Assembly: GCA_944392515.1 (NCBI GenBank) | Contig: CALXWV010000008.1 | Location: forward strand, 1 to 42,601 | Source of the DNA: an uncultured Clostridia bacterium | GTDB lineage: Bacteria > Bacillota > Clostridia > TANB77 > CAG-508 | Direction: 5' to 3' | DNA: 42,601 nucleotides | Shown: piece by piece, positions 1 through 42,601 of the stretch | Layout: each line of letters opens with the position of its first letter | Numbering within the stretch: the first letter of the stretch is position 1 | Notes under the pieces: generated by a model | What the model saw: only the letters and a program-made list of their open reading frames with translations | Databases searched by the model: none | Told to the model about the DNA's origin: nothing | Translations under genes and position numbers: made by a program

Positions 1-153
1 ATTTTCTAAGTATTGCTTTTAGATATTCTAGTAATTATGATGACTATTAACTTTTATAAAAAGAATAAATTAGCAGGACTTCTTCAAATTCCATATATTC
101 TTTGGATATTATTTGCAACCTACTTAAACTTTGGATTCTATATATTAAATTAA
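1..153 (+). pseudogene. tspO: 3' end of a TspO/MBR-family membrane protein, cut by the window edge
   Basis: The plus-strand frame ending at TAA 151-153 reads through LDILVIMMTINFYKKNK and IPYILWILFATYLNFGFYIL, which matches the last helix of TspO/MBR tryptophan-rich sensory proteins (tetrapyrrole-binding integral membrane proteins). A TAA at 7-9 lies in the same frame. The family-like residues before it (FSKYCF) are in the neighbouring frame and join at the run TTTT at 19-22. One extra T there would restore a continuous family-like sequence, so this is either a frameshifted gene or a base lost from the assembly. Only about 50 residues are visible. Confidence 0.6.
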
Positions 154-155
154 AA

Positions 156-209
156 ATAAGCTACCTTTTAAGCTTAAACTTTTATATTTAGCTTAATATG
201 GCAGCTTAT
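156..209. terminator. Nested inverted repeat between convergent genes
   Basis: ATAAGCT (156-162) pairs with AGCTTAT (203-209). Inside it TAAGC (169-173) pairs with GCTTA (191-195). It lies between the ends of the convergent tspO and CmpB-like genes, where a bidirectional terminator is expected. The T tracts are poor, so the function is inferred. Confidence 0.45.
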
Positions 210-232
210 AATCATTTATGATTAAAGTTATT

Positions 233-1012
233 TTATTTATCTTTTTTCTTTATTTCTATTTTTTTGCTTGCAACTTCTTTTCCTTTTTTTTTAATTTTTT
301 TGCTCATTTCTACGGCTTTTTTACTTTTCTCAGCTGTATCTGATGCAACCTTTTTTACCTTTTCTTTTATTGTTTCTATATCTGGGAAAGCATCTAAAAT
401 TCTTCTTCCTTTCCAATTAGATTTTAATATTTCTCTAGCTTTTGCAGTTATTTCATAAGTATCATCCTTTTTATTTTCTTGAGTTACTTTTTTTACTGTG
501 CTAGTTACTTTTGAAATTACATTAAATGAAACTATTGAATCTATTATAAGTATTATTAATAAAATTATGCTTATAATTTCAGCAATATTTGTTGGTATTA
601 AATGCAAGATGTTATAAAAGAAAGGATTTAATATGTATATAATAACTAATCCAAGTATTCCAAATGGTACCATAGTCTCTAAGCAAATTCTCCCATTTAT
701 ATTAAATTTATTTTGACTATAATCCCACCATCTTGCATGAAATATTTTTTCCATAAGCCAGCTTGTAAAATATTCTAGCAAACCACATAAAATAACTGCC
801 ATGCAAAATACTACAAACCAGTCATCTTTATAATTATTTAAAACTATTGTAATTAATAATGCACCACAACCATATATAGGGCAAATTGGGCTTATTAAAA
901 ATCCTCTATTTACTAACTTTTTTTCTACTATTGAACAATTTATTACTTCAACAAGCCATCCTAAAAATGAGTAAATTATAAATAATATAAAATTTATTGC
1001 TATACTTTCCAT
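233..1012 (-). CDS. Putative ABC-transporter type IV (CmpB-type) membrane protein
   Basis: A 259-residue multi-pass membrane protein. Segments FLGWLVEV, NRGFLISPICPIYGCGALL, LLEYFTSWLMEKIFHARWWDYS and NGRICLETMVPFG match the family annotated as putative ABC-transporter type IV (CmpB). It has about five hydrophobic helices in the first 165 residues. The last 90 residues form a very lysine-rich cytoplasmic tail (repeated KK, with KKGKEVASKKIEIKKKDK at the end). No ATPase partner is adjacent, and the substrate and true function are unknown. It ends close to the convergent tspO end. The start at 1012 follows a purine-rich stretch. Confidence 0.75.
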   Translation of the reverse strand: MESIAINFILFIIYSFLGWLVEVINCSIVEKKLVNRGFLISPICPIYGCGALLITIVLNNYKDDWFVVFCMAVILCGLLEYFTSWLMEKIFHARWWDYSQNKFNINGRICLETMVPFGILGLVIIYILNPFFYNILHLIPTNIAEIISIILLIILIIDSIVSFNVISKVTSTVKKVTQENKKDDTYEITAKAREILKSNWKGRRILDAFPDIETIKEKVKKVASDTAEKSKKAVEMSKKIKKKGKEVASKKIEIKKKDK

Positions 1013-1164
1013 TTACTTTTTCCTTTTTTTATTTTATGCAATATATATTACCATAATATATAAAAAATGTAAACTAAAAATGTTTACATTTCCAAATCTT
1101 AATATATTTTTAATATTTTTAATAAATTTATTAATTTCTTTTATTCTTTATATTCACTAATATT

Positions 1165-1863
1165 TTACTCTCTTATTTCTTTTGCTAGTTTTCCAATTGC
1201 TTTTGTCTCAATTCGAGATACATATGAACGAGATATTCCCATATCTTTTGCTATTTCTTTTTGTGTCTTTGGCTCTTTTCCATTTAAGCCAAATCTTAAT
1301 TCTATAATTGTTCTTTCTCTATTTTTTAATACCTTTTTTATTTTCTCATAAAGTTTGCTAATTTTCATTTTAAAATCCACTTCTTCTTCAATAGGTTTAT
1401 CGTTATTTTCTAGTACTTCGCCTAACCTTACTGTATTATCATCTTTATCTTTTCCAATTGGATCTTCTAAATATACTTCTGAGTTTGTTTTCTTATTTGA
1501 TCTTAAATACATTAGTATCTCGTTATCTATACACTTTGAAATATATGTTGAAAGTTTTATTGATTTTTCTGGATTATAACTATTTATTCCTTTTATTAAC
1601 CCTATTGAACCAATTGATATTAAATCATCTTGATCAATATTAGTATTATTATACTTTTTACACACATGTGCTACTAACCTTAGATTATGTTCTATTAAAA
1701 TGTTTTTTGCTTCAATGTCTCCTTCTTGCATTTTTTTCACATATATTTTTTCTTCTTCTTGTGATAAACTTTCTGGAAAAAGACTATTATTTGATATGTA
1801 TCCTAAAATAAACAGGCTACTACCTAAAAAAGCTAAGAACCCAGAGATTGTAATTTCTAACAT
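1165..1863 (-). CDS. sigK: Sporulation RNA polymerase sigma factor pro-sigma-K
   Basis: A 232-residue sigma-70-family protein. It opens with a hydrophobic pro-sequence (about residues 1-22, LAFLGSSLFILGYIS) of the kind removed by SpoIVFB, then LSQEEEKIYVKKM, region 2 (NLRLVAHVCKKY, DDLISIGSIGLIKGI) and region 4 with the helix-turn-helix TQKEIAKDMGISRSYVSRIE near the C-terminus. Sigma K drives late mother-cell gene expression during sporulation. The gene is full length and not split by a skin-type element. A good ribosome site (TTGGAGGTG) lies 6 nt before the ATG. It shows that the host is an endospore former. The roughly 200 bp upstream hold no gene. Confidence 0.93.
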   Translation of the reverse strand: MLEITISGFLAFLGSSLFILGYISNNSLFPESLSQEEEKIYVKKMQEGDIEAKNILIEHNLRLVAHVCKKYNNTNIDQDDLISIGSIGLIKGINSYNPEKSIKLSTYISKCIDNEILMYLRSNKKTNSEVYLEDPIGKDKDDNTVRLGEVLENNDKPIEEEVDFKMKISKLYEKIKKVLKNRERTIIELRFGLNGKEPKTQKEIAKDMGISRSYVSRIETKAIGKLAKEIRE

Positions 1864-2063
1864 ATATACACCTCCAATAGAATAGTATGTATATACTTTA
1901 AAAATCGTAAAAATATATACATATTTTCATTTACATCATACTTTTATTATATTCTTAAGCTTTTTTATTGTGCCTGACCGTTTAAATTAATTTTTATTTT
2001 TAACTTTTTATTTCAAAATATTTATTGTCTTTTTAATATTATGCCAAATAGATATTTTAAAAT

Positions 2064-3296
2064 TTATGCCTTTTTCTTTCTTATAATCCACCCTTCTTCA
2101 CATTTCATAGGCAAGTGCATTAATACCTTCTGACCATCTTTTCCTGGATTTACATATTCTATTTCTTCACCTGTTTCATCATTCCACATTTTATTTATTG
2201 TAAATTCTTCTACATCTATTTTATATGGAATAATTATCTCCATTTTGTCTCCAACTTGAAGTCTATTTTTTACAGCTAAAATAGATTTATCTTCATTGTA
2301 TTCAATAACTTGACAAGCATATTCATAATTTGGATTATATTGTTTTCCTTCATACTCTTGAAAATCCTTGTTATTCTTATCTGCAAAGAAAAATTCTGTA
2401 AGCCCTCTAGTTTTTGTTTTTTCTAATTCTTTTAAATATTTTGTATAATCATAAGATTTAGGATTTTCCATATAATCATCTATAGCTGCTCTATATACAT
2501 TTACTACACTTGCTAAGTAATATTCAGATTTAAGTCTTCCTTCTATTTTCAAACTGCTTACTCCCATTTCAATTATATCTGGAATATCTTTTATTAAGCA
2601 TAAATCTTTAGATGAAAGTATATATGTTCCATTTGAATCTGTTTCAATAGGCATAAAGTTACCCGGATTTTGTTTTTCTTCTAGGTACATATTATATGCC
2701 CATCTACAACTTTGAGCACAATCTCCTAAATTTGCATTTCTGCAAGCTAAAAAATCACTTAGATAGCATCTTCCTGAGTATGCCCAGCATATTGCACCAT
2801 GTACAAAAATTTCCGTTTCTAGCCCTTGTGGTGTGTTATCTATTAAATATTTTATTTGTTCTTTATTCATTTCTCTTGAAAGTATTACTCTTTTTGCACC
2901 ATTTCTGTACCAGAAATTTGCAGTATGACTACTTAAAGTATTTGCTTGTGTACTTATGTGTATAGGTATATCTGGAGCAAGTGTTCTTATTAAATCTATA
3001 ACTCCTCCATCTGATGCAATTATTCCGTCTACAGCTAATTTATTTAATATTTTTACTTGATTTGCTATTTCTTCATACATACTATCTTCAGCATATATAT
3101 TTATTGCAGCATATACTTTTTTTCCTATATTATGAGCATATTTAATTGTATTTGCTAATTCTTCATTATCTACTTCTGCTCTACTTCTTAAAGATAATGC
3201 ACCGGTTCCACAATATATTGCATCTGCTCCATATTTAAATGCTACCTTTGCTTTTTCAAAGGATCCTGCTGGTGCTAATAGTTCTGGTTTTTCCAT
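2064..3296 (-). CDS. U32-family peptidase (TrhP-like tRNA hydroxylation protein)
   Basis: A 410-residue protein with the U32 N-terminal motif ELLAPAGSFEKAKVAFKYGADAIY, the signature EIFVHGAICWAYSGRCYLSD, and four cysteines in SGRCYLSDFLACRNANLGDCAQSCRW that could hold an iron-sulfur cluster or metal. Bacterial U32 proteins of this length (YrrN/YrrO, TrhP) are known to be needed for prephenate-dependent 5-hydroxyuridine formation at tRNA position 34. The family was originally named collagenase-like. A small beta-domain follows from about residue 330. The position between sigK and the attL junction gives no further clue. The choice between TrhP and another U32 subfamily is not certain. Confidence 0.82.
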   Translation of the reverse strand: MEKPELLAPAGSFEKAKVAFKYGADAIYCGTGALSLRSRAEVDNEELANTIKYAHNIGKKVYAAINIYAEDSMYEEIANQVKILNKLAVDGIIASDGGVIDLIRTLAPDIPIHISTQANTLSSHTANFWYRNGAKRVILSREMNKEQIKYLIDNTPQGLETEIFVHGAICWAYSGRCYLSDFLACRNANLGDCAQSCRWAYNMYLEEKQNPGNFMPIETDSNGTYILSSKDLCLIKDIPDIIEMGVSSLKIEGRLKSEYYLASVVNVYRAAIDDYMENPKSYDYTKYLKELEKTKTRGLTEFFFADKNNKDFQEYEGKQYNPNYEYACQVIEYNEDKSILAVKNRLQVGDKMEIIIPYKIDVEEFTINKMWNDETGEEIEYVNPGKDGQKVLMHLPMKCEEGWIIRKKKA

Positions 3297-3417
3297 ATTT
3301 TTTATTCCTCTCTTAAAAATTTCATATATATTATACCTGTTTTTTTATAAATTTTCAATTAATTTTTATAATTTGCTTAGTTTATGTAAATTTTATTTAT
3401 TTTTCAATATATAACTA

Positions 3418-3447
3418 TAGACTTCTAATGGTAATTTATAGTATGAT
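3418..3447 (+). promoter_or_regulatory. Candidate promoter of the toxin mRNA
   Basis: TAGACT (3418-3423), an 18-nt spacer and TATGAT (3442-3447) precede the SD-sequestering hairpin. The -35 box matches consensus at 4 of 6 positions and the -10 box at 5 of 6. Transcription would begin near 3454, just before the hairpin. Confidence 0.5.
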
Positions 3448-3454
3448 ATGTAAA

Positions 3455-3480
3455 CCTTTCTATACAAGGTAGAAAGGAGG
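3455..3480 (+). promoter_or_regulatory. 5' UTR stem-loop that hides the toxin Shine-Dalgarno
   Basis: CCTTTCTA (3455-3462) pairs perfectly with TAGAAAGG (3470-3477) across a 7-nt loop. The second arm overlaps the ribosome site AAAGGAGG (3473-3480), so folding would block ribosome entry. An SD-sequestering 5' helix is a standard safety feature of type I toxin mRNAs such as fst RNA I. Confidence 0.75.
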
Positions 3481-3488
3481 TGTATACA

Positions 3489-3560
3489 TTGGGGTATATT
3501 GTAAAAGTGTTAGTCTTAATTATCTTATACATAATTGTATCTGGTAATCAGAAGGACTAA
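3489..3560 (+). CDS. Hydrophobic 23-residue peptide, putative type I (Fst/par-like) toxin
   Basis: The peptide starts at TTG 9 nt after a perfect AAAGGAGG and reads about LGYIVKVLVLIILYIIV followed by the polar tail SGNQKD. This is one membrane-spanning helix with a charged C-terminus, the usual form of pore-forming type I toxins. An in-frame GTG at 3480 overlaps the SD and is a less likely start. The call rests mainly on context: an SD-masking hairpin upstream, a perfect bidirectional terminator 10 nt downstream, a direct repeat of the start region beyond the terminator, and a consensus promoter firing back across it. I do not recognise the peptide sequence itself. It lies on the host side of attL. 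Confidence 0.7.
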   Translation: MGYIVKVLVLIILYIIVSGNQKD

Positions 3561-3570
3561 TCAAAAGAGA

Positions 3571-3600
3571 AAAAACTAGGAGCTACCACTCCTAGTTTTT
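3571..3600. terminator. Perfect bidirectional terminator shared by toxin mRNA and antisense RNA
   Basis: AAAAACTAGGAG (3571-3582) and CTCCTAGTTTTT (3589-3600) form a 12-bp perfect stem with a 6-nt loop. An A run precedes it and a T run follows it, so it can end transcripts from both sides. In the uninfected chromosome it would also stop the GGGtGRT transcript. Confidence 0.9.
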
Positions 3601-3603
3601 TAG

Positions 3604-3625
3604 TGTTTACTTTGGGATACATTGT
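3604..3625 (+). repeat. Direct repeat of the toxin start region (DRa/DRb-like pair with 3481-3502)
   Basis: The 22 bases 3604-3625 match 3481-3502 at 18 positions, including the shared blocks TTGGG and ATTGT. The first copy spans the toxin start codon and the second lies beyond the terminator inside the antisense RNA. Pairing between the two transcripts here would cover the toxin initiation site. Confidence 0.75.
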
Positions 3626-3639
3626 TCAATGCTAAAATT

Positions 3640-3668
3640 ATTATACTAAAATTTCCTAATAATGTCAA
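3640..3668 (-). promoter_or_regulatory. Consensus sigma-A promoter of the antisense RNA
   Basis: Minus strand TTGACA (3663-3668), a 17-nt spacer and TATAAT (3640-3645) match consensus at all 12 positions. No ORF follows on this strand before the terminator at 3571-3600, so the product must be a short RNA. A strong antitoxin promoter opposed to a weak toxin promoter is what a type I addiction locus requires. Confidence 0.88.
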
Positions 3669-3723
3669 TATTTTTTTGAAGTTTCGTATATATAATTAAT
3701 TGCTATAAACTTTAATTAATAAC

Positions 3724-3751
3724 ATTATTTCATAGCTTCTTCTACTGCAAC
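3724..3751. other. attL core (28-bp direct repeat)
   Basis: These 28 bases are identical to 41041-41068, where they form the last codons and stop of the GGGtGRT gene. Identity stops abruptly on both sides (C versus G before, T versus A after). The copy here is a detached 3' end with no gene in front of it, which fixes this side as the junction far from the target gene. Confidence 0.93.
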
Positions 3752-3788
3752 TGCAAGTCTTTATTTTTAGGGTTTTATAATGTTTTTT

Positions 3789-3808
3789 GTGACTTACTTG
3801 TTACTTAC
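3789..3808 (+). promoter_or_regulatory. Two integrase arm-type sites on the left arm of attP
   Basis: GTGACTTAC (3789-3797) and GTTACTTAC (3800-3808) are 11 bp apart in the same orientation. They match GTGTCTTAC, which occurs four times beside attR with 11-13 bp spacing. In the excised circle both sets flank the 28-bp core, the usual design of a tyrosine-integrase attP. Confidence 0.7.
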
Positions 3809-3827
3809 TAAAACAACTTTTTATGTT

Positions 3828-3998
3828 CTATTTTAGTTCTTTTATCAGCTTATTAATATATTTTTCTTCTTTATTTGCTTTTGCATCTCTTACATTTTGA
3901 ATAGTTTCTTCAATATATTCTTTTGTTTCTTCATACTCCTGTAACTCTAATTTAGATTTTATTGTTTCTAGTATTTTAATAACTTTGTTTTTATTCAT
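3828..3998 (-). CDS. Small charged protein, 56 aa, unknown
   Basis: A short gene too small for usual length cut-offs, starting at ATG 3998 behind a GAGGT ribosome site. It begins MNKNKVIKILETIKSKLEL and is rich in Lys and Glu with an all-helical, coiled-coil-like pattern and no membrane segment. It is divergent from the XRE gene and shares with it the inverted-repeat region 4021-4076, so the two are probably co-regulated. It is the prophage gene nearest attL, a place where lysogeny-expressed cargo genes are common. I do not recognise a family. Confidence 0.6.
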   Translation of the reverse strand: MNKNKVIKILETIKSKLELQEYEETKEYIEETIQNVRDAKANKEEKYINKLIKELK

Positions 3999-4020
3999 TT
4001 TAATACCTCTATTATTTATA

Positions 4021-4076
4021 TATAACTATTCTCAAACATAGTTATATTATAGATAACTTTATTTTACAATAGTTAT
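4021..4076. promoter_or_regulatory. Operator array between the divergent 56-aa and XRE genes
   Basis: TATAACTAT (4021-4029) and ATAGTTATA (4038-4046) are perfect 9-bp inverted repeats with an 8-nt spacer. A second, weaker pair, ATAACT (4053-4058) and AGTTAT (4071-4076), follows. The four half-sites fill the space between two divergent starts and are the probable binding sites of the XRE protein. A minus-strand candidate promoter (TTGTAA, 17 nt, TATAAC) overlaps the array. Confidence 0.7.
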
Positions 4077-4100
4077 TATAAAATATCAAGGAGTAATAAA

Positions 4101-4301
4101 ATGATATATATTAGAATTAATGAAATTTTAAAAGAAAAAAATAAAAGTAAGTATTGGTTTGTAAAAAATATGGAAGGCAGTTATCAATCTTTAAGCAAAT
4201 TAATGAATAATGAAACTAATAGTATTTACTTTGAAACACTAGAAAAAGCATGTGATGTTCTAAAATGTAAGCCTGGCGATATTATAAAAATTATAAAATA
4301 A
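4101..4301 (+). CDS. Cro/C1-type helix-turn-helix regulator, 66 aa
   Basis: A single XRE-like DNA-binding domain of the short HTH_26 (YozG-like) type. Residues 3-20 (YIRINEILKEKNKSKYWF) form the first helices, LSKLMNNETNSIYFETLEKACDVLKCKPGDII the recognition part and the typical end. The ribosome site AAGGAG lies 8 nt before the ATG. It is one of few plus-strand prophage genes and faces an inverted-repeat array, which suggests autoregulation. It is separate from the main immunity switch near the integrase, so it likely controls the left-end cargo genes. A hairpin terminator follows at once. Confidence 0.8.
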   Translation: MIYIRINEILKEKNKSKYWFVKNMEGSYQSLSKLMNNETNSIYFETLEKACDVLKCKPGDIIKIIK

Positions 4302-4330
4302 AGCACAGCCATTATTGGCTTGCTTTATTT
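4302..4330 (+). terminator. Terminator after the XRE gene
   Basis: AAAGCA-C-AGCC pairs with GGCT-TGCTTT across a 6-nt loop with one bulge, followed by ATTTTTAT. It lies between the convergent XRE and Spo0E-like genes. Confidence 0.7.
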
Positions 4331-4339
4331 TTATGACAA

Positions 4340-4474
4340 TTATTTTCTATACATTTCTATAATGTATTTATCAAGTATTTGACTTTCCTTAAGGATTTTA
4401 TAATAGTCAGCATTGCATTCTATTAAGTAATATATTTTTATCTTATGTATTATTATTAATAAAATTAATATCAT
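4340..4474 (-). CDS. Spo0E-like aspartyl-phosphate phosphatase, 44 aa
   Basis: A 44-residue protein too short for usual length cut-offs. After a hydrophobic start (MILILLIIIHKIKIYYLIE) it ends with KESQILDKYIIEMYRK, which carries the SQxLDxxI motif of Spo0E-family phosphatases. These small helical-hairpin proteins dephosphorylate Spo0A~P and so delay sporulation. Length and helix-loop-helix layout fit the family, although the first helix is unusually hydrophobic. The ribosome site AGGAGGT is 6 nt before the ATG. It is isolated by terminators on both sides and has its own promoter with two Spo0A boxes. Phosphatase activity is inferred from the motif only. Confidence 0.72.
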   Translation of the reverse strand: MILILLIIIHKIKIYYLIECNADYYKILKESQILDKYIIEMYRK

Positions 4475-4491
4475 ACATACCTCCTAATAAA

Positions 4492-4535
4492 ATTATACAC
4501 CATTATGTTAATTATTTGTGTCGAAATTTGTCGAA
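4492..4535 (-). promoter_or_regulatory. Spo0A-type promoter of the Spo0E-like gene (two 0A boxes)
   Basis: Two TGTCGAA sequences (4519-4525 and 4529-4535) lie in tandem exactly 10 bp apart. Both match the Spo0A box consensus TGNCGAA. On the minus strand a perfect TATAAT (4492-4497) follows with only a poor -35 (CACAAA at 4515-4520). Boxes overlapping or abutting a weak -35 are the arrangement of Spo0A-activated promoters such as spoIIG. The start codon lies 18 nt beyond the -10. Confidence 0.72.
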
Positions 4536-4540
4536 AACCA

Positions 4541-4575
4541 AAAAAAAGAGGTAGACTGTAATAGCCTACCTCTTT
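4541..4575 (-). terminator. Terminator of the late operon
   Basis: AAAGAGGTAG (4545-4554) pairs perfectly with CTACCTCTTT (4566-4575). On the minus strand the stem is followed by a run of T. It lies 6 nt beyond the endolysin stop codon and shields the Spo0E-like promoter from late transcription. Confidence 0.88.
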
Positions 4576-4580
4576 TATAT

Positions 4581-5930
4581 TTATCTTTTTTTACAGTAAT
4601 CTAAGCAAATCCAACCACTAGGAATTTTACCCCAGTTACCTGATACTTGACTAACTGTTACATTAACACCTTTTAAAAGTCCATTTGCACAATAGTTTCC
4701 TTTAGCTTTATTTTGGCTTCTTGCATTAGCAGTTAATTGCTTATAATTCTTTATTAAATAATCTGTACTTGGTCCTGTTCTGACATGAAGTAAAGATGCT
4801 GTAACTGTGTAAGAACCCTTTGTATATTTTTTACTATTAGATGTAGATGGTACTAAATAATCCGAGCATACCCATCTGTTGTCTCCTATTCTACTCCAGT
4901 TGCCTGATGTTTCATATACCGTTACTCTGTCGCCATTATATAACTTATCTACAACTGTTCCCCAGATACCATTTCTTACATTTAACCTGGTATTTACTTT
5001 TACATATCTAGTATAAGTAGATGTTGTAACTGTACTTGTATTTTCTTGTACATTTCCAGAATGTTTATAAGCAAAGAATCCTCTATAATTTGCATAATTT
5101 CTGAAGTTATCTATACTACAATAAACTATGTTTCCATCTACAGTTACTTTGCCACGTCTTGTAGAAGTATCAAATTTTCCAGCATACAAATATGGATCAT
5201 ATATTTTTATGTTGTCCCCTTCTATTCCTACTAATACTATAAAATGTCCTCCAGATGTGAATAAGCCATTTCCTACACTGGCTATTACATAATTGTTATT
5301 TTTTAATAAGTTTATTGCTGTATCTAAGCTAGAGGTCTCTTGATACTCTATATCAAATACATCCGCAACCCATCTGAATGCTGACCAGTATGTACCCGAA
5401 TTTGCAGAACGATAACCGTATTGAACAAATAAATCTCCCATTTTATCTGGCGTAATTGTACCCTTTATAGCAGTTACAATCATTGCAGCACTTGTTGGTC
5501 CACATCCAGATGTACCTATTGTTTGTGAGTTGTCTCCAACTGCTGTATAAACATGATTCTTCCAACGGCTATCTATTTGACTATAATAAGTAAGACCTGT
5601 ATAATTACCTAAACTAATAGAAGGATATTCTGTAGTTCCATTGTAGGCAATCTCTCCCTGTAGTTCAAATGCCTCATCTTCTACTTCTTGCTCAAGATTT
5701 TTCTCATCTTCTGTTGTCTGCTCTGGAATTTCTGTGCTAGGCAATTCTTCTATTTCTTCATTACTCATATTATATGTAGTAATATAATTTTTTAATTCAT
5801 TTATTACCTCTCCAGCAATATTCTCTGATGTATTGTCTTTATTAATATTATAAAATCCTAATCCACTTAAAATAGCTACAATAATTGTAGCTATTATCAA
5901 AACAATATTTCTTTTTTTGTTCTCGTTCAT
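4581..5930 (-). CDS. Endolysin: anchored C39-like peptidase with two SH3 domains
   Basis: A 449-residue protein, last gene of the late operon. A signal-anchor helix at residues 9-26 is followed by an acidic linker (40-100). A papain-like C39-type domain at about 113-275 has the Cys in GTSGCGPTSAAM (C143), the His in GGHFIVLVG (H229) and the Asp in IKIYDP (D245). Two bacterial SH3 domains follow (about 305-360 and 370-449; TRLNVRNGIWG, LLHVRTGPSTDY), which bind cell wall. It should cleave peptide cross-links of peptidoglycan at lysis. The N-terminal helix suggests export or membrane tethering (a SAR-like endolysin) rather than purely holin-dependent release. Confidence 0.88.
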   Translation of the reverse strand: MNENKKRNIVLIIATIIVAILSGLGFYNINKDNTSENIAGEVINELKNYITTYNMSNEEIEELPSTEIPEQTTEDEKNLEQEVEDEAFELQGEIAYNGTTEYPSISLGNYTGLTYYSQIDSRWKNHVYTAVGDNSQTIGTSGCGPTSAAMIVTAIKGTITPDKMGDLFVQYGYRSANSGTYWSAFRWVADVFDIEYQETSSLDTAINLLKNNNYVIASVGNGLFTSGGHFIVLVGIEGDNIKIYDPYLYAGKFDTSTRRGKVTVDGNIVYCSIDNFRNYANYRGFFAYKHSGNVQENTSTVTTSTYTRYVKVNTRLNVRNGIWGTVVDKLYNGDRVTVYETSGNWSRIGDNRWVCSDYLVPSTSNSKKYTKGSYTVTASLLHVRTGPSTDYLIKNYKQLTANARSQNKAKGNYCANGLLKGVNVTVSQVSGNWGKIPSGWICLDYCKKR

Positions 5931-5943
5931 CTTATTTTCCTTT

Positions 5944-6282
5944 CTATAATAATTTCTTTTCTTTTACTTCATCCCATTTATCATGGACATAACTATTGCC
6001 ACCATTTTGAGTATATCTTTCGTATATTTCATAAGCTCGTTTTATTTGCACATCAGTCTTTTTTTCTCCATTTTCTAATTCGGATAAAAAATTAATTAAA
6101 TATGTTTTGTCAGCGTCAAGAATATGTTTTTTCATATCCTCTTTACTTTCATTTCTCATGAAGTCAATTTTATTTTTTAACTCATCAACGGTATTTATTT
6201 TTTTATTTGTTTTCTTGCTTATTACAGTATTAATTATTGTTCCTATTGCTGTAATAAGCGCTACAATTATTGTACTCTCCAC
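5944..6282 (-). CDS. Small membrane protein, holin candidate
   Basis: About 112 residues from a GTG at 6282 that has a well-placed GAGGAGG; an ATG 15 nt further upstream lacks one. One hydrophobic helix near the N-terminus (STIIVALITAIGTIINTVI) is followed by a lysine-rich stretch and a soluble helical domain with DKTYLINFLSELENGE and YTQNGGNSYVHDKWDEV. Position between tail genes and endolysin is where holins or their partners sit, and no other membrane protein is present here. A single helix and long soluble tail are unusual for a classic holin, so an accessory lysis role is also possible. Confidence 0.55.
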   Translation of the reverse strand: MESTIIVALITAIGTIINTVISKKTNKKINTVDELKNKIDFMRNESKEDMKKHILDADKTYLINFLSELENGEKKTDVQIKRAYEIYERYTQNGGNSYVHDKWDEVKEKKLL

Positions 6283-6283
6283 T

Positions 6284-6724
6284 TTAAGCCTCCTCATTTG
6301 TTTCTTCGGTTACTTCTTGCCAGCCTTGAGGATAAACATCAGGTGCCCATACACAACCGTTTATTTGGCATATATATTTCTTGCCGTTATATGTAATTTT
6401 GTCTCCTACATTATAAGCATCGTGAGCTCCTGTTGGTTGTACAAACTCAGGATATTCATCAACAGGTTCTGTAGGTTCTTCTACACCTTCTAACTTATTT
6501 AATCCAGCCTCAATGCTATCTAACTTTTCATAAATTTTGTTTATCTGTTTTTGTGTTGGTGCATAGCTATTCTCTGCTTTTGCATTTGTTCTAGCTAATT
6601 CGTCTAACTCTTCTTTTTGTTCTTCTGTTATTTCACTTTCTATGTACATTTTATTTATTTTATATAGCATATCTACTAATTCGTAGTTTTTACTTTCTAT
6701 AACATTTTTTATAATATCATACAT
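6284..6724 (-). CDS. Tail-associated protein with a C-terminal chitin-binding-like module
   Basis: 146 residues. The N-terminal half is helical and resembles the small XkdX-like proteins that follow fibre genes. The C-terminal half (about 97-137: NVGDKITYNGKKYICQI, CVWAPDVYPQGWQEV) matches the family 5/12 carbohydrate-binding fold, with its usual aromatic residues and the W-P-GW ending. It probably helps bind host surface sugars. An AGGAGG ribosome site precedes the ATG, and its 3' end overlaps the ATG candidate of the next gene. Confidence 0.65.
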   Translation of the reverse strand: MYDIIKNVIESKNYELVDMLYKINKMYIESEITEEQKEELDELARTNAKAENSYAPTQKQINKIYEKLDSIEAGLNKLEGVEEPTEPVDEYPEFVQPTGAHDAYNVGDKITYNGKKYICQINGCVWAPDVYPQGWQEVTEETNEEA

Positions 6725-6728
6725 ATAT

Positions 6729-8681
6729 TTATCCTCCTAATTCTAGAATTTGAGCTTGTACATTGTTTAGTGTTGCTTGCATTTGCTCTTGTTTATTTAT
6801 TATAGTTTCTAAATCTTTATAGTATGTTACTTCTATTGTTGGTTTTACTTCGTCATTTGTATAATAATGTGTTACACCTTTATATGTACCATCTTTGACA
6901 ATTTGCTCTAATACTTGTACTTGTTCTTCTGTACATTCTATTAATTCTGGTGTGGCTAATACACAATAAAACTTTATAGGTTTTTCAGCATCATATAATG
7001 CTTTTACTTTTGCTTTCCATTCATCAACAGTAGAAAATTCTGGATTAGAACCAAAACAAAATCTTAAATCAAAAAAACTTTCATACATATTCCCTATATC
7101 ACAAGCAATTATATCTTTTCCCCAGACTATGTCAACAAATTCAAAATAATTACATATCCCCAATTTTTTAGTTGCACTATTCTTGTTAATTATAATTCCA
7201 GGTTGAACATAATAAGTTGTGTATTTATTTCCACTTGTTTTCCAATTTTCACCTCCAGTTATAGTTAATTCTTTTATATAATGTTGCTCATACCATTTAT
7301 TGTTTTGTTTTGTAAATTTATCTGCATAATCTCCTATTTTATAAAAAGGCTTTTGAATTGGTAAAGTATATGTATTTCCTTTGTGTTCAATGAAATCTGT
7401 TGCTGTTTTTATTTCCATTTGTAAATCTATTGTTAAATTACAAGTAGGTAAAGCAGTCGTAGGTACATATACTGTCATATTTGTAAAATACTCATCACTT
7501 TGTAATTGTCTTGTAAATGCAAATTTAGTATTATTAAAGCTTCCAGTTGTAAAGTATTTTTGAAATCTGTAAGTCTCTTTATTTGTTGATAAATGTACTT
7601 CTACATTGTTTGTTTCTACATTTCCATTTGCCCAAAACGTTAAAGTAAGACTTTTTCCCATAAAGTTTTTATTGTTTATTAAATTTAAAGATGTAATATT
7701 AATCGAATTTGTTGGATTTATTACTGTTATTCTATTCTTATTATAAGTAATGCCATTTGCGCTACCTTGTCCTAAATCTAACACATTTTTATTGCTTGTA
7801 ACTATTTCTACACTTCCACTATCTCCAACGGCTTGAACTTCGCTTGGATAATCTAAGCTAGGCATTTTACCATATTCTTCAAATATAGGAATGTTCTCTG
7901 TTGTATATGTACCTTCTAATAACATTATTTGTTCTATTCCATTGTAATCGCTTGATTCACCAAATCCATTAAAATATAAAATGCCATCTTGATTTGCGGT
8001 AAAAGTTTTTACTATTTTACCTGTTTTATTATAATCGGTTAATATGTTATTTCCACTACTCGTATTATATCTTAAATTAAAACTTAATGTTCCTACTGGA
8101 ATATACAAATATAAAGTATATGTCTTTCCACTTGTAATATCTCCTATTTCAAAATTAAAATTATATTTACCTGTAATTTTAGTATTATATTTTGCTAAAT
8201 TATATCCTTCTCTAGTAGCTTGCTTGCTATTTCCCTGTAATCCAAAATCAACAAGTTCCATTTCTGCACTATCTTGTAGGTTTATTTCTTCTCCACTTGC
8301 TTGTCCTTTTGGAATTTGTGCTTTTAACTTTGCATTATCTTCTTGTAGTTTTGTTATATCTGTTGTATTTTGTTTTATACTTTCAGCGTTTTTTTCTATT
8401 GCTGTAGTATTATCTTTTATATTTTCATTTTGTGTAATCTGTTCTTGCTTTATTTCATCTATATTATTTTGTGCTGTATCTAAATTCGTTTCTAAATCAG
8501 TTACTCTACTTTTTAAATCAGTTATGTCTGTATCATTACCATTTATGTTTTCTCTTATATTTCCTATTTCTGTATCTATTTTATCCCAGTTTTGATTTAA
8601 AGATTTTTCCACATCAAATTGGTTAGTATTTGTAGAAGGATTATCATGCTTAAACAATTTTATATTTGTAGTTTCACTCAT
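6729..8681 (-). CDS. Tail fibre / receptor-binding protein
   Basis: About 650 residues from ATG 8681 (ribosome site AGGTGG); a GTG 9 nt upstream is possible. The N-terminus (SETTNIKLFKHDNPSTNTNQFD) has the baseplate-attachment sequence shared by many Firmicute fibres. It is followed by a trimeric coiled coil at about 25-120 (ITDLKSRVTDLETNLD). The middle and C-terminal parts are beta-rich with few recognisable motifs and end in another short coiled coil (LETIINKQEQMQATLNNVQ). It overlaps the upstream tail-tip gene in the ATGAGTGA pattern, so translation is coupled. Host range is probably set here. Confidence 0.75.
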   Translation of the reverse strand: MSETTNIKLFKHDNPSTNTNQFDVEKSLNQNWDKIDTEIGNIRENINGNDTDITDLKSRVTDLETNLDTAQNNIDEIKQEQITQNENIKDNTTAIEKNAESIKQNTTDITKLQEDNAKLKAQIPKGQASGEEINLQDSAEMELVDFGLQGNSKQATREGYNLAKYNTKITGKYNFNFEIGDITSGKTYTLYLYIPVGTLSFNLRYNTSSGNNILTDYNKTGKIVKTFTANQDGILYFNGFGESSDYNGIEQIMLLEGTYTTENIPIFEEYGKMPSLDYPSEVQAVGDSGSVEIVTSNKNVLDLGQGSANGITYNKNRITVINPTNSINITSLNLINNKNFMGKSLTLTFWANGNVETNNVEVHLSTNKETYRFQKYFTTGSFNNTKFAFTRQLQSDEYFTNMTVYVPTTALPTCNLTIDLQMEIKTATDFIEHKGNTYTLPIQKPFYKIGDYADKFTKQNNKWYEQHYIKELTITGGENWKTSGNKYTTYYVQPGIIINKNSATKKLGICNYFEFVDIVWGKDIIACDIGNMYESFFDLRFCFGSNPEFSTVDEWKAKVKALYDAEKPIKFYCVLATPELIECTEEQVQVLEQIVKDGTYKGVTHYYTNDEVKPTIEVTYYKDLETIINKQEQMQATLNNVQAQILELGG

Positions 8682-11600
8682 CTGTTCCACCTACCTTTTG
8701 TTCTAATTTTTCTATTCTATTTTGTAAGTCCTTAATTGTTTTGTTTTGTTCCTGTATCAATTCTTGTTCTTCTTGTATTGCTTTGTAAGCAACAGATACC
8801 ATACTATATAAATCTATCCCTTTTCCTTCGGTTCCTATTATTTCTTTAGAGCAATTATAATCAGTACCAATAATTGCTCCTACTCTTCTTTTTATATCTT
8901 CAGAATCTTCTTTATAGTTATAATAATAAATATCTGTATTTAAAATTTCATTTAATGCACTATTGTTATATTTTTCTATATTCCTTTTCTTTTCAACAAT
9001 TGAAAATGGCTCTACTCCATTATTACAATAAATGTGATTATATGCTTTAATATTTCCGCTACAACTTATATCTCCAGTAGAATATACTTCTCTACAAGAA
9101 AAATAACCATCATCTGTCATCATGCAATGTTCACCCGTTTGTAATCCAATTATCAAAGTATTAGTTCCTGCACTATTTTTATAAAATGATATTTTATCTA
9201 ATATATTTATAGTTTCATCATCTAATACTGTTTTTGGCATAATTGTTAATAAGTTTTTATGTGTAGTTGCATCTTCAAACATTATTCCACCTAGTACGTC
9301 AGCGTTACACATATTAACATTTCCACAACTAATGGCTGAATTAATACCTTCTAATAAAAGATTACAAGCTGACAGTACTAAGTTTCCACTAAAATCTCCT
9401 GCATCCTTATTAGCCATATGAAAATCTTTTATATATAATATTGGCCAAAATTTACCGTCTGGAGTTTGTATTCCCCAAGCCATCCCATCAGCTATATCAC
9501 TTCCATAATCACAAGGAATACCAAATGATATATATCTATCTTCATCTACATTATTTACACCCATTTCGGCAAATTTTGTGTCATTATCATAAAATCCCAT
9601 TGTAGAATTTCCATTATCTTGTTCTAATTTTATGTTTTGTGATTCATTGTTCCATGCAATTTGTACATTCTTTGCGTTTTGCTCTATTTTTGTTCCAAAT
9701 TCAAATCCCTTTACATCATCTTCAGGAGCAGGTGACCATGCTGTTACCTTATTTCCTTCCTCAAGCTTTATACTATGTACAAATACTTGTCGACCTTCAA
9801 TTGTCGAAGCTAGTAATAAAATTGTAAATCCATGTGTTTGATTTGTGGGTGATAATGCTGTAAACTTATATGTAAACTTTTGCCAATTTGTAGTTACTAG
9901 AAATGTTGATTGTCCACCTCTTGCATATCCAACCTTTACGTTAGTATTAGCAGTAGCCTTTAACCAAATGCTTAAACAATACTCTTTATTAGCTTCTAGT
10001 ACTTTTGAAGTTGGAGTTATATATATACCAGTTTCACCAGTTAAAGCCTGTAACGTTCTTAGTTTCAAACACTTATCAAATGGTGCTGAATCTTCATCTT
10101 GTAAAGTAAGCTCTATCATAGAACTATTTTGTACAACATAGCTATCTAAATTATATGGTGCACTATTAGGTATTAGATTTGTTCCACCCACTTGTATATT
10201 TTCAATGCTTTCAGAAACGGAGCTTGTTATACTTCCTGCTTTTTGTTCTATTGCAGAGTTCATCTGCTCTGTAGTACTATAATTTTCATTTAAGTTTGTT
10301 TCGATTGCTGTTACGCTATCTGTGATTCCATTAACATTTTGTTCTATTTTTGTCACATTTTCATTTGTAACTTCAATTTGATTTACAGCACTATCTGCTT
10401 TTTGATTTGCATTATTAGCAGTTTCTTCGATTTTTCCTACTTGTGTTTCAACAGAACTAACTGTCTGAGTTATTCCATCTACGTTTTCTTCAACTTGAGT
10501 TAATTTCTCGTTAGTAGTTGTTATTTGAGAAACAGCATCATTAGCCGTATTCTGTGCATTTTCTGCTTTATTCTCTGCTGTTTCCACTTTTGTTTCTACG
10601 CTACTTATTGTTTCCGTTATCCCATCTATGTCTTGTTCTACTTTTGTAAGTTTATTTTCTGTTTCTGTCTGCTGTTCTATTACATCCTGAATAAGTCCTT
10701 CATTTTTTTTAGCCAATCTTTCTACTTTTAAAGTCTTTTTTTCTTCTTTTGTAGTGACTTTATATTCTGTATTGGTTTCTTCTGGGATATCTGATTCTAT
10801 ATCACTACTTATACCTGTATTTATTGTTATGTTTGCAGATAAATATATGGTTTTGTATATACTTTTCTCAGTATCCTCGACTTCAAATAAATCACAAGGT
10901 TCTAACCACATAATGCCAACATCTGAGCCCTCAAAAGCATAATATTCTAGTCCCTTTATTTGTTCAAACATTGCATCTATCACTTGCTCTCTTTTATATT
11001 CCACAAATTCATTTTCATCGAATCGTATTTCGCATCTACCGTTTTTAGCAATGCTTGTATCATCTTTAGATTCTACATTATCTTCTACGTCACCTCTGCC
11101 AAGTACTAGTGCATTAACTGGTCCAAATTTTTCTTTAATTGTTAATCCAGTTAAATAGCTTGCATCTAGTTTTTCAACTGGACTATCTGCTAATTTATGT
11201 AAGTATAATTTGTTATCTTTAATAAAAATTGTAGTTTCTGTAGATTGTGCCACTTTATCTAATACATCTCTATACGTTAATTCTTGAGCTGTAAAATAAT
11301 CTTCATCTATTTCTAGATCTGCATTAAAAAAGTTTGTAGAGTATATTTCTACTCCACAAACCTCACATATTTTTTGTATTAGTGCCAACATTGTACAAGG
11401 ATATGTTAGTTGTAAATCAGACTGTTTAAAGGTTTTCATAAAATTAATCATTTTATCATAACCTGTTACAACTAGCTCAGATTTACCTTTATTATCTTCT
11501 ATATCCTTTATGTAATAATCTCCTAAATCTACATATTCATAATTATTGTTTATATACAATCCATATTGGAAGTTTACATTTTTATCTTTTAGTTCTCCTG

Positions 11601-11850
11601 CATTTTTTACTGTAATCTCAATTTGTTTCATTATAGTTTTGAACAAATTTCCTTCAAAACTATACTTTAATTCTTTGGCAATTACCTCTTGTCTTTTTCT
11701 TAGCATCCAAACAGGTAATGCATTAAATTGTTTTACAGTCATAAAATGAACTTCTTTAACTGTTAATTCACCATCAACTATTCCTAGTTTTATACTTTGT
11801 TGCTTTATTTTTTTAGTTCTTGTTTTAAAATCATTACTCACATTTATCAT
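8674..11850 (-). CDS. Tail-tip/baseplate protein (Tal-like) with S74 auto-chaperone domain
   Basis: 1058 residues. Residues 1 to about 375 resemble the prophage tail-endopeptidase/Tal hub. About 390-540 is a long coiled coil made of three to four near-repeats around ITxTVSSVETxV, about 35 residues each. About 545-700 is a jelly-roll CBM-like domain (NLIPNSAPYN to VHSIKLEEG). A beta-rich region follows. The last 110 residues match the peptidase S74 intramolecular chaperone (IEKYNNSALNEIL, RVGAIIGTDY, IDLYSMVSVAYKAIQEEQ, terminal coiled coil). S74 domains assist trimerisation and then cut themselves off, probably at the Ser in EPFSIVEKKRNIE. It overlaps its neighbour by ATGA. Confidence 0.8.
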   Translation of the reverse strand: MINVSNDFKTRTKKIKQQSIKLGIVDGELTVKEVHFMTVKQFNALPVWMLRKRQEVIAKELKYSFEGNLFKTIMKQIEITVKNAGELKDKNVNFQYGLYINNNYEYVDLGDYYIKDIEDNKGKSELVVTGYDKMINFMKTFKQSDLQLTYPCTMLALIQKICEVCGVEIYSTNFFNADLEIDEDYFTAQELTYRDVLDKVAQSTETTIFIKDNKLYLHKLADSPVEKLDASYLTGLTIKEKFGPVNALVLGRGDVEDNVESKDDTSIAKNGRCEIRFDENEFVEYKREQVIDAMFEQIKGLEYYAFEGSDVGIMWLEPCDLFEVEDTEKSIYKTIYLSANITINTGISSDIESDIPEETNTEYKVTTKEEKKTLKVERLAKKNEGLIQDVIEQQTETENKLTKVEQDIDGITETISSVETKVETAENKAENAQNTANDAVSQITTTNEKLTQVEENVDGITQTVSSVETQVGKIEETANNANQKADSAVNQIEVTNENVTKIEQNVNGITDSVTAIETNLNENYSTTEQMNSAIEQKAGSITSSVSESIENIQVGGTNLIPNSAPYNLDSYVVQNSSMIELTLQDEDSAPFDKCLKLRTLQALTGETGIYITPTSKVLEANKEYCLSIWLKATANTNVKVGYARGGQSTFLVTTNWQKFTYKFTALSPTNQTHGFTILLLASTIEGRQVFVHSIKLEEGNKVTAWSPAPEDDVKGFEFGTKIEQNAKNVQIAWNNESQNIKLEQDNGNSTMGFYDNDTKFAEMGVNNVDEDRYISFGIPCDYGSDIADGMAWGIQTPDGKFWPILYIKDFHMANKDAGDFSGNLVLSACNLLLEGINSAISCGNVNMCNADVLGGIMFEDATTHKNLLTIMPKTVLDDETINILDKISFYKNSAGTNTLIIGLQTGEHCMMTDDGYFSCREVYSTGDISCSGNIKAYNHIYCNNGVEPFSIVEKKRNIEKYNNSALNEILNTDIYYYNYKEDSEDIKRRVGAIIGTDYNCSKEIIGTEGKGIDLYSMVSVAYKAIQEEQELIQEQNKTIKDLQNRIEKLEQKVGGTDE

Positions 11851-12248
11851 GTTAATTGTGGCCTCCTATCTATTGCAGTTAAAGTAACTGTAAAGCCTTC
11901 CCAATATCCACCACAAGCAAGAGGACTAGACTTTATTGCTGCTCCATTATAAAAATCTTCTGTAAATAAATCTCCCTGTTTATATCCTTCCATGTCTTTT
12001 TCTAAAGAAAATTGAACACCCTCTAAAAAAGGATGTTCAAGTAATTTTTTTATTAAATTATATTCTTCGTCTGTTACAATTCCAAACTCAATTTCTAATG
12101 TCGTAAAATATCCTATAAAAGTACCACTATAATGCCCATCTAAAGTGTTTCTTCCTGTTCCGTCTCCCCATAGAGGCTCAGGACCAGGAGTCAATTTTGT
12201 AAATCCTGGTACTGGTGTTCCATTTACTATTAATTTAGGTTCATACAT
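11847..12248 (-). CDS. Distal tail (Dit)-like protein
   Basis: 133 residues between the tape measure and the tail-tip protein, the position of the distal tail protein in siphophages of Gram-positive hosts. It begins MYEPKLIVNGTPVPGF and has a compact beta-sandwich pattern with DEEYNLIKKLLEHPFLEGVQFSLE and a terminal GFTVTLTAIDRRPQ strand. It is shorter than classical Dit (about 250 residues), so it may hold only the ring-forming domain. The ribosome site GGAGG lies 7 nt before the ATG. The assignment is mainly by position. Confidence 0.6.
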   Translation of the reverse strand: MYEPKLIVNGTPVPGFTKLTPGPEPLWGDGTGRNTLDGHYSGTFIGYFTTLEIEFGIVTDEEYNLIKKLLEHPFLEGVQFSLEKDMEGYKQGDLFTEDFYNGAAIKSSPLACGGYWEGFTVTLTAIDRRPQLT

Positions 12249-12251
12249 CTT

Positions 12252-15251
12252 TTAGCCTCCATTCTTTGCAAAGTTCTTTTTCTTATATATTTTCTCTAGT
12301 CTTTTTAATAATTCATATCCATCTATGTATAAATTAAAGTCTTGATTACTCAACAATTCTAATAATTGTATTATTCTATTCAAAAGTTGTATTACTTTTG
12401 CATCATTTCCAACTCCCATTTCCTTATTAGCTTGTTTATACAAAGACATTAATTTATCTTCTGGAGCAACAATTTCGCCATGATGCCTATTATCTCCAAT
12501 CATTGCTAATTGAGGAGTATTTGCTTTTACATATCCACCTTCTGCAAGTCGTGGTAATGATAGTGTTCCAATTTTTCCAATATTAACACCAGGAATTAAA
12601 TTAATTAATCCAATGCCACCATTTATTAAACTTATTGCTCTATTTATTGTCCTTTCAATTAAAGAAATCACTCCATTAATTCCACTTTTTACAGCATTTG
12701 AAATTGCATTTCCAATACTAGTACCTAAATTACTGAATGTATTCTTTATAGTATTCCATATATTTGAGAAGAAACTTCCTATATTACTAAATACTCTTGT
12801 AATTCCGTTATATGCTTGTTGAAATATATTTGTAAACCAACTACCTACACCAGAAAAAATATTCTTAATTCCATTCCATATATTTGAAACAAAATTCTTT
12901 ATCCCATTCCAAACATTATTCCAAGTATTTGATATTCCATTTAATATATTTTCTAAATATGATTTTATTGTATCTATTGCTCCAGTAATTATATCTTTTA
13001 TAGAATTCCATACTCCATCAATAACACCCTTTATAGCTGTCCAAATTCCTGAGAATATTTCTTTAATACCATTCCAAGCTTGTTCCCAATCTCCTGTAAA
13101 TACTCCTACAATAAAATCTATTAACCCACTTAGTACTTGCCATATTCCATTAAGAATATCTCCAATAATACCAAATGCATTCATAAATAAATTACCTATA
13201 GTTTCAAAAATAGGAGATAAAACTGGAACTACATTCTCAACAATCCAATTAATTATTGGAACTAACCATGTATTCCATAATTCTGATAATCCATTTACTA
13301 ATTTTCCTATAAATTCAAGGAAACTATTTACCATTGGTTGTAAATGTTCTTTCCATAAAGTATCAAATCTTGATGCCCATTCATCTAAAATAGGTTTTAT
13401 ATTTTCATTCCATACATTTAATACTGTAGTTAAAATACTTGAAAAGCCATTTTTTATATTTTCTACTGCTGGAGCTATATATGTGTTATATACATCCCAA
13501 AACTTAGAAAAAGTATCTTGTACTCCTTGTTTTATGGTTCCTAATATACTAGATATTGGTTCTAATATTCCTTTTAAGGTTTCCTTTATTAGATCTTTAT
13601 TTTCATTAATTGGTTCTGTAATTATATATAATAAATCATTACCAAATTGCATTCCAACTTCTTGTATTCCAAGAAAGCTATCTGTAAATATAGCTATTAA
13701 ATCTCCTGTTATTTGTTTAGCTACATCACTACCAAAAACATTACTAAATATATTTGAAATTGTATTTGTAAAATTTCCAGTTATTTCAGCTGTTTTTGAT
13801 GAAATATTAAATAATTTTACTATATGGTCTTTAATATCTTGTTGGTTTTGACTTAAAAATACATCTATTCCACCTATAAGATTATCACCAATTGTTAATC
13901 CAATATTTGCAACATTTCCAGTAATTCTTCCCAAATTATATAGTATAGTTTTAACCCAGTTTGTAGCTGCATTCATAACTTCTGGAGCAGTAAATATATT
14001 AATAAGACTATTTTTTATACCATCAATTTCATTTAATAAATTACTAAAATCAAAATTTCCAAATCCATCTTTAAAACCTGCTTTTAATATTCCAAAGAAA
14101 TCAGATGCTTTTTTTAATAAGCTATCCATCTCTGAATTAGCTTCATCCATTGTATCTGCTAATGCATTTCCATAGTCTAAACCTGCAGAACCTATATTTG
14201 TTCCACCACTACCGCTTGAATTACTGCTGTCACTACTTTTTAGTACTTGTGCAGTATCAAATGAAGCTAAGCTTTTTGCATCCTTTGCTACTTGTTTTGC
14301 ACTACTACCTATTCCAGAAACTGCATCAGAAGCTATATCTGCTGAACTAGTAACATCTGTTAAATCTGTTGCTATACTTCCTACTCCTCCAGAACTATCT
14401 GACTTATTTCCTGTAATAAATTCTGTAAATGATTTAAATGCATCTGCAAGGACTTGTAATTTACTTATTACCCAGTTTATACCTTGTACAATAGGAGTAA
14501 ACAAGTTAATAAAGCCTTGTCCTAGAGTTGCTTTAAGTTCATCAAATCTTAAACTTAAAACCCTTGTCTGGTTAGCCCAACTGTCTGATGTTCTTGCAAA
14601 ATCCCCTTGTGCAAGACTTAATTTATCTAATACAAATTGATATCTTAATGCTGTTTTTTCCTGTTCTGTCATTGCACTAGTTGTTTTACCAAATCCATTT
14701 TCTAATGCATATTGGTCTAGTGCAGTTTGTGTCATTACAATTCCTAAATCTTTTAATGTTTCTGTTTCTCCAGTAAACACAGACTTTAATTTAGTAAATG
14801 CTTCATCACTACTTAAATTATAGAAAGATGCAACATCTCCTACTAGTCCTGTAAGAGTTTCTGACATTTCTAATGCTGCCTGATTATTAAAATCAAAAGC
14901 TTTAGCCATCGCTCCAAAAGTACCAACATATTTTTTAGTAACCGTTTGTCCTAGTCCAAATTGATCAATTGCATTCTTTGCAAATTCATCTACTTGAGTA
15001 TTTAGATTTCCAAAAGTAACATCTACAACATTCTGTACTTCTGTTAAATTAGAGCCTAATTCTAGGCAACTTTTCGTAAAATCTACAACCGCTTTAACTG
15101 AAAAAGCAGCAAGAGCTGCTTTTCCAATTTTTCCAAGCATTCCTTCTATTCCAGATTTCTGTATTGTATTTCCTGCAGTTTGAATTCCTTTATTAAAAGG
15201 ATTTGAATTTAATAATAATTCAAAATCTACAGCTCCTACATTTGTGCTCAT
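12252..15251 (-). CDS. Tape measure protein, 999 aa
   Basis: The N-terminal 270 residues carry the TP901-type tape-measure core (FTKSCLELGSNLTEVQNVVDV, LTGLVGDVASFYNLSSDEAF). A Ser/Gly-rich hinge lies at about 275-350. The rest is a long helical rod with repeated WNGIKN/IWN units and hydrophobic segments (WNTWLVPIINWIVENVVPVL), and the end has GIGLINLIPGVNIG, common in tape measures. Using the usual 0.15 nm per residue, tail length would be near 150 nm. The protein sets tail length and is ejected with the DNA. Confidence 0.92.
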   Translation of the reverse strand: MSTNVGAVDFELLLNSNPFNKGIQTAGNTIQKSGIEGMLGKIGKAALAAFSVKAVVDFTKSCLELGSNLTEVQNVVDVTFGNLNTQVDEFAKNAIDQFGLGQTVTKKYVGTFGAMAKAFDFNNQAALEMSETLTGLVGDVASFYNLSSDEAFTKLKSVFTGETETLKDLGIVMTQTALDQYALENGFGKTTSAMTEQEKTALRYQFVLDKLSLAQGDFARTSDSWANQTRVLSLRFDELKATLGQGFINLFTPIVQGINWVISKLQVLADAFKSFTEFITGNKSDSSGGVGSIATDLTDVTSSADIASDAVSGIGSSAKQVAKDAKSLASFDTAQVLKSSDSSNSSGSGGTNIGSAGLDYGNALADTMDEANSEMDSLLKKASDFFGILKAGFKDGFGNFDFSNLLNEIDGIKNSLINIFTAPEVMNAATNWVKTILYNLGRITGNVANIGLTIGDNLIGGIDVFLSQNQQDIKDHIVKLFNISSKTAEITGNFTNTISNIFSNVFGSDVAKQITGDLIAIFTDSFLGIQEVGMQFGNDLLYIITEPINENKDLIKETLKGILEPISSILGTIKQGVQDTFSKFWDVYNTYIAPAVENIKNGFSSILTTVLNVWNENIKPILDEWASRFDTLWKEHLQPMVNSFLEFIGKLVNGLSELWNTWLVPIINWIVENVVPVLSPIFETIGNLFMNAFGIIGDILNGIWQVLSGLIDFIVGVFTGDWEQAWNGIKEIFSGIWTAIKGVIDGVWNSIKDIITGAIDTIKSYLENILNGISNTWNNVWNGIKNFVSNIWNGIKNIFSGVGSWFTNIFQQAYNGITRVFSNIGSFFSNIWNTIKNTFSNLGTSIGNAISNAVKSGINGVISLIERTINRAISLINGGIGLINLIPGVNIGKIGTLSLPRLAEGGYVKANTPQLAMIGDNRHHGEIVAPEDKLMSLYKQANKEMGVGNDAKVIQLLNRIIQLLELLSNQDFNLYIDGYELLKRLEKIYKKKNFAKNGG

Positions 15252-15311
15252 ACCTGCTTTTCACTCCCTTTACTTTTTTATAAATTTTAGGTTTATGCAG
15301 GTATTGGCTAA

Positions 15312-15464
15312 CTACTTACTATTTTTATTAGTTGTGTTGCTCACTCTGTCATTTTTCAATATTATTTTTACTATTTCTTTACATCTTGTACATTTTATTT
15401 CCCCTATACAAATATCAGCCTTTAATAAAAGCTGGTTGCATTTGGGACATCTTATTTCTTTCAT
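15312..15464 (-). CDS. Com-like zinc ribbon, 50 aa
   Basis: A 50-residue protein beginning MKEIRCPKCNQLLLKADI and continuing GEIKCTRCKE, the CxxC...CxxC zinc ribbon of the Mu Com family. Mu Com binds mRNA and opens translation of mom. Its ATG overlaps the stop of the upstream chaperone gene as ATGA, so the two are translationally coupled. It lies just before the tape measure. No mom-like gene is visible, so here it may control translation of a late tail gene or serve another RNA-binding role. It is too short for usual length filters. Confidence 0.75.
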   Translation of the reverse strand: MKEIRCPKCNQLLLKADICIGEIKCTRCKEIVKIILKNDRVSNTTNKNSK

Positions 15465-15850
15465 TTGTTATCACCAGCCATTTCCTTAAACATTTTTTGA
15501 AACTCGGCAATAACCTTTTTAAATTCTTCTTTGTCCATTTTTTGTGCCATTTTATTTCTATATTCCCATCTTATGTTTTTTTGCTCCTGTGTAAAGTTTT
15601 TTAATCTTTCTTTGTCATCTTCAGAGCGTATTTGTACTATATTGCCTAAAGGTGTTTCTCCCATAAGACCTGAAATATCACTACATAATTCAGCCCAACT
15701 CATATTATTTATTTCTTTTCTTATGCTATAACCATACTGTGTTTTTAGACTGGATGCTACTAACTCCCAATCATCTTCTAAGTCATACCATGTTTCATTA
15801 TTTGACTGATTTTTGAAATCGTTTCTCCATTTCCTCGTATGATATTTCAT
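15461..15850 (-). CDS. Tail assembly chaperone, Gp15-like (GT-type second frame)
   Basis: 129 codons resembling the bacteriophage Gp15 family (WYDLEDDWELVASSLKTQYG, MSWAELCSDISGLMGETPLGN, basic helical tail). Such ORFs correspond to the T part of the G/GT tail chaperones that coat the tape measure before tail polymerisation. The only ATG (15850) lies inside the previous gene and has no ribosome site. The frame is open upstream only to 15862. The protein may therefore be made by frameshifting from the upstream gene or by coupling. Confidence 0.7.
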   Translation of the reverse strand: MKYHTRKWRNDFKNQSNNETWYDLEDDWELVASSLKTQYGYSIRKEINNMSWAELCSDISGLMGETPLGNIVQIRSEDDKERLKNFTQEQKNIRWEYRNKMAQKMDKEEFKKVIAEFQKMFKEMAGDNK

Positions 15851-16109
15851 TAACTTGTGCCATTATTGCAATAATTACTGTCTGTAATTGTTTTACTGTT
15901 AAATCCATATCATATATATCTTTTTTGGCTTGTTTTCCTAAAAGTAATTCTATTACATCAAACATTGCATCAAAAGAATTATCTTTTTTAAATATTTCTT
16001 GAGCTTTTAACATTGTTTTAGCTCCACAATTAACTGTATATGTTTTTCCTTCTGCTATTGTTATTTCTTGCTTTTCTATTCCTAATTTATCTATTATATT
16101 TAAATTCAT
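15798..16109 (-). CDS. Tail assembly chaperone, G-like
   Basis: 103 residues from ATG 16109, which has GGAGG 6 nt upstream; an upstream in-frame ATG at 16148 lies in the preceding hairpin region and is unlikely. It begins MNLNIIDKLGIEKQEITIAEG and is an alpha/beta then helical protein between tail tube and tape measure. Its last 53 bp overlap the next ORF, which lies in the +1 frame relative to it. The order tube, G, T, tape measure is universal in siphophages and supports the call. Confidence 0.72.
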   Translation of the reverse strand: MNLNIIDKLGIEKQEITIAEGKTYTVNCGAKTMLKAQEIFKKDNSFDAMFDVIELLLGKQAKKDIYDMDLTVKQLQTVIIAIMAQVNEISYEEMEKRFQKSVK

Positions 16110-16138
16110 AATTAACCTCCTAAAATTCATAAAAAAAT

Positions 16139-16159
16139 AAAGGGACATTTAGTCCCTTT
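16139..16159 (-). terminator. Hairpin after the major tail protein gene
   Basis: AAAGGGAC (16139-16146) and GTCCCTTT (16152-16159) form an 8-bp stem with a 5-nt loop; on the minus strand it is followed by ATTTTTTT. Placed 2 nt after the major tail protein stop, it would reduce read-through so that tube protein exceeds chaperones, or it protects the upstream mRNA. Confidence 0.75.
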
Positions 16160-16161
16160 TT

Positions 16162-16617
16162 TTAGCCTCCAACTCCTGCAGCACTAGCTTCAGTATAAGT
16201 TGGCTTTCCATTTGACATTACATCAAATTCAAGTGGAATAACATTTGTGCTGTCTCCTCCACCCCAATTTGTTACATTAAATACTGCATTTTCAAATACT
16301 AGAGTAGCACCATCTGGAAATGTCCATTGTAGACATCCTTCTGCATCTCTACCATTCTTTAATGCCATTCCTGCTACATAGTCATTTCCTTCGTCTCCAT
16401 AATTTCTTTTTCCAGAGATTGAGATAGTTACAGATTTAGATGTCATTAAACGTCTAACCCATCCTTTTTGGTCGAATGGATTCCATTCTTCAACACCATT
16501 ATCTAATGCGACGCTAAATGTAGCCATATCTGCAATAGTTTTCAAAGATTCTTTGCTAGTTCCAACTTTGAACTGGTTTTCATATACTGGATATACTCCT
16601 GTTTTTGTACCTGGCAT
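16162..16617 (-). CDS. Major tail (tube) protein
   Basis: 151 residues starting MPGTKTGVYPVYENQFKVG. The body is beta-rich with ATFSVALDNGVEEWNPFDQKGWVRRLMTSK and SVTISISGKRNYGDEGNDYVAG, a pattern of the phi13/LITI-type tail tube proteins, and NVIPLEFDVMSNGKPTY near the end. It polymerises into the tail tube. Its start overlaps the previous stop as TAATG. A strong hairpin follows, consistent with its need for high expression. Confidence 0.85.
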   Translation of the reverse strand: MPGTKTGVYPVYENQFKVGTSKESLKTIADMATFSVALDNGVEEWNPFDQKGWVRRLMTSKSVTISISGKRNYGDEGNDYVAGMALKNGRDAEGCLQWTFPDGATLVFENAVFNVTNWGGGDSTNVIPLEFDVMSNGKPTYTEASAAGVGG

Positions 16618-17021
16618 TATACTTCACCCTTTCTATATAATAAATTTAGTTCTATGCTGAACTTATAAATTCCATTCTCATCTGAGCCTAAATCAATAGG
16701 CCCATCATATAAACAATTGATATTACATCTGTAATCATCAATAAAAAAAGAGCTACAATCAAGTAACTCATAAATTTCATTGGCTTTTATTTCCGCCGTA
16801 CTATAATTTTTTGTCCATCTTAACAATAGTGTAATTGGTAATATTCCATAACTTTGCAAATTTTTAAAATCTGATATTTTAGCTAAATTTCTTCTATTAG
16901 TATAAATAGCTATAGCTTTATCTTGATTTTCATCCATCTTACCAATATACCATTTTTCACATTCACTTATAATCGTTTTTAAATAATCTTTTACTTTAAC
17001 AGTTTTTAACCTTGCTATCAT
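16617..17021 (-). CDS. Minor capsid / tail terminator protein (third of the trio)
   Basis: 134 residues. Position just before the tail tube gene and the alpha/beta pattern (VKVKDYLKTIISECEKWYIGK, TLLLRWTKNYSTAEIKANEIYELLD) match the third minor capsid protein of A118-like phages, which acts as a tail terminator. The ribosome site GGAG is 6 nt before the ATG. It overlaps its upstream neighbour by ATGA and its downstream one by TAATG. Confidence 0.68.
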   Translation of the reverse strand: MIARLKTVKVKDYLKTIISECEKWYIGKMDENQDKAIAIYTNRRNLAKISDFKNLQSYGILPITLLLRWTKNYSTAEIKANEIYELLDCSSFFIDDYRCNINCLYDGPIDLGSDENGIYKFSIELNLLYRKGEV

Positions 17022-17380
17022 TTCATTCTCCTTTTTACCATTTGCTGAAAATATTTAATAGGCAAAGTTTTCTTTTCTCCAGATATGTAATCCTCAAACC
17101 AATACTGCTTTGCATTAGAATTTTTATCTTTATGTATAGTAATTTCTGGATCAAAGTATACTTTTCTTGCATATAAAGTATCTACTACAATTTTAGCAAT
17201 TCCTTTTATTACTTTTTTGTCATCCACAAAGGTACTATCATTTTGCATAACACCTGTGTCAAATGGCATTGTTTGACTTTGAATTAAATCAGTTTTTATT
17301 GCCTCAGCTGTATCTAATAATGCTAATTTTGCATTTTCTATTGTTGTATTGATATTTTTTAAATTATAAGTTATTTTCAT
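17018..17380 (-). CDS. Minor capsid / tail completion protein (second of the trio)
   Basis: 120 residues: MKITYNLKNINTTIENAKLALLDTAEAIKTDLI, then SQTMPFDTGVMQNDSTFVD and LYARKVYFDPEITIH. The MPFDTG...L..S segment and the Y-A-R-x-x-Y-like motif are those of the Minor_capsid_2 family and of HK97 gp10-type tail completion proteins. It joins head and tail. It starts 1 nt before the previous stop region and overlaps the next gene by ATGA. Confidence 0.72.
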   Translation of the reverse strand: MKITYNLKNINTTIENAKLALLDTAEAIKTDLIQSQTMPFDTGVMQNDSTFVDDKKVIKGIAKIVVDTLYARKVYFDPEITIHKDKNSNAKQYWFEDYISGEKKTLPIKYFQQMVKRRMK

Positions 17381-17381
17381 A

Positions 17382-17729
17382 TTACATCAACTCCAATGTT
17401 GTATGATGAACACTTCCATCTGGATTTCTTGGTCTACTTGCCTGGTATATTTCATATTTACTATTATTTATTATTACTTCTCCACCACTTATCTTTTTAA
17501 TTTCTGGAGCAATATCTCCTAGCAATATTACTTTTCCTACAAGCTCAACCTTTTTTCCATCTGCAGATATTATAGTTTTTATTTTTTCAACAAATCTACA
17601 TTTCTTATTTTTTAGATTTAAAGAAGTTAAAGGCTCACCTTCTTCAGACAAGCCTTCCTGATATAATTTAACATCACATTCATTATTTAATAATCTTTCT
17701 AAATGTCTTGGATTTAGCTTTTTTATCAT
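17382..17729 (-). CDS. Head-tail joining / minor capsid protein (first of the trio)
   Basis: 115 residues, beta-rich: NNECDVKLYQEGLSEEGEPL, KCRFVEKIKTIIS, GKVILLGDIAPE, GGEVIINNSKYEIYQASRPRNPDGSVHHTTLEL. The last part resembles the Minor_capsid_1 and stopper families, where a C-terminal strand ends the fold. It overlaps the connector gene upstream by ATGA and depends on coupling, since no clear ribosome site precedes it. Confidence 0.7.
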   Translation of the reverse strand: MIKKLNPRHLERLLNNECDVKLYQEGLSEEGEPLTSLNLKNKKCRFVEKIKTIISADGKKVELVGKVILLGDIAPEIKKISGGEVIINNSKYEIYQASRPRNPDGSVHHTTLELM

Positions 17730-18100
17730 ATTATTCTATTAGTTAATCCTGTCTTTCTAAGATATGTAAAAGCTACTTTAGATATTTTTAGCTTGTCAGC
17801 TATTTCATTAGATTCTTTTTCATTAACTGTTAAATCTCCACCTATGCTATAACTTTCAACACTATCATCTTCGTAAGTACCTTCATCTTTTATATATTCT
17901 GCTTGAATACAAGTAGCTTTGATTATTAAATCCTTTTGATTTTCTGTTAAATTACTAAAACCTCTTTTTTCAATTCTTGTTAATGTAGCTCTATTTATAT
18001 CAATAGATGCTAATTCCAAATATTTTTCTAGCTCTTTTTCTTCTAATTTACTAGATCCATATTTTTTATAATCCTCGTTTGTTGCATATATTGTTATCAT
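17726..18100 (-). CDS. Head-tail connector (adaptor) protein
   Basis: About 124 residues from ATG 18100 behind GGGGTG; a TTG 9 nt upstream is possible. MITIYATNEDYKKYGSSKLEEKELEKYLELASIDINRATLTRI followed by NQKDLIIKATCIQAEYI and ESYSIGGDLTVNEKE is the all-helical adaptor fold of gp6/gp15-type connectors, which sit under the portal. The position directly after the capsid genes agrees. Confidence 0.72.
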   Translation of the reverse strand: MITIYATNEDYKKYGSSKLEEKELEKYLELASIDINRATLTRIEKRGFSNLTENQKDLIIKATCIQAEYIKDEGTYEDDSVESYSIGGDLTVNEKESNEIADKLKISKVAFTYLRKTGLTNRII

Positions 18101-18118
18101 TTGCAACACCCCTTATTT

Positions 18119-18439
18119 TTAGTTATTCTCATCAGTTTCCTCTTTTTTTGAGTCTTTTTTTGCTTTTTTTGAGTCTTCCTTTATTTTTTTAACTTCATCA
18201 TCTTTTTCTGCTAGCTTTTTATTTAGTTCTGCAATTTCTGCCTCTTTTTCTGATATAGTTTTATTTAAATTATCATATTCCTTTTTTAAGTCAGAATATT
18301 GTTTTGCAGATACCTTTTTATTAGCTCCTTCGGCTATTTTTTTTCCGTTTTCATCATATATATCATAACCGTCTTCAATAAATTTTTTCTTTTCTATTTC
18401 TTCAATTGAGTATTCAACATTATCTTTTACTGCAAACAT
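18119..18439 (-). CDS. Small head-region protein with charged coiled coil
   Basis: 106 residues. A short N-terminal unit (MFAVKDNVEYSIEEIEKKKFIEDGYDIYDENGKKI) is seen in small proteins that follow capsid genes in clostridial phages. The rest is an uninterrupted Lys/Glu coiled coil (about 45-95) ending KKEETDENN. The AGGAGG ribosome site is 7 nt before the ATG. It may be a head-associated or assembly factor; its function is unknown. Confidence 0.6.
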   Translation of the reverse strand: MFAVKDNVEYSIEEIEKKKFIEDGYDIYDENGKKIAEGANKKVSAKQYSDLKKEYDNLNKTISEKEAEIAELNKKLAEKDDEVKKIKEDSKKAKKDSKKEETDENN

Positions 18440-18450
18440 ATATAATCCTC

Positions 18451-19341
18451 CTATTCTTCTGATTCAGCATTTATTTTTACACCTTGAGCTCTTGTATCAA
18501 TTAAGAATAAATCCCAATATTTTCTTAATTGGTATAAGTAGCCATCTCCTTGAGTATGAGTTCCAGGAGCCCATAATTTTATGTAAGCATGTTTATCACA
18601 AGAAATAACTGATTTTGGATGAACTAATATCATATTTATTTGTTTTGCAGAAACACCTGGTGTACATCCATCAGTATAGTTATATGATGTCTTCATTCTT
18701 ACACTTGGAATTTTTCTTATTTTTACATCATCTAAACTTCTAACTGCTCTCATAAAACCATTTCCACCAGCATTTAATGAAAATACTTTTTGAACATTCT
18801 CAGCATTCTTTATTAAATCATTAACTGTTGGTGTTACATATAGTAATCTACCTTCTTCTGGAACCTCGTCCTCATCCATTTGCTTCATATAAGAGTCATA
18901 TTGAGTTAATACATTTGCTGTTGTTAATGCTGTATTATCAACGGTTCCTGATAGTCTAGTTTTATATTCACTATAAATTTTAGAGAAGTTGTAACAATCT
19001 CTTTCAGGAATTGCATGTTCCTCTTCAAAAGTATTTGTTATATTAGCTGCACTTAATGCTAAGTTTGATTCATCAACATCTTCTGTGTCTATAAAGTATT
19101 CAACATCTCTATCATGTTGTAGAGTAAATGTCATAAAATTATTTTTAGCATTTTGTCTGTTGAAACCTCCATTTCTTCCATGATCTTTAAATCCTCCTAA
19201 TTCAATATAGGGTATTTTAACTGTTTTTGCATTTATAAATTTAACTTTTTCTGTAGTTAAATCATCACTTAGACACTCTCTCTTATATTTTTGTCTCAAT
19301 TGTTTTTCAAATTGTGTTGCGTAATTTACTGTATTAGCCAT
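18451..19341 (-). CDS. Major capsid protein
   Basis: 296 residues, first gene after the scaffold. It begins MANTVNYATQFEKQLRQKYKRE and contains VKIPYIELGGFKDHGRNGGFN, VEYFIDTEDVDESNLALSAANI, and a capsid-like core LLYVTPTVNDLIKNAENVQ and MILVHPKSVISCDKHAYIKLWAPG. This matches the HK97-fold capsid proteins of A118-like phages, which are made with a separate scaffold. Length near 300 fits. Position and composition make the assignment firm although no catalytic motif exists. Confidence 0.85.
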   Translation of the reverse strand: MANTVNYATQFEKQLRQKYKRECLSDDLTTEKVKFINAKTVKIPYIELGGFKDHGRNGGFNRQNAKNNFMTFTLQHDRDVEYFIDTEDVDESNLALSAANITNTFEEEHAIPERDCYNFSKIYSEYKTRLSGTVDNTALTTANVLTQYDSYMKQMDEDEVPEEGRLLYVTPTVNDLIKNAENVQKVFSLNAGGNGFMRAVRSLDDVKIRKIPSVRMKTSYNYTDGCTPGVSAKQINMILVHPKSVISCDKHAYIKLWAPGTHTQGDGYLYQLRKYWDLFLIDTRAQGVKINAESEE

Positions 19342-19365
19342 AATATCACCATTCCTTTTCTATAA

Positions 19366-20100
19366 TTATTTGTTGCCAAAGATTTCATCTAGTTCGTCAT
19401 TAATATTATCTGTGGCATCTTGTGTTTGATTTCCAGCTGCTCCAAACTTAAAGCCTTTTTGTTCACTGGTACTATTTGCTCCTTCAACTAGTTCAGGAAA
19501 TTCACTAATTATTGCATTTATTTCTTCTTCTAGTTTTGTATCATCAACTGCTCCGTTTATAATTACCTTTTCCTGGTCTACTAATCTACTTGCTCTTTGC
19601 AATTTTGTAGGATTAATTCCTTTTATAGCCATTGCAAGACCAATTTTATTTTGATAGTAGTCAGAAGGTAATACACTTTGCTGATTTTTTTTAGGAGTTT
19701 CATCTTTAGTTTGATTTTCTTTAGACTCATCTTCAGTATTTTCTTGTCTTTGCTTAGAAGTTGCTCCTTGTGTTGCTTTTTCAGCGCCTTTTGCATACAT
19801 CCTTGCAATAAATCCATCTAATTCGTCTTGATTTTTGAAAGTTATTGAACCATCTTCGTTTTTTTGTGCTACATTATTGACTTTTTTAACTTTCTCACCC
19901 TCATTTTTGCTTTGATTTGATGTATCAGTCTGTTTTTCTGCATTAACATTAGTGTTATTTTTTTCTCGATTTGAGTTTTCTGAAGTTTCCTTTGTATTAC
20001 CAAAAATTTCATCAACTTTTGAATTGTTATTGTTATTTGACTGAGTATCATTTCCAGTAGTTTGAGTATCTACTTTTTTTTCTTCATTTTCGTTTTCCAT
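19366..20100 (-). CDS. Capsid scaffold protein
   Basis: 244 residues, very rich in Asn, Gln, Glu, Lys and Thr with long disordered stretches (residues 1-85) and helical segments DELDGFIARMYAKGAEKA and MAIKGINPTKLQRASRLVDQEKVIING. Acidic low-complexity proteins just before the major capsid gene are the usual scaffolds, which guide procapsid assembly and leave before packaging. GGAGGAGG precedes the ATG. It is the first gene after the structured RNA and its terminator. Confidence 0.78.
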   Translation of the reverse strand: MENENEEKKVDTQTTGNDTQSNNNNNSKVDEIFGNTKETSENSNREKNNTNVNAEKQTDTSNQSKNEGEKVKKVNNVAQKNEDGSITFKNQDELDGFIARMYAKGAEKATQGATSKQRQENTEDESKENQTKDETPKKNQQSVLPSDYYQNKIGLAMAIKGINPTKLQRASRLVDQEKVIINGAVDDTKLEEEINAIISEFPELVEGANSTSEQKGFKFGAAGNQTQDATDNINDELDEIFGNK

Positions 20101-20180
20101 AAAGGACCTCCTCCGTTTTAAGTCCGTCGACTATAATTCATCCATGATAGTATTTAAGCCATACACACGTTTTTGGCATA

Positions 20181-20207
20181 AAAAATAGAGCCTTTTTCAA
20201 AGCTCTA
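20181..20207 (-). terminator. Terminator of the structured RNA
   Basis: TAGAGC (20186-20191) pairs with GCTCTA (20202-20207); on the minus strand the stem is followed by six T. It separates the Tad2 and structured-RNA transcript from the scaffold and capsid genes. Confidence 0.78.
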
Positions 20208-20233
20208 AATATTAAAAACTATTTAATTAGTCA

Positions 20234-20431
20234 CATGCAGGTTAGGATTTGCACCTAACATGGTATGTCCGAACTCCGTAACCAGCCTATCTCATACCTT
20301 TTAAATTACGTAAGCGTCTACTATTGTATCCATTTCGTCTATTAATATATATCTCGAGAATATCAATTAATTAGCTAGTTTGATATACTTTACCAATTCC
20401 ACGCTTGAATTGTCTATTCCGCCACTGCATT
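20234..20431 (-). ncRNA. Structured tRNA-like noncoding RNA, about 200 nt
   Basis: This gene-free stretch between Tad2 and the scaffold gene holds several stems on the minus strand. ATGCAG at 20430-20425 pairs with CTGCAT at 20240-20235 and closes the whole structure. A T-arm-like hairpin (20259-20241) has stem GTTAGG/CCTAAC and the 7-nt loop TGCAAAT. GGTATG/CATACC (20298-20293 with 20267-20262) encloses 25 nt. CAATTC/GAATTG (20412-20407 with 20399-20394) and ATATCAA/TTGATAT (20386-20360) are further hairpins. The 5' end reads TGGCGGAAT and GTAGACGC occurs later, as in a tRNA-Leu D-arm. No complete cloverleaf forms, so it is not an ordinary tRNA. A terminator follows. Confidence 0.6.
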
Positions 20432-20441
20432 TATAAATTCT

Positions 20442-20693
20442 TTATACAACTTTCCAGTCTTCTGCTAACATATCTGCCTGACTTGCTAACCAGCCTATTT
20501 GAACTCCTGATGTTCCCACAAAAGCTATTGCTTTATTTCCTATTGCTATATGTTCTGCATTTATAATGTCTTTATTTGCATTTATATAACTTATATTTGT
20601 TGCAAGTTCTATATATTGATTTTTACCATTCCATCCTTCTCTTTGTACTCTTTTTCCTTGTTTTAGTAATTTAATTGCTTCTCCGAAATCCAT
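20442..20693 (-). CDS. tad2: Tad2-family (DUF2829) anti-Thoeris protein
   Basis: 83 residues with the Tad2/DUF2829 signature at both ends: MDFGEAIKLLKQGKRVQREGWNGK and GWLASQADMLAEDWKVV. Known Tad2 proteins are small oligomers that bind cyclic-ADP-ribose-type signals (1''-3' gcADPR) and so stop Thoeris NADase effectors; some homologues bind other nucleotide signals. Length and the ending WLASQxDMLAEDW fit well. AAGGAGG lies 6 nt before the ATG. It sits among head genes, after a 50-aa gene and before a structured RNA, so it is a late-expressed cargo gene. Which signal it binds cannot be told. Confidence 0.88.
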   Translation of the reverse strand: MDFGEAIKLLKQGKRVQREGWNGKNQYIELATNISYINANKDIINAEHIAIGNKAIAFVGTSGVQIGWLASQADMLAEDWKVV

Positions 20694-20694
20694 T

Positions 20695-20847
20695 TTAGGC
20701 CTCCTTATTAAACCATTTATCTACATTACCACTTTCTACAGCTTTTTCGAATTCTTTGGCTTCCCTTTTCATTTCATCTGTTATTTTTACTTTTTTATTG
20801 GTTTGTATAGGCTTTGGAATTTCATTAATCCATCTTGGTTTGTCCAT
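20695..20847 (-). CDS. Small protein, 50 aa, unknown
   Basis: Starts MDKPRWINEIPKPIQTNKK and continues as a charged helix TDEMKREAKEFEKAVESGN, ending WFNKEA. Its ATG overlaps the stop of the minor capsid-ART gene as TAATG, and its last codons contain the AAGGAGG ribosome site of Tad2. The tight packing shows it is a real coupled gene. It is too short for usual length filters, and I do not recognise a family. Confidence 0.7.
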   Translation of the reverse strand: MDKPRWINEIPKPIQTNKKVKITDEMKREAKEFEKAVESGNVDKWFNKEA

Positions 20848-22340
20848 TATAATTCCCTCCATAGAATATAATATTTATTATCTTTTTTTATTACTTTTTC
20901 AACTATAAAAGTACAATTTCTTGGATATAATATTTCGGATTCTTTATAATTGAATTTACTTAAATCTTTAGCTTTATTAGATACTGTATATATAATTACA
21001 TTAGCATCATTATTATAATTAGGCTTATTAGAAAAAGATAAGTATTCCTTAAATTTAATAGTCTCATTAATCTTATTAGCTTTTATAAATATATCTAATT
21101 TTTCTTTGTCTTTTATTTCTAATACCCTTACAATATTTCCTTCATAATTTTTGCACCTTTTTAATGCATTATCCAGATTGTTTTGTAAATCTTTATAAGA
21201 TTTTGATAGCTCTTTATTTTCTCGCAAAGCTTCGTTTATTTTATAACTTTCTGAACTAATATATTGGTTTATTGCATATTGTTCATTTTCTGTTAGTTCT
21301 ATTCTACTACCATCTATCTGATTTTGCAATTCATTAGCTTTATTTTGATAATTCAAAATATTTTCAGGTACTAGACTTCCTAATGCTAATCTTTCATATT
21401 CTCTTTTTTGTCTTTGTAATGCTTGTGTATATTCATCATCATGTTCATCATTTAATGCTTGAGTTACTTCTTCTGGTTCCTCATTTATTCCTTCATAGTA
21501 TGTACTAGAGCCATGTTGGCATCTTGGATGAAATAATCCACCTTCTATAGCTGTACTTAAAAGGGGATATCTTCCATCTTCTTTTTTTCCACCTGACCAA
21601 ACATCATCTATATATACTCTACCTTGCCACTGAACGCATTTATCACAAGCTCCGCCGTGTCTAGAAATGTAAACTAATGAATTACCTAATTTCTTTCGCA
21701 TTTCTCCTTCGCCCATTAAATTAGCTCTTTTATTTGCAGTTCTAATTGCCATATCACAATAATCTGTTATATTGTGCCTACTACCATTTTTATATTCAAT
21801 ACAATTAAATCCTCTAAGTAAGAACTCTTGAGAAGCCATATCTATTGCTTGTTTTACGGTTTTTGCTCCTGTACCTGCATAAATTTCTGCTTTGTATATT
21901 ATTTGCCTATATTGATCATTTGCCATTCTTAAAGTTGCAGTTTTTACATCATTTAGGTCATTTTCTACACTTTTCATTAGAGCTTTTATTTTTCTATCAT
22001 TTAATCCAAAAAAAGAACCACTTAATTGTGAATCTGATTTTTTTATTATGCCTTTTCTAATTGCATCTTTATTTGTTCTACTAGCACCTTCTTTAAATTG
22101 TTTTTTTATCTCTTTATATACTAAATTATCTATTATAGTATTTTTATGATTATTAAATATATCTTGATTAGCTTTCTTAAAATCTTCTATTTGTTTTAAT
22201 TTCAGTGTTTGCCATTGTGGCCACTTAAAACCTTTTACTTTTTCATCAGCTTTATGGCTCCACAGAGTCCTTTTCATAGATAAAATTAATTCATTCTCAA
22301 TTTCTTCAAATATTTCTTTTATGTTATATTCACTTTGCAT
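20847..22340 (-). CDS. Minor capsid protein fused to an ADP-ribosyltransferase-like domain
   Basis: 497 residues. Residues 1 to about 300 are a phage minor head protein of the Phage_min_cap2/Mu F-like class, with GGACDKCVQWQGRVYIDD and GLFHPRCQHG, a zinc-like Cys/His set. Residues about 350-497 look like an ADP-ribosyltransferase: LTENEQYAINQYISSESYKINEALR, then R405 in GNIVRVLE, S435-F-S437 in place of the STS motif, and E467-S-E469 in YKESEILYP followed by the CTFIVE strand. R, S and ExE in this order define the R-S-E toxin class. Minor head proteins of this class are packaged with the DNA, so the enzyme could enter the cell at infection, like T4 Alt. Confidence 0.85.
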   Translation of the reverse strand: MQSEYNIKEIFEEIENELILSMKRTLWSHKADEKVKGFKWPQWQTLKLKQIEDFKKANQDIFNNHKNTIIDNLVYKEIKKQFKEGASRTNKDAIRKGIIKKSDSQLSGSFFGLNDRKIKALMKSVENDLNDVKTATLRMANDQYRQIIYKAEIYAGTGAKTVKQAIDMASQEFLLRGFNCIEYKNGSRHNITDYCDMAIRTANKRANLMGEGEMRKKLGNSLVYISRHGGACDKCVQWQGRVYIDDVWSGGKKEDGRYPLLSTAIEGGLFHPRCQHGSSTYYEGINEEPEEVTQALNDEHDDEYTQALQRQKREYERLALGSLVPENILNYQNKANELQNQIDGSRIELTENEQYAINQYISSESYKINEALRENKELSKSYKDLQNNLDNALKRCKNYEGNIVRVLEIKDKEKLDIFIKANKINETIKFKEYLSFSNKPNYNNDANVIIYTVSNKAKDLSKFNYKESEILYPRNCTFIVEKVIKKDNKYYILWREL

Positions 22341-22348
22341 TTAATCAC

Positions 22349-23842
22349 CTACTCAATTATAGGACTCATTATATTAGGTTCGTCTTTTTGTATTATTCCC
22401 GCTTCTTCTTTTAATCTTTTCACTTCTTCTTCTTTTTCTTTTTGTGTTAGGCTATCTCCATATAGTTCTTCTACACTTCTTTCTATGCTCATAATAGTTT
22501 GTCCTGGTCTAGCCTTAGATACAGTTTCTACTACTGCTTCAAAAGAAGGAGAACTGTACTCTCCAAAATCTGCATCTGCCTCATATTCTATTTCTGATGC
22601 TTTATGATTCAATTTATCATAAGTTTTTAAACATGTAATTACCACTAAAGGTAATACTCTTTCCAAGACTCTAATAACTTTATTCCTTGTATATTGTGTA
22701 ACTTTTTCTTTTTCCCTTTGTGCATCAGCATTATCTAATTTCTTAGTATCAATTCCTAATGTACTAGGACTTATTAAACCTTGCAAACATAAATCTAAAG
22801 CTGTTATATATCCTTGTAACATTTTTTCGTAATCAAAATCTCCTGTAACTCTTATTATTTTATCTGATTTAGAACCATCTTCTGACAAAGAGCTTCCAAT
22901 TTTAACAAATCTTTTATCCCATGTATTAGGTTTTAAATAATTACCATTTTCATCTTGAGGTATTAAATCTTCTGGAATATATGTCTGCGTCTTATTATCT
23001 CTTAATGCTTCTATCCATTGACTCCATACTTCATCTAAGCTATCAAAATCGTCAATTTTTTTTTCAAAAATACTTTGACCTCTGCCTTTAAATTTCTTTG
23101 ATTTATTAAACATCATTGGAATAGCCATAATAAAAGTATTATCTGTTATTTCAAATAAATCTTTTGTTTCATCTATATCATTTATTCTTGCTTCTTTGTT
23201 ATTTAAATATAACTTATAAGTTATCCCTGATTTAGAATATCTTTCATAAAGTACATAAGTTCCTTTTTCTTTTTTATACCTAGTTTTAAAGATTGTTGCA
23301 ACTATTCTTCCTCTTTTATATTCATACTCAACATTATTTCCAGAATAAAATTCTATAATTGGATATTGACTTATATCTGGATCATAACTAATTTTAAATG
23401 CTCCATCTCCATCAACAAATACATCTATTATAGCTTGTTTCACAGTATCTTTGAATGCATTTTCTTTTTCTATCTTTTCCCAGACTTTTTGGGCTTCGTT
23501 TGAATTTTTTATAGATATTTTATTTAATGCATCAATTATTATATCAGCTAACATATCTACAATTAATGCTGGTAATCCAGTATGTATTTTTCTAAAATCA
23601 ACCCCATCAGTAGATTGAGCAGCCCAAAACTTAGTATTATTCATTAAATCATCAACTTGTGTATAATATTGATGTAATTCACTCGGATCCCCTCTATACC
23701 AAATCTCATTTCTAAAGCAAGTTCCTGCAAAAGTATTAACTTCTTGTATTAATATACTATCACCTATTGAAGGTTGTATTTCTAACCAGTTCCTAATCAT
23801 ACTTTTTATTTTTCCTCCAATTTTACTCATCTTTATCAGCAT
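22349..23842 (-). CDS. Portal protein
   Basis: 497 residues between the large terminase and the minor capsid gene. FVDGDGAFKISYDPDISQYPIIEFYSGNNVEYEYKRGR and the conserved LGIDTKKLDNADAQREKEKVTQYTRNKV helix, followed by an acidic C-terminal tail, match the A118/SPP1-type portals. Twelve copies form the ring through which DNA is packaged and leaves. The start may be the ATG at 23842 or the one at 23830, which overlaps the TerL stop as ATGAGTAA. Confidence 0.85.
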   Translation of the reverse strand: MLIKMSKIGGKIKSMIRNWLEIQPSIGDSILIQEVNTFAGTCFRNEIWYRGDPSELHQYYTQVDDLMNNTKFWAAQSTDGVDFRKIHTGLPALIVDMLADIIIDALNKISIKNSNEAQKVWEKIEKENAFKDTVKQAIIDVFVDGDGAFKISYDPDISQYPIIEFYSGNNVEYEYKRGRIVATIFKTRYKKEKGTYVLYERYSKSGITYKLYLNNKEARINDIDETKDLFEITDNTFIMAIPMMFNKSKKFKGRGQSIFEKKIDDFDSLDEVWSQWIEALRDNKTQTYIPEDLIPQDENGNYLKPNTWDKRFVKIGSSLSEDGSKSDKIIRVTGDFDYEKMLQGYITALDLCLQGLISPSTLGIDTKKLDNADAQREKEKVTQYTRNKVIRVLERVLPLVVITCLKTYDKLNHKASEIEYEADADFGEYSSPSFEAVVETVSKARPGQTIMSIERSVEELYGDSLTQKEKEEEVKRLKEEAGIIQKDEPNIMSPIIE

Positions 23843-25205
23843 CCTTTATAATTTGTTTTATTGTTTCCCAATTTCCAATTTTCTTTTTATATGGTAACCA
23901 TGCATATTGACAGCCTTGTCTATGGTGGTCATTTTTATCTTCTGGCTGATTATTTTCATCCCAGCTATATACATCTGATTCTTGTAAATAATCTGTACAT
24001 TCGTCCAGTATTAGAAAATCTAATGTACTTTGCCAACTTTGTTCTAACTGTATTCTTGTAATATTTTTTGTTTTTTTCCATGAAGGTTCAAAATTATAAA
24101 TACAATGTATTTTATTCTTCATCTTCCTGGCTTCCATAATAGTTCCGCTATCAGCACTATCTATAAAAGCTGTCCTAGCAAATCCCCATTCTTCTTTAAA
24201 TTCTTCCATAAACTGCAAAATCCATTTGACCGCATCAGACGGTGCAAATGGATTGTCTCTATTTTTATTATTAAATCCTCTTTCTTTTAATAAAACACAT
24301 TTATTGTCATTCGTTATTCCTATTCCTTCAATGGTTAATTTATCATGTGTTTTTCTTGAATATGAGGTATCACATCCTACACTAAATAACTTAAATTTTA
24401 ATTGTTTAGCTTGAATTCTATTTATAATGATTTCTTTCTTTATATCAAATATAAGTCCTGTAGCTTTCCCTCTAAGTCCCAGTATTTTATTTTTATAAAG
24501 TTTAGTTCCTTTAGGTACAGATTCTATAATACTTTTCTTTTTTTCTTCAGTTAAGCTAAGATTATTATCAAAATCAAAATACCACCATGTCCAGTCATCT
24601 GTTTGTGGTTGATCTAACATTTTTAATAATTCTGTTGGTGCATCATTTTTGTATTTTTCAATTGGCCTAGATTTGTTTACAAATTGTGAGTAACATTCTA
24701 AATTTGGATCATCAGGATTTAATGTACATAACCTATAATCACAACGCATAAATATCTCTCTTACAAAGTCCATATCTGCTATATTAAACTCATCTATAAA
24801 TATACATCCATATTGACCACCAAGTACCTTTTTCCATCTAGTCTTATTATCATATCCAACTATATATATAACTTTTACTCCATTAGGTGTATGATACAAA
24901 ATATGTGGTAAAGAATGTATTCCTTTACCACTTGCATTATACTCAATAAGGCCACCGTCTTTAAAATCTCCAAAAATGTCTATTAAGCCATAATCTTTAT
25001 TTATTATATTTTTTTCTATTGTACCTAAATCTAACCCTGCAATTATATGCAATTTTTTAGGGCTTTCAGCTACTTTTAGCATAAATTTAGGAATTGCTAC
25101 AGTAGTCTTTCCTGCAAATGTAGTACCCTCAAGAAATTCTGCACTAGCTTCATGTTCCATAAAATCCAGGTATTTTTCTGATAAAGGAAATTCCTCATTT
25201 TCCAT
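23823..25205 (-). CDS. terL: Terminase large subunit
   Basis: About 460 residues from ATG 25205 (GAGGTG 6 nt upstream); a GTG 9 nt further up is possible. Walker A is GTTFAGKTT near residue 30. Walker B is GCIFIDEFN near 140, with coupling motif CDYRLCTLNPDDPN. The RNase H-like nuclease domain has acidic residues in SVGCDTSYSRKTHDK, TAFIDSADSGTIMEARK and EDKNDHHRQG. This is the Terminase_3/PBSX type that cuts and pumps DNA into procapsids. It overlaps TerS by 11 nt. Confidence 0.92.
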   Translation of the reverse strand: MENEEFPLSEKYLDFMEHEASAEFLEGTTFAGKTTVAIPKFMLKVAESPKKLHIIAGLDLGTIEKNIINKDYGLIDIFGDFKDGGLIEYNASGKGIHSLPHILYHTPNGVKVIYIVGYDNKTRWKKVLGGQYGCIFIDEFNIADMDFVREIFMRCDYRLCTLNPDDPNLECYSQFVNKSRPIEKYKNDAPTELLKMLDQPQTDDWTWWYFDFDNNLSLTEEKKKSIIESVPKGTKLYKNKILGLRGKATGLIFDIKKEIIINRIQAKQLKFKLFSVGCDTSYSRKTHDKLTIEGIGITNDNKCVLLKERGFNNKNRDNPFAPSDAVKWILQFMEEFKEEWGFARTAFIDSADSGTIMEARKMKNKIHCIYNFEPSWKKTKNITRIQLEQSWQSTLDFLILDECTDYLQESDVYSWDENNQPEDKNDHHRQGCQYAWLPYKKKIGNWETIKQIIKDADKDE

Positions 25206-25857
25206 CTTGAACACCTCGATTTCTCAATTGTCTTCCTATACTTTCTAATAATTTTGTATTTTTCTTAAAAGCAATTTCATTTGGTTTCTCTACTATAGAA
25301 CCTTTGTCACATTCTATTTTATATAACAAATCTAAATGCCTTCTTTTACTCTCTTGAACTCTTGTAAGGCCATCCTCAATTCTATTAATCAAAAATAAAG
25401 TATTCTGTATTTCTGTACTAGTTCCATCTCCAGATTTACTCATTTTTACTATTGTCATATCTCGTTGCTTGCTCTTTAGTTCCTGTATTCTACTTAACAT
25501 TCTTTTTTCTCTAATTGTAAGGAGCTTTAATTCTTGTAATATTGTTTCTTTAGTTCCTTGAGAATTTCCTTTTAAAATTGCTTTTTCATCTGCATCTAAG
25601 ACAGTATCAAATATTTTTTCAAATTCTCCTGTTTTTACTGAATTTTTATTTTTCTTTGGTGGATGTCCACCTTTATTTCCTTTTGCATTCTTGTTACCTT
25701 TTTGAGCAACACTTCTAAATTTTGGGTCCCTTTTTAATTTATTTTTTTGTATAAAACTTATTAATTGACTGTGTGTAATATTATTTTTAGTTTCTATCTC
25801 TTTATATTTTAGTCCTGATAAATAATCATTTTTTATATTTTCTTCTTGTTGTGTCAA
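25195..25857 (-). CDS. terS: Terminase small subunit
   Basis: 220 residues: an N-terminal HTH (LSGLKYKEIETKNNITHSQLISFIQKNK), a basic Gly/Asn/Lys segment (KGNKNAKGNKGGHPPKKNKN) and a helical oligomerisation part, as in the PBSX-type (YqaS) TerS that recognises the packaging site. The only in-frame start is TTG 25857, 13 nt from GGAGG. An ATG at 25863 has ideal spacing but runs into TGA after two codons. One added T in the TT at 25856-25857 would give MSLTQQEEN, a typical TerS start, so a lost base is likely. Confidence 0.82.
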   Translation of the reverse strand: MTQQEENIKNDYLSGLKYKEIETKNNITHSQLISFIQKNKLKRDPKFRSVAQKGNKNAKGNKGGHPPKKNKNSVKTGEFEKIFDTVLDADEKAILKGNSQGTKETILQELKLLTIREKRMLSRIQELKSKQRDMTIVKMSKSGDGTSTEIQNTLFLINRIEDGLTRVQESKRRHLDLLYKIECDKGSIVEKPNEIAFKKNTKLLESIGRQLRNRGVQDGK

Positions 25858-25877
25858 CTCATGTCACCCACCTCCAG

Positions 25878-27083
25878 CTATTCATCTAATATTGCCTTGT
25901 TTCCAGTTAGTTTTTCCCATCGCTTAATTATTACATCACAATATTTTGAATCAAGTTCCATCATATAGCATATTCTATTAGTCTGCTCTGCAGCTATTAA
26001 TGTTGTTCCGCTTCCTCCAAATAAATCTAAAATTATATCTTCTATTTTGCTACTATTTTTTATAGCCTCTACCACTAAATCTACTGGTTTCATTGTAGGA
26101 TGTAAATCATTTTTCTTTGTTCTCTCTATATCCCAAATATCAAAGTTACTTCTATCTCCATAAAATATATGTGATGCAAACCACCCATAGACAATAGGTT
26201 CATATTTACTCATATAATCACTATTAGATAAAGTATGATTTCCTTTATTCCAGATAATTAAAGCTTTATACCTATTATTTAGTTTATCTAATGCTCTAAA
26301 AATATAGTCTAATCCTAATCTATAAAAGCATACATAATAAGCACCCTTATCATACTCTTTTATGATTTCAAACATCTTTAAAATAAATCTATCGCCATCT
26401 TCTCTACTCATGTTATCATTTTTTATTTTTCCATGTATAGAATTAAAACTCTTACTTCCATCAGCATGCACATTTCCTTCAAAATTCATTAGATAAGGCG
26501 GATCAGTAAACACCATATCAGCCTTATTATTATTCATCAATTTATTAACATCGTCTTTTACGGTACTATCTCCACACATTAATCTATGTCTTCCTAATAC
26601 CCATACATCTCCAGGTTTACTAATTGGTTCTTCTATTTCATTTAATGCTTGTTCAACATCAAAATCGTCTTCTTTTGAACCTTCTATATCTTGTAAAATG
26701 TCATCTATTTCGTCAAAATCAAATCCTGTAATATCCAAATCTATCTCTGTTTGTTTTAATTCCTCTAGCAATGCTTCCAATTTTTCATTGTCCCATTCTC
26801 CACTTATTTTATTCAGAGCTATATTCAATGCCTTTTCTCTTGTTTTATCTAAATCAACAATATTACATTCAATTTCAGTATATCCTATATCCTTCAATAC
26901 TTTTAATCTCTGATGTCCTCCAATTACAGTCATATCCTTATTTACTATTACTGGAGCTACATATCCAAATTCTACAATACTTCTTTTGATCTTCTTGTAT
27001 TCTTCATCCTCTGGTTTTAAATCTTTTCTTGGATTGTATTCTGCTGGCTTTAGCTTTTCTATTTTTATTTTTTGGATATTCAT
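25878..27083 (-). CDS. ParB-domain DNA adenine methyltransferase
   Basis: About 401 residues from ATG 27083 (AGAGGAG 7 nt upstream); a longer reading to 27155 has no ribosome site. Residues 1-100 are a ParB/Srx-like domain (NPRKDL, VIGGHQRLKVLKDIGY). Then come the N6-adenine or N4-cytosine methylase motifs: DPPY at 194-197 and DLFGGSGTTLIAAEQTNR near the C-terminus, the beta-class order. No restriction gene is nearby. Solitary methylases beside TerS are common in siphophages and may protect phage DNA or mark the packaging site. Confidence 0.88.
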   Translation of the reverse strand: MNIQKIKIEKLKPAEYNPRKDLKPEDEEYKKIKRSIVEFGYVAPVIVNKDMTVIGGHQRLKVLKDIGYTEIECNIVDLDKTREKALNIALNKISGEWDNEKLEALLEELKQTEIDLDITGFDFDEIDDILQDIEGSKEDDFDVEQALNEIEEPISKPGDVWVLGRHRLMCGDSTVKDDVNKLMNNNKADMVFTDPPYLMNFEGNVHADGSKSFNSIHGKIKNDNMSREDGDRFILKMFEIIKEYDKGAYYVCFYRLGLDYIFRALDKLNNRYKALIIWNKGNHTLSNSDYMSKYEPIVYGWFASHIFYGDRSNFDIWDIERTKKNDLHPTMKPVDLVVEAIKNSSKIEDIILDLFGGSGTTLIAAEQTNRICYMMELDSKYCDVIIKRWEKLTGNKAILDE

Positions 27084-27199
27084 TGCTTGACTCCTCTTTA
27101 AAACATTTATTTTTATATCTACACATATCGCATTTACGCAATATACATCTTGCATAATTCATACTCATAACCTTCTTTTGTTTTATTTTTTAACGCTAA

Positions 27200-27232
27200 A
27201 AAGAGCTACTAGCATTCATCTAGTAACTCTTT
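27200..27232 (-). terminator. Leader hairpin before the late genes
   Basis: AAAGAG (27200-27205) with CTCTTT (27227-27232) and ACTAG (27208-27212) with CTAGT (27220-27224) form an interrupted 11-bp stem. On the minus strand CTCTTTTT follows. It lies 60 nt after the candidate late promoter and 115 nt before the methylase start. It can act as the end of the early transcript or as an attenuator. Confidence 0.65.
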
Positions 27233-27292
27233 AAAGCTAACATTTAATTTACAAAGGAGGAAAAAAGACTTTTTTACTTTTTTACCAATACT

Positions 27293-27321
27293 AATGTAAC
27301 ATGCCTATTTCAAAATTTCAA
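27293..27321 (-). promoter_or_regulatory. Candidate late promoter
   Basis: Minus strand TTGAAA (27316-27321), a 17-nt spacer and TACATT (27293-27298). It lies directly after the DUF1492 regulator gene and is the only good promoter before the 22-kb late block. A second TTGAAA 10 nt downstream overlaps it. The region 27084-27340 holds only this promoter and the leader hairpin. Confidence 0.6.
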
Positions 27322-27340
27322 GGGTTGATTTTTTTCCCGT

Positions 27341-27805
27341 CTACATAAAATGTATAGCTCTTGCTCCAAAATATCTTATTGCAAATTCCTTTAATGCTTT
27401 TTTTTTGATATTATTTATGGTTTTTGTACTCTCTTGACTATATCCTAAAATTTTTGCAATTTCATTTAAATTTTTTTTATGATCTGTTATGTATTTGCTT
27501 CTTAAGAATTTACATAATTCTTTATTTTCTTTATCTATGTCCTGTAAGATATCTTCTACTAGTTGCATATCTTCTTTTGTTTCGTTTATTTGTGCATTTA
27601 TATCCATAAGCTCATATATATCCTTCATAACATCTTCTGAGTAATCAAATTTTTGTATTGCTGGCCTGCTATAATCTATTCCTGACAATTCAGCTGGTAT
27701 GCCTTTTTCAATTATTTTACTTTTTCTTTTATTTAAGGTTTGTAATGCAAAATATAATTTCCTATGTGCTTTTAAAATTTCTTCACATTCATCAATATAG
27801 TTCAT
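27341..27805 (-). CDS. DUF1492/ArpU-like late transcription regulator
   Basis: 154 residues: a helical N-terminal part with SGIDYSRPAIQKFDYSEDVMKDIYELMDINAQIN, and a C-terminal sigma-region-4-like HTH (NLNEIAKILGYSQESTKTINNIKKKALKEFA). The N-terminal DYS(R)P segment is typical of DUF1492, the family of RinA/ArpU-like activators that switch on late genes of Gram-positive siphophages. The position, last early gene and next to the late promoter, is where these activators sit. GGAGGT precedes the ATG. Confidence 0.82.
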   Translation of the reverse strand: MNYIDECEEILKAHRKLYFALQTLNKRKSKIIEKGIPAELSGIDYSRPAIQKFDYSEDVMKDIYELMDINAQINETKEDMQLVEDILQDIDKENKELCKFLRSKYITDHKKNLNEIAKILGYSQESTKTINNIKKKALKEFAIRYFGARAIHFM

Positions 27806-27821
27806 TCACTTACCTCCAATT

Positions 27822-27989
27822 TTATCTTTTAAATGTCTTATAGTAATCTAGACCTTTTTGAGTTTTTATACTGATACCTTTTGTTTTCACTAGTCTTCTA
27901 TATTGCTTTTCTGTTAATACCATATCTTTATGTGTATCTCTAATTATTATGCCTTTTTCTAATTCCCAATCTTTTAATCTCTGTGCCAT
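27822..27989 (-). CDS. Small basic protein, 55 aa, unknown
   Basis: Starts MAQRLKDWELEKGIIIRDTH behind AGGAGGTG and ends LDYYKTFKR; strongly basic, no cysteines or membrane helix. Overlap-free packing between the 88-aa gene and the late regulator and a strong ribosome site support it as a real early gene. No family recognised. Confidence 0.65.
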   Translation of the reverse strand: MAQRLKDWELEKGIIIRDTHKDMVLTEKQYRRLVKTKGISIKTQKGLDYYKTFKR

Positions 27990-27991
27990 AT

Positions 27992-28258
27992 TTATTCACC
28001 TCCTAACAATTTAATTTCAACATCACAACTATAACAAATATTTAACTTACCAGCAGTTAATCTTCTGTTTGTTTCTGTTATTGTTATCTTTTTGCCTTCA
28101 TTTTTTAATTTTGTCATTAATTTTTTTGCACCGTCATTTGTCCTTTCAACTTCATATTCTAAATTTTCTAACAAATCAAAAATCATTTCATTTATTTGCT
28201 TTGTATAACTCTCGTGAAGTTCTTTCATATTCTTACCATAAGCTAAAACCATACTCAT
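27992..28258 (-). CDS. Early protein, 88 aa, unknown
   Basis: MSMVLAYGKNMKELHESYTKQINEMIFDLLENLEYEVERTND, then a basic segment and the end KLNICYSCDVEIKLLGGE with a CxxC-like pair (C-Y-S-C). The ATG is 12 nt from GGAG; an in-frame ATG two codons later is possible. It lies in the early operon of small genes. I see no family. Confidence 0.6.
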   Translation of the reverse strand: MSMVLAYGKNMKELHESYTKQINEMIFDLLENLEYEVERTNDGAKKLMTKLKNEGKKITITETNRRLTAGKLNICYSCDVEIKLLGGE

Positions 28259-28291
28259 TTCAAATTTTATCTCCTTTATTTGTAATTTACC

Positions 28292-28423
28292 TTAAAATAA
28301 TCCTATAAACCAAATTAGTAAAAACCACATTGGCCATCCATCTTTAAATAAAAAACACATTGATCCTATAAAAAGTAACCAAATGATTGTCCAAATTATA
28401 TAAAATTTATTTTTTTCATCCAT
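28292..28423 (-). CDS. Small membrane protein, 43 aa
   Basis: MDEKNKFYIIWTIIWLLFIGSMCFLF, a short DGWPMW turn and WFLLIWFIGLF: two tryptophan-rich membrane helices in a hairpin. AAGGAG lies 9 nt before the ATG. Tiny two-helix proteins in early operons can be superinfection or lysis modulators, but nothing here proves a role. Confidence 0.65.
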   Translation of the reverse strand: MDEKNKFYIIWTIIWLLFIGSMCFLFKDGWPMWFLLIWFIGLF

Positions 28424-28426
28424 ATT

Positions 28427-28810
28427 TTATTCTCCTTTCTCTTTTGCTTGTTTCGCAAAATATTGCTTTATATAATTTCTATTCCATAACATATTTTCTC
28501 CAAATGCTATTTTTATATCTACTGTAACCTTTTCAATATATTCTGCCATTAAATCTATTTGCTTATCTTTTTGTTGCAATTCTAGCAAATTATTACTTAT
28601 GTCTATACTTTGTTTATTAATTGTTGCTTTTAGCTCTTCATTCTCTTTTTTGTGTTCTTCATTTATTTGTTTTTGTCTTGTATAGTCTTGTAGTATATGT
28701 TCTATTGCTTTTATTGTTTTATTTACATCTATTGTTTTACTTATACTTGGAATCCAACCATGTCCTTTTAAAAATTTAAGTAAATCTTTTATTTTTTCTA
28801 TTTCATTTAT
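28427..28810 (-). CDS. Coiled-coil early protein, about 127 aa, start codon lost or non-canonical
   Basis: An open frame of 127 codons (IEKIKDLLKFLKGHGWIPS, a long central coiled coil with ENEELKATINKQSID, basic end) that has no ATG, GTG or TTG near its 5' end. AAGGAGG lies upstream. The nearest ATG (28808) is out of frame and stops after two codons (ATG AAA TAG). Adding one A to that run gives ATG AAA ATA GAA and joins the frame. It is also in frame with the upstream gene across its TAA. A base lost from the A run is the simplest reading; an ATA start at 28810 is the alternative. Function unknown. Confidence 0.6.
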   Translation of the reverse strand: MNEIEKIKDLLKFLKGHGWIPSISKTIDVNKTIKAIEHILQDYTRQKQINEEHKKENEELKATINKQSIDISNNLLELQQKDKQIDLMAEYIEKVTVDIKIAFGENMLWNRNYIKQYFAKQAKEKGE

Positions 28811-28816
28811 ATATAG

Positions 28817-29101
28817 TTATTCCTCCTTCTTTTTAGGATTTCCATTATTTATTATTTTAATTTCTAGTGTATCATCATTCCAAAAATGTCTATCATATAA
28901 TTCAAAATTGTTATTATTATCTTGTCCACAATGTTCTTCTATTAAATCATCACATAGTGTATTAGTTAATGAAAAATACCATTTCTTTTCTCCCATATCT
29001 TCAAACATAGGTTTTTCAATTTCTTTTTCTAATACATATAAATTCCCATATTTATCTACTTTTGCATTTTGTAATAATTTTATAAATTTTTCTTTATCCA
29101 A
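28817..29101 (-). CDS. Early protein, 94 aa, unknown
   Basis: MDKEKFIKLLQNAKVDKYGNLYVLEKE, then EKKWYFSLTNTLCDDLIEEHCGQDNNNNFELYDRHFWNDDTLEIKII. Acidic and probably globular, with a basic end NPKKKEE. The ribosome site is weak but the spacing to the 46-aa gene is short. The end of the gene supplies AAGGAGG for the next one. No family recognised. Confidence 0.6.
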   Translation of the reverse strand: MDKEKFIKLLQNAKVDKYGNLYVLEKEIEKPMFEDMGEKKWYFSLTNTLCDDLIEEHCGQDNNNNFELYDRHFWNDDTLEIKIINNGNPKKKEE

Positions 29102-29106
29102 TTAAA

Positions 29107-29247
29107 TCACTCCTCTTTTTCATAGTTATCACAAATATATACATTATCTATTTTTCTTCCTCTATCCATAGTTACACACCAATTGTTTTCAAAACATTCT
29201 TTTTTGTGTTTACAAGATTTACAATATTTAAAACTTTCTTCACTCAT
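29107..29247 (-). CDS. Cys-rich 46-aa protein, probable zinc finger
   Basis: MSEESFKYCKSCKHKKECFENNWCVTM... with Cys at YCKSC, KECF and NWC, then VYICDNYEKEE. The C-x2-C and two further Cys fit one metal site. The ATG overlaps the preceding stop as ATGA. It is one of three adjacent Cys-rich small genes. Similar short proteins occur in many clostridial phages without known function. Confidence 0.7.
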   Translation of the reverse strand: MSEESFKYCKSCKHKKECFENNWCVTMDRGRKIDNVYICDNYEKEE

Positions 29248-29453
29248 CTTTTATTATCTCCTAATTTTCTCCCACAAATTGGGCAATAGCTTATACTGAT
29301 ACATTCTCCAGTCATCCTAATTGGCTTTATTTCTAAATAGTAAATGTTTTTGTCGAGCATATTAGTTCCAATAACTACAGTCATTCTTTGATTTTTTCTA
29401 AGTTTTCTTTGTCCTTCATTTGTTAATTCATCCACTTCACAAAATTTACACAT
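29244..29453 (-). CDS. Cys-rich zinc-ribbon protein, 69 aa
   Basis: From ATG 29453 (GGAGG 7 nt upstream) it reads MCKFCEVDELTNEGQRKLRKN and ends ISISYCPICGRKLGDNKR: CxxC at both ends, a treble-clef or ribbon zinc site. An upstream ATG at 29483 would add ten basic residues but lacks a ribosome site. The CPICGRKL ending is common in small phage zinc proteins. Binding target unknown. Confidence 0.72.
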   Translation of the reverse strand: MCKFCEVDELTNEGQRKLRKNQRMTVVIGTNMLDKNIYYLEIKPIRMTGECISISYCPICGRKLGDNKR

Positions 29454-29463
29454 ATATTTCCTC

Positions 29464-29637
29464 CTAATTTTCTTTATTTTCAATTATCTTTAATCCATTA
29501 AACTTTGCAATTTGTAATTCTTCTTTAGTTATCCATTTTTGCCATTTTCCACATTCTCCACAATATAATCCCCTTCTCTGCCCTTGTATTTCTACAAATA
29601 ATTTATTACTTCCACACTTATTACATTTATCTAACAT
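29464..29637 (-). CDS. Zinc-ribbon protein, 57 aa
   Basis: MLDKCNKCGSNKLFVEIQGQ, then YCGECGKWQKWITKEELQ: two CxxC knuckles 23 residues apart, a zinc ribbon. The ribosome site GGAGG is 10 nt before the ATG. It begins one nucleotide after the upstream stop and ends just before the ribosome site of the next Cys-rich gene. Too short for usual length filters. Possibly binds nucleic acid. Confidence 0.72.
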   Translation of the reverse strand: MLDKCNKCGSNKLFVEIQGQRRGLYCGECGKWQKWITKEELQIAKFNGLKIIENKEN

Positions 29638-29638
29638 A

Positions 29639-29899
29639 TTATTTATCCTCCAAACTTTTCTTTAAAACTTCTAATAATTTAATCCAACATATTTTATCGC
29701 ATTTATCTCCATAGCTTATTGGATTTTCTATATCTCTTACCATTACTTGTTTATCTTTTTTAGTGATTAAGTTTAAATTCTTGGTTATAATCTCACAAGT
29801 CCATTGAACAATATATGTTTGTCTTCCTAACGCATACCTTTCTGCACTTACTAACATTGCAGACATATCTTCTATATTTCCATTAAAATTAATTTGCAT
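29639..29899 (-). CDS. Conserved phage early protein, 86 aa, unknown
   Basis: MQINFNGNIEDMSAMLVSAERYALGRQTYIVQWTCEII is a pattern I have seen repeatedly in small early proteins of clostridial phages (the SAERYALGR segment), but with no function assigned. The end is helical and charged (LLEVLKKSLEDK). GGAGG is 8 nt before the ATG. It is embedded in the early operon. Confidence 0.65.
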   Translation of the reverse strand: MQINFNGNIEDMSAMLVSAERYALGRQTYIVQWTCEIITKNLNLITKKDKQVMVRDIENPISYGDKCDKICWIKLLEVLKKSLEDK

Positions 29900-29901
29900 T
29901 A

Positions 29902-30411
29902 TTAATCCTCCAATAATTTATTAAATAACTTTATAAAATCTTCTTTATAATCTTGATTTATAAAATAATCATAATAATAGCCTTTATTAGTTTCTCTAGC
30001 TATTTTATATTCTGCTATTTTCTCAATTGCATCTTTTATTTTTTGTTTTGGTATGTCATTTTTATTATCTAAATAAACTTGTTTTAAATCTACAAATTTA
30101 CCTTCCTCTATTTCTATAAGATATTTATTTTTATCTATCTGTACTAAATCATTTTTTGTAATAAAATATGTATTTTCATATCCATAATCATATTCTGACC
30201 TTACAACTTTTAATTTTCTATTTTCTTTTTCTAATTTCATTATTTTTGCTTTGTCTTTCTCCTGCTCTCGTAATAAATTTAAAAACATAAGTACAATTGG
30301 TTGCCCTAGAGAAACAATTTCTAATGCTGTTTCAGTTTTACTACTTTTTTCAATAATTTTATCTAGTTCATACTCCAAATTTTTTATTATTCTTTCTCTG
30401 TCACTCATCAT
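29902..30411 (-). CDS. Early protein, 169 aa, unknown
   Basis: From ATG 30411 (GAGGTGG just upstream); a start at 30435 without a good ribosome site would add MKRKRGGL. Two parts: a coiled-coil N-terminal third (ERIIKNLEYELDKIIEK...EQEKDKAKIMKLEKENRKL) and a beta/alpha C-terminal part (YLIEIEEGKFVDLKQVYLDNKNDIPKQKIKDAIEKI, YYYDYFINQDYKEDF). No catalytic motif is seen. It may be a DNA-metabolism or host-takeover factor; nothing supports a specific claim. Confidence 0.6.
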   Translation of the reverse strand: MMSDRERIIKNLEYELDKIIEKSSKTETALEIVSLGQPIVLMFLNLLREQEKDKAKIMKLEKENRKLKVVRSEYDYGYENTYFITKNDLVQIDKNKYLIEIEEGKFVDLKQVYLDNKNDIPKQKIKDAIEKIAEYKIARETNKGYYYDYFINQDYKEDFIKLFNKLLED

Positions 30412-30440
30412 CAAACCACCTCTCTTTCTCTTCATGTCTC

Positions 30441-30542
30441 TTAAATAAATTGTATAAAATTGCTAATATTAAGCAGTAAGTAAAAAATGTACCGTAATAA
30501 AAACAAAAATATTCTTGCTATAATTTGCATAACTTCTACCAT
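30441..30542 (-). CDS. Very small membrane protein, 33 aa
   Basis: MVEVMQIIARIFLFLLRYIFYLLLNISNFIQFI behaves as one long hydrophobic helix with two arginines. AAGGAGG is 8 nt before the ATG. It is short enough that it could be spurious, but the strong ribosome site and the gap it fills argue for it. Confidence 0.5.
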   Translation of the reverse strand: MVEVMQIIARIFLFLLRYIFYLLLNISNFIQFI

Positions 30543-30556
30543 AAAACTATACCTCC

Positions 30557-30910
30557 TTAAATTTCTTTTATTTTTAAATTAAACTTGTCCTCAAAGACTT
30601 TTTTCTTTGTTATATATTCTTTTGTTTTAAAACCTTTAACATCTATTACATCCGATGTGCCATTAGAATTAAATACTATAAAATCAGCTTTATATTTTAA
30701 TCCTGGTGCTAGTATAAATATAGGCTGCAAACAAAATCCTTTAATTTCTCCGCTCTGCAGCCTTAATTTCAGTTCCTGGTAGTACTCCGCTTCCTTTTTA
30801 CTATCAAATGTATGTCCATCGATAGATGTTTTTATTGCTCCATATTTGCTTTTTCTTTTACTTTTTTCTTTGTATTCTTTATATTGATCAATACTCCAAT
30901 GTTCTTGCAT
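30557..30910 (-). CDS. DUF1064 (VRR/Holliday-junction-like) phage nuclease
   Basis: 117 residues with the DUF1064 pattern: KSKYGAIKTSIDGHTFDSKKEAEYY, GEIKGFCLQPIFIL, YKADFIVF and VIDVKGFKTKEYITKKKVFE. The E (SKKEA), D (KADF), D-x-K (DVKG) residues form a PD-(D/E)XK nuclease site. Members lie in replication modules of siphophages and are thought to process recombination or replication intermediates. AAAGGAG is 7 nt before the ATG. Confidence 0.85.
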   Translation of the reverse strand: MQEHWSIDQYKEYKEKSKRKSKYGAIKTSIDGHTFDSKKEAEYYQELKLRLQSGEIKGFCLQPIFILAPGLKYKADFIVFNSNGTSDVIDVKGFKTKEYITKKKVFEDKFNLKIKEI

Positions 30911-30913
30911 ACA

Positions 30914-31300
30914 TTACTCCTTTGGCATTTCAAACTTAAAAGGTGTCATTGAAAATTCTTGATATTGCTTTGCCATTTCTTCTTGTGCATCATTATTTGT
31001 ACATTGAAATAATTTGAATGATTGATATGCCGACACTATCATTTTTAGTACTTCTTTTGCTCTTTCTTCTGTCTTATATTGGCCTAAAATTGTATTATCT
31101 CCATTATCAAAATAAACATATATTCCATAACCTTCAATATCTTCCACACTTATTCTCATTGTTTCTTTTATAACAGAATCAAAGATATCTAATCCCATAT
31201 TTTTAATTAATTCTTTTTGTCTTTCATTATCGATATACATTATTTCTCTTATATTATTAAAATTTATAATTTTCTTTCTATCTTGACTTACTATTATCAT
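30914..31300 (-). CDS. Early protein, about 128 aa, paralogue of the next gene
   Basis: From ATG 31300 (AAAGGAG 8 nt upstream); a GTG at 31318 is in frame but precedes the ribosome site. It starts MIIVSQDRKKIINFNNIREIM and carries YVYFDNGDNTILGQYKTEERAKEVLKMIVSAYQ. The frame SQDK...LGxYxTEERAxxxLxxxxxxY recurs in the 80-aa protein upstream in the operon, so the two arose by duplication. Such proteins are frequent in clostridial phages; function unknown. Confidence 0.65.
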   Translation of the reverse strand: MIIVSQDRKKIINFNNIREIMYIDNERQKELIKNMGLDIFDSVIKETMRISVEDIEGYGIYVYFDNGDNTILGQYKTEERAKEVLKMIVSAYQSFKLFQCTNNDAQEEMAKQYQEFSMTPFKFEMPKE

Positions 31301-31314
31301 GAAATTTACTCCTT

Positions 31315-31557
31315 TCACTTTTCTGGCATTATGAAAGTAGATATTGGGTTATTAGAGTAGTTTTCAAGCAATTCTTTTAATATCTGATTCGCTCGTTCTT
31401 CAGTTTCATACTTTCCTAGTATTCTATAATAGTCTAGTTCTCTAATCCCCCAACCCCTCACTTGCCATCTTAACTTTTTATCTAAATAACTTAAATTTTC
31501 TACTCTTAAGCTTAAACATTCTGTTGTTTGTGTTTTATCTTGACTTAAAATTAACAT
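31315..31557 (-). CDS. Early protein, 80 aa, paralogue of the previous gene
   Basis: MLILSQDKTQTTECLSLRVENLSYLDKKLRW, then YYRILGKYETEERANQILKELLENYSNN and the end TFIMPEK, parallel to FKFEMPKE in the paralogue. It is shorter because the central insert (residues 25-60 of the paralogue) is missing. Its start overlaps the end of the 57-aa gene by 23 nt. No function can be assigned. Confidence 0.65.
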   Translation of the reverse strand: MLILSQDKTQTTECLSLRVENLSYLDKKLRWQVRGWGIRELDYYRILGKYETEERANQILKELLENYSNNPISTFIMPEK

Positions 31558-31708
31558 TACTCTTTACTCCTGGTCTTTCATCACTTCTGTCTAATTCTTC
31601 GTATGTAAAACATCTTTTTATTTTTGTTTTTGGATCCTCAAACATTATAAAATTAGGGTACTTTTTTACTTCTTTCATAATTCGTTTATTATACATTGGT
31701 ATTATCAT
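31535..31708 (-). CDS. Small basic protein, 57 aa, unknown
   Basis: Starts MIIPMYNKRIMKEVKKYPNF behind AAGGAG and continues IMFEDPKTKIKRCFTYEELDRSDERPGV. A compact conserved-looking protein whose N-terminal NKRIMKEVKKYPNFIMFED segment recurs in clostridial phages. It overlaps the next start by 23 nt, which implies coupled translation. Too short for usual length cut-offs. Confidence 0.62.
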   Translation of the reverse strand: MIIPMYNKRIMKEVKKYPNFIMFEDPKTKIKRCFTYEELDRSDERPGVKSNVNFKSR

Positions 31709-31741
31709 TATGTTCTCCTTAATTTCGTGTTAGTTTTTATA

Positions 31742-31921
31742 TTACATTGTTATATGCAATCCAGCTCTTGTTTTATATAAATTGCAATATTCAAATAGTC
31801 CGACTTGTTTATTATTCAACAGACATTTAGGCAAACTATCGTTCATAATACACCACTCACAATTTTCGCATATATGAAGTCCTTTAGTCATAAGATTGTT
31901 ATCATCTATCTCTACTCTCAT
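31742..31921 (-). CDS. Cys-rich protein, 59 aa, probable metal-binding
   Basis: From ATG 31921 with GGAGG 5 nt upstream; an earlier ATG at 31933 overlaps the preceding gene more. HICENCEWCIMNDSLPKCLLNN and FEYCNLYKTR supply five Cys in the pattern C-x2-C-x2-C...C...C, which resembles small clostridial phage proteins with a single zinc or iron-sulfur site. Function unknown. Confidence 0.65.
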   Translation of the reverse strand: MRVEIDDNNLMTKGLHICENCEWCIMNDSLPKCLLNNKQVGLFEYCNLYKTRAGLHITM

Positions 31922-31922
31922 T

Positions 31923-32867
31923 TTATCCTCCATCCCCTAGATTTTCATATATAGTGTCAATATCATACTGATTTGCTAAGTTCATATCCTGAAGTACAGA
32001 TAATAGACACTTTTTAAAATATTCTTTAGGTCTTTTAATGTCTTCTCTGCTATTAGCTATTGCAAAGTTCTTTAAAGCTTTGTCAATGTGTTTTACATTT
32101 AAATTTTGTATTTTCTGTCGGGTATTTTTGTCCAGGTATAATTCCTTTAAAACATTTGTCAGTTCTTCTTTTAACCCATCATCATATAAACTAATTTGAC
32201 ATTGTTGCAAAATATCATTAAATTCAGCTTGTCCTATCACATCTATCTTATCTATCTCGTCTACTTTTTGCTTTTGTGGTAAGGAAGATGATAGATAGAT
32301 AGATTTACTTTTATTTAATTTAATTTTATTTAATTTGATTTGATTTAATTTGCATAATTTTGCATTGCATGTGTATCTATTTTTGTATGCATTTGCATTG
32401 CTTTTGTAATATCCTTTTATGCATTTGCATTGCTTTTGCTTTGCATTATTTATTTTTGCATTAATATTTGCATTTTCTTCTTTATTTTTGTTCCATCTTG
32501 TATTTGCTGCTGCAGTTCTCTTTTCTTTTATTGTTTCATATTTTTTCATTCGTCTTAGTAGAGATTCCGACCAAAAGTTTCGACCATCTGAATTGAATAA
32601 ACCGTTACCACTTTCACCTTTATACTCATTTATACAATCCTTAATAAATTGCTCTACATCTATACTTGTTCCAGTTTGCATCTTTATTGCCCTATAGGTA
32701 TTTTTAGAGAGAGGCAATTTATAATTGGATTCATTCCTTAACATTTCTATGATTGCCCAATATAGTCCGTAACTTTCGAATCCATAATCACATCTCATAT
32801 TTAATATTTTAGGATCTGAAAGTGCATTTGAATCGTGGCTGAAATAATAAGTATCTTTACTTCCCAT
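31923..32867 (-). CDS. Replication initiator-like protein (DUF4373/Lin1244 N-terminal domain)
   Basis: 314 residues. The first 110 (YYFSHDSNALSDPKILNMRCDYGFESYGLYWAIIEMLRNE, FWSESLLRRMKKYE) match the Lin1244/Lin1753-type winged-helix domain (DUF4373) seen in replication proteins of Gram-positive phages. A low-complexity Asn/Lys linker (about 140-195, LNQIKLNKIKLNKSKS) follows, and a DnaD-like helical domain (HIDKALKNFAIANSREDIKRPKEYFKKCLLSVL) ends the protein. It probably opens the origin and loads host helicase. The linker DNA contains iteron-like repeats, so the origin may be inside this gene. Confidence 0.8.
   Translation of the reverse strand: MGSKDTYYFSHDSNALSDPKILNMRCDYGFESYGLYWAIIEMLRNESNYKLPLSKNTYRAIKMQTGTSIDVEQFIKDCINEYKGESGNGLFNSDGRNFWSESLLRRMKKYETIKEKRTAAANTRWNKNKEENANINAKINNAKQKQCKCIKGYYKSNANAYKNRYTCNAKLCKLNQIKLNKIKLNKSKSIYLSSSLPQKQKVDEIDKIDVIGQAEFNDILQQCQISLYDDGLKEELTNVLKELYLDKNTRQKIQNLNVKHIDKALKNFAIANSREDIKRPKEYFKKCLLSVLQDMNLANQYDIDTIYENLGDGG
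32306..32440. other. Candidate replication origin inside the initiator gene
   Basis: A 21-bp direct repeat (32386-32406 and 32418-32438, starting TATGCATTTG) recurs at 32-bp spacing, with further TTTGCAT motifs at 32360-32370 and 32450-32475. Beside it, 32306-32350 is an almost pure A/T block of TTTAATTT-type tandem units, suitable for melting. Lambdoid and many siphophage origins have this arrangement within the initiator gene. Confidence 0.5.
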
Positions 32868-33186
32868 TATAATTACCTCTCTCTCTTTTAATTTTATCTA
32901 TAGTTAATTGCTGGTTGTTATAAATATTCTTTAAATATTCTTTTTCACAAATAGGTCCAAAACCTTTTTGAATGCTTTTCCATGTTTTAAGTTCTTTTCC
33001 ACATAATCTGCAATGAAATTCTCTTCCTCGTAAATCTTTATCTTTACACTTTTTTAAAGCTTCTATCCCCATTGTAATGGCTTTTATATCTTCCAGAAAC
33101 ACCTTGTCAATTTCATTATTGTGTAAAAAGCTTAATCTATCTCTTTTTAAATCTTCTAATTGTTCTATTGCTCTTAATCTATTCAT
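32857..33186 (-). CDS. DUF6011-like zinc-finger protein
   Basis: 109 residues: a helical N-terminal part and the motif FHCRLCGKELKTWKSIQKGFGPICEKEYL, the C-x2-C...S.x.G.GP.C pattern of DUF6011-type proteins, which bind one zinc. Such proteins sit in the replication region of many phages and actinobacterial elements. GAGGT is 8 nt before the ATG. It overlaps the initiator start by 11 nt. Confidence 0.72.
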   Translation of the reverse strand: MNRLRAIEQLEDLKRDRLSFLHNNEIDKVFLEDIKAITMGIEALKKCKDKDLRGREFHCRLCGKELKTWKSIQKGFGPICEKEYLKNIYNNQQLTIDKIKRERGNYNGK

Positions 33187-33198
33187 AATATTTACCTC

Positions 33199-33943
33199 TT
33201 AAAATGGATACTGATTTAATTTTAAAGTTAATCCTGATTCAGCTATAACAGTTTCTATTTTTGTCTGTTTATATACTTGTTCTTTCATAATGTTTGAACT
33301 AGCATTTGTGTTTGATAAATGACATAATAAAATTTTACTTACATGTCTTAAATCATTAGCCTTTAAGAATTCTAACAAGTTTTCTAAGCTCATATGGCTT
33401 TCTAGTAATCTTTTATATCTAGTTTTATTTATAATTTCATTTTGCATATTTTCTTTTGCTATGCTTTTAATATAGTTACATTCTATGAGTAAATAATTTA
33501 ATTCTTTAAATTTATACTTTATGTAGTATGTATCTGTAGCATATAATAGTTTTTCTCCAGTAGGTTTATATTGAATTAAAAATCCTAATGGTTCTTCTGC
33601 ATCATGCTGTGTACCAAATGGTAATATAATAAAATTTCCAATTTCAAATTGTTGTAGAGCTTTTATAACTTTAAATCTATGTCCCACTAAATTTTGCTTT
33701 TTAAAAGTTCCTGCAGATGCATATATGTTTATTCCATTTAAGGCAAAATTTGAAGCATACTTCAAATGGTCCATGTGCTCATGTGTAACTAAAACACCAT
33801 TTATTCCGACTAAAATTAAAATTTAATTCTTTTTGAACTATTTTAAAATTGACACCTGCATCTAATATCAATTTTTCATTTTTATTAGTTTCTATTAGAT
33901 AGCAGTTACCTTTTGAACTGCTACCTAATACTTGTAATTTCAT
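33199..33943 (-). pseudogene. MBL-fold metallo-hydrolase with an internal frameshift
   Basis: The gene starts at ATG 33943, overlapping the RecT stop as TAATG. It reads MKLQVLGSSSKGNCYLIET and DAGVNFKIVQKEL in one frame and stops at 33779. The +1 frame then gives VGINGVLVTHEHMDH (the HxHxDH metal site of metallo-beta-lactamase-fold enzymes), ATDTYYIKY and ILLCHLSNTN down to 33199. The switch falls in the A/T runs at about 33810-33826. MBL-fold proteins beside recT are common in clostridial phages (probably nucleases). From the internal ATG 33774 only a 191-aa fragment lacking the first metal ligands would be made. Confidence 0.8.
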
Positions 33944-34941
33944 TAAAATGATGGTCCTTCAGATGATTTATTATTTGTTTGACTATCTATTTGCTCTGCA
34001 GTATTCTCTACATAAGATGCAGAGGCAGGTAATTTTTCTGTAGAGTCTGTAATATCTATTACTTCTTTGTTTGCATTTTCTTCAATTTCTTGGTTCACTT
34101 TGTCTTCTTGACTTTCAATATAGTAAGACTCGTTTTGGTCTATTACATATACATAACTTCGATTTACTTTTTTAGGATCTACTGTCACTTTCTTACATGT
34201 TGCCCTTACCATAGTCTTATAAAGCATTTCGTCTGTCCAACCTTCAACTTTTTCATTTTCTTTAGTTGTATAATTATATTTTGTTCCGCCCCAAAATTCT
34301 GCAGAAGCTGTAGATGGTTTTCTTTTTAGTAACTCATCGACTGTCATTACAACTAGCTTATTATGTATTTCATTTTCATAACGGATATATCCAAATCCAC
34401 CAATTACATTTCCTCTATTAAATGGATTTGTAATTTTAAACTCATAACCTTCAATATTATTTTTATATACTGGTTGGAATGTGTCATTTTCTCTTACTAA
34501 TTCTACTTTTATATCTACGATTTTATATAAAGAGAATTGTGTAGCAATATATTTAAGTCCTTCATATCCTGCCATCAAATTCAAGTCGTATTTCCCTGTT
34601 TTCGAGTTTTTGTATGGTACTACATGAAGATGATTAGGTATAGACATATCTAAGCCTAATTTTGCGTTTTGAACAACATCTGTAGCTAATTTATTCATAT
34701 TAACATTGTTCCAAGTTACTGTTGGATCATCTTTTTTCTTTGTACTTAATTGTCTACTCGTTTCAGCAATTCTTAATGCATTATCTATTCCGATGAAATA
34801 GTTTCTTATTAATTGCCTTTGATAATCGTTTAAGTTCAATTCTCCTATGTTCCCTTCAAATTCTTTCATTACCATACTAGTAAATCTCTCGCTAGCTGTT
34901 ATTTCTTTTTTGTTTTCTTGTTTTTGTAATTGATTATTCAT
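33943..34941 (-). CDS. recT: RecT-family single-strand annealing recombinase
   Basis: 332 residues with the RecT core: LATDVVQNAKLGLDMSIPNHLHVVPYKN, LMAGYEGLKYIATQF, GGFGYIRYENEIHNKLVVMTVDELLKRKP, WTDEMLYKTMVRATCKK. The C-terminal 60 residues are an acidic disordered tail as in RecT/Bet proteins that contact SSB. It anneals ssDNA during phage recombination and replication. Its partner is not a RecE-type exonuclease but, by position, the SMC-like ATPase upstream and the MBL-fold gene downstream. Confidence 0.93.
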   Translation of the reverse strand: MNNQLQKQENKKEITASERFTSMVMKEFEGNIGELNLNDYQRQLIRNYFIGIDNALRIAETSRQLSTKKKDDPTVTWNNVNMNKLATDVVQNAKLGLDMSIPNHLHVVPYKNSKTGKYDLNLMAGYEGLKYIATQFSLYKIVDIKVELVRENDTFQPVYKNNIEGYEFKITNPFNRGNVIGGFGYIRYENEIHNKLVVMTVDELLKRKPSTASAEFWGGTKYNYTTKENEKVEGWTDEMLYKTMVRATCKKVTVDPKKVNRSYVYVIDQNESYYIESQEDKVNQEIEENANKEVIDITDSTEKLPASASYVENTAEQIDSQTNNKSSEGPSF

Positions 34942-35272
34942 TGAATTTTCCTCCTATAATATTTTTTAATACACTTTCTAACTCTTCTTTAGTATTAACT
35001 TTAATTTCATGCACTTGAACATTATTATTTCCTTTTATTTTTCTCAAAGCCATATCAACTGCGTGCTCCAATCTATCTTTAGAAATTATTTTGTAATCTA
35101 ATATGTTCATTATCAAGCTGTAAATACCTGTTGCAATCGCTTCTTCACAATTTCCAGTAATTTTTAAATTTGTATTTTTTTCATTTTCTAATTTTTGAAT
35201 ACATAATGAATATGTATAATTTTTATTATCTCTTTCCAACTCTTTTACCTCTCTTTTTATATTTTTTCTCAT
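34934..35272 (-). CDS. Early protein, 112 aa, unknown
   Basis: Begins with a basic helix (MRKNIKREVKELERDNKNYTY), then NLKITGNCEEAIATGIYSLIMNILDYKIISKDRLEHAVDMALRKI. It overlaps both neighbours, so translation is coupled to RecT. The middle segment looks like a compact helical domain. Frequently, small proteins of unknown role lie next to RecT. No family recognised. Confidence 0.62.
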   Translation of the reverse strand: MRKNIKREVKELERDNKNYTYSLCIQKLENEKNTNLKITGNCEEAIATGIYSLIMNILDYKIISKDRLEHAVDMALRKIKGNNNVQVHEIKVNTKEELESVLKNIIGGKFNE

Positions 35273-35435
35273 TTCTTTTTAAAATTTTTATATATTCATC
35301 TGTTCCATATTTTTGTTCTTGAAAATAGTGCCAAATATCTGATATATTTCTTCTGTACTTTTTAGGAACACCCTCATTGTGTTCTTTTGTTTGTTTTTTT
35401 ATCAAATTTCTATTTAAAGTTCTTTCAAATGACAT
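35226..35435 (-). CDS. Small basic protein, 69 aa, unknown
   Basis: From ATG 35435 with GGGAGG 7 nt upstream; an ATG at 35450 precedes the ribosome site. MSFERTLNRNLIKKQTKEHNEG, VPKKYRRNISDIWHYFQEQKYG, end KKRGKRVGKR. About one third of residues are Lys or Arg, so nucleic-acid binding is likely. It overlaps the next gene by 47 nt. Confidence 0.62.
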   Translation of the reverse strand: MSFERTLNRNLIKKQTKEHNEGVPKKYRRNISDIWHYFQEQKYGTDEYIKILKRNEKKYKKRGKRVGKR

Positions 35436-35451
35436 TTCTAATCCTCCCATT

Positions 35452-35778
35452 TTATATTTGCTCTATTAAATCATCAAAGCTTTTTCCATATCCAACATTT
35501 TTTATTCTTTCATCTATATCATTTTGCTTGATAATCTCTTTTTCATAACCATCCAAAACTTTTATAACTTTTGATATATCTCTATTACAGCAATCATTCC
35601 AAAGCATATATAATTTATCTTCGTAAAGTTCCATTTTGTCTAAAGTGATTAAATATAAAGCTGTTTTATCTCCAACTGCATTTTGCAATTCAAAAAGCGT
35701 TCTAATTGCTCCAGGATTTCCACCTGCAAAATTTATAAAATTTTGTGATACAGTTGAAAATATTTCTAGTCTACTCAT
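35452..35778 (-). CDS. Conserved phage protein, 108 aa, unknown
   Basis: MSRLEIFSTVSQNFINFAGGNPGAIRTLFELQNAVGDKTALYLITLDKMELYEDKLYMLWNDCCNRD. The GNPGAI...LYEDKLYMLWNDCC pattern recurs in clostridial phages near recombination genes but has no assigned function. GAGGTG is 9 nt before the ATG. It lies 1 nt from the ATPase gene, indicating one operon. Confidence 0.65.
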   Translation of the reverse strand: MSRLEIFSTVSQNFINFAGGNPGAIRTLFELQNAVGDKTALYLITLDKMELYEDKLYMLWNDCCNRDISKVIKVLDGYEKEIIKQNDIDERIKNVGYGKSFDDLIEQI

Positions 35779-37716
35779 CTATATCACCTCAATTCTTAAA
35801 ACTGGATCGTTTGTAACTACTAGACTGATTATTTGAGTATCTATGTTATATAACTTGTTAATAGATTCTCTATTATCTATAAATATAGGTGCTGATTTTC
35901 CTTCAAATTTTATAAGTGTATTTATGATATCTAATCCTGCAGTTATTTTTTTAGCATTATTTAAGTCATCAAATGGTACTCCATCTACTGTAGCAATACA
36001 AGTTTCTTCAATAGCCCCATTCATATTTTCTGTTAATAGTTTGAATTTAACTAAGCTAAAATGACTATTTATTGAGTTTTCAAATAAATCTACTTTTAAC
36101 TTTGAAAACTTTTCTATTAAGAAAATTTGATGCTCTAACTCGTTTATTTTATCTGCTGTTTCTGCTTCTTCTTTATCAAGTTCTTTAATTCGTACCTTTA
36201 TGTTTTCTTGATTTTCTTTAATTTTAAGCATTTTGTCTACTTCATCATATTTTGCTTTTAATTCAGCCTTACGATTTTTTATTGATGTTGTATCTCCATT
36301 TGCTAAACTATCTACTTCTTTTTGTAATTTTTCTATTTCTAGTAATCCTTCTCTATATTCAGGAATTTCATTTATATTAAATGGTTTAATGTTATTTTGT
36401 TTTTCTTCGTTTTCTTTTAATCTAGAATTAATATTTTCAAGTTCCTCATTATATTTTTTTAACTGCTGTTGTAATTCATTAATTCTTAATGTATTTTTAT
36501 CTACAATACTTTTTCTTGCTTGTCCTTCTTTGTTAATGTTGTTTTTCTTTTCTTCTTGTTTTTTATTAAAATCCTGTTTTGCTTTTTCTCTTATTTCATT
36601 AATTCTTTCTTCAGGATATTCTCTTCCACAGGTTGGACATATAAAGTTCTTTTCATCTATTTCAAGTTGTTCATTTTCAGTTTGATACCATTCTTCTCGT
36701 AATCTTTTAATAGAATTTTCGTAATTTTCATTTTCTGTTAACAATTGTTCTAATTCTGTAGATGCATTTCTAATTCTTCCTTCAGCAACACTTTTTTCAT
36801 TTTCTAGTTTTATTACTTCTGAAGAATACTTATTAGAGTGGTCCACTTCTAGTTTGAACTTTAAATTATTTAGTTTGTTTTTCTTTTTTGTTAATTCCTC
36901 AACTTTTTTCATATTGTTTTTAGCTATTAATTGTACATTTGTTAATTCTTCATCTAATTCATCCATTTGCTTGTTTATCTGATTTTTTTCATTTTCTAAA
37001 TTTGAATAATCTGTATCATCATTAGTAATTAATCCTTTTGAAAGCTCATCTATTCTAATAGGTATTTGTTCTTTTTGGTGATTTAATTTTTTTATACCTT
37101 CTTTTAAAACTTTGGTATAATCAGCAATTGATCTACCATTTAAATTTTCTAAAATAGGCTTATATTCTTCACGCTCTGCCATAATTGTTTCATCATCCAT
37201 ATTTATATTTGCTATACTCATTAAAACTTTTTTTCTTTCATCTTCTGACATAGTTTCATTAAAATATAGTGGATCAGTAATCATTTTAAATAATGCTTCT
37301 GGGATTAGCGTATTAACTCTCTCATTAAATTCCTTTTGTATTACTGGAACATCATCTATCCAATATTTATTTTCATGACTGGATAATTCTTGTTCTTCTT
37401 GACCTCTATGTTTAACCCAATTTTCAGAGTAAATCTTTTTAAATTTTGTATTTATCCCATCAATATTAAGCATTATTTCTACTTCGTGTTCTAGGAAATG
37501 TATAGGTTTATTGTTTTTATCCAAAGTTTTAATACTAAATTTAGTTCTGTTGCTACTATCCTTGTTAAAAAATAGCCATTTAAAAGCATCAAATACTGTT
37601 GTCTTTCCAGTTGCATTTGCTCCATATATATTTGTATTTTTACCTTCAAAGTTTATCTCTAATTCTTTGATACCCTTAAAATTTTTAATCTTCATTTTCA
37701 TTAGTTTTATTTCCAT
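35779..37716 (-). CDS. SMC/RecF-like recombination ATPase with zinc hook
   Basis: 645 residues. Walker A GANATGKTT at 32-40 in an AAA_23-type N-terminal domain (NFKGIKELEINFEGKN, FDAFKWLFFNKDSSNR). Two long coiled coils surround a zinc hook NFICPTCGREYP near residue 356. The C-terminal part has KKITAGLDIINTLIKF and the Walker B-like PIFIDNRESINKL (D-loop region). This is an SbcC/Rad50-like architecture of reduced size. With RecT it forms the phage recombination module. No SbcD-type nuclease is adjacent, so the MBL-fold gene may supply the nuclease. Confidence 0.85.
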   Translation of the reverse strand: MEIKLMKMKIKNFKGIKELEINFEGKNTNIYGANATGKTTVFDAFKWLFFNKDSSNRTKFSIKTLDKNNKPIHFLEHEVEIMLNIDGINTKFKKIYSENWVKHRGQEEQELSSHENKYWIDDVPVIQKEFNERVNTLIPEALFKMITDPLYFNETMSEDERKKVLMSIANINMDDETIMAEREEYKPILENLNGRSIADYTKVLKEGIKKLNHQKEQIPIRIDELSKGLITNDDTDYSNLENEKNQINKQMDELDEELTNVQLIAKNNMKKVEELTKKKNKLNNLKFKLEVDHSNKYSSEVIKLENEKSVAEGRIRNASTELEQLLTENENYENSIKRLREEWYQTENEQLEIDEKNFICPTCGREYPEERINEIREKAKQDFNKKQEEKKNNINKEGQARKSIVDKNTLRINELQQQLKKYNEELENINSRLKENEEKQNNIKPFNINEIPEYREGLLEIEKLQKEVDSLANGDTTSIKNRKAELKAKYDEVDKMLKIKENQENIKVRIKELDKEEAETADKINELEHQIFLIEKFSKLKVDLFENSINSHFSLVKFKLLTENMNGAIEETCIATVDGVPFDDLNNAKKITAGLDIINTLIKFEGKSAPIFIDNRESINKLYNIDTQIISLVVTNDPVLRIEVI

Positions 37717-37963
37717 TATTCATTACCTCCCATAATTTTTTTACGCAATTTTTGCACACATATTTTTCATTTATCTCTTGTAATCCTTCTTTATTTCCAC
37801 AGAATGTGCAGCTTTCTTCTACTTTTCTTAATACTATTTTGTTGCCTTCTGTATAAATTTCTAATATATCCTTTTCCTTAATATCTAAATTCTTTCTAAT
37901 CTCCGCTGGAATAACATATCTTCCTAAATTATCTAATCTTCTTGATACACCTGTATTTTTCAT
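37685..37963 (-). CDS. AbrB-like transition regulator with C-terminal zinc ribbon
   Basis: About 92 residues from ATG 37963 (AAGGAGTG 9 nt upstream), where the AbrB family begins: MKNTGVSRRLDNLGRYVIPAEIR, then DILEIYTEGNKIVLRKV. A C-x2-C...C-x2-C ribbon (CTFCGNKEG, YVCKNCVKK) follows, as in other phage AbrB/SpoVT-like proteins. AbrB-type swapped-hairpin barrels bind AT-rich promoters and in hosts repress post-exponential genes. It may repress phage or host transition genes. The gene overlaps the ATPase start by 32 nt. Confidence 0.82.
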   Translation of the reverse strand: MKNTGVSRRLDNLGRYVIPAEIRKNLDIKEKDILEIYTEGNKIVLRKVEESCTFCGNKEGLQEINEKYVCKNCVKKLWEVMNNGNKTNENED

Positions 37964-38045
37964 TTTCTTTTCACTCCTTCTTGTTTCTAAACTTAAATTG
38001 TGATAAAATAAATATAGAAACATTTATTAAATTTGTTTTATAGAA

Positions 38046-38333
38046 CTATTTGCTTTGACGAGTTGGTAGTTCTATTATTTTGTTAGTTTTTGAATTATCT
38101 GAAATTATCAAGTCATTTAATAGTGCCGAAAAATTACTATCAGATATTTCATAAATTTTTTTCAATTTATTAAATCTTTCATTATAAGTATTGCTAAAGC
38201 ATAAATCTCTAATTTTCTTAAATTGTTCTGCACATTCACATTTTATGTCTTTTATTTCTCTGTCCTTGCGTTTAACTATATCTTCCAAATTTTTAATTCT
38301 TATTGTCTCATCTGAATGTTTTCCAATATTCAT
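38046..38333 (-). CDS. Early protein, 95 aa, unknown
   Basis: MNIGKHSDETIRIKNLEDIVKRKDREIKDIKCECAEQFKKIRDL is a coiled-coil N-terminus, followed by NTYNERFNKLKKIYEISDSNFSALLNDLII. AAGGAGGTG is 8 nt before the ATG. No family recognised; it belongs to the first part of the early transcript after cro. Confidence 0.62.
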   Translation of the reverse strand: MNIGKHSDETIRIKNLEDIVKRKDREIKDIKCECAEQFKKIRDLCFSNTYNERFNKLKKIYEISDSNFSALLNDLIISDNSKTNKIIELPTRQSK

Positions 38334-38340
38334 ATTCTAA

Positions 38341-38424
38341 TCACCTCCTTAATATTTTTAATTTACTTTTTAATTTTGCTAATGTAATGATATGCCAATA
38401 ATAACATTTATCTAGTTTGTCCAT
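38341..38424 (-). CDS. Possible 27-aa peptide
   Basis: MDKLDKCYYWHIITLAKLKSK and a basic end. GGAG lies 11 nt before the ATG, and the frame overlaps the 49-aa gene by 17 nt; its last codons AGG AGG TGA supply the ribosome site of the next gene. It may be a leader peptide that couples translation. Confidence 0.4.
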   Translation of the reverse strand: MDKLDKCYYWHIITLAKLKSKLKILRR

Positions 38425-38557
38425 GTTTTCTTATTCTCCTTTTCTTTTGCTCTACTTTGTTATCTATCCAGCATAATATAAAACTCATATTTGCAAATAG
38501 GCTTATAATAAATGCTACTTCTGTAGGAGTAAATAAACTATAAATTTGATCAACCAT
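38408..38557 (-). CDS. Small membrane protein, 49 aa
   Basis: MVDQIYSLFTPTEVAFIISLFANMSFILCWIDNK then a very basic tail KKRRIRKHGQTR. One membrane helix, cytoplasmic positive tail. AAGGAAGTG precedes the ATG. It overlaps the stop of the excisionase-like gene by 8 nt. Possibly a superinfection-related or uncharacterised early protein. Confidence 0.58.
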   Translation of the reverse strand: MVDQIYSLFTPTEVAFIISLFANMSFILCWIDNKVEQKKRRIRKHGQTR

Positions 38558-38765
38558 TTTTCTCACTTCCTTTCTCTTTAATTTTATATCCTGAAAATTC
38601 TTCTAATAGTTTTGGACTAATATAATATGTATATTTACTACTATTAGGCATTTTTTCAGCAATTCCAATTGGTAATGTTCCTCTTTGTAATCCAACTCTT
38701 ACAAATTGTTGGCATTTATTAAGGACCTTAGCAGCATAAGCAACAGTAATTTTCCTTTCATTCAT
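38550..38765 (-). CDS. Small HTH (excisionase/MerR-like) DNA-binding protein, 71 aa
   Basis: MNERKITVAYAAKVLNKCQQFVRVGLQRGTLPIGIAEKMPNS, then YTYYISPKLLEEFSGYKI: the HTH_17 winged-helix pattern where the strand ends with Y-I-P/S-K-x-L. Similar proteins follow cro in many clostridial prophages and act as excisionases or early regulators. AGGAGG is 7 nt before the ATG. It is the second gene of the early transcript. Confidence 0.72.
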   Translation of the reverse strand: MNERKITVAYAAKVLNKCQQFVRVGLQRGTLPIGIAEKMPNSSKYTYYISPKLLEEFSGYKIKEKGSEKNG

Positions 38766-38786
38766 CTTTTTTCCTCCTATTATATT

Positions 38787-38800
38787 TGTGTCAAGTCGCC
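38787..38800 (-). repeat. 14-bp sequence repeated in inverse orientation at 39736-39749
   Basis: TGTGTCAAGTCGCC here is the exact reverse complement of GGCGACTTGACACA at 39736-39749. The pair brackets the cro-cI region, 936 bp apart. In each outward transcript (early and repressor) the RNA would carry the same 14 bases. Confidence 0.75.
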
Positions 38801-38801
38801 A

Positions 38802-38999
38802 TTATTTTGAATTTATAAATGTGTTTGCATCTACATTTAGTGCATTAATTATTTTTATAAATTCATCAATTGTAATTCTTCTTTTTTCCTTTAAAGATGC
38901 ATTTAACTTTGGTAAAGCAATTCCACAATTTTCTGATAACCAAGTTTGTGATATTCCGTTATCATTTAAATACATATAAATTTTCTTCCCTATGCTCAT
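38802..38999 (-). CDS. Cro-like XRE regulator, 65 aa
   Basis: MSIGKKIYMYLNDNGISQTWLSENCGIALPKLNASLKEKRRITIDEFIKIINALNVDANTF: a complete five-helix XRE domain with little else. It is divergent from the repressor gene across three operators and is the first early gene. AAAGGAGGCG is 6 nt before the ATG. By position and size it is the Cro counterpart; it could also be an antirepressor. Confidence 0.8.
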   Translation of the reverse strand: MSIGKKIYMYLNDNGISQTWLSENCGIALPKLNASLKEKRRITIDEFIKIINALNVDANTFINSK

Positions 39000-39017
39000 T
39001 TTATCGCCTCCTTTAAT

Positions 39018-39104
39018 TTCAGTTTTTCTGAACTTGCTTATATATTATTTCATCTTTTCTGAAATGTCAATATGTTTTTTAAATATTTTTTCAGTTTTTC
39101 TGAA
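39018..39104. promoter_or_regulatory. Three 15-bp operators of the lysis-lysogeny switch
   Basis: TTCAGTTTTTCTGAA occurs exactly at 39018-39032 and 39090-39104. A one-base variant, TTCATCTTTTCTGAA, lies at 39049-39063. The half-site TTCAG/CTGAA is perfectly palindromic. The middle operator is the spacer of the cro promoter, so repressor there would block early transcription directly. Centre spacings are 31 and 41 bp. Confidence 0.88.
39042..39070 (-). promoter_or_regulatory. Early (cro) promoter
   Basis: Minus strand TTGACA (39065-39070), exactly 17 nt, TAATAT (39042-39047). It matches consensus at 11 of 12 positions. The middle operator fills the spacer. Transcription starts about 40 nt before the cro ATG. 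Confidence 0.88.
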
Positions 39105-39112
39105 TATTTTTA

Positions 39113-39141
39113 TTTACTTTTTAGAAAAAGTGTGATATTCT
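39113..39141 (+). promoter_or_regulatory. Repressor (cI) promoter
   Basis: Plus strand TTTACT (39113-39118), exactly 17 nt, TATTCT (39136-39141), with the ATG 20 nt further on. It lies just outside the third operator, as expected for a repressor promoter that is modulated from there. Confidence 0.7.
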
Positions 39142-39160
39142 AGTATTCGGAGGATATATT

Positions 39161-39469
39161 ATGACTTCTTTTAATATAAAATTAAAAAATGCCAGATTAG
39201 AAAAAAATTTAACACAGAAAGAATTAGCACAAAAAATTACTGAACTGGGAAGAAAAACTTCAAATACAGCTGTAGCTAATTGGGAAAGTGGTTTAAATAA
39301 ACCCGATATTGATACTTTGGAATTAATATGTAAAGTATTAAATAAGGATGGAAATTATTTTTTTGATGATTTACTAATGAAAGAAAAAATTGATTTATCA
39401 GCTTTAAATAATGAAGATATAATAGAAGTTAAAAATTATATAGATTATATAAAAAGTAGAAAAAAATAA
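39161..39469 (+). CDS. CI-like phage repressor, 102 aa
   Basis: An N-terminal XRE domain (MTSFNIKLKNARLEKNLTQKELAQKITELGRKTSNTAVANWESGLNKPDIDTLELICKVLN) and a short C-terminal part (LSALNNEDIIEVKNYIDYIKS) without a LexA-type Ser/Lys peptidase. Induction would thus not be by self-cleavage; it may need an antirepressor or RecA-independent signal. It is divergent from cro, with three operators between. CGGAGG precedes the ATG by 8 nt. Confidence 0.85.
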   Translation: MTSFNIKLKNARLEKNLTQKELAQKITELGRKTSNTAVANWESGLNKPDIDTLELICKVLNKDGNYFFDDLLMKEKIDLSALNNEDIIEVKNYIDYIKSRKK

Positions 39470-39488
39470 ATTGGAGGTATATGTAGTT

Positions 39489-39701
39489 ATGTTATGTTGC
39501 AAACATTGTGGTAGTACAAATGTTAGAGTTCAAGCTGTAGAAAAGCAGAAAAAAAGAGGAATATTAATGTCTATAATATGGATTTTTCTTGCTATATGTA
39601 CTTGTGGATTAATATTATTAATTCCTTTACTTACTAAAAAGGGTAGCAAAACCACATCTGTAATTGTATGTCAAGATTGTGGCAAAATATCTAAAGTATA
39701 A
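39489..39701 (+). CDS. Zinc-ribbon membrane protein, 70 aa
   Basis: MLCCKHCGSTNVRVQAVE, a basic segment, a membrane helix (GILMSIIWIFLAICTCGLILLIPLL) and the ending SVIVCQDCGKISKV. The N- and C-terminal CxxC pairs would form one zinc ribbon around a membrane hairpin. Such proteins often follow phage repressors and are expressed in the lysogen, possibly for superinfection exclusion. The ATG at 39489 is 11 nt from GGAGG; a TTG at 39471 overlaps the ribosome site. Confidence 0.72.
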   Translation: MLCCKHCGSTNVRVQAVEKQKKRGILMSIIWIFLAICTCGLILLIPLLTKKGSKTTSVIVCQDCGKISKV

Positions 39702-39716
39702 AATAAATAAAAAAGA

Positions 39717-39755
39717 GAGAAATGTGCTTCTGTTTGGCGACTTGACACATTTCTC
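39717..39755. terminator. Hairpin after the repressor operon (carries the 14-bp repeat)
   Basis: GAGAAATGTG (39717-39726) and CACATTTCTC (39746-39755) form a perfect 10-bp stem with a 19-nt loop. An A run precedes it, so on the minus strand a T run follows; on the plus strand there is none. The loop and 3' arm contain GGCGACTTGACACA (39736-39749), the inverse copy of 38787-38800. Confidence 0.6.
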
Positions 39756-39857
39756 ATAGATAACCACTAAAGTGATTATGTTTGTATTATATATGAACAT
39801 ACTTCATTTTTCAAGTGGTGGTAAGAAAATTTTTGAAAAATGGAGGTTTTTTATTTT

Positions 39858-40892
39858 ATGAAAATGCCAAATGGATTCGGTGGAATCACTAAACTATCTG
39901 GCAAAAGAAGAAATCCTTATAGAGTCAGAAAAACAAGAGGCTGGACAGAAGATGGTAAACAACTTTATGACACTATAGGTTATTATAAAACAAGAGAAGA
40001 AGCTTTAAAGGCATTAGCAAATTATAATGAAAATCCTTATGATTTAAAAACAAATAATATGACTTTTGATGATGTATATAATAAATGGTCTGAAGAACAC
40101 TTTGAAGAAATCGTGCCATCTGCAGTTAGAACATGGAAAGCTGCATATAAATATTGTTCTTCTTTGTATAATCTGAGATTTAAAGACATAAGAGTAGAAC
40201 ATCTCGAAGGAACAATCAAAAATGCTGAAGTAGGACAAAATACAAAACAAAGAATAAAAAGCTTATTTAATCTTATGTATAAATGGGCTATGAAGCATGA
40301 AATAGTTAATAAAGATTATGCTCAACTTTGCAATCCTGTTCCTAAAGGAGCACGCCAAATAGAAAGAATACCTTTTAATGATGATGAAATTAAAATTTTA
40401 TGGAATAATATAGATTTTCCATTTGTAAATATGATTCTTATTGATATATATTCTGGCTGGAGACCTCAAGAGCTAGCTATATTAAAAACTGCAGATATTA
40501 ATTTAGAAAAAGGATACTTCAAAGGTGGATTAAAAACTGATGCTGGAAAGAATAGAATTGTACCTATCCATTCTTGCATATTGGATCTAGTTAAAGAATT
40601 ATATAATCCAAATAATTTACAACTTTTTAATGATTACAATGGTCAGCAATGTACATTAATGACTTATGATAAATATAGAAATAGATTCAATAAAGTTATG
40701 CAAAAATTTAATATGAAACATAGGCCACATGATTGTAGACACACTTTTATAACAAAAGCTAAAGATGCAGGTATAAACGAATATGTTTTAAAACTAATTG
40801 TAGGCCATACTATCAATGATATAACTGAAAAAGTTTATACTCACAGAGAATTAGAAAATTTAAAAGAAGAAATAGAAAAGATAAAAAAATAA
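39858..40892 (+). CDS. int: Tyrosine-family phage integrase
   Basis: About 344 residues from ATG 39858 (GGAGG 10 nt upstream); an ATG at 39840 lies before the ribosome site. An N-terminal AP2-like arm-binding domain (GGITKLSGKRRNPYRVR, GYYKTREEALKALANYN), a SAM-like core-binding part and a catalytic domain with R202 (GWRPQELA), K226 (GGLKTDAGKNR), H291-x-x-R294 (HDCRHTF), H317 (GHTIND) and nucleophile Y327 (KVYTH). It recombines the 28-bp core in the 3' end of GGGtGRT. It lies 149 bp from attR. Confidence 0.94.
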   Translation: MKMPNGFGGITKLSGKRRNPYRVRKTRGWTEDGKQLYDTIGYYKTREEALKALANYNENPYDLKTNNMTFDDVYNKWSEEHFEEIVPSAVRTWKAAYKYCSSLYNLRFKDIRVEHLEGTIKNAEVGQNTKQRIKSLFNLMYKWAMKHEIVNKDYAQLCNPVPKGARQIERIPFNDDEIKILWNNIDFPFVNMILIDIYSGWRPQELAILKTADINLEKGYFKGGLKTDAGKNRIVPIHSCILDLVKELYNPNNLQLFNDYNGQQCTLMTYDKYRNRFNKVMQKFNMKHRPHDCRHTFITKAKDAGINEYVLKLIVGHTINDITEKVYTHRELENLKEEIEKIKK

Positions 40893-40914
40893 GAGCTTTA
40901 TAAAGGCTCTTATT
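40888..40914. terminator. Integrase terminator, bidirectional
   Basis: AATAAGAGC (40888-40896) pairs with GCTCTTATT (40906-40914), with a T run after it and an A run before it. In the lysogen it would also stop transcription arriving from the GGGtGRT gene, whose own terminator was displaced by integration. Confidence 0.85.
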
Positions 40915-40918
40915 TTTT

Positions 40919-40962
40919 GTGTCTTACCTGTGTGTCTTACCTGTGTCTTACTTGTGTCTTAC
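40919..40962 (+). repeat. Four tandem integrase arm-type sites beside attR
   Basis: GTGTCTTAC occurs at 40919, 40932, 40943 and 40954 (spacing 13, 11, 11) in one orientation. Two variants lie on the opposite arm beside attL. Between the last copy and the core there is also ACATAC/GTATGT (40961-40980). Confidence 0.8.
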
Positions 40963-41040
40963 ATACCTGTTTTTGTATGTTTTAATATATTCCTATCAGT
41001 TTCACAGTTATTGACTTATCAATGTTTTAGCACATTGCAG

Positions 41041-41068
41041 ATTATTTCATAGCTTCTTCTACTGCAAC
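41041..41068. other. attR core (28-bp direct repeat, 3' end of GGGtGRT)
   Basis: Identical to 3724-3751. It contains the stop codon (41042-41044) and the last eight codons of the GGGtGRT gene. Since the coding end is inside the shared core, the gene reads unchanged before and after integration. Confidence 0.93.
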
Positions 41069-42049
41069 AGCTACTGCAACTGATGCACCAACCATTGGGT
41101 TATTACCCATTCCAATTAGTCCCATCATTTCAACATGAGCTGGTACTGATGAAGAACCTGCGAATTGTGCATCTGAGTGCATTCTTCCCATTGTATCTGT
41201 CATACCATATGAAGCAGGACCTGCTGCCATATTATCTGGATGAAGAGTTCTTCCTGTTCCACCACCTGATGCAACTGAGAAGTATTTCTTTCCTTGCTCT
41301 AATCTTTCTTTCTTATATGTTCCTGCAACTGGATGTTGGAATCTTGTTGGGTTTGTAGAGTTACCTGTTATAGAAATATCTACATCTTCAAGCCACATTA
41401 TTGCAACACCTTCTCTAACATCATTTGCACCATAGCATTTAACTTTGCTTCTATCACCTGTTGAATATGGTATTTCTTCAATAACGTTTACTTTTCCTGT
41501 ATAGAAATCAAAATCTGTTTTTACATATGTAAATCCATTTACTCTTGATATAATTTGAGCTGCATCTTTTCCAAGACCATTTAATATAACTCTTAGAGGA
41601 GTTTTTCTAACTTTGTTAGCTGAATTTGCAATTCCTATTGCTCCTTCTGCTGCTGCAAAGCTTTCATGTCCTGCTAAAAATGCAAAACATTTTGTATCTT
41701 CTGAAAGTAGCATTGATGCTAAATTTCCATGTCCTAAACCAACTTTTCTATCATCTGCAACAGAACCTGGTATACAAAAAGCTTGTAAACCTTCTCCTAT
41801 AGCTTTTGCTGCATCTGATGCTTTTTTGCATCCTTTTTTTATTGCTATTGCTGCACCTAATGTATATGCCCAGCATGCATTTTCAAAACAAATTGGTTGA
41901 ACTCCTTTTACTATTTCATATGGGTTGAAACCTTTATCTGTACATATTTTTAATGCATCTTCAAAATCTTTAATTCCGTATTTTTCCATTACTGGTTTAA
42001 TTTGATTTATTCTTCTTTCATAACTTTCAAATGTTACTGCCATTTTCAT
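41042..42049 (-). CDS. GGGtGRT protein (Fe-S-associated, anaerobe-specific)
   Basis: 335 residues with the name-giving motif ASGGGTGRTLHPDNMAAGP, plus GYNPYE-like IKDFEDALKICTDKGFNPYEIVKGVQPICFENACWAY and a glycine-rich C-terminus. The family is known from strict anaerobes and is regularly beside a NifU-like scaffold gene, as here; its reaction is not established to my knowledge. AGGAGGAA is 6 nt before the ATG. Its 3' end is the phage attachment site and stays intact. Confidence 0.9.
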   Translation of the reverse strand: MKMAVTFESYERRINQIKPVMEKYGIKDFEDALKICTDKGFNPYEIVKGVQPICFENACWAYTLGAAIAIKKGCKKASDAAKAIGEGLQAFCIPGSVADDRKVGLGHGNLASMLLSEDTKCFAFLAGHESFAAAEGAIGIANSANKVRKTPLRVILNGLGKDAAQIISRVNGFTYVKTDFDFYTGKVNVIEEIPYSTGDRSKVKCYGANDVREGVAIMWLEDVDISITGNSTNPTRFQHPVAGTYKKERLEQGKKYFSVASGGGTGRTLHPDNMAAGPASYGMTDTMGRMHSDAQFAGSSSVPAHVEMMGLIGMGNNPMVGASVAVAVAVEEAMK

Positions 42050-42130
42050 TCCTCCTAATTATCTTAAAACTATTAATTCAAATTTAAAACGTGTTAAAAG
42101 TATTTATTTACCTTTTATTCGCCCTAAACA

Positions 42131-42601
42131 TTATTCTTTTCTTGGATCAATCTTCTTAACTGCTTCATCAAATCTTCCATATGTTCCAGAAGCTTTTTCA
42201 ATTGCTTCCATTGGATCCATACCTTTTTTGATATTGTCCATCATTTTTCCCATATGAACATATTTATATCCAATTATTTGATCATCTTTGTCTAAACCAA
42301 GTTCTACTATGTATCCTTCTGTTAATTGTAAATATCTTGGTCCTTTTAATGTACTAGAATATATTGTTCCTACTTGTGAAGTATGTCCCTTTCCTAAATC
42401 TTCAAGTCCAGCTCCTACTGGAAGTCCACCTTCTGAGAAAGCTGTTTGTGTTCTTCCATATACTATTTGTAAGAATAATTCTCTCATAGCAGTATTAATT
42501 GCATCACAAACTAAATCTGTATTTAATGCTTCCAAAATTGTTTTTCCTGGTAATATTTCTCCTGCCATAGCAGCTGAATGTGTCATTCCTGAACATCCAA
42601 T
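42131..42601 (-). CDS. NifU-like Fe-S cluster scaffold protein, partial
   Basis: The frame runs off the window edge: before the internal Met at 42586 it reads IGCSGMTHSAAMAGEILPGK, which contains a conserved Cys of NifU_N/IscU-like scaffolds. LVCDAINTAMRELFLQIVYGRTQTAFSEGGLPVGAGLEDLGKG and the end FDEAVKKIDPRKE follow. These scaffolds hold nascent iron-sulfur clusters. It precedes the GGGtGRT gene by 81 bp on the same strand, so the two form an operon. Confidence 0.85.
   Translation of the reverse strand: MGCSGMTHSAAMAGEILPGKTILEALNTDLVCDAINTAMRELFLQIVYGRTQTAFSEGGLPVGAGLEDLGKGHTSQVGTIYSSTLKGPRYLQLTEGYIVELGLDKDDQIIGYKYVHMGKMMDNIKKGMDPMEAIEKASGTYGRFDEAVKKIDPRKE

Follow-up and report, generated by a model that had tools for sequence, protein, structure and literature searches.

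Can a resident phage sense its host's decision to sporulate and act back on that decision? The question is raised by a gene of 44 codons in a stretch of 42,601 nucleotides from an uncultured Clostridia bacterium (the window, below), which the first-pass annotation had read as a prophage-borne phosphatase gene behind tandem Spo0A boxes (0A boxes). Proteins of the Spo0E family dephosphorylate Spo0A~P and hold back spore formation, and SQxLD is the signature motif of Spo0E-like phosphatases (PF09388).

A cassette at the end of a prophage

The window holds genes for integrase, terminase, tape-measure protein and lysin, and an exact direct repeat of 28 bp, with copies at 3724 and 41041, encloses them. 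Integrase, structural genes and att repeats, as expected of a temperate prophage, are all present, and the small gene lies within the repeats, bearing out its proposed prophage location. Its cassette follows the lysin gene as the next transcription unit, about 590 bp from the att core. The elements and their neighbours are as follows.

3724 to 3751, no strand: att core on the cassette side of the prophage, first copy of the 28-bp exact direct repeat
4101 to 4301, plus strand: Cro/C1-type HTH protein, convergent neighbour (PF13443, E = 4.9e-14)
4295 to 4331 (about), no strand: hairpin separating the cassette from the convergent HTH gene (dG -17.7, z -4.72)
4340 to 4474, minus strand: Spo0E-like ORF of 44 aa, SQxLD motif at residues 31 to 35
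4480 to 4485, minus strand: ribosome binding site AGGAGG, from the sequence
4492 to 4497, minus strand: -10 element TATAAT, from the sequence, 21 bp from the proximal 0A box
4519 to 4525, plus strand: proximal 0A box TGTCGAA, perfect match
4529 to 4535, plus strand: distal 0A box TGTCGAA, perfect match, 10-bp period
4544 to 4576, minus strand: lysin gene terminator and upstream insulator of the cassette, a 14-pair stem followed by a T tract (dG -18.9, z -5.83)
4581 to 5930, minus strand: lysin-like C39 peptidase/SH3 protein, upstream neighbour (PF13529, PF08239; phrog_1794 amidase)
39840 to 40892, plus strand: integrase (phrog_1, E = 1.6e-49; PF00589, E = 1.1e-13)
41041 to 41068, no strand: att core on the integrase side, second copy of the 28-bp repeat, coinciding with the 3' end of a gene at 41042 to 42049 (minus strand)

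The reading frame starts with ATG, 5 nt downstream of AGGAGG, and contains the predicted SQxLDxxI motif as SQILDKYI near its C-terminal end. Hairpins flank it on both sides, in agreement with the proposed insulation by two terminators; a simple terminator scan had recorded the one next to the HTH gene as no more than a 5-pair site. For the putative portal and capsid ORFs of the prophage, Pfam returned no match, and the window contains no tRNA. No near phage was found with a 6-kb piece of the prophage as query, and none of three protein queries found a relative among 50,697 phage records. A further ORF of 56 aa at the att end (3828 to 3998, minus strand) has a weak match to the SpoOB-type helical domain, with an E value of 0.0019 that is below cut-off.

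The promoter and its class

The two perfect 0A boxes, 10 bp apart, have no perfect counterpart elsewhere in the window, and the 1.38-Mb assembly contains a single further perfect pair, on contig C4. With two mismatches allowed, such pairs are not unusual there (12 matches versus eight for the reversed control). The C4 locus also holds an ORF that, by eye, resembles SpoVT. The -10 element is a perfect TATAAT with almost no -35, as had been described: the best hexamer at a spacing of 16 to 18 bp has four mismatches to TTGACA, and TCGACA, with one mismatch, lies inside the proximal box, 21 bp from the -10 element. While the sequence and 10-bp spacing of the boxes stood as annotated, their supposed overlap with the -35 region amounts to only 2 bp, between the proximal box and the standard 17-bp position.

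The host encodes a complete Spo0A of 272 aa, and a close alignment of its C-terminal part to 1fc3 and 1lq1 places the DNA-binding domain near that of known Spo0A. Spo0A_C scores over cut-off in all 31 genomes of the genus and SpoIVA in 26 of them; SpoIVA was not found in the window's own assembly, which is 77% complete. The host is likely spore-forming. C. difficile Spo0A binds TGTCGAA (PMC3485338, in the part available), and we consider it very probable that the predicted boxes would be bound by Spo0A here as well. An ORF on L004 (1471 to 1833, minus strand) and similar ORFs in the genus resemble a stand-alone Spo0A C-terminal part of about 120 aa without the receiver domain; such a protein could compete for 0A boxes.

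The arrangement is kept in relatives that were found by protein alone. A protein-only search of 38 genomes, own included, gave 12 matches in nine genomes, and in the three besides the window with E < 0.01 (L007, L008 and L009, all of the same genus) tandem boxes, with 0, 1 and 0 mismatches respectively, stand exactly 21 bp upstream of TATAAT. The L009 protein, only 32 to 33% identical, lies after a divergent lysin. Five of the eight weaker matches were inspected, and none of these five has a box pair with fewer than three mismatches. Searched for directly, the exact promoter pattern occurs at seven sites in six of 31 genus genomes, with none for the reversed control; three sites front a Spo0E-like gene and four no clear ORF. 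Promoters of this type without a clear ORF behind them, in the same or a near genus, are found at L110, L126, L146 and L151 (the first three being the same sites as L050, L053 and L054), and by eye they have in common some 110 nt of similar sequence that include an inverted repeat, possibly a Spo0A-controlled small RNA.

For wider scans, the spacing between box and TATAAT was left free within 19 to 23 bp, and reversed patterns served as controls in the genus genomes, the own assembly and viral contigs. Viral contigs, scanned by promoter only, gave 20 matches versus two for the reversed control, 19 of them with a spacing of 21 bp. Behind the 20 promoters are seven Spo0E-like ORFs, one member of a 57-aa family and three of a 56-aa family, both described below; the remaining nine front other or unclear ORFs. 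Genome contigs added at least 119 matches in at least 115 stretches, a sample of what exists. Among the 119 listed, the spacing is 21 bp in 91, 20 bp in 12, 22 bp in eight, 23 bp in five and 19 bp in three. Because the pattern had allowed 19 to 23 bp, we rejected the idea that the 21-bp spacing is an artefact of the search. The 91 listed 21-bp sites front seven Spo0E-like ORFs, 12 of the 57-aa family and 12 kinase-like ORFs, leaving 60 with genes outside these three profiles; behind the 28 listed sites with other spacings there was one kinase-like ORF (L152, 20 bp) and no member of the small families. Among the matches listed, all seven genome and all seven viral promoters of Spo0E type are at 21 bp.

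The genes behind this promoter class are informative in themselves. Among the 60 is spo0A itself (L118; TIGR02875, 248 bits), as are two sigma factor genes (L130 and L148), the former with SigE and SigK as its best NCBIfam matches, below their cut-offs. The kinase-like ORFs at 21 bp (L109, L115, L117, L136, L145, L147, L158, L164, L172, L176, L189 and L202), so called for their similarity to L115, itself one of the 12, come mostly from uncultured Bacilli; the six that were checked against Pfam have HisKA plus HATPase. Kinase-like genes behind Spo0A-type promoters would possibly exert positive feedback on Spo0A. That the class fronts spo0A and kinase-like ORFs fits activation by Spo0A. By eye, we also noted ComK-like ORFs (L191 and L194 at 21 bp, L210 at 20 bp) and an ORF resembling a stand-alone Spo0A C-domain (L193, 21 bp) behind promoters of the class. 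A different arrangement, with tandem boxes only 11 to 12 bp from TATAAT, fronts membrane or zinc-ribbon-like proteins in the viral contigs L060, L061, L065 and L067.

A search that started from the protein and ignored the promoter gave a similar picture. Protein alignments led to 23 viral loci, 20 of which have tandem boxes with at most three of 14 mismatches within 110 bases upstream, compared with 0.15% when these stretches are simply shuffled, a test that is not fully independent because the alignments were partly built from promoter-found proteins. The promoter scan had earlier led to this gene in seven of the 23 contigs, and one more contig is a duplicate. Among the 15 left, 12 pass, 11 of them also with a -10-like hexamer (at most two mismatches) at 21 bp; L220 passes in another register only, L223 retains one box, and L228 and L237 have no boxes within 260 bases upstream. 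To judge from these comparisons, tandem 0A boxes at a fixed 21 bp from TATAAT are no chance arrangement.

Binding could also mean repression: Spo0A~P would then shut off, once sporulation is under way, a Spo0E-like protein made during growth. With the boxes situated at the border of the -35 region, a repressor bound there could block the polymerase, and there are precedents, as Spo0A suppresses the phi29 lytic cycle via promoter sites (PMC9437464, in the part available) and the 0A boxes of the spo0A gene in B. subtilis serve mainly for repression (PMC12090719, likewise in part). However, the same portion of PMC12090719 describes 0A boxes upstream of spoIIG that stimulate transcription, and a repressor would not need the spacing of 21 bp seen in 91 of 119 listed genome matches. 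Moreover, all 76 distinct promoters have at least three mismatches in their best -35 at 16 to 18 bp (shuffled spacers give about the same), so their basal activity should be low, and repression sits poorly with a class that fronts spo0A and kinase-like ORFs. We therefore regard repression as rather unlikely and activation as probable; Spo0A-activated is our best reading of the class as a whole.

The protein and its relatives

The best Pfam match of the 44-aa ORF is PF09388 (Spo0E), with E = 0.0063 and 16.9 bits against a cut-off of 23; the profile search proposed in the first-pass annotation thus returned the expected family, but at a score below threshold. PF09388 is matched at E ≤ 0.1 by 14 of 16 aligned members, the window ORF included, the best value being 5e-7. 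One viral relative is above the cut-off (24.6 versus 23 bits) and another falls short by 0.3 bits. S31 and D35 of the SQxLD motif are invariant in all 16. While a single-sequence search with the ORF found only itself and one relative, a profile of the 16 proteins retrieved 475 proteins from public collections at E ≤ 0.01, and among the best 120 of these one bears the NCBI name Spo0E family phosphatase. Three Spo0E-like proteins were compared with PHROGs and two with NCBIfam, the window ORF being among them in both cases, and none was matched. A match to Gp45_2, of similar order to that of Spo0E and likewise weak, was rejected as the identity of the protein because it occurs in only one of the 16 members.

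In the predicted structure, the protein forms the two-helix hairpin expected of Spo0E (pLDDT 94.6). A fold comparison ranks 2c0s, the aspartic acid phosphate phosphatase of B. anthracis, tenth, with a full-length alignment to the 44-aa model at 25% identity. Because unrelated hairpins equal or outscore it, the two-helix hairpin being a common fold in the PDB, the fold is consistent with Spo0E and not diagnostic. Searching the PDB with a profile of 11 proteins (10 cassette proteins plus one chromosomal Spo0E) gave a single chain, 2bzb (E = 0.056), which we take to be a Spo0E-type structure; a chromosomal Spo0E as query gave chance-level matches only, with the solved Spo0E structures absent.

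The protein shares with the known Spo0E family its small two-helix form and its S-Q-x-L-D motif, and relatives match the Pfam model; it differs in being phage-borne and under its own tandem-box promoter, and the window copy scores below the cut-off. Membership seems remote but consistent, a reading supported by the relatives that bridge the gap to the Pfam model, and we are highly confident that the protein is Spo0E-like. One could still imagine that the promoter is real while the protein targets another response regulator or a sporulation kinase, its likeness to Spo0E being no more than a shared hairpin. The sub-threshold Pfam score and the abundance of hairpins in the PDB would allow for this, yet the invariant serine and aspartate, the PF09388 matches of most members and the relative named by NCBI speak against it, and we consider it unlikely. 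That the cassette is a relic or a random short ORF behind chance boxes, as its 44 aa and weak Pfam match might suggest, appears extremely improbable given the conservation of ORF and promoter across many contigs, the control scans and an excess of synonymous over amino-acid change (pN/pS of 0.33 against L007, and 0.11 to 0.65 across eight compared pairs).

A possible accessory slot and a predicted feedback loop

Of 15 Spo0E-type loci examined, 12 have a lysin or integrase homologue in the sequence retrieved around them, a count that leaves out L183 and L208 and for which the query integrases and the L162 peptidase were confirmed by Pfam. In L037 and L041 the cassette sits between lysin and integrase. 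No lysin or integrase homologue was found within the fetched stretch of L036, L161 and L173, and the last has chromosomal neighbours, so the cassette is not exclusive to phages.

Two further small families share the setting. Members of the 57-aa family (consensus KEAYEKSLQMIK...LLSATSLEYISRK) are preceded by this Spo0A-type promoter as well (L100, L103, L106, L119, L125, L127, L141, L157, L169, L179, L204, L206 and L033), adjoining the lysin in L157 and the integrase in L033. Four helices are predicted for it (pLDDT 89.8); the one member scanned matched no Pfam family over cut-off, and there is no convincing PDB relative. The other family, of 56 to 59 aa (MISKILRGKEKD...), follows tandem or triple boxes in the viral contigs L035, L039, L045, L062 and L066, near an integrase in L045 and L066. 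By eye, L140 and L214 resemble it. The balance tips slightly towards a joint reading of these loci, in which Clostridia-type temperate phages would share a Spo0A-sensing slot by the lysin, att site and integrase, with a stereotyped promoter and interchangeable small proteins: Spo0E-like phosphatases, the four-helix 57-aa family and the 56-aa family. If true, this would be a class of phage genes that is switched on by, and acts back on, the host's sporulation decision.

A counterpart exists on host chromosomes. A chromosomal Spo0E scores over the Pfam cut-off in 23 of 31 genus genomes (L001, L072-L093) and, like the cassette, its gene has a tandem-box-like pair upstream, with at most three mismatches in 18 of the 23 and at most one in eight. 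These pairs differ in that they point in the opposite direction, lie 116 to 186 bases before the profile match and do not belong to the 21-bp class. Control of Spo0E by Spo0A may therefore be an old host circuit, of which phages would carry a different promoter form. The L001 contig also encodes two small membrane proteins that, by eye, resemble conjugation pilins.

How the circuit would run can be sketched. Rising host Spo0A~P would bind the tandem 0A boxes and recruit RNA polymerase to a promoter without a -35. The two-helix phage protein would then dock on Spo0A~P and remove its phosphate, as known Spo0E proteins do, closing a negative feedback loop by which sporulation would be delayed or aborted. 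Such a loop may act in the lysogen, or at once when a phage enters a cell that is turning towards sporulation; the host would be kept vegetative and fit for phage growth, to the gain of lysogen or entering phage. For this whole predicted chain, from induction of the phage phosphatase by Spo0A~P to dephosphorylation of Spo0A and delayed sporulation, we estimate a probability of about two in three.

Parts of the circuit have precedents. Phage Spo0E homologues beside RRNPP quorum-sensing genes have been proposed to manipulate sporulation (PMC10075063), and Brevibacillus phage SecTim467 has a Spo0E homologue, as an annotation (PMC4909266); the accessible portions of these two papers describe no Spo0A boxes on the phage gene. 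In the former, the proposed control is quorum sensing, as opposed to the Spo0A-type promoter here. Promoters of phi29, as far as the available part of PMC9437464 tells, likewise read host Spo0A, but that phage is virulent and its lytic cycle is suppressed by Spo0A, whereas here Spo0A is predicted to induce a gene that acts back. Gut phages, according to the part available of PMC10294663, carry sporulation sigma factors and a truncated spo0A and, similar to the cassette, may redirect sporulation; the word Spo0E is absent from the main text of that paper. A literature search, with most subscription journals and bioRxiv outside its range, turned up no paper that describes Spo0A boxes at the Spo0E gene of a phage. 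Phage Spo0E genes and phage Spo0A sites are thus each known, and a conserved phage cassette that joins the two appears to be new.

The circuit is tiny and self-contained, and its promoter offers a search key for more phage genes of this class, one that has already yielded the 57-aa and 56-aa families. Sporulation limits phage growth and shapes the spread and persistence of many gut bacteria. If our reading is true, phages monitor the master regulator of sporulation and act back on that very protein, forming a closed loop between virus and host over cell fate.
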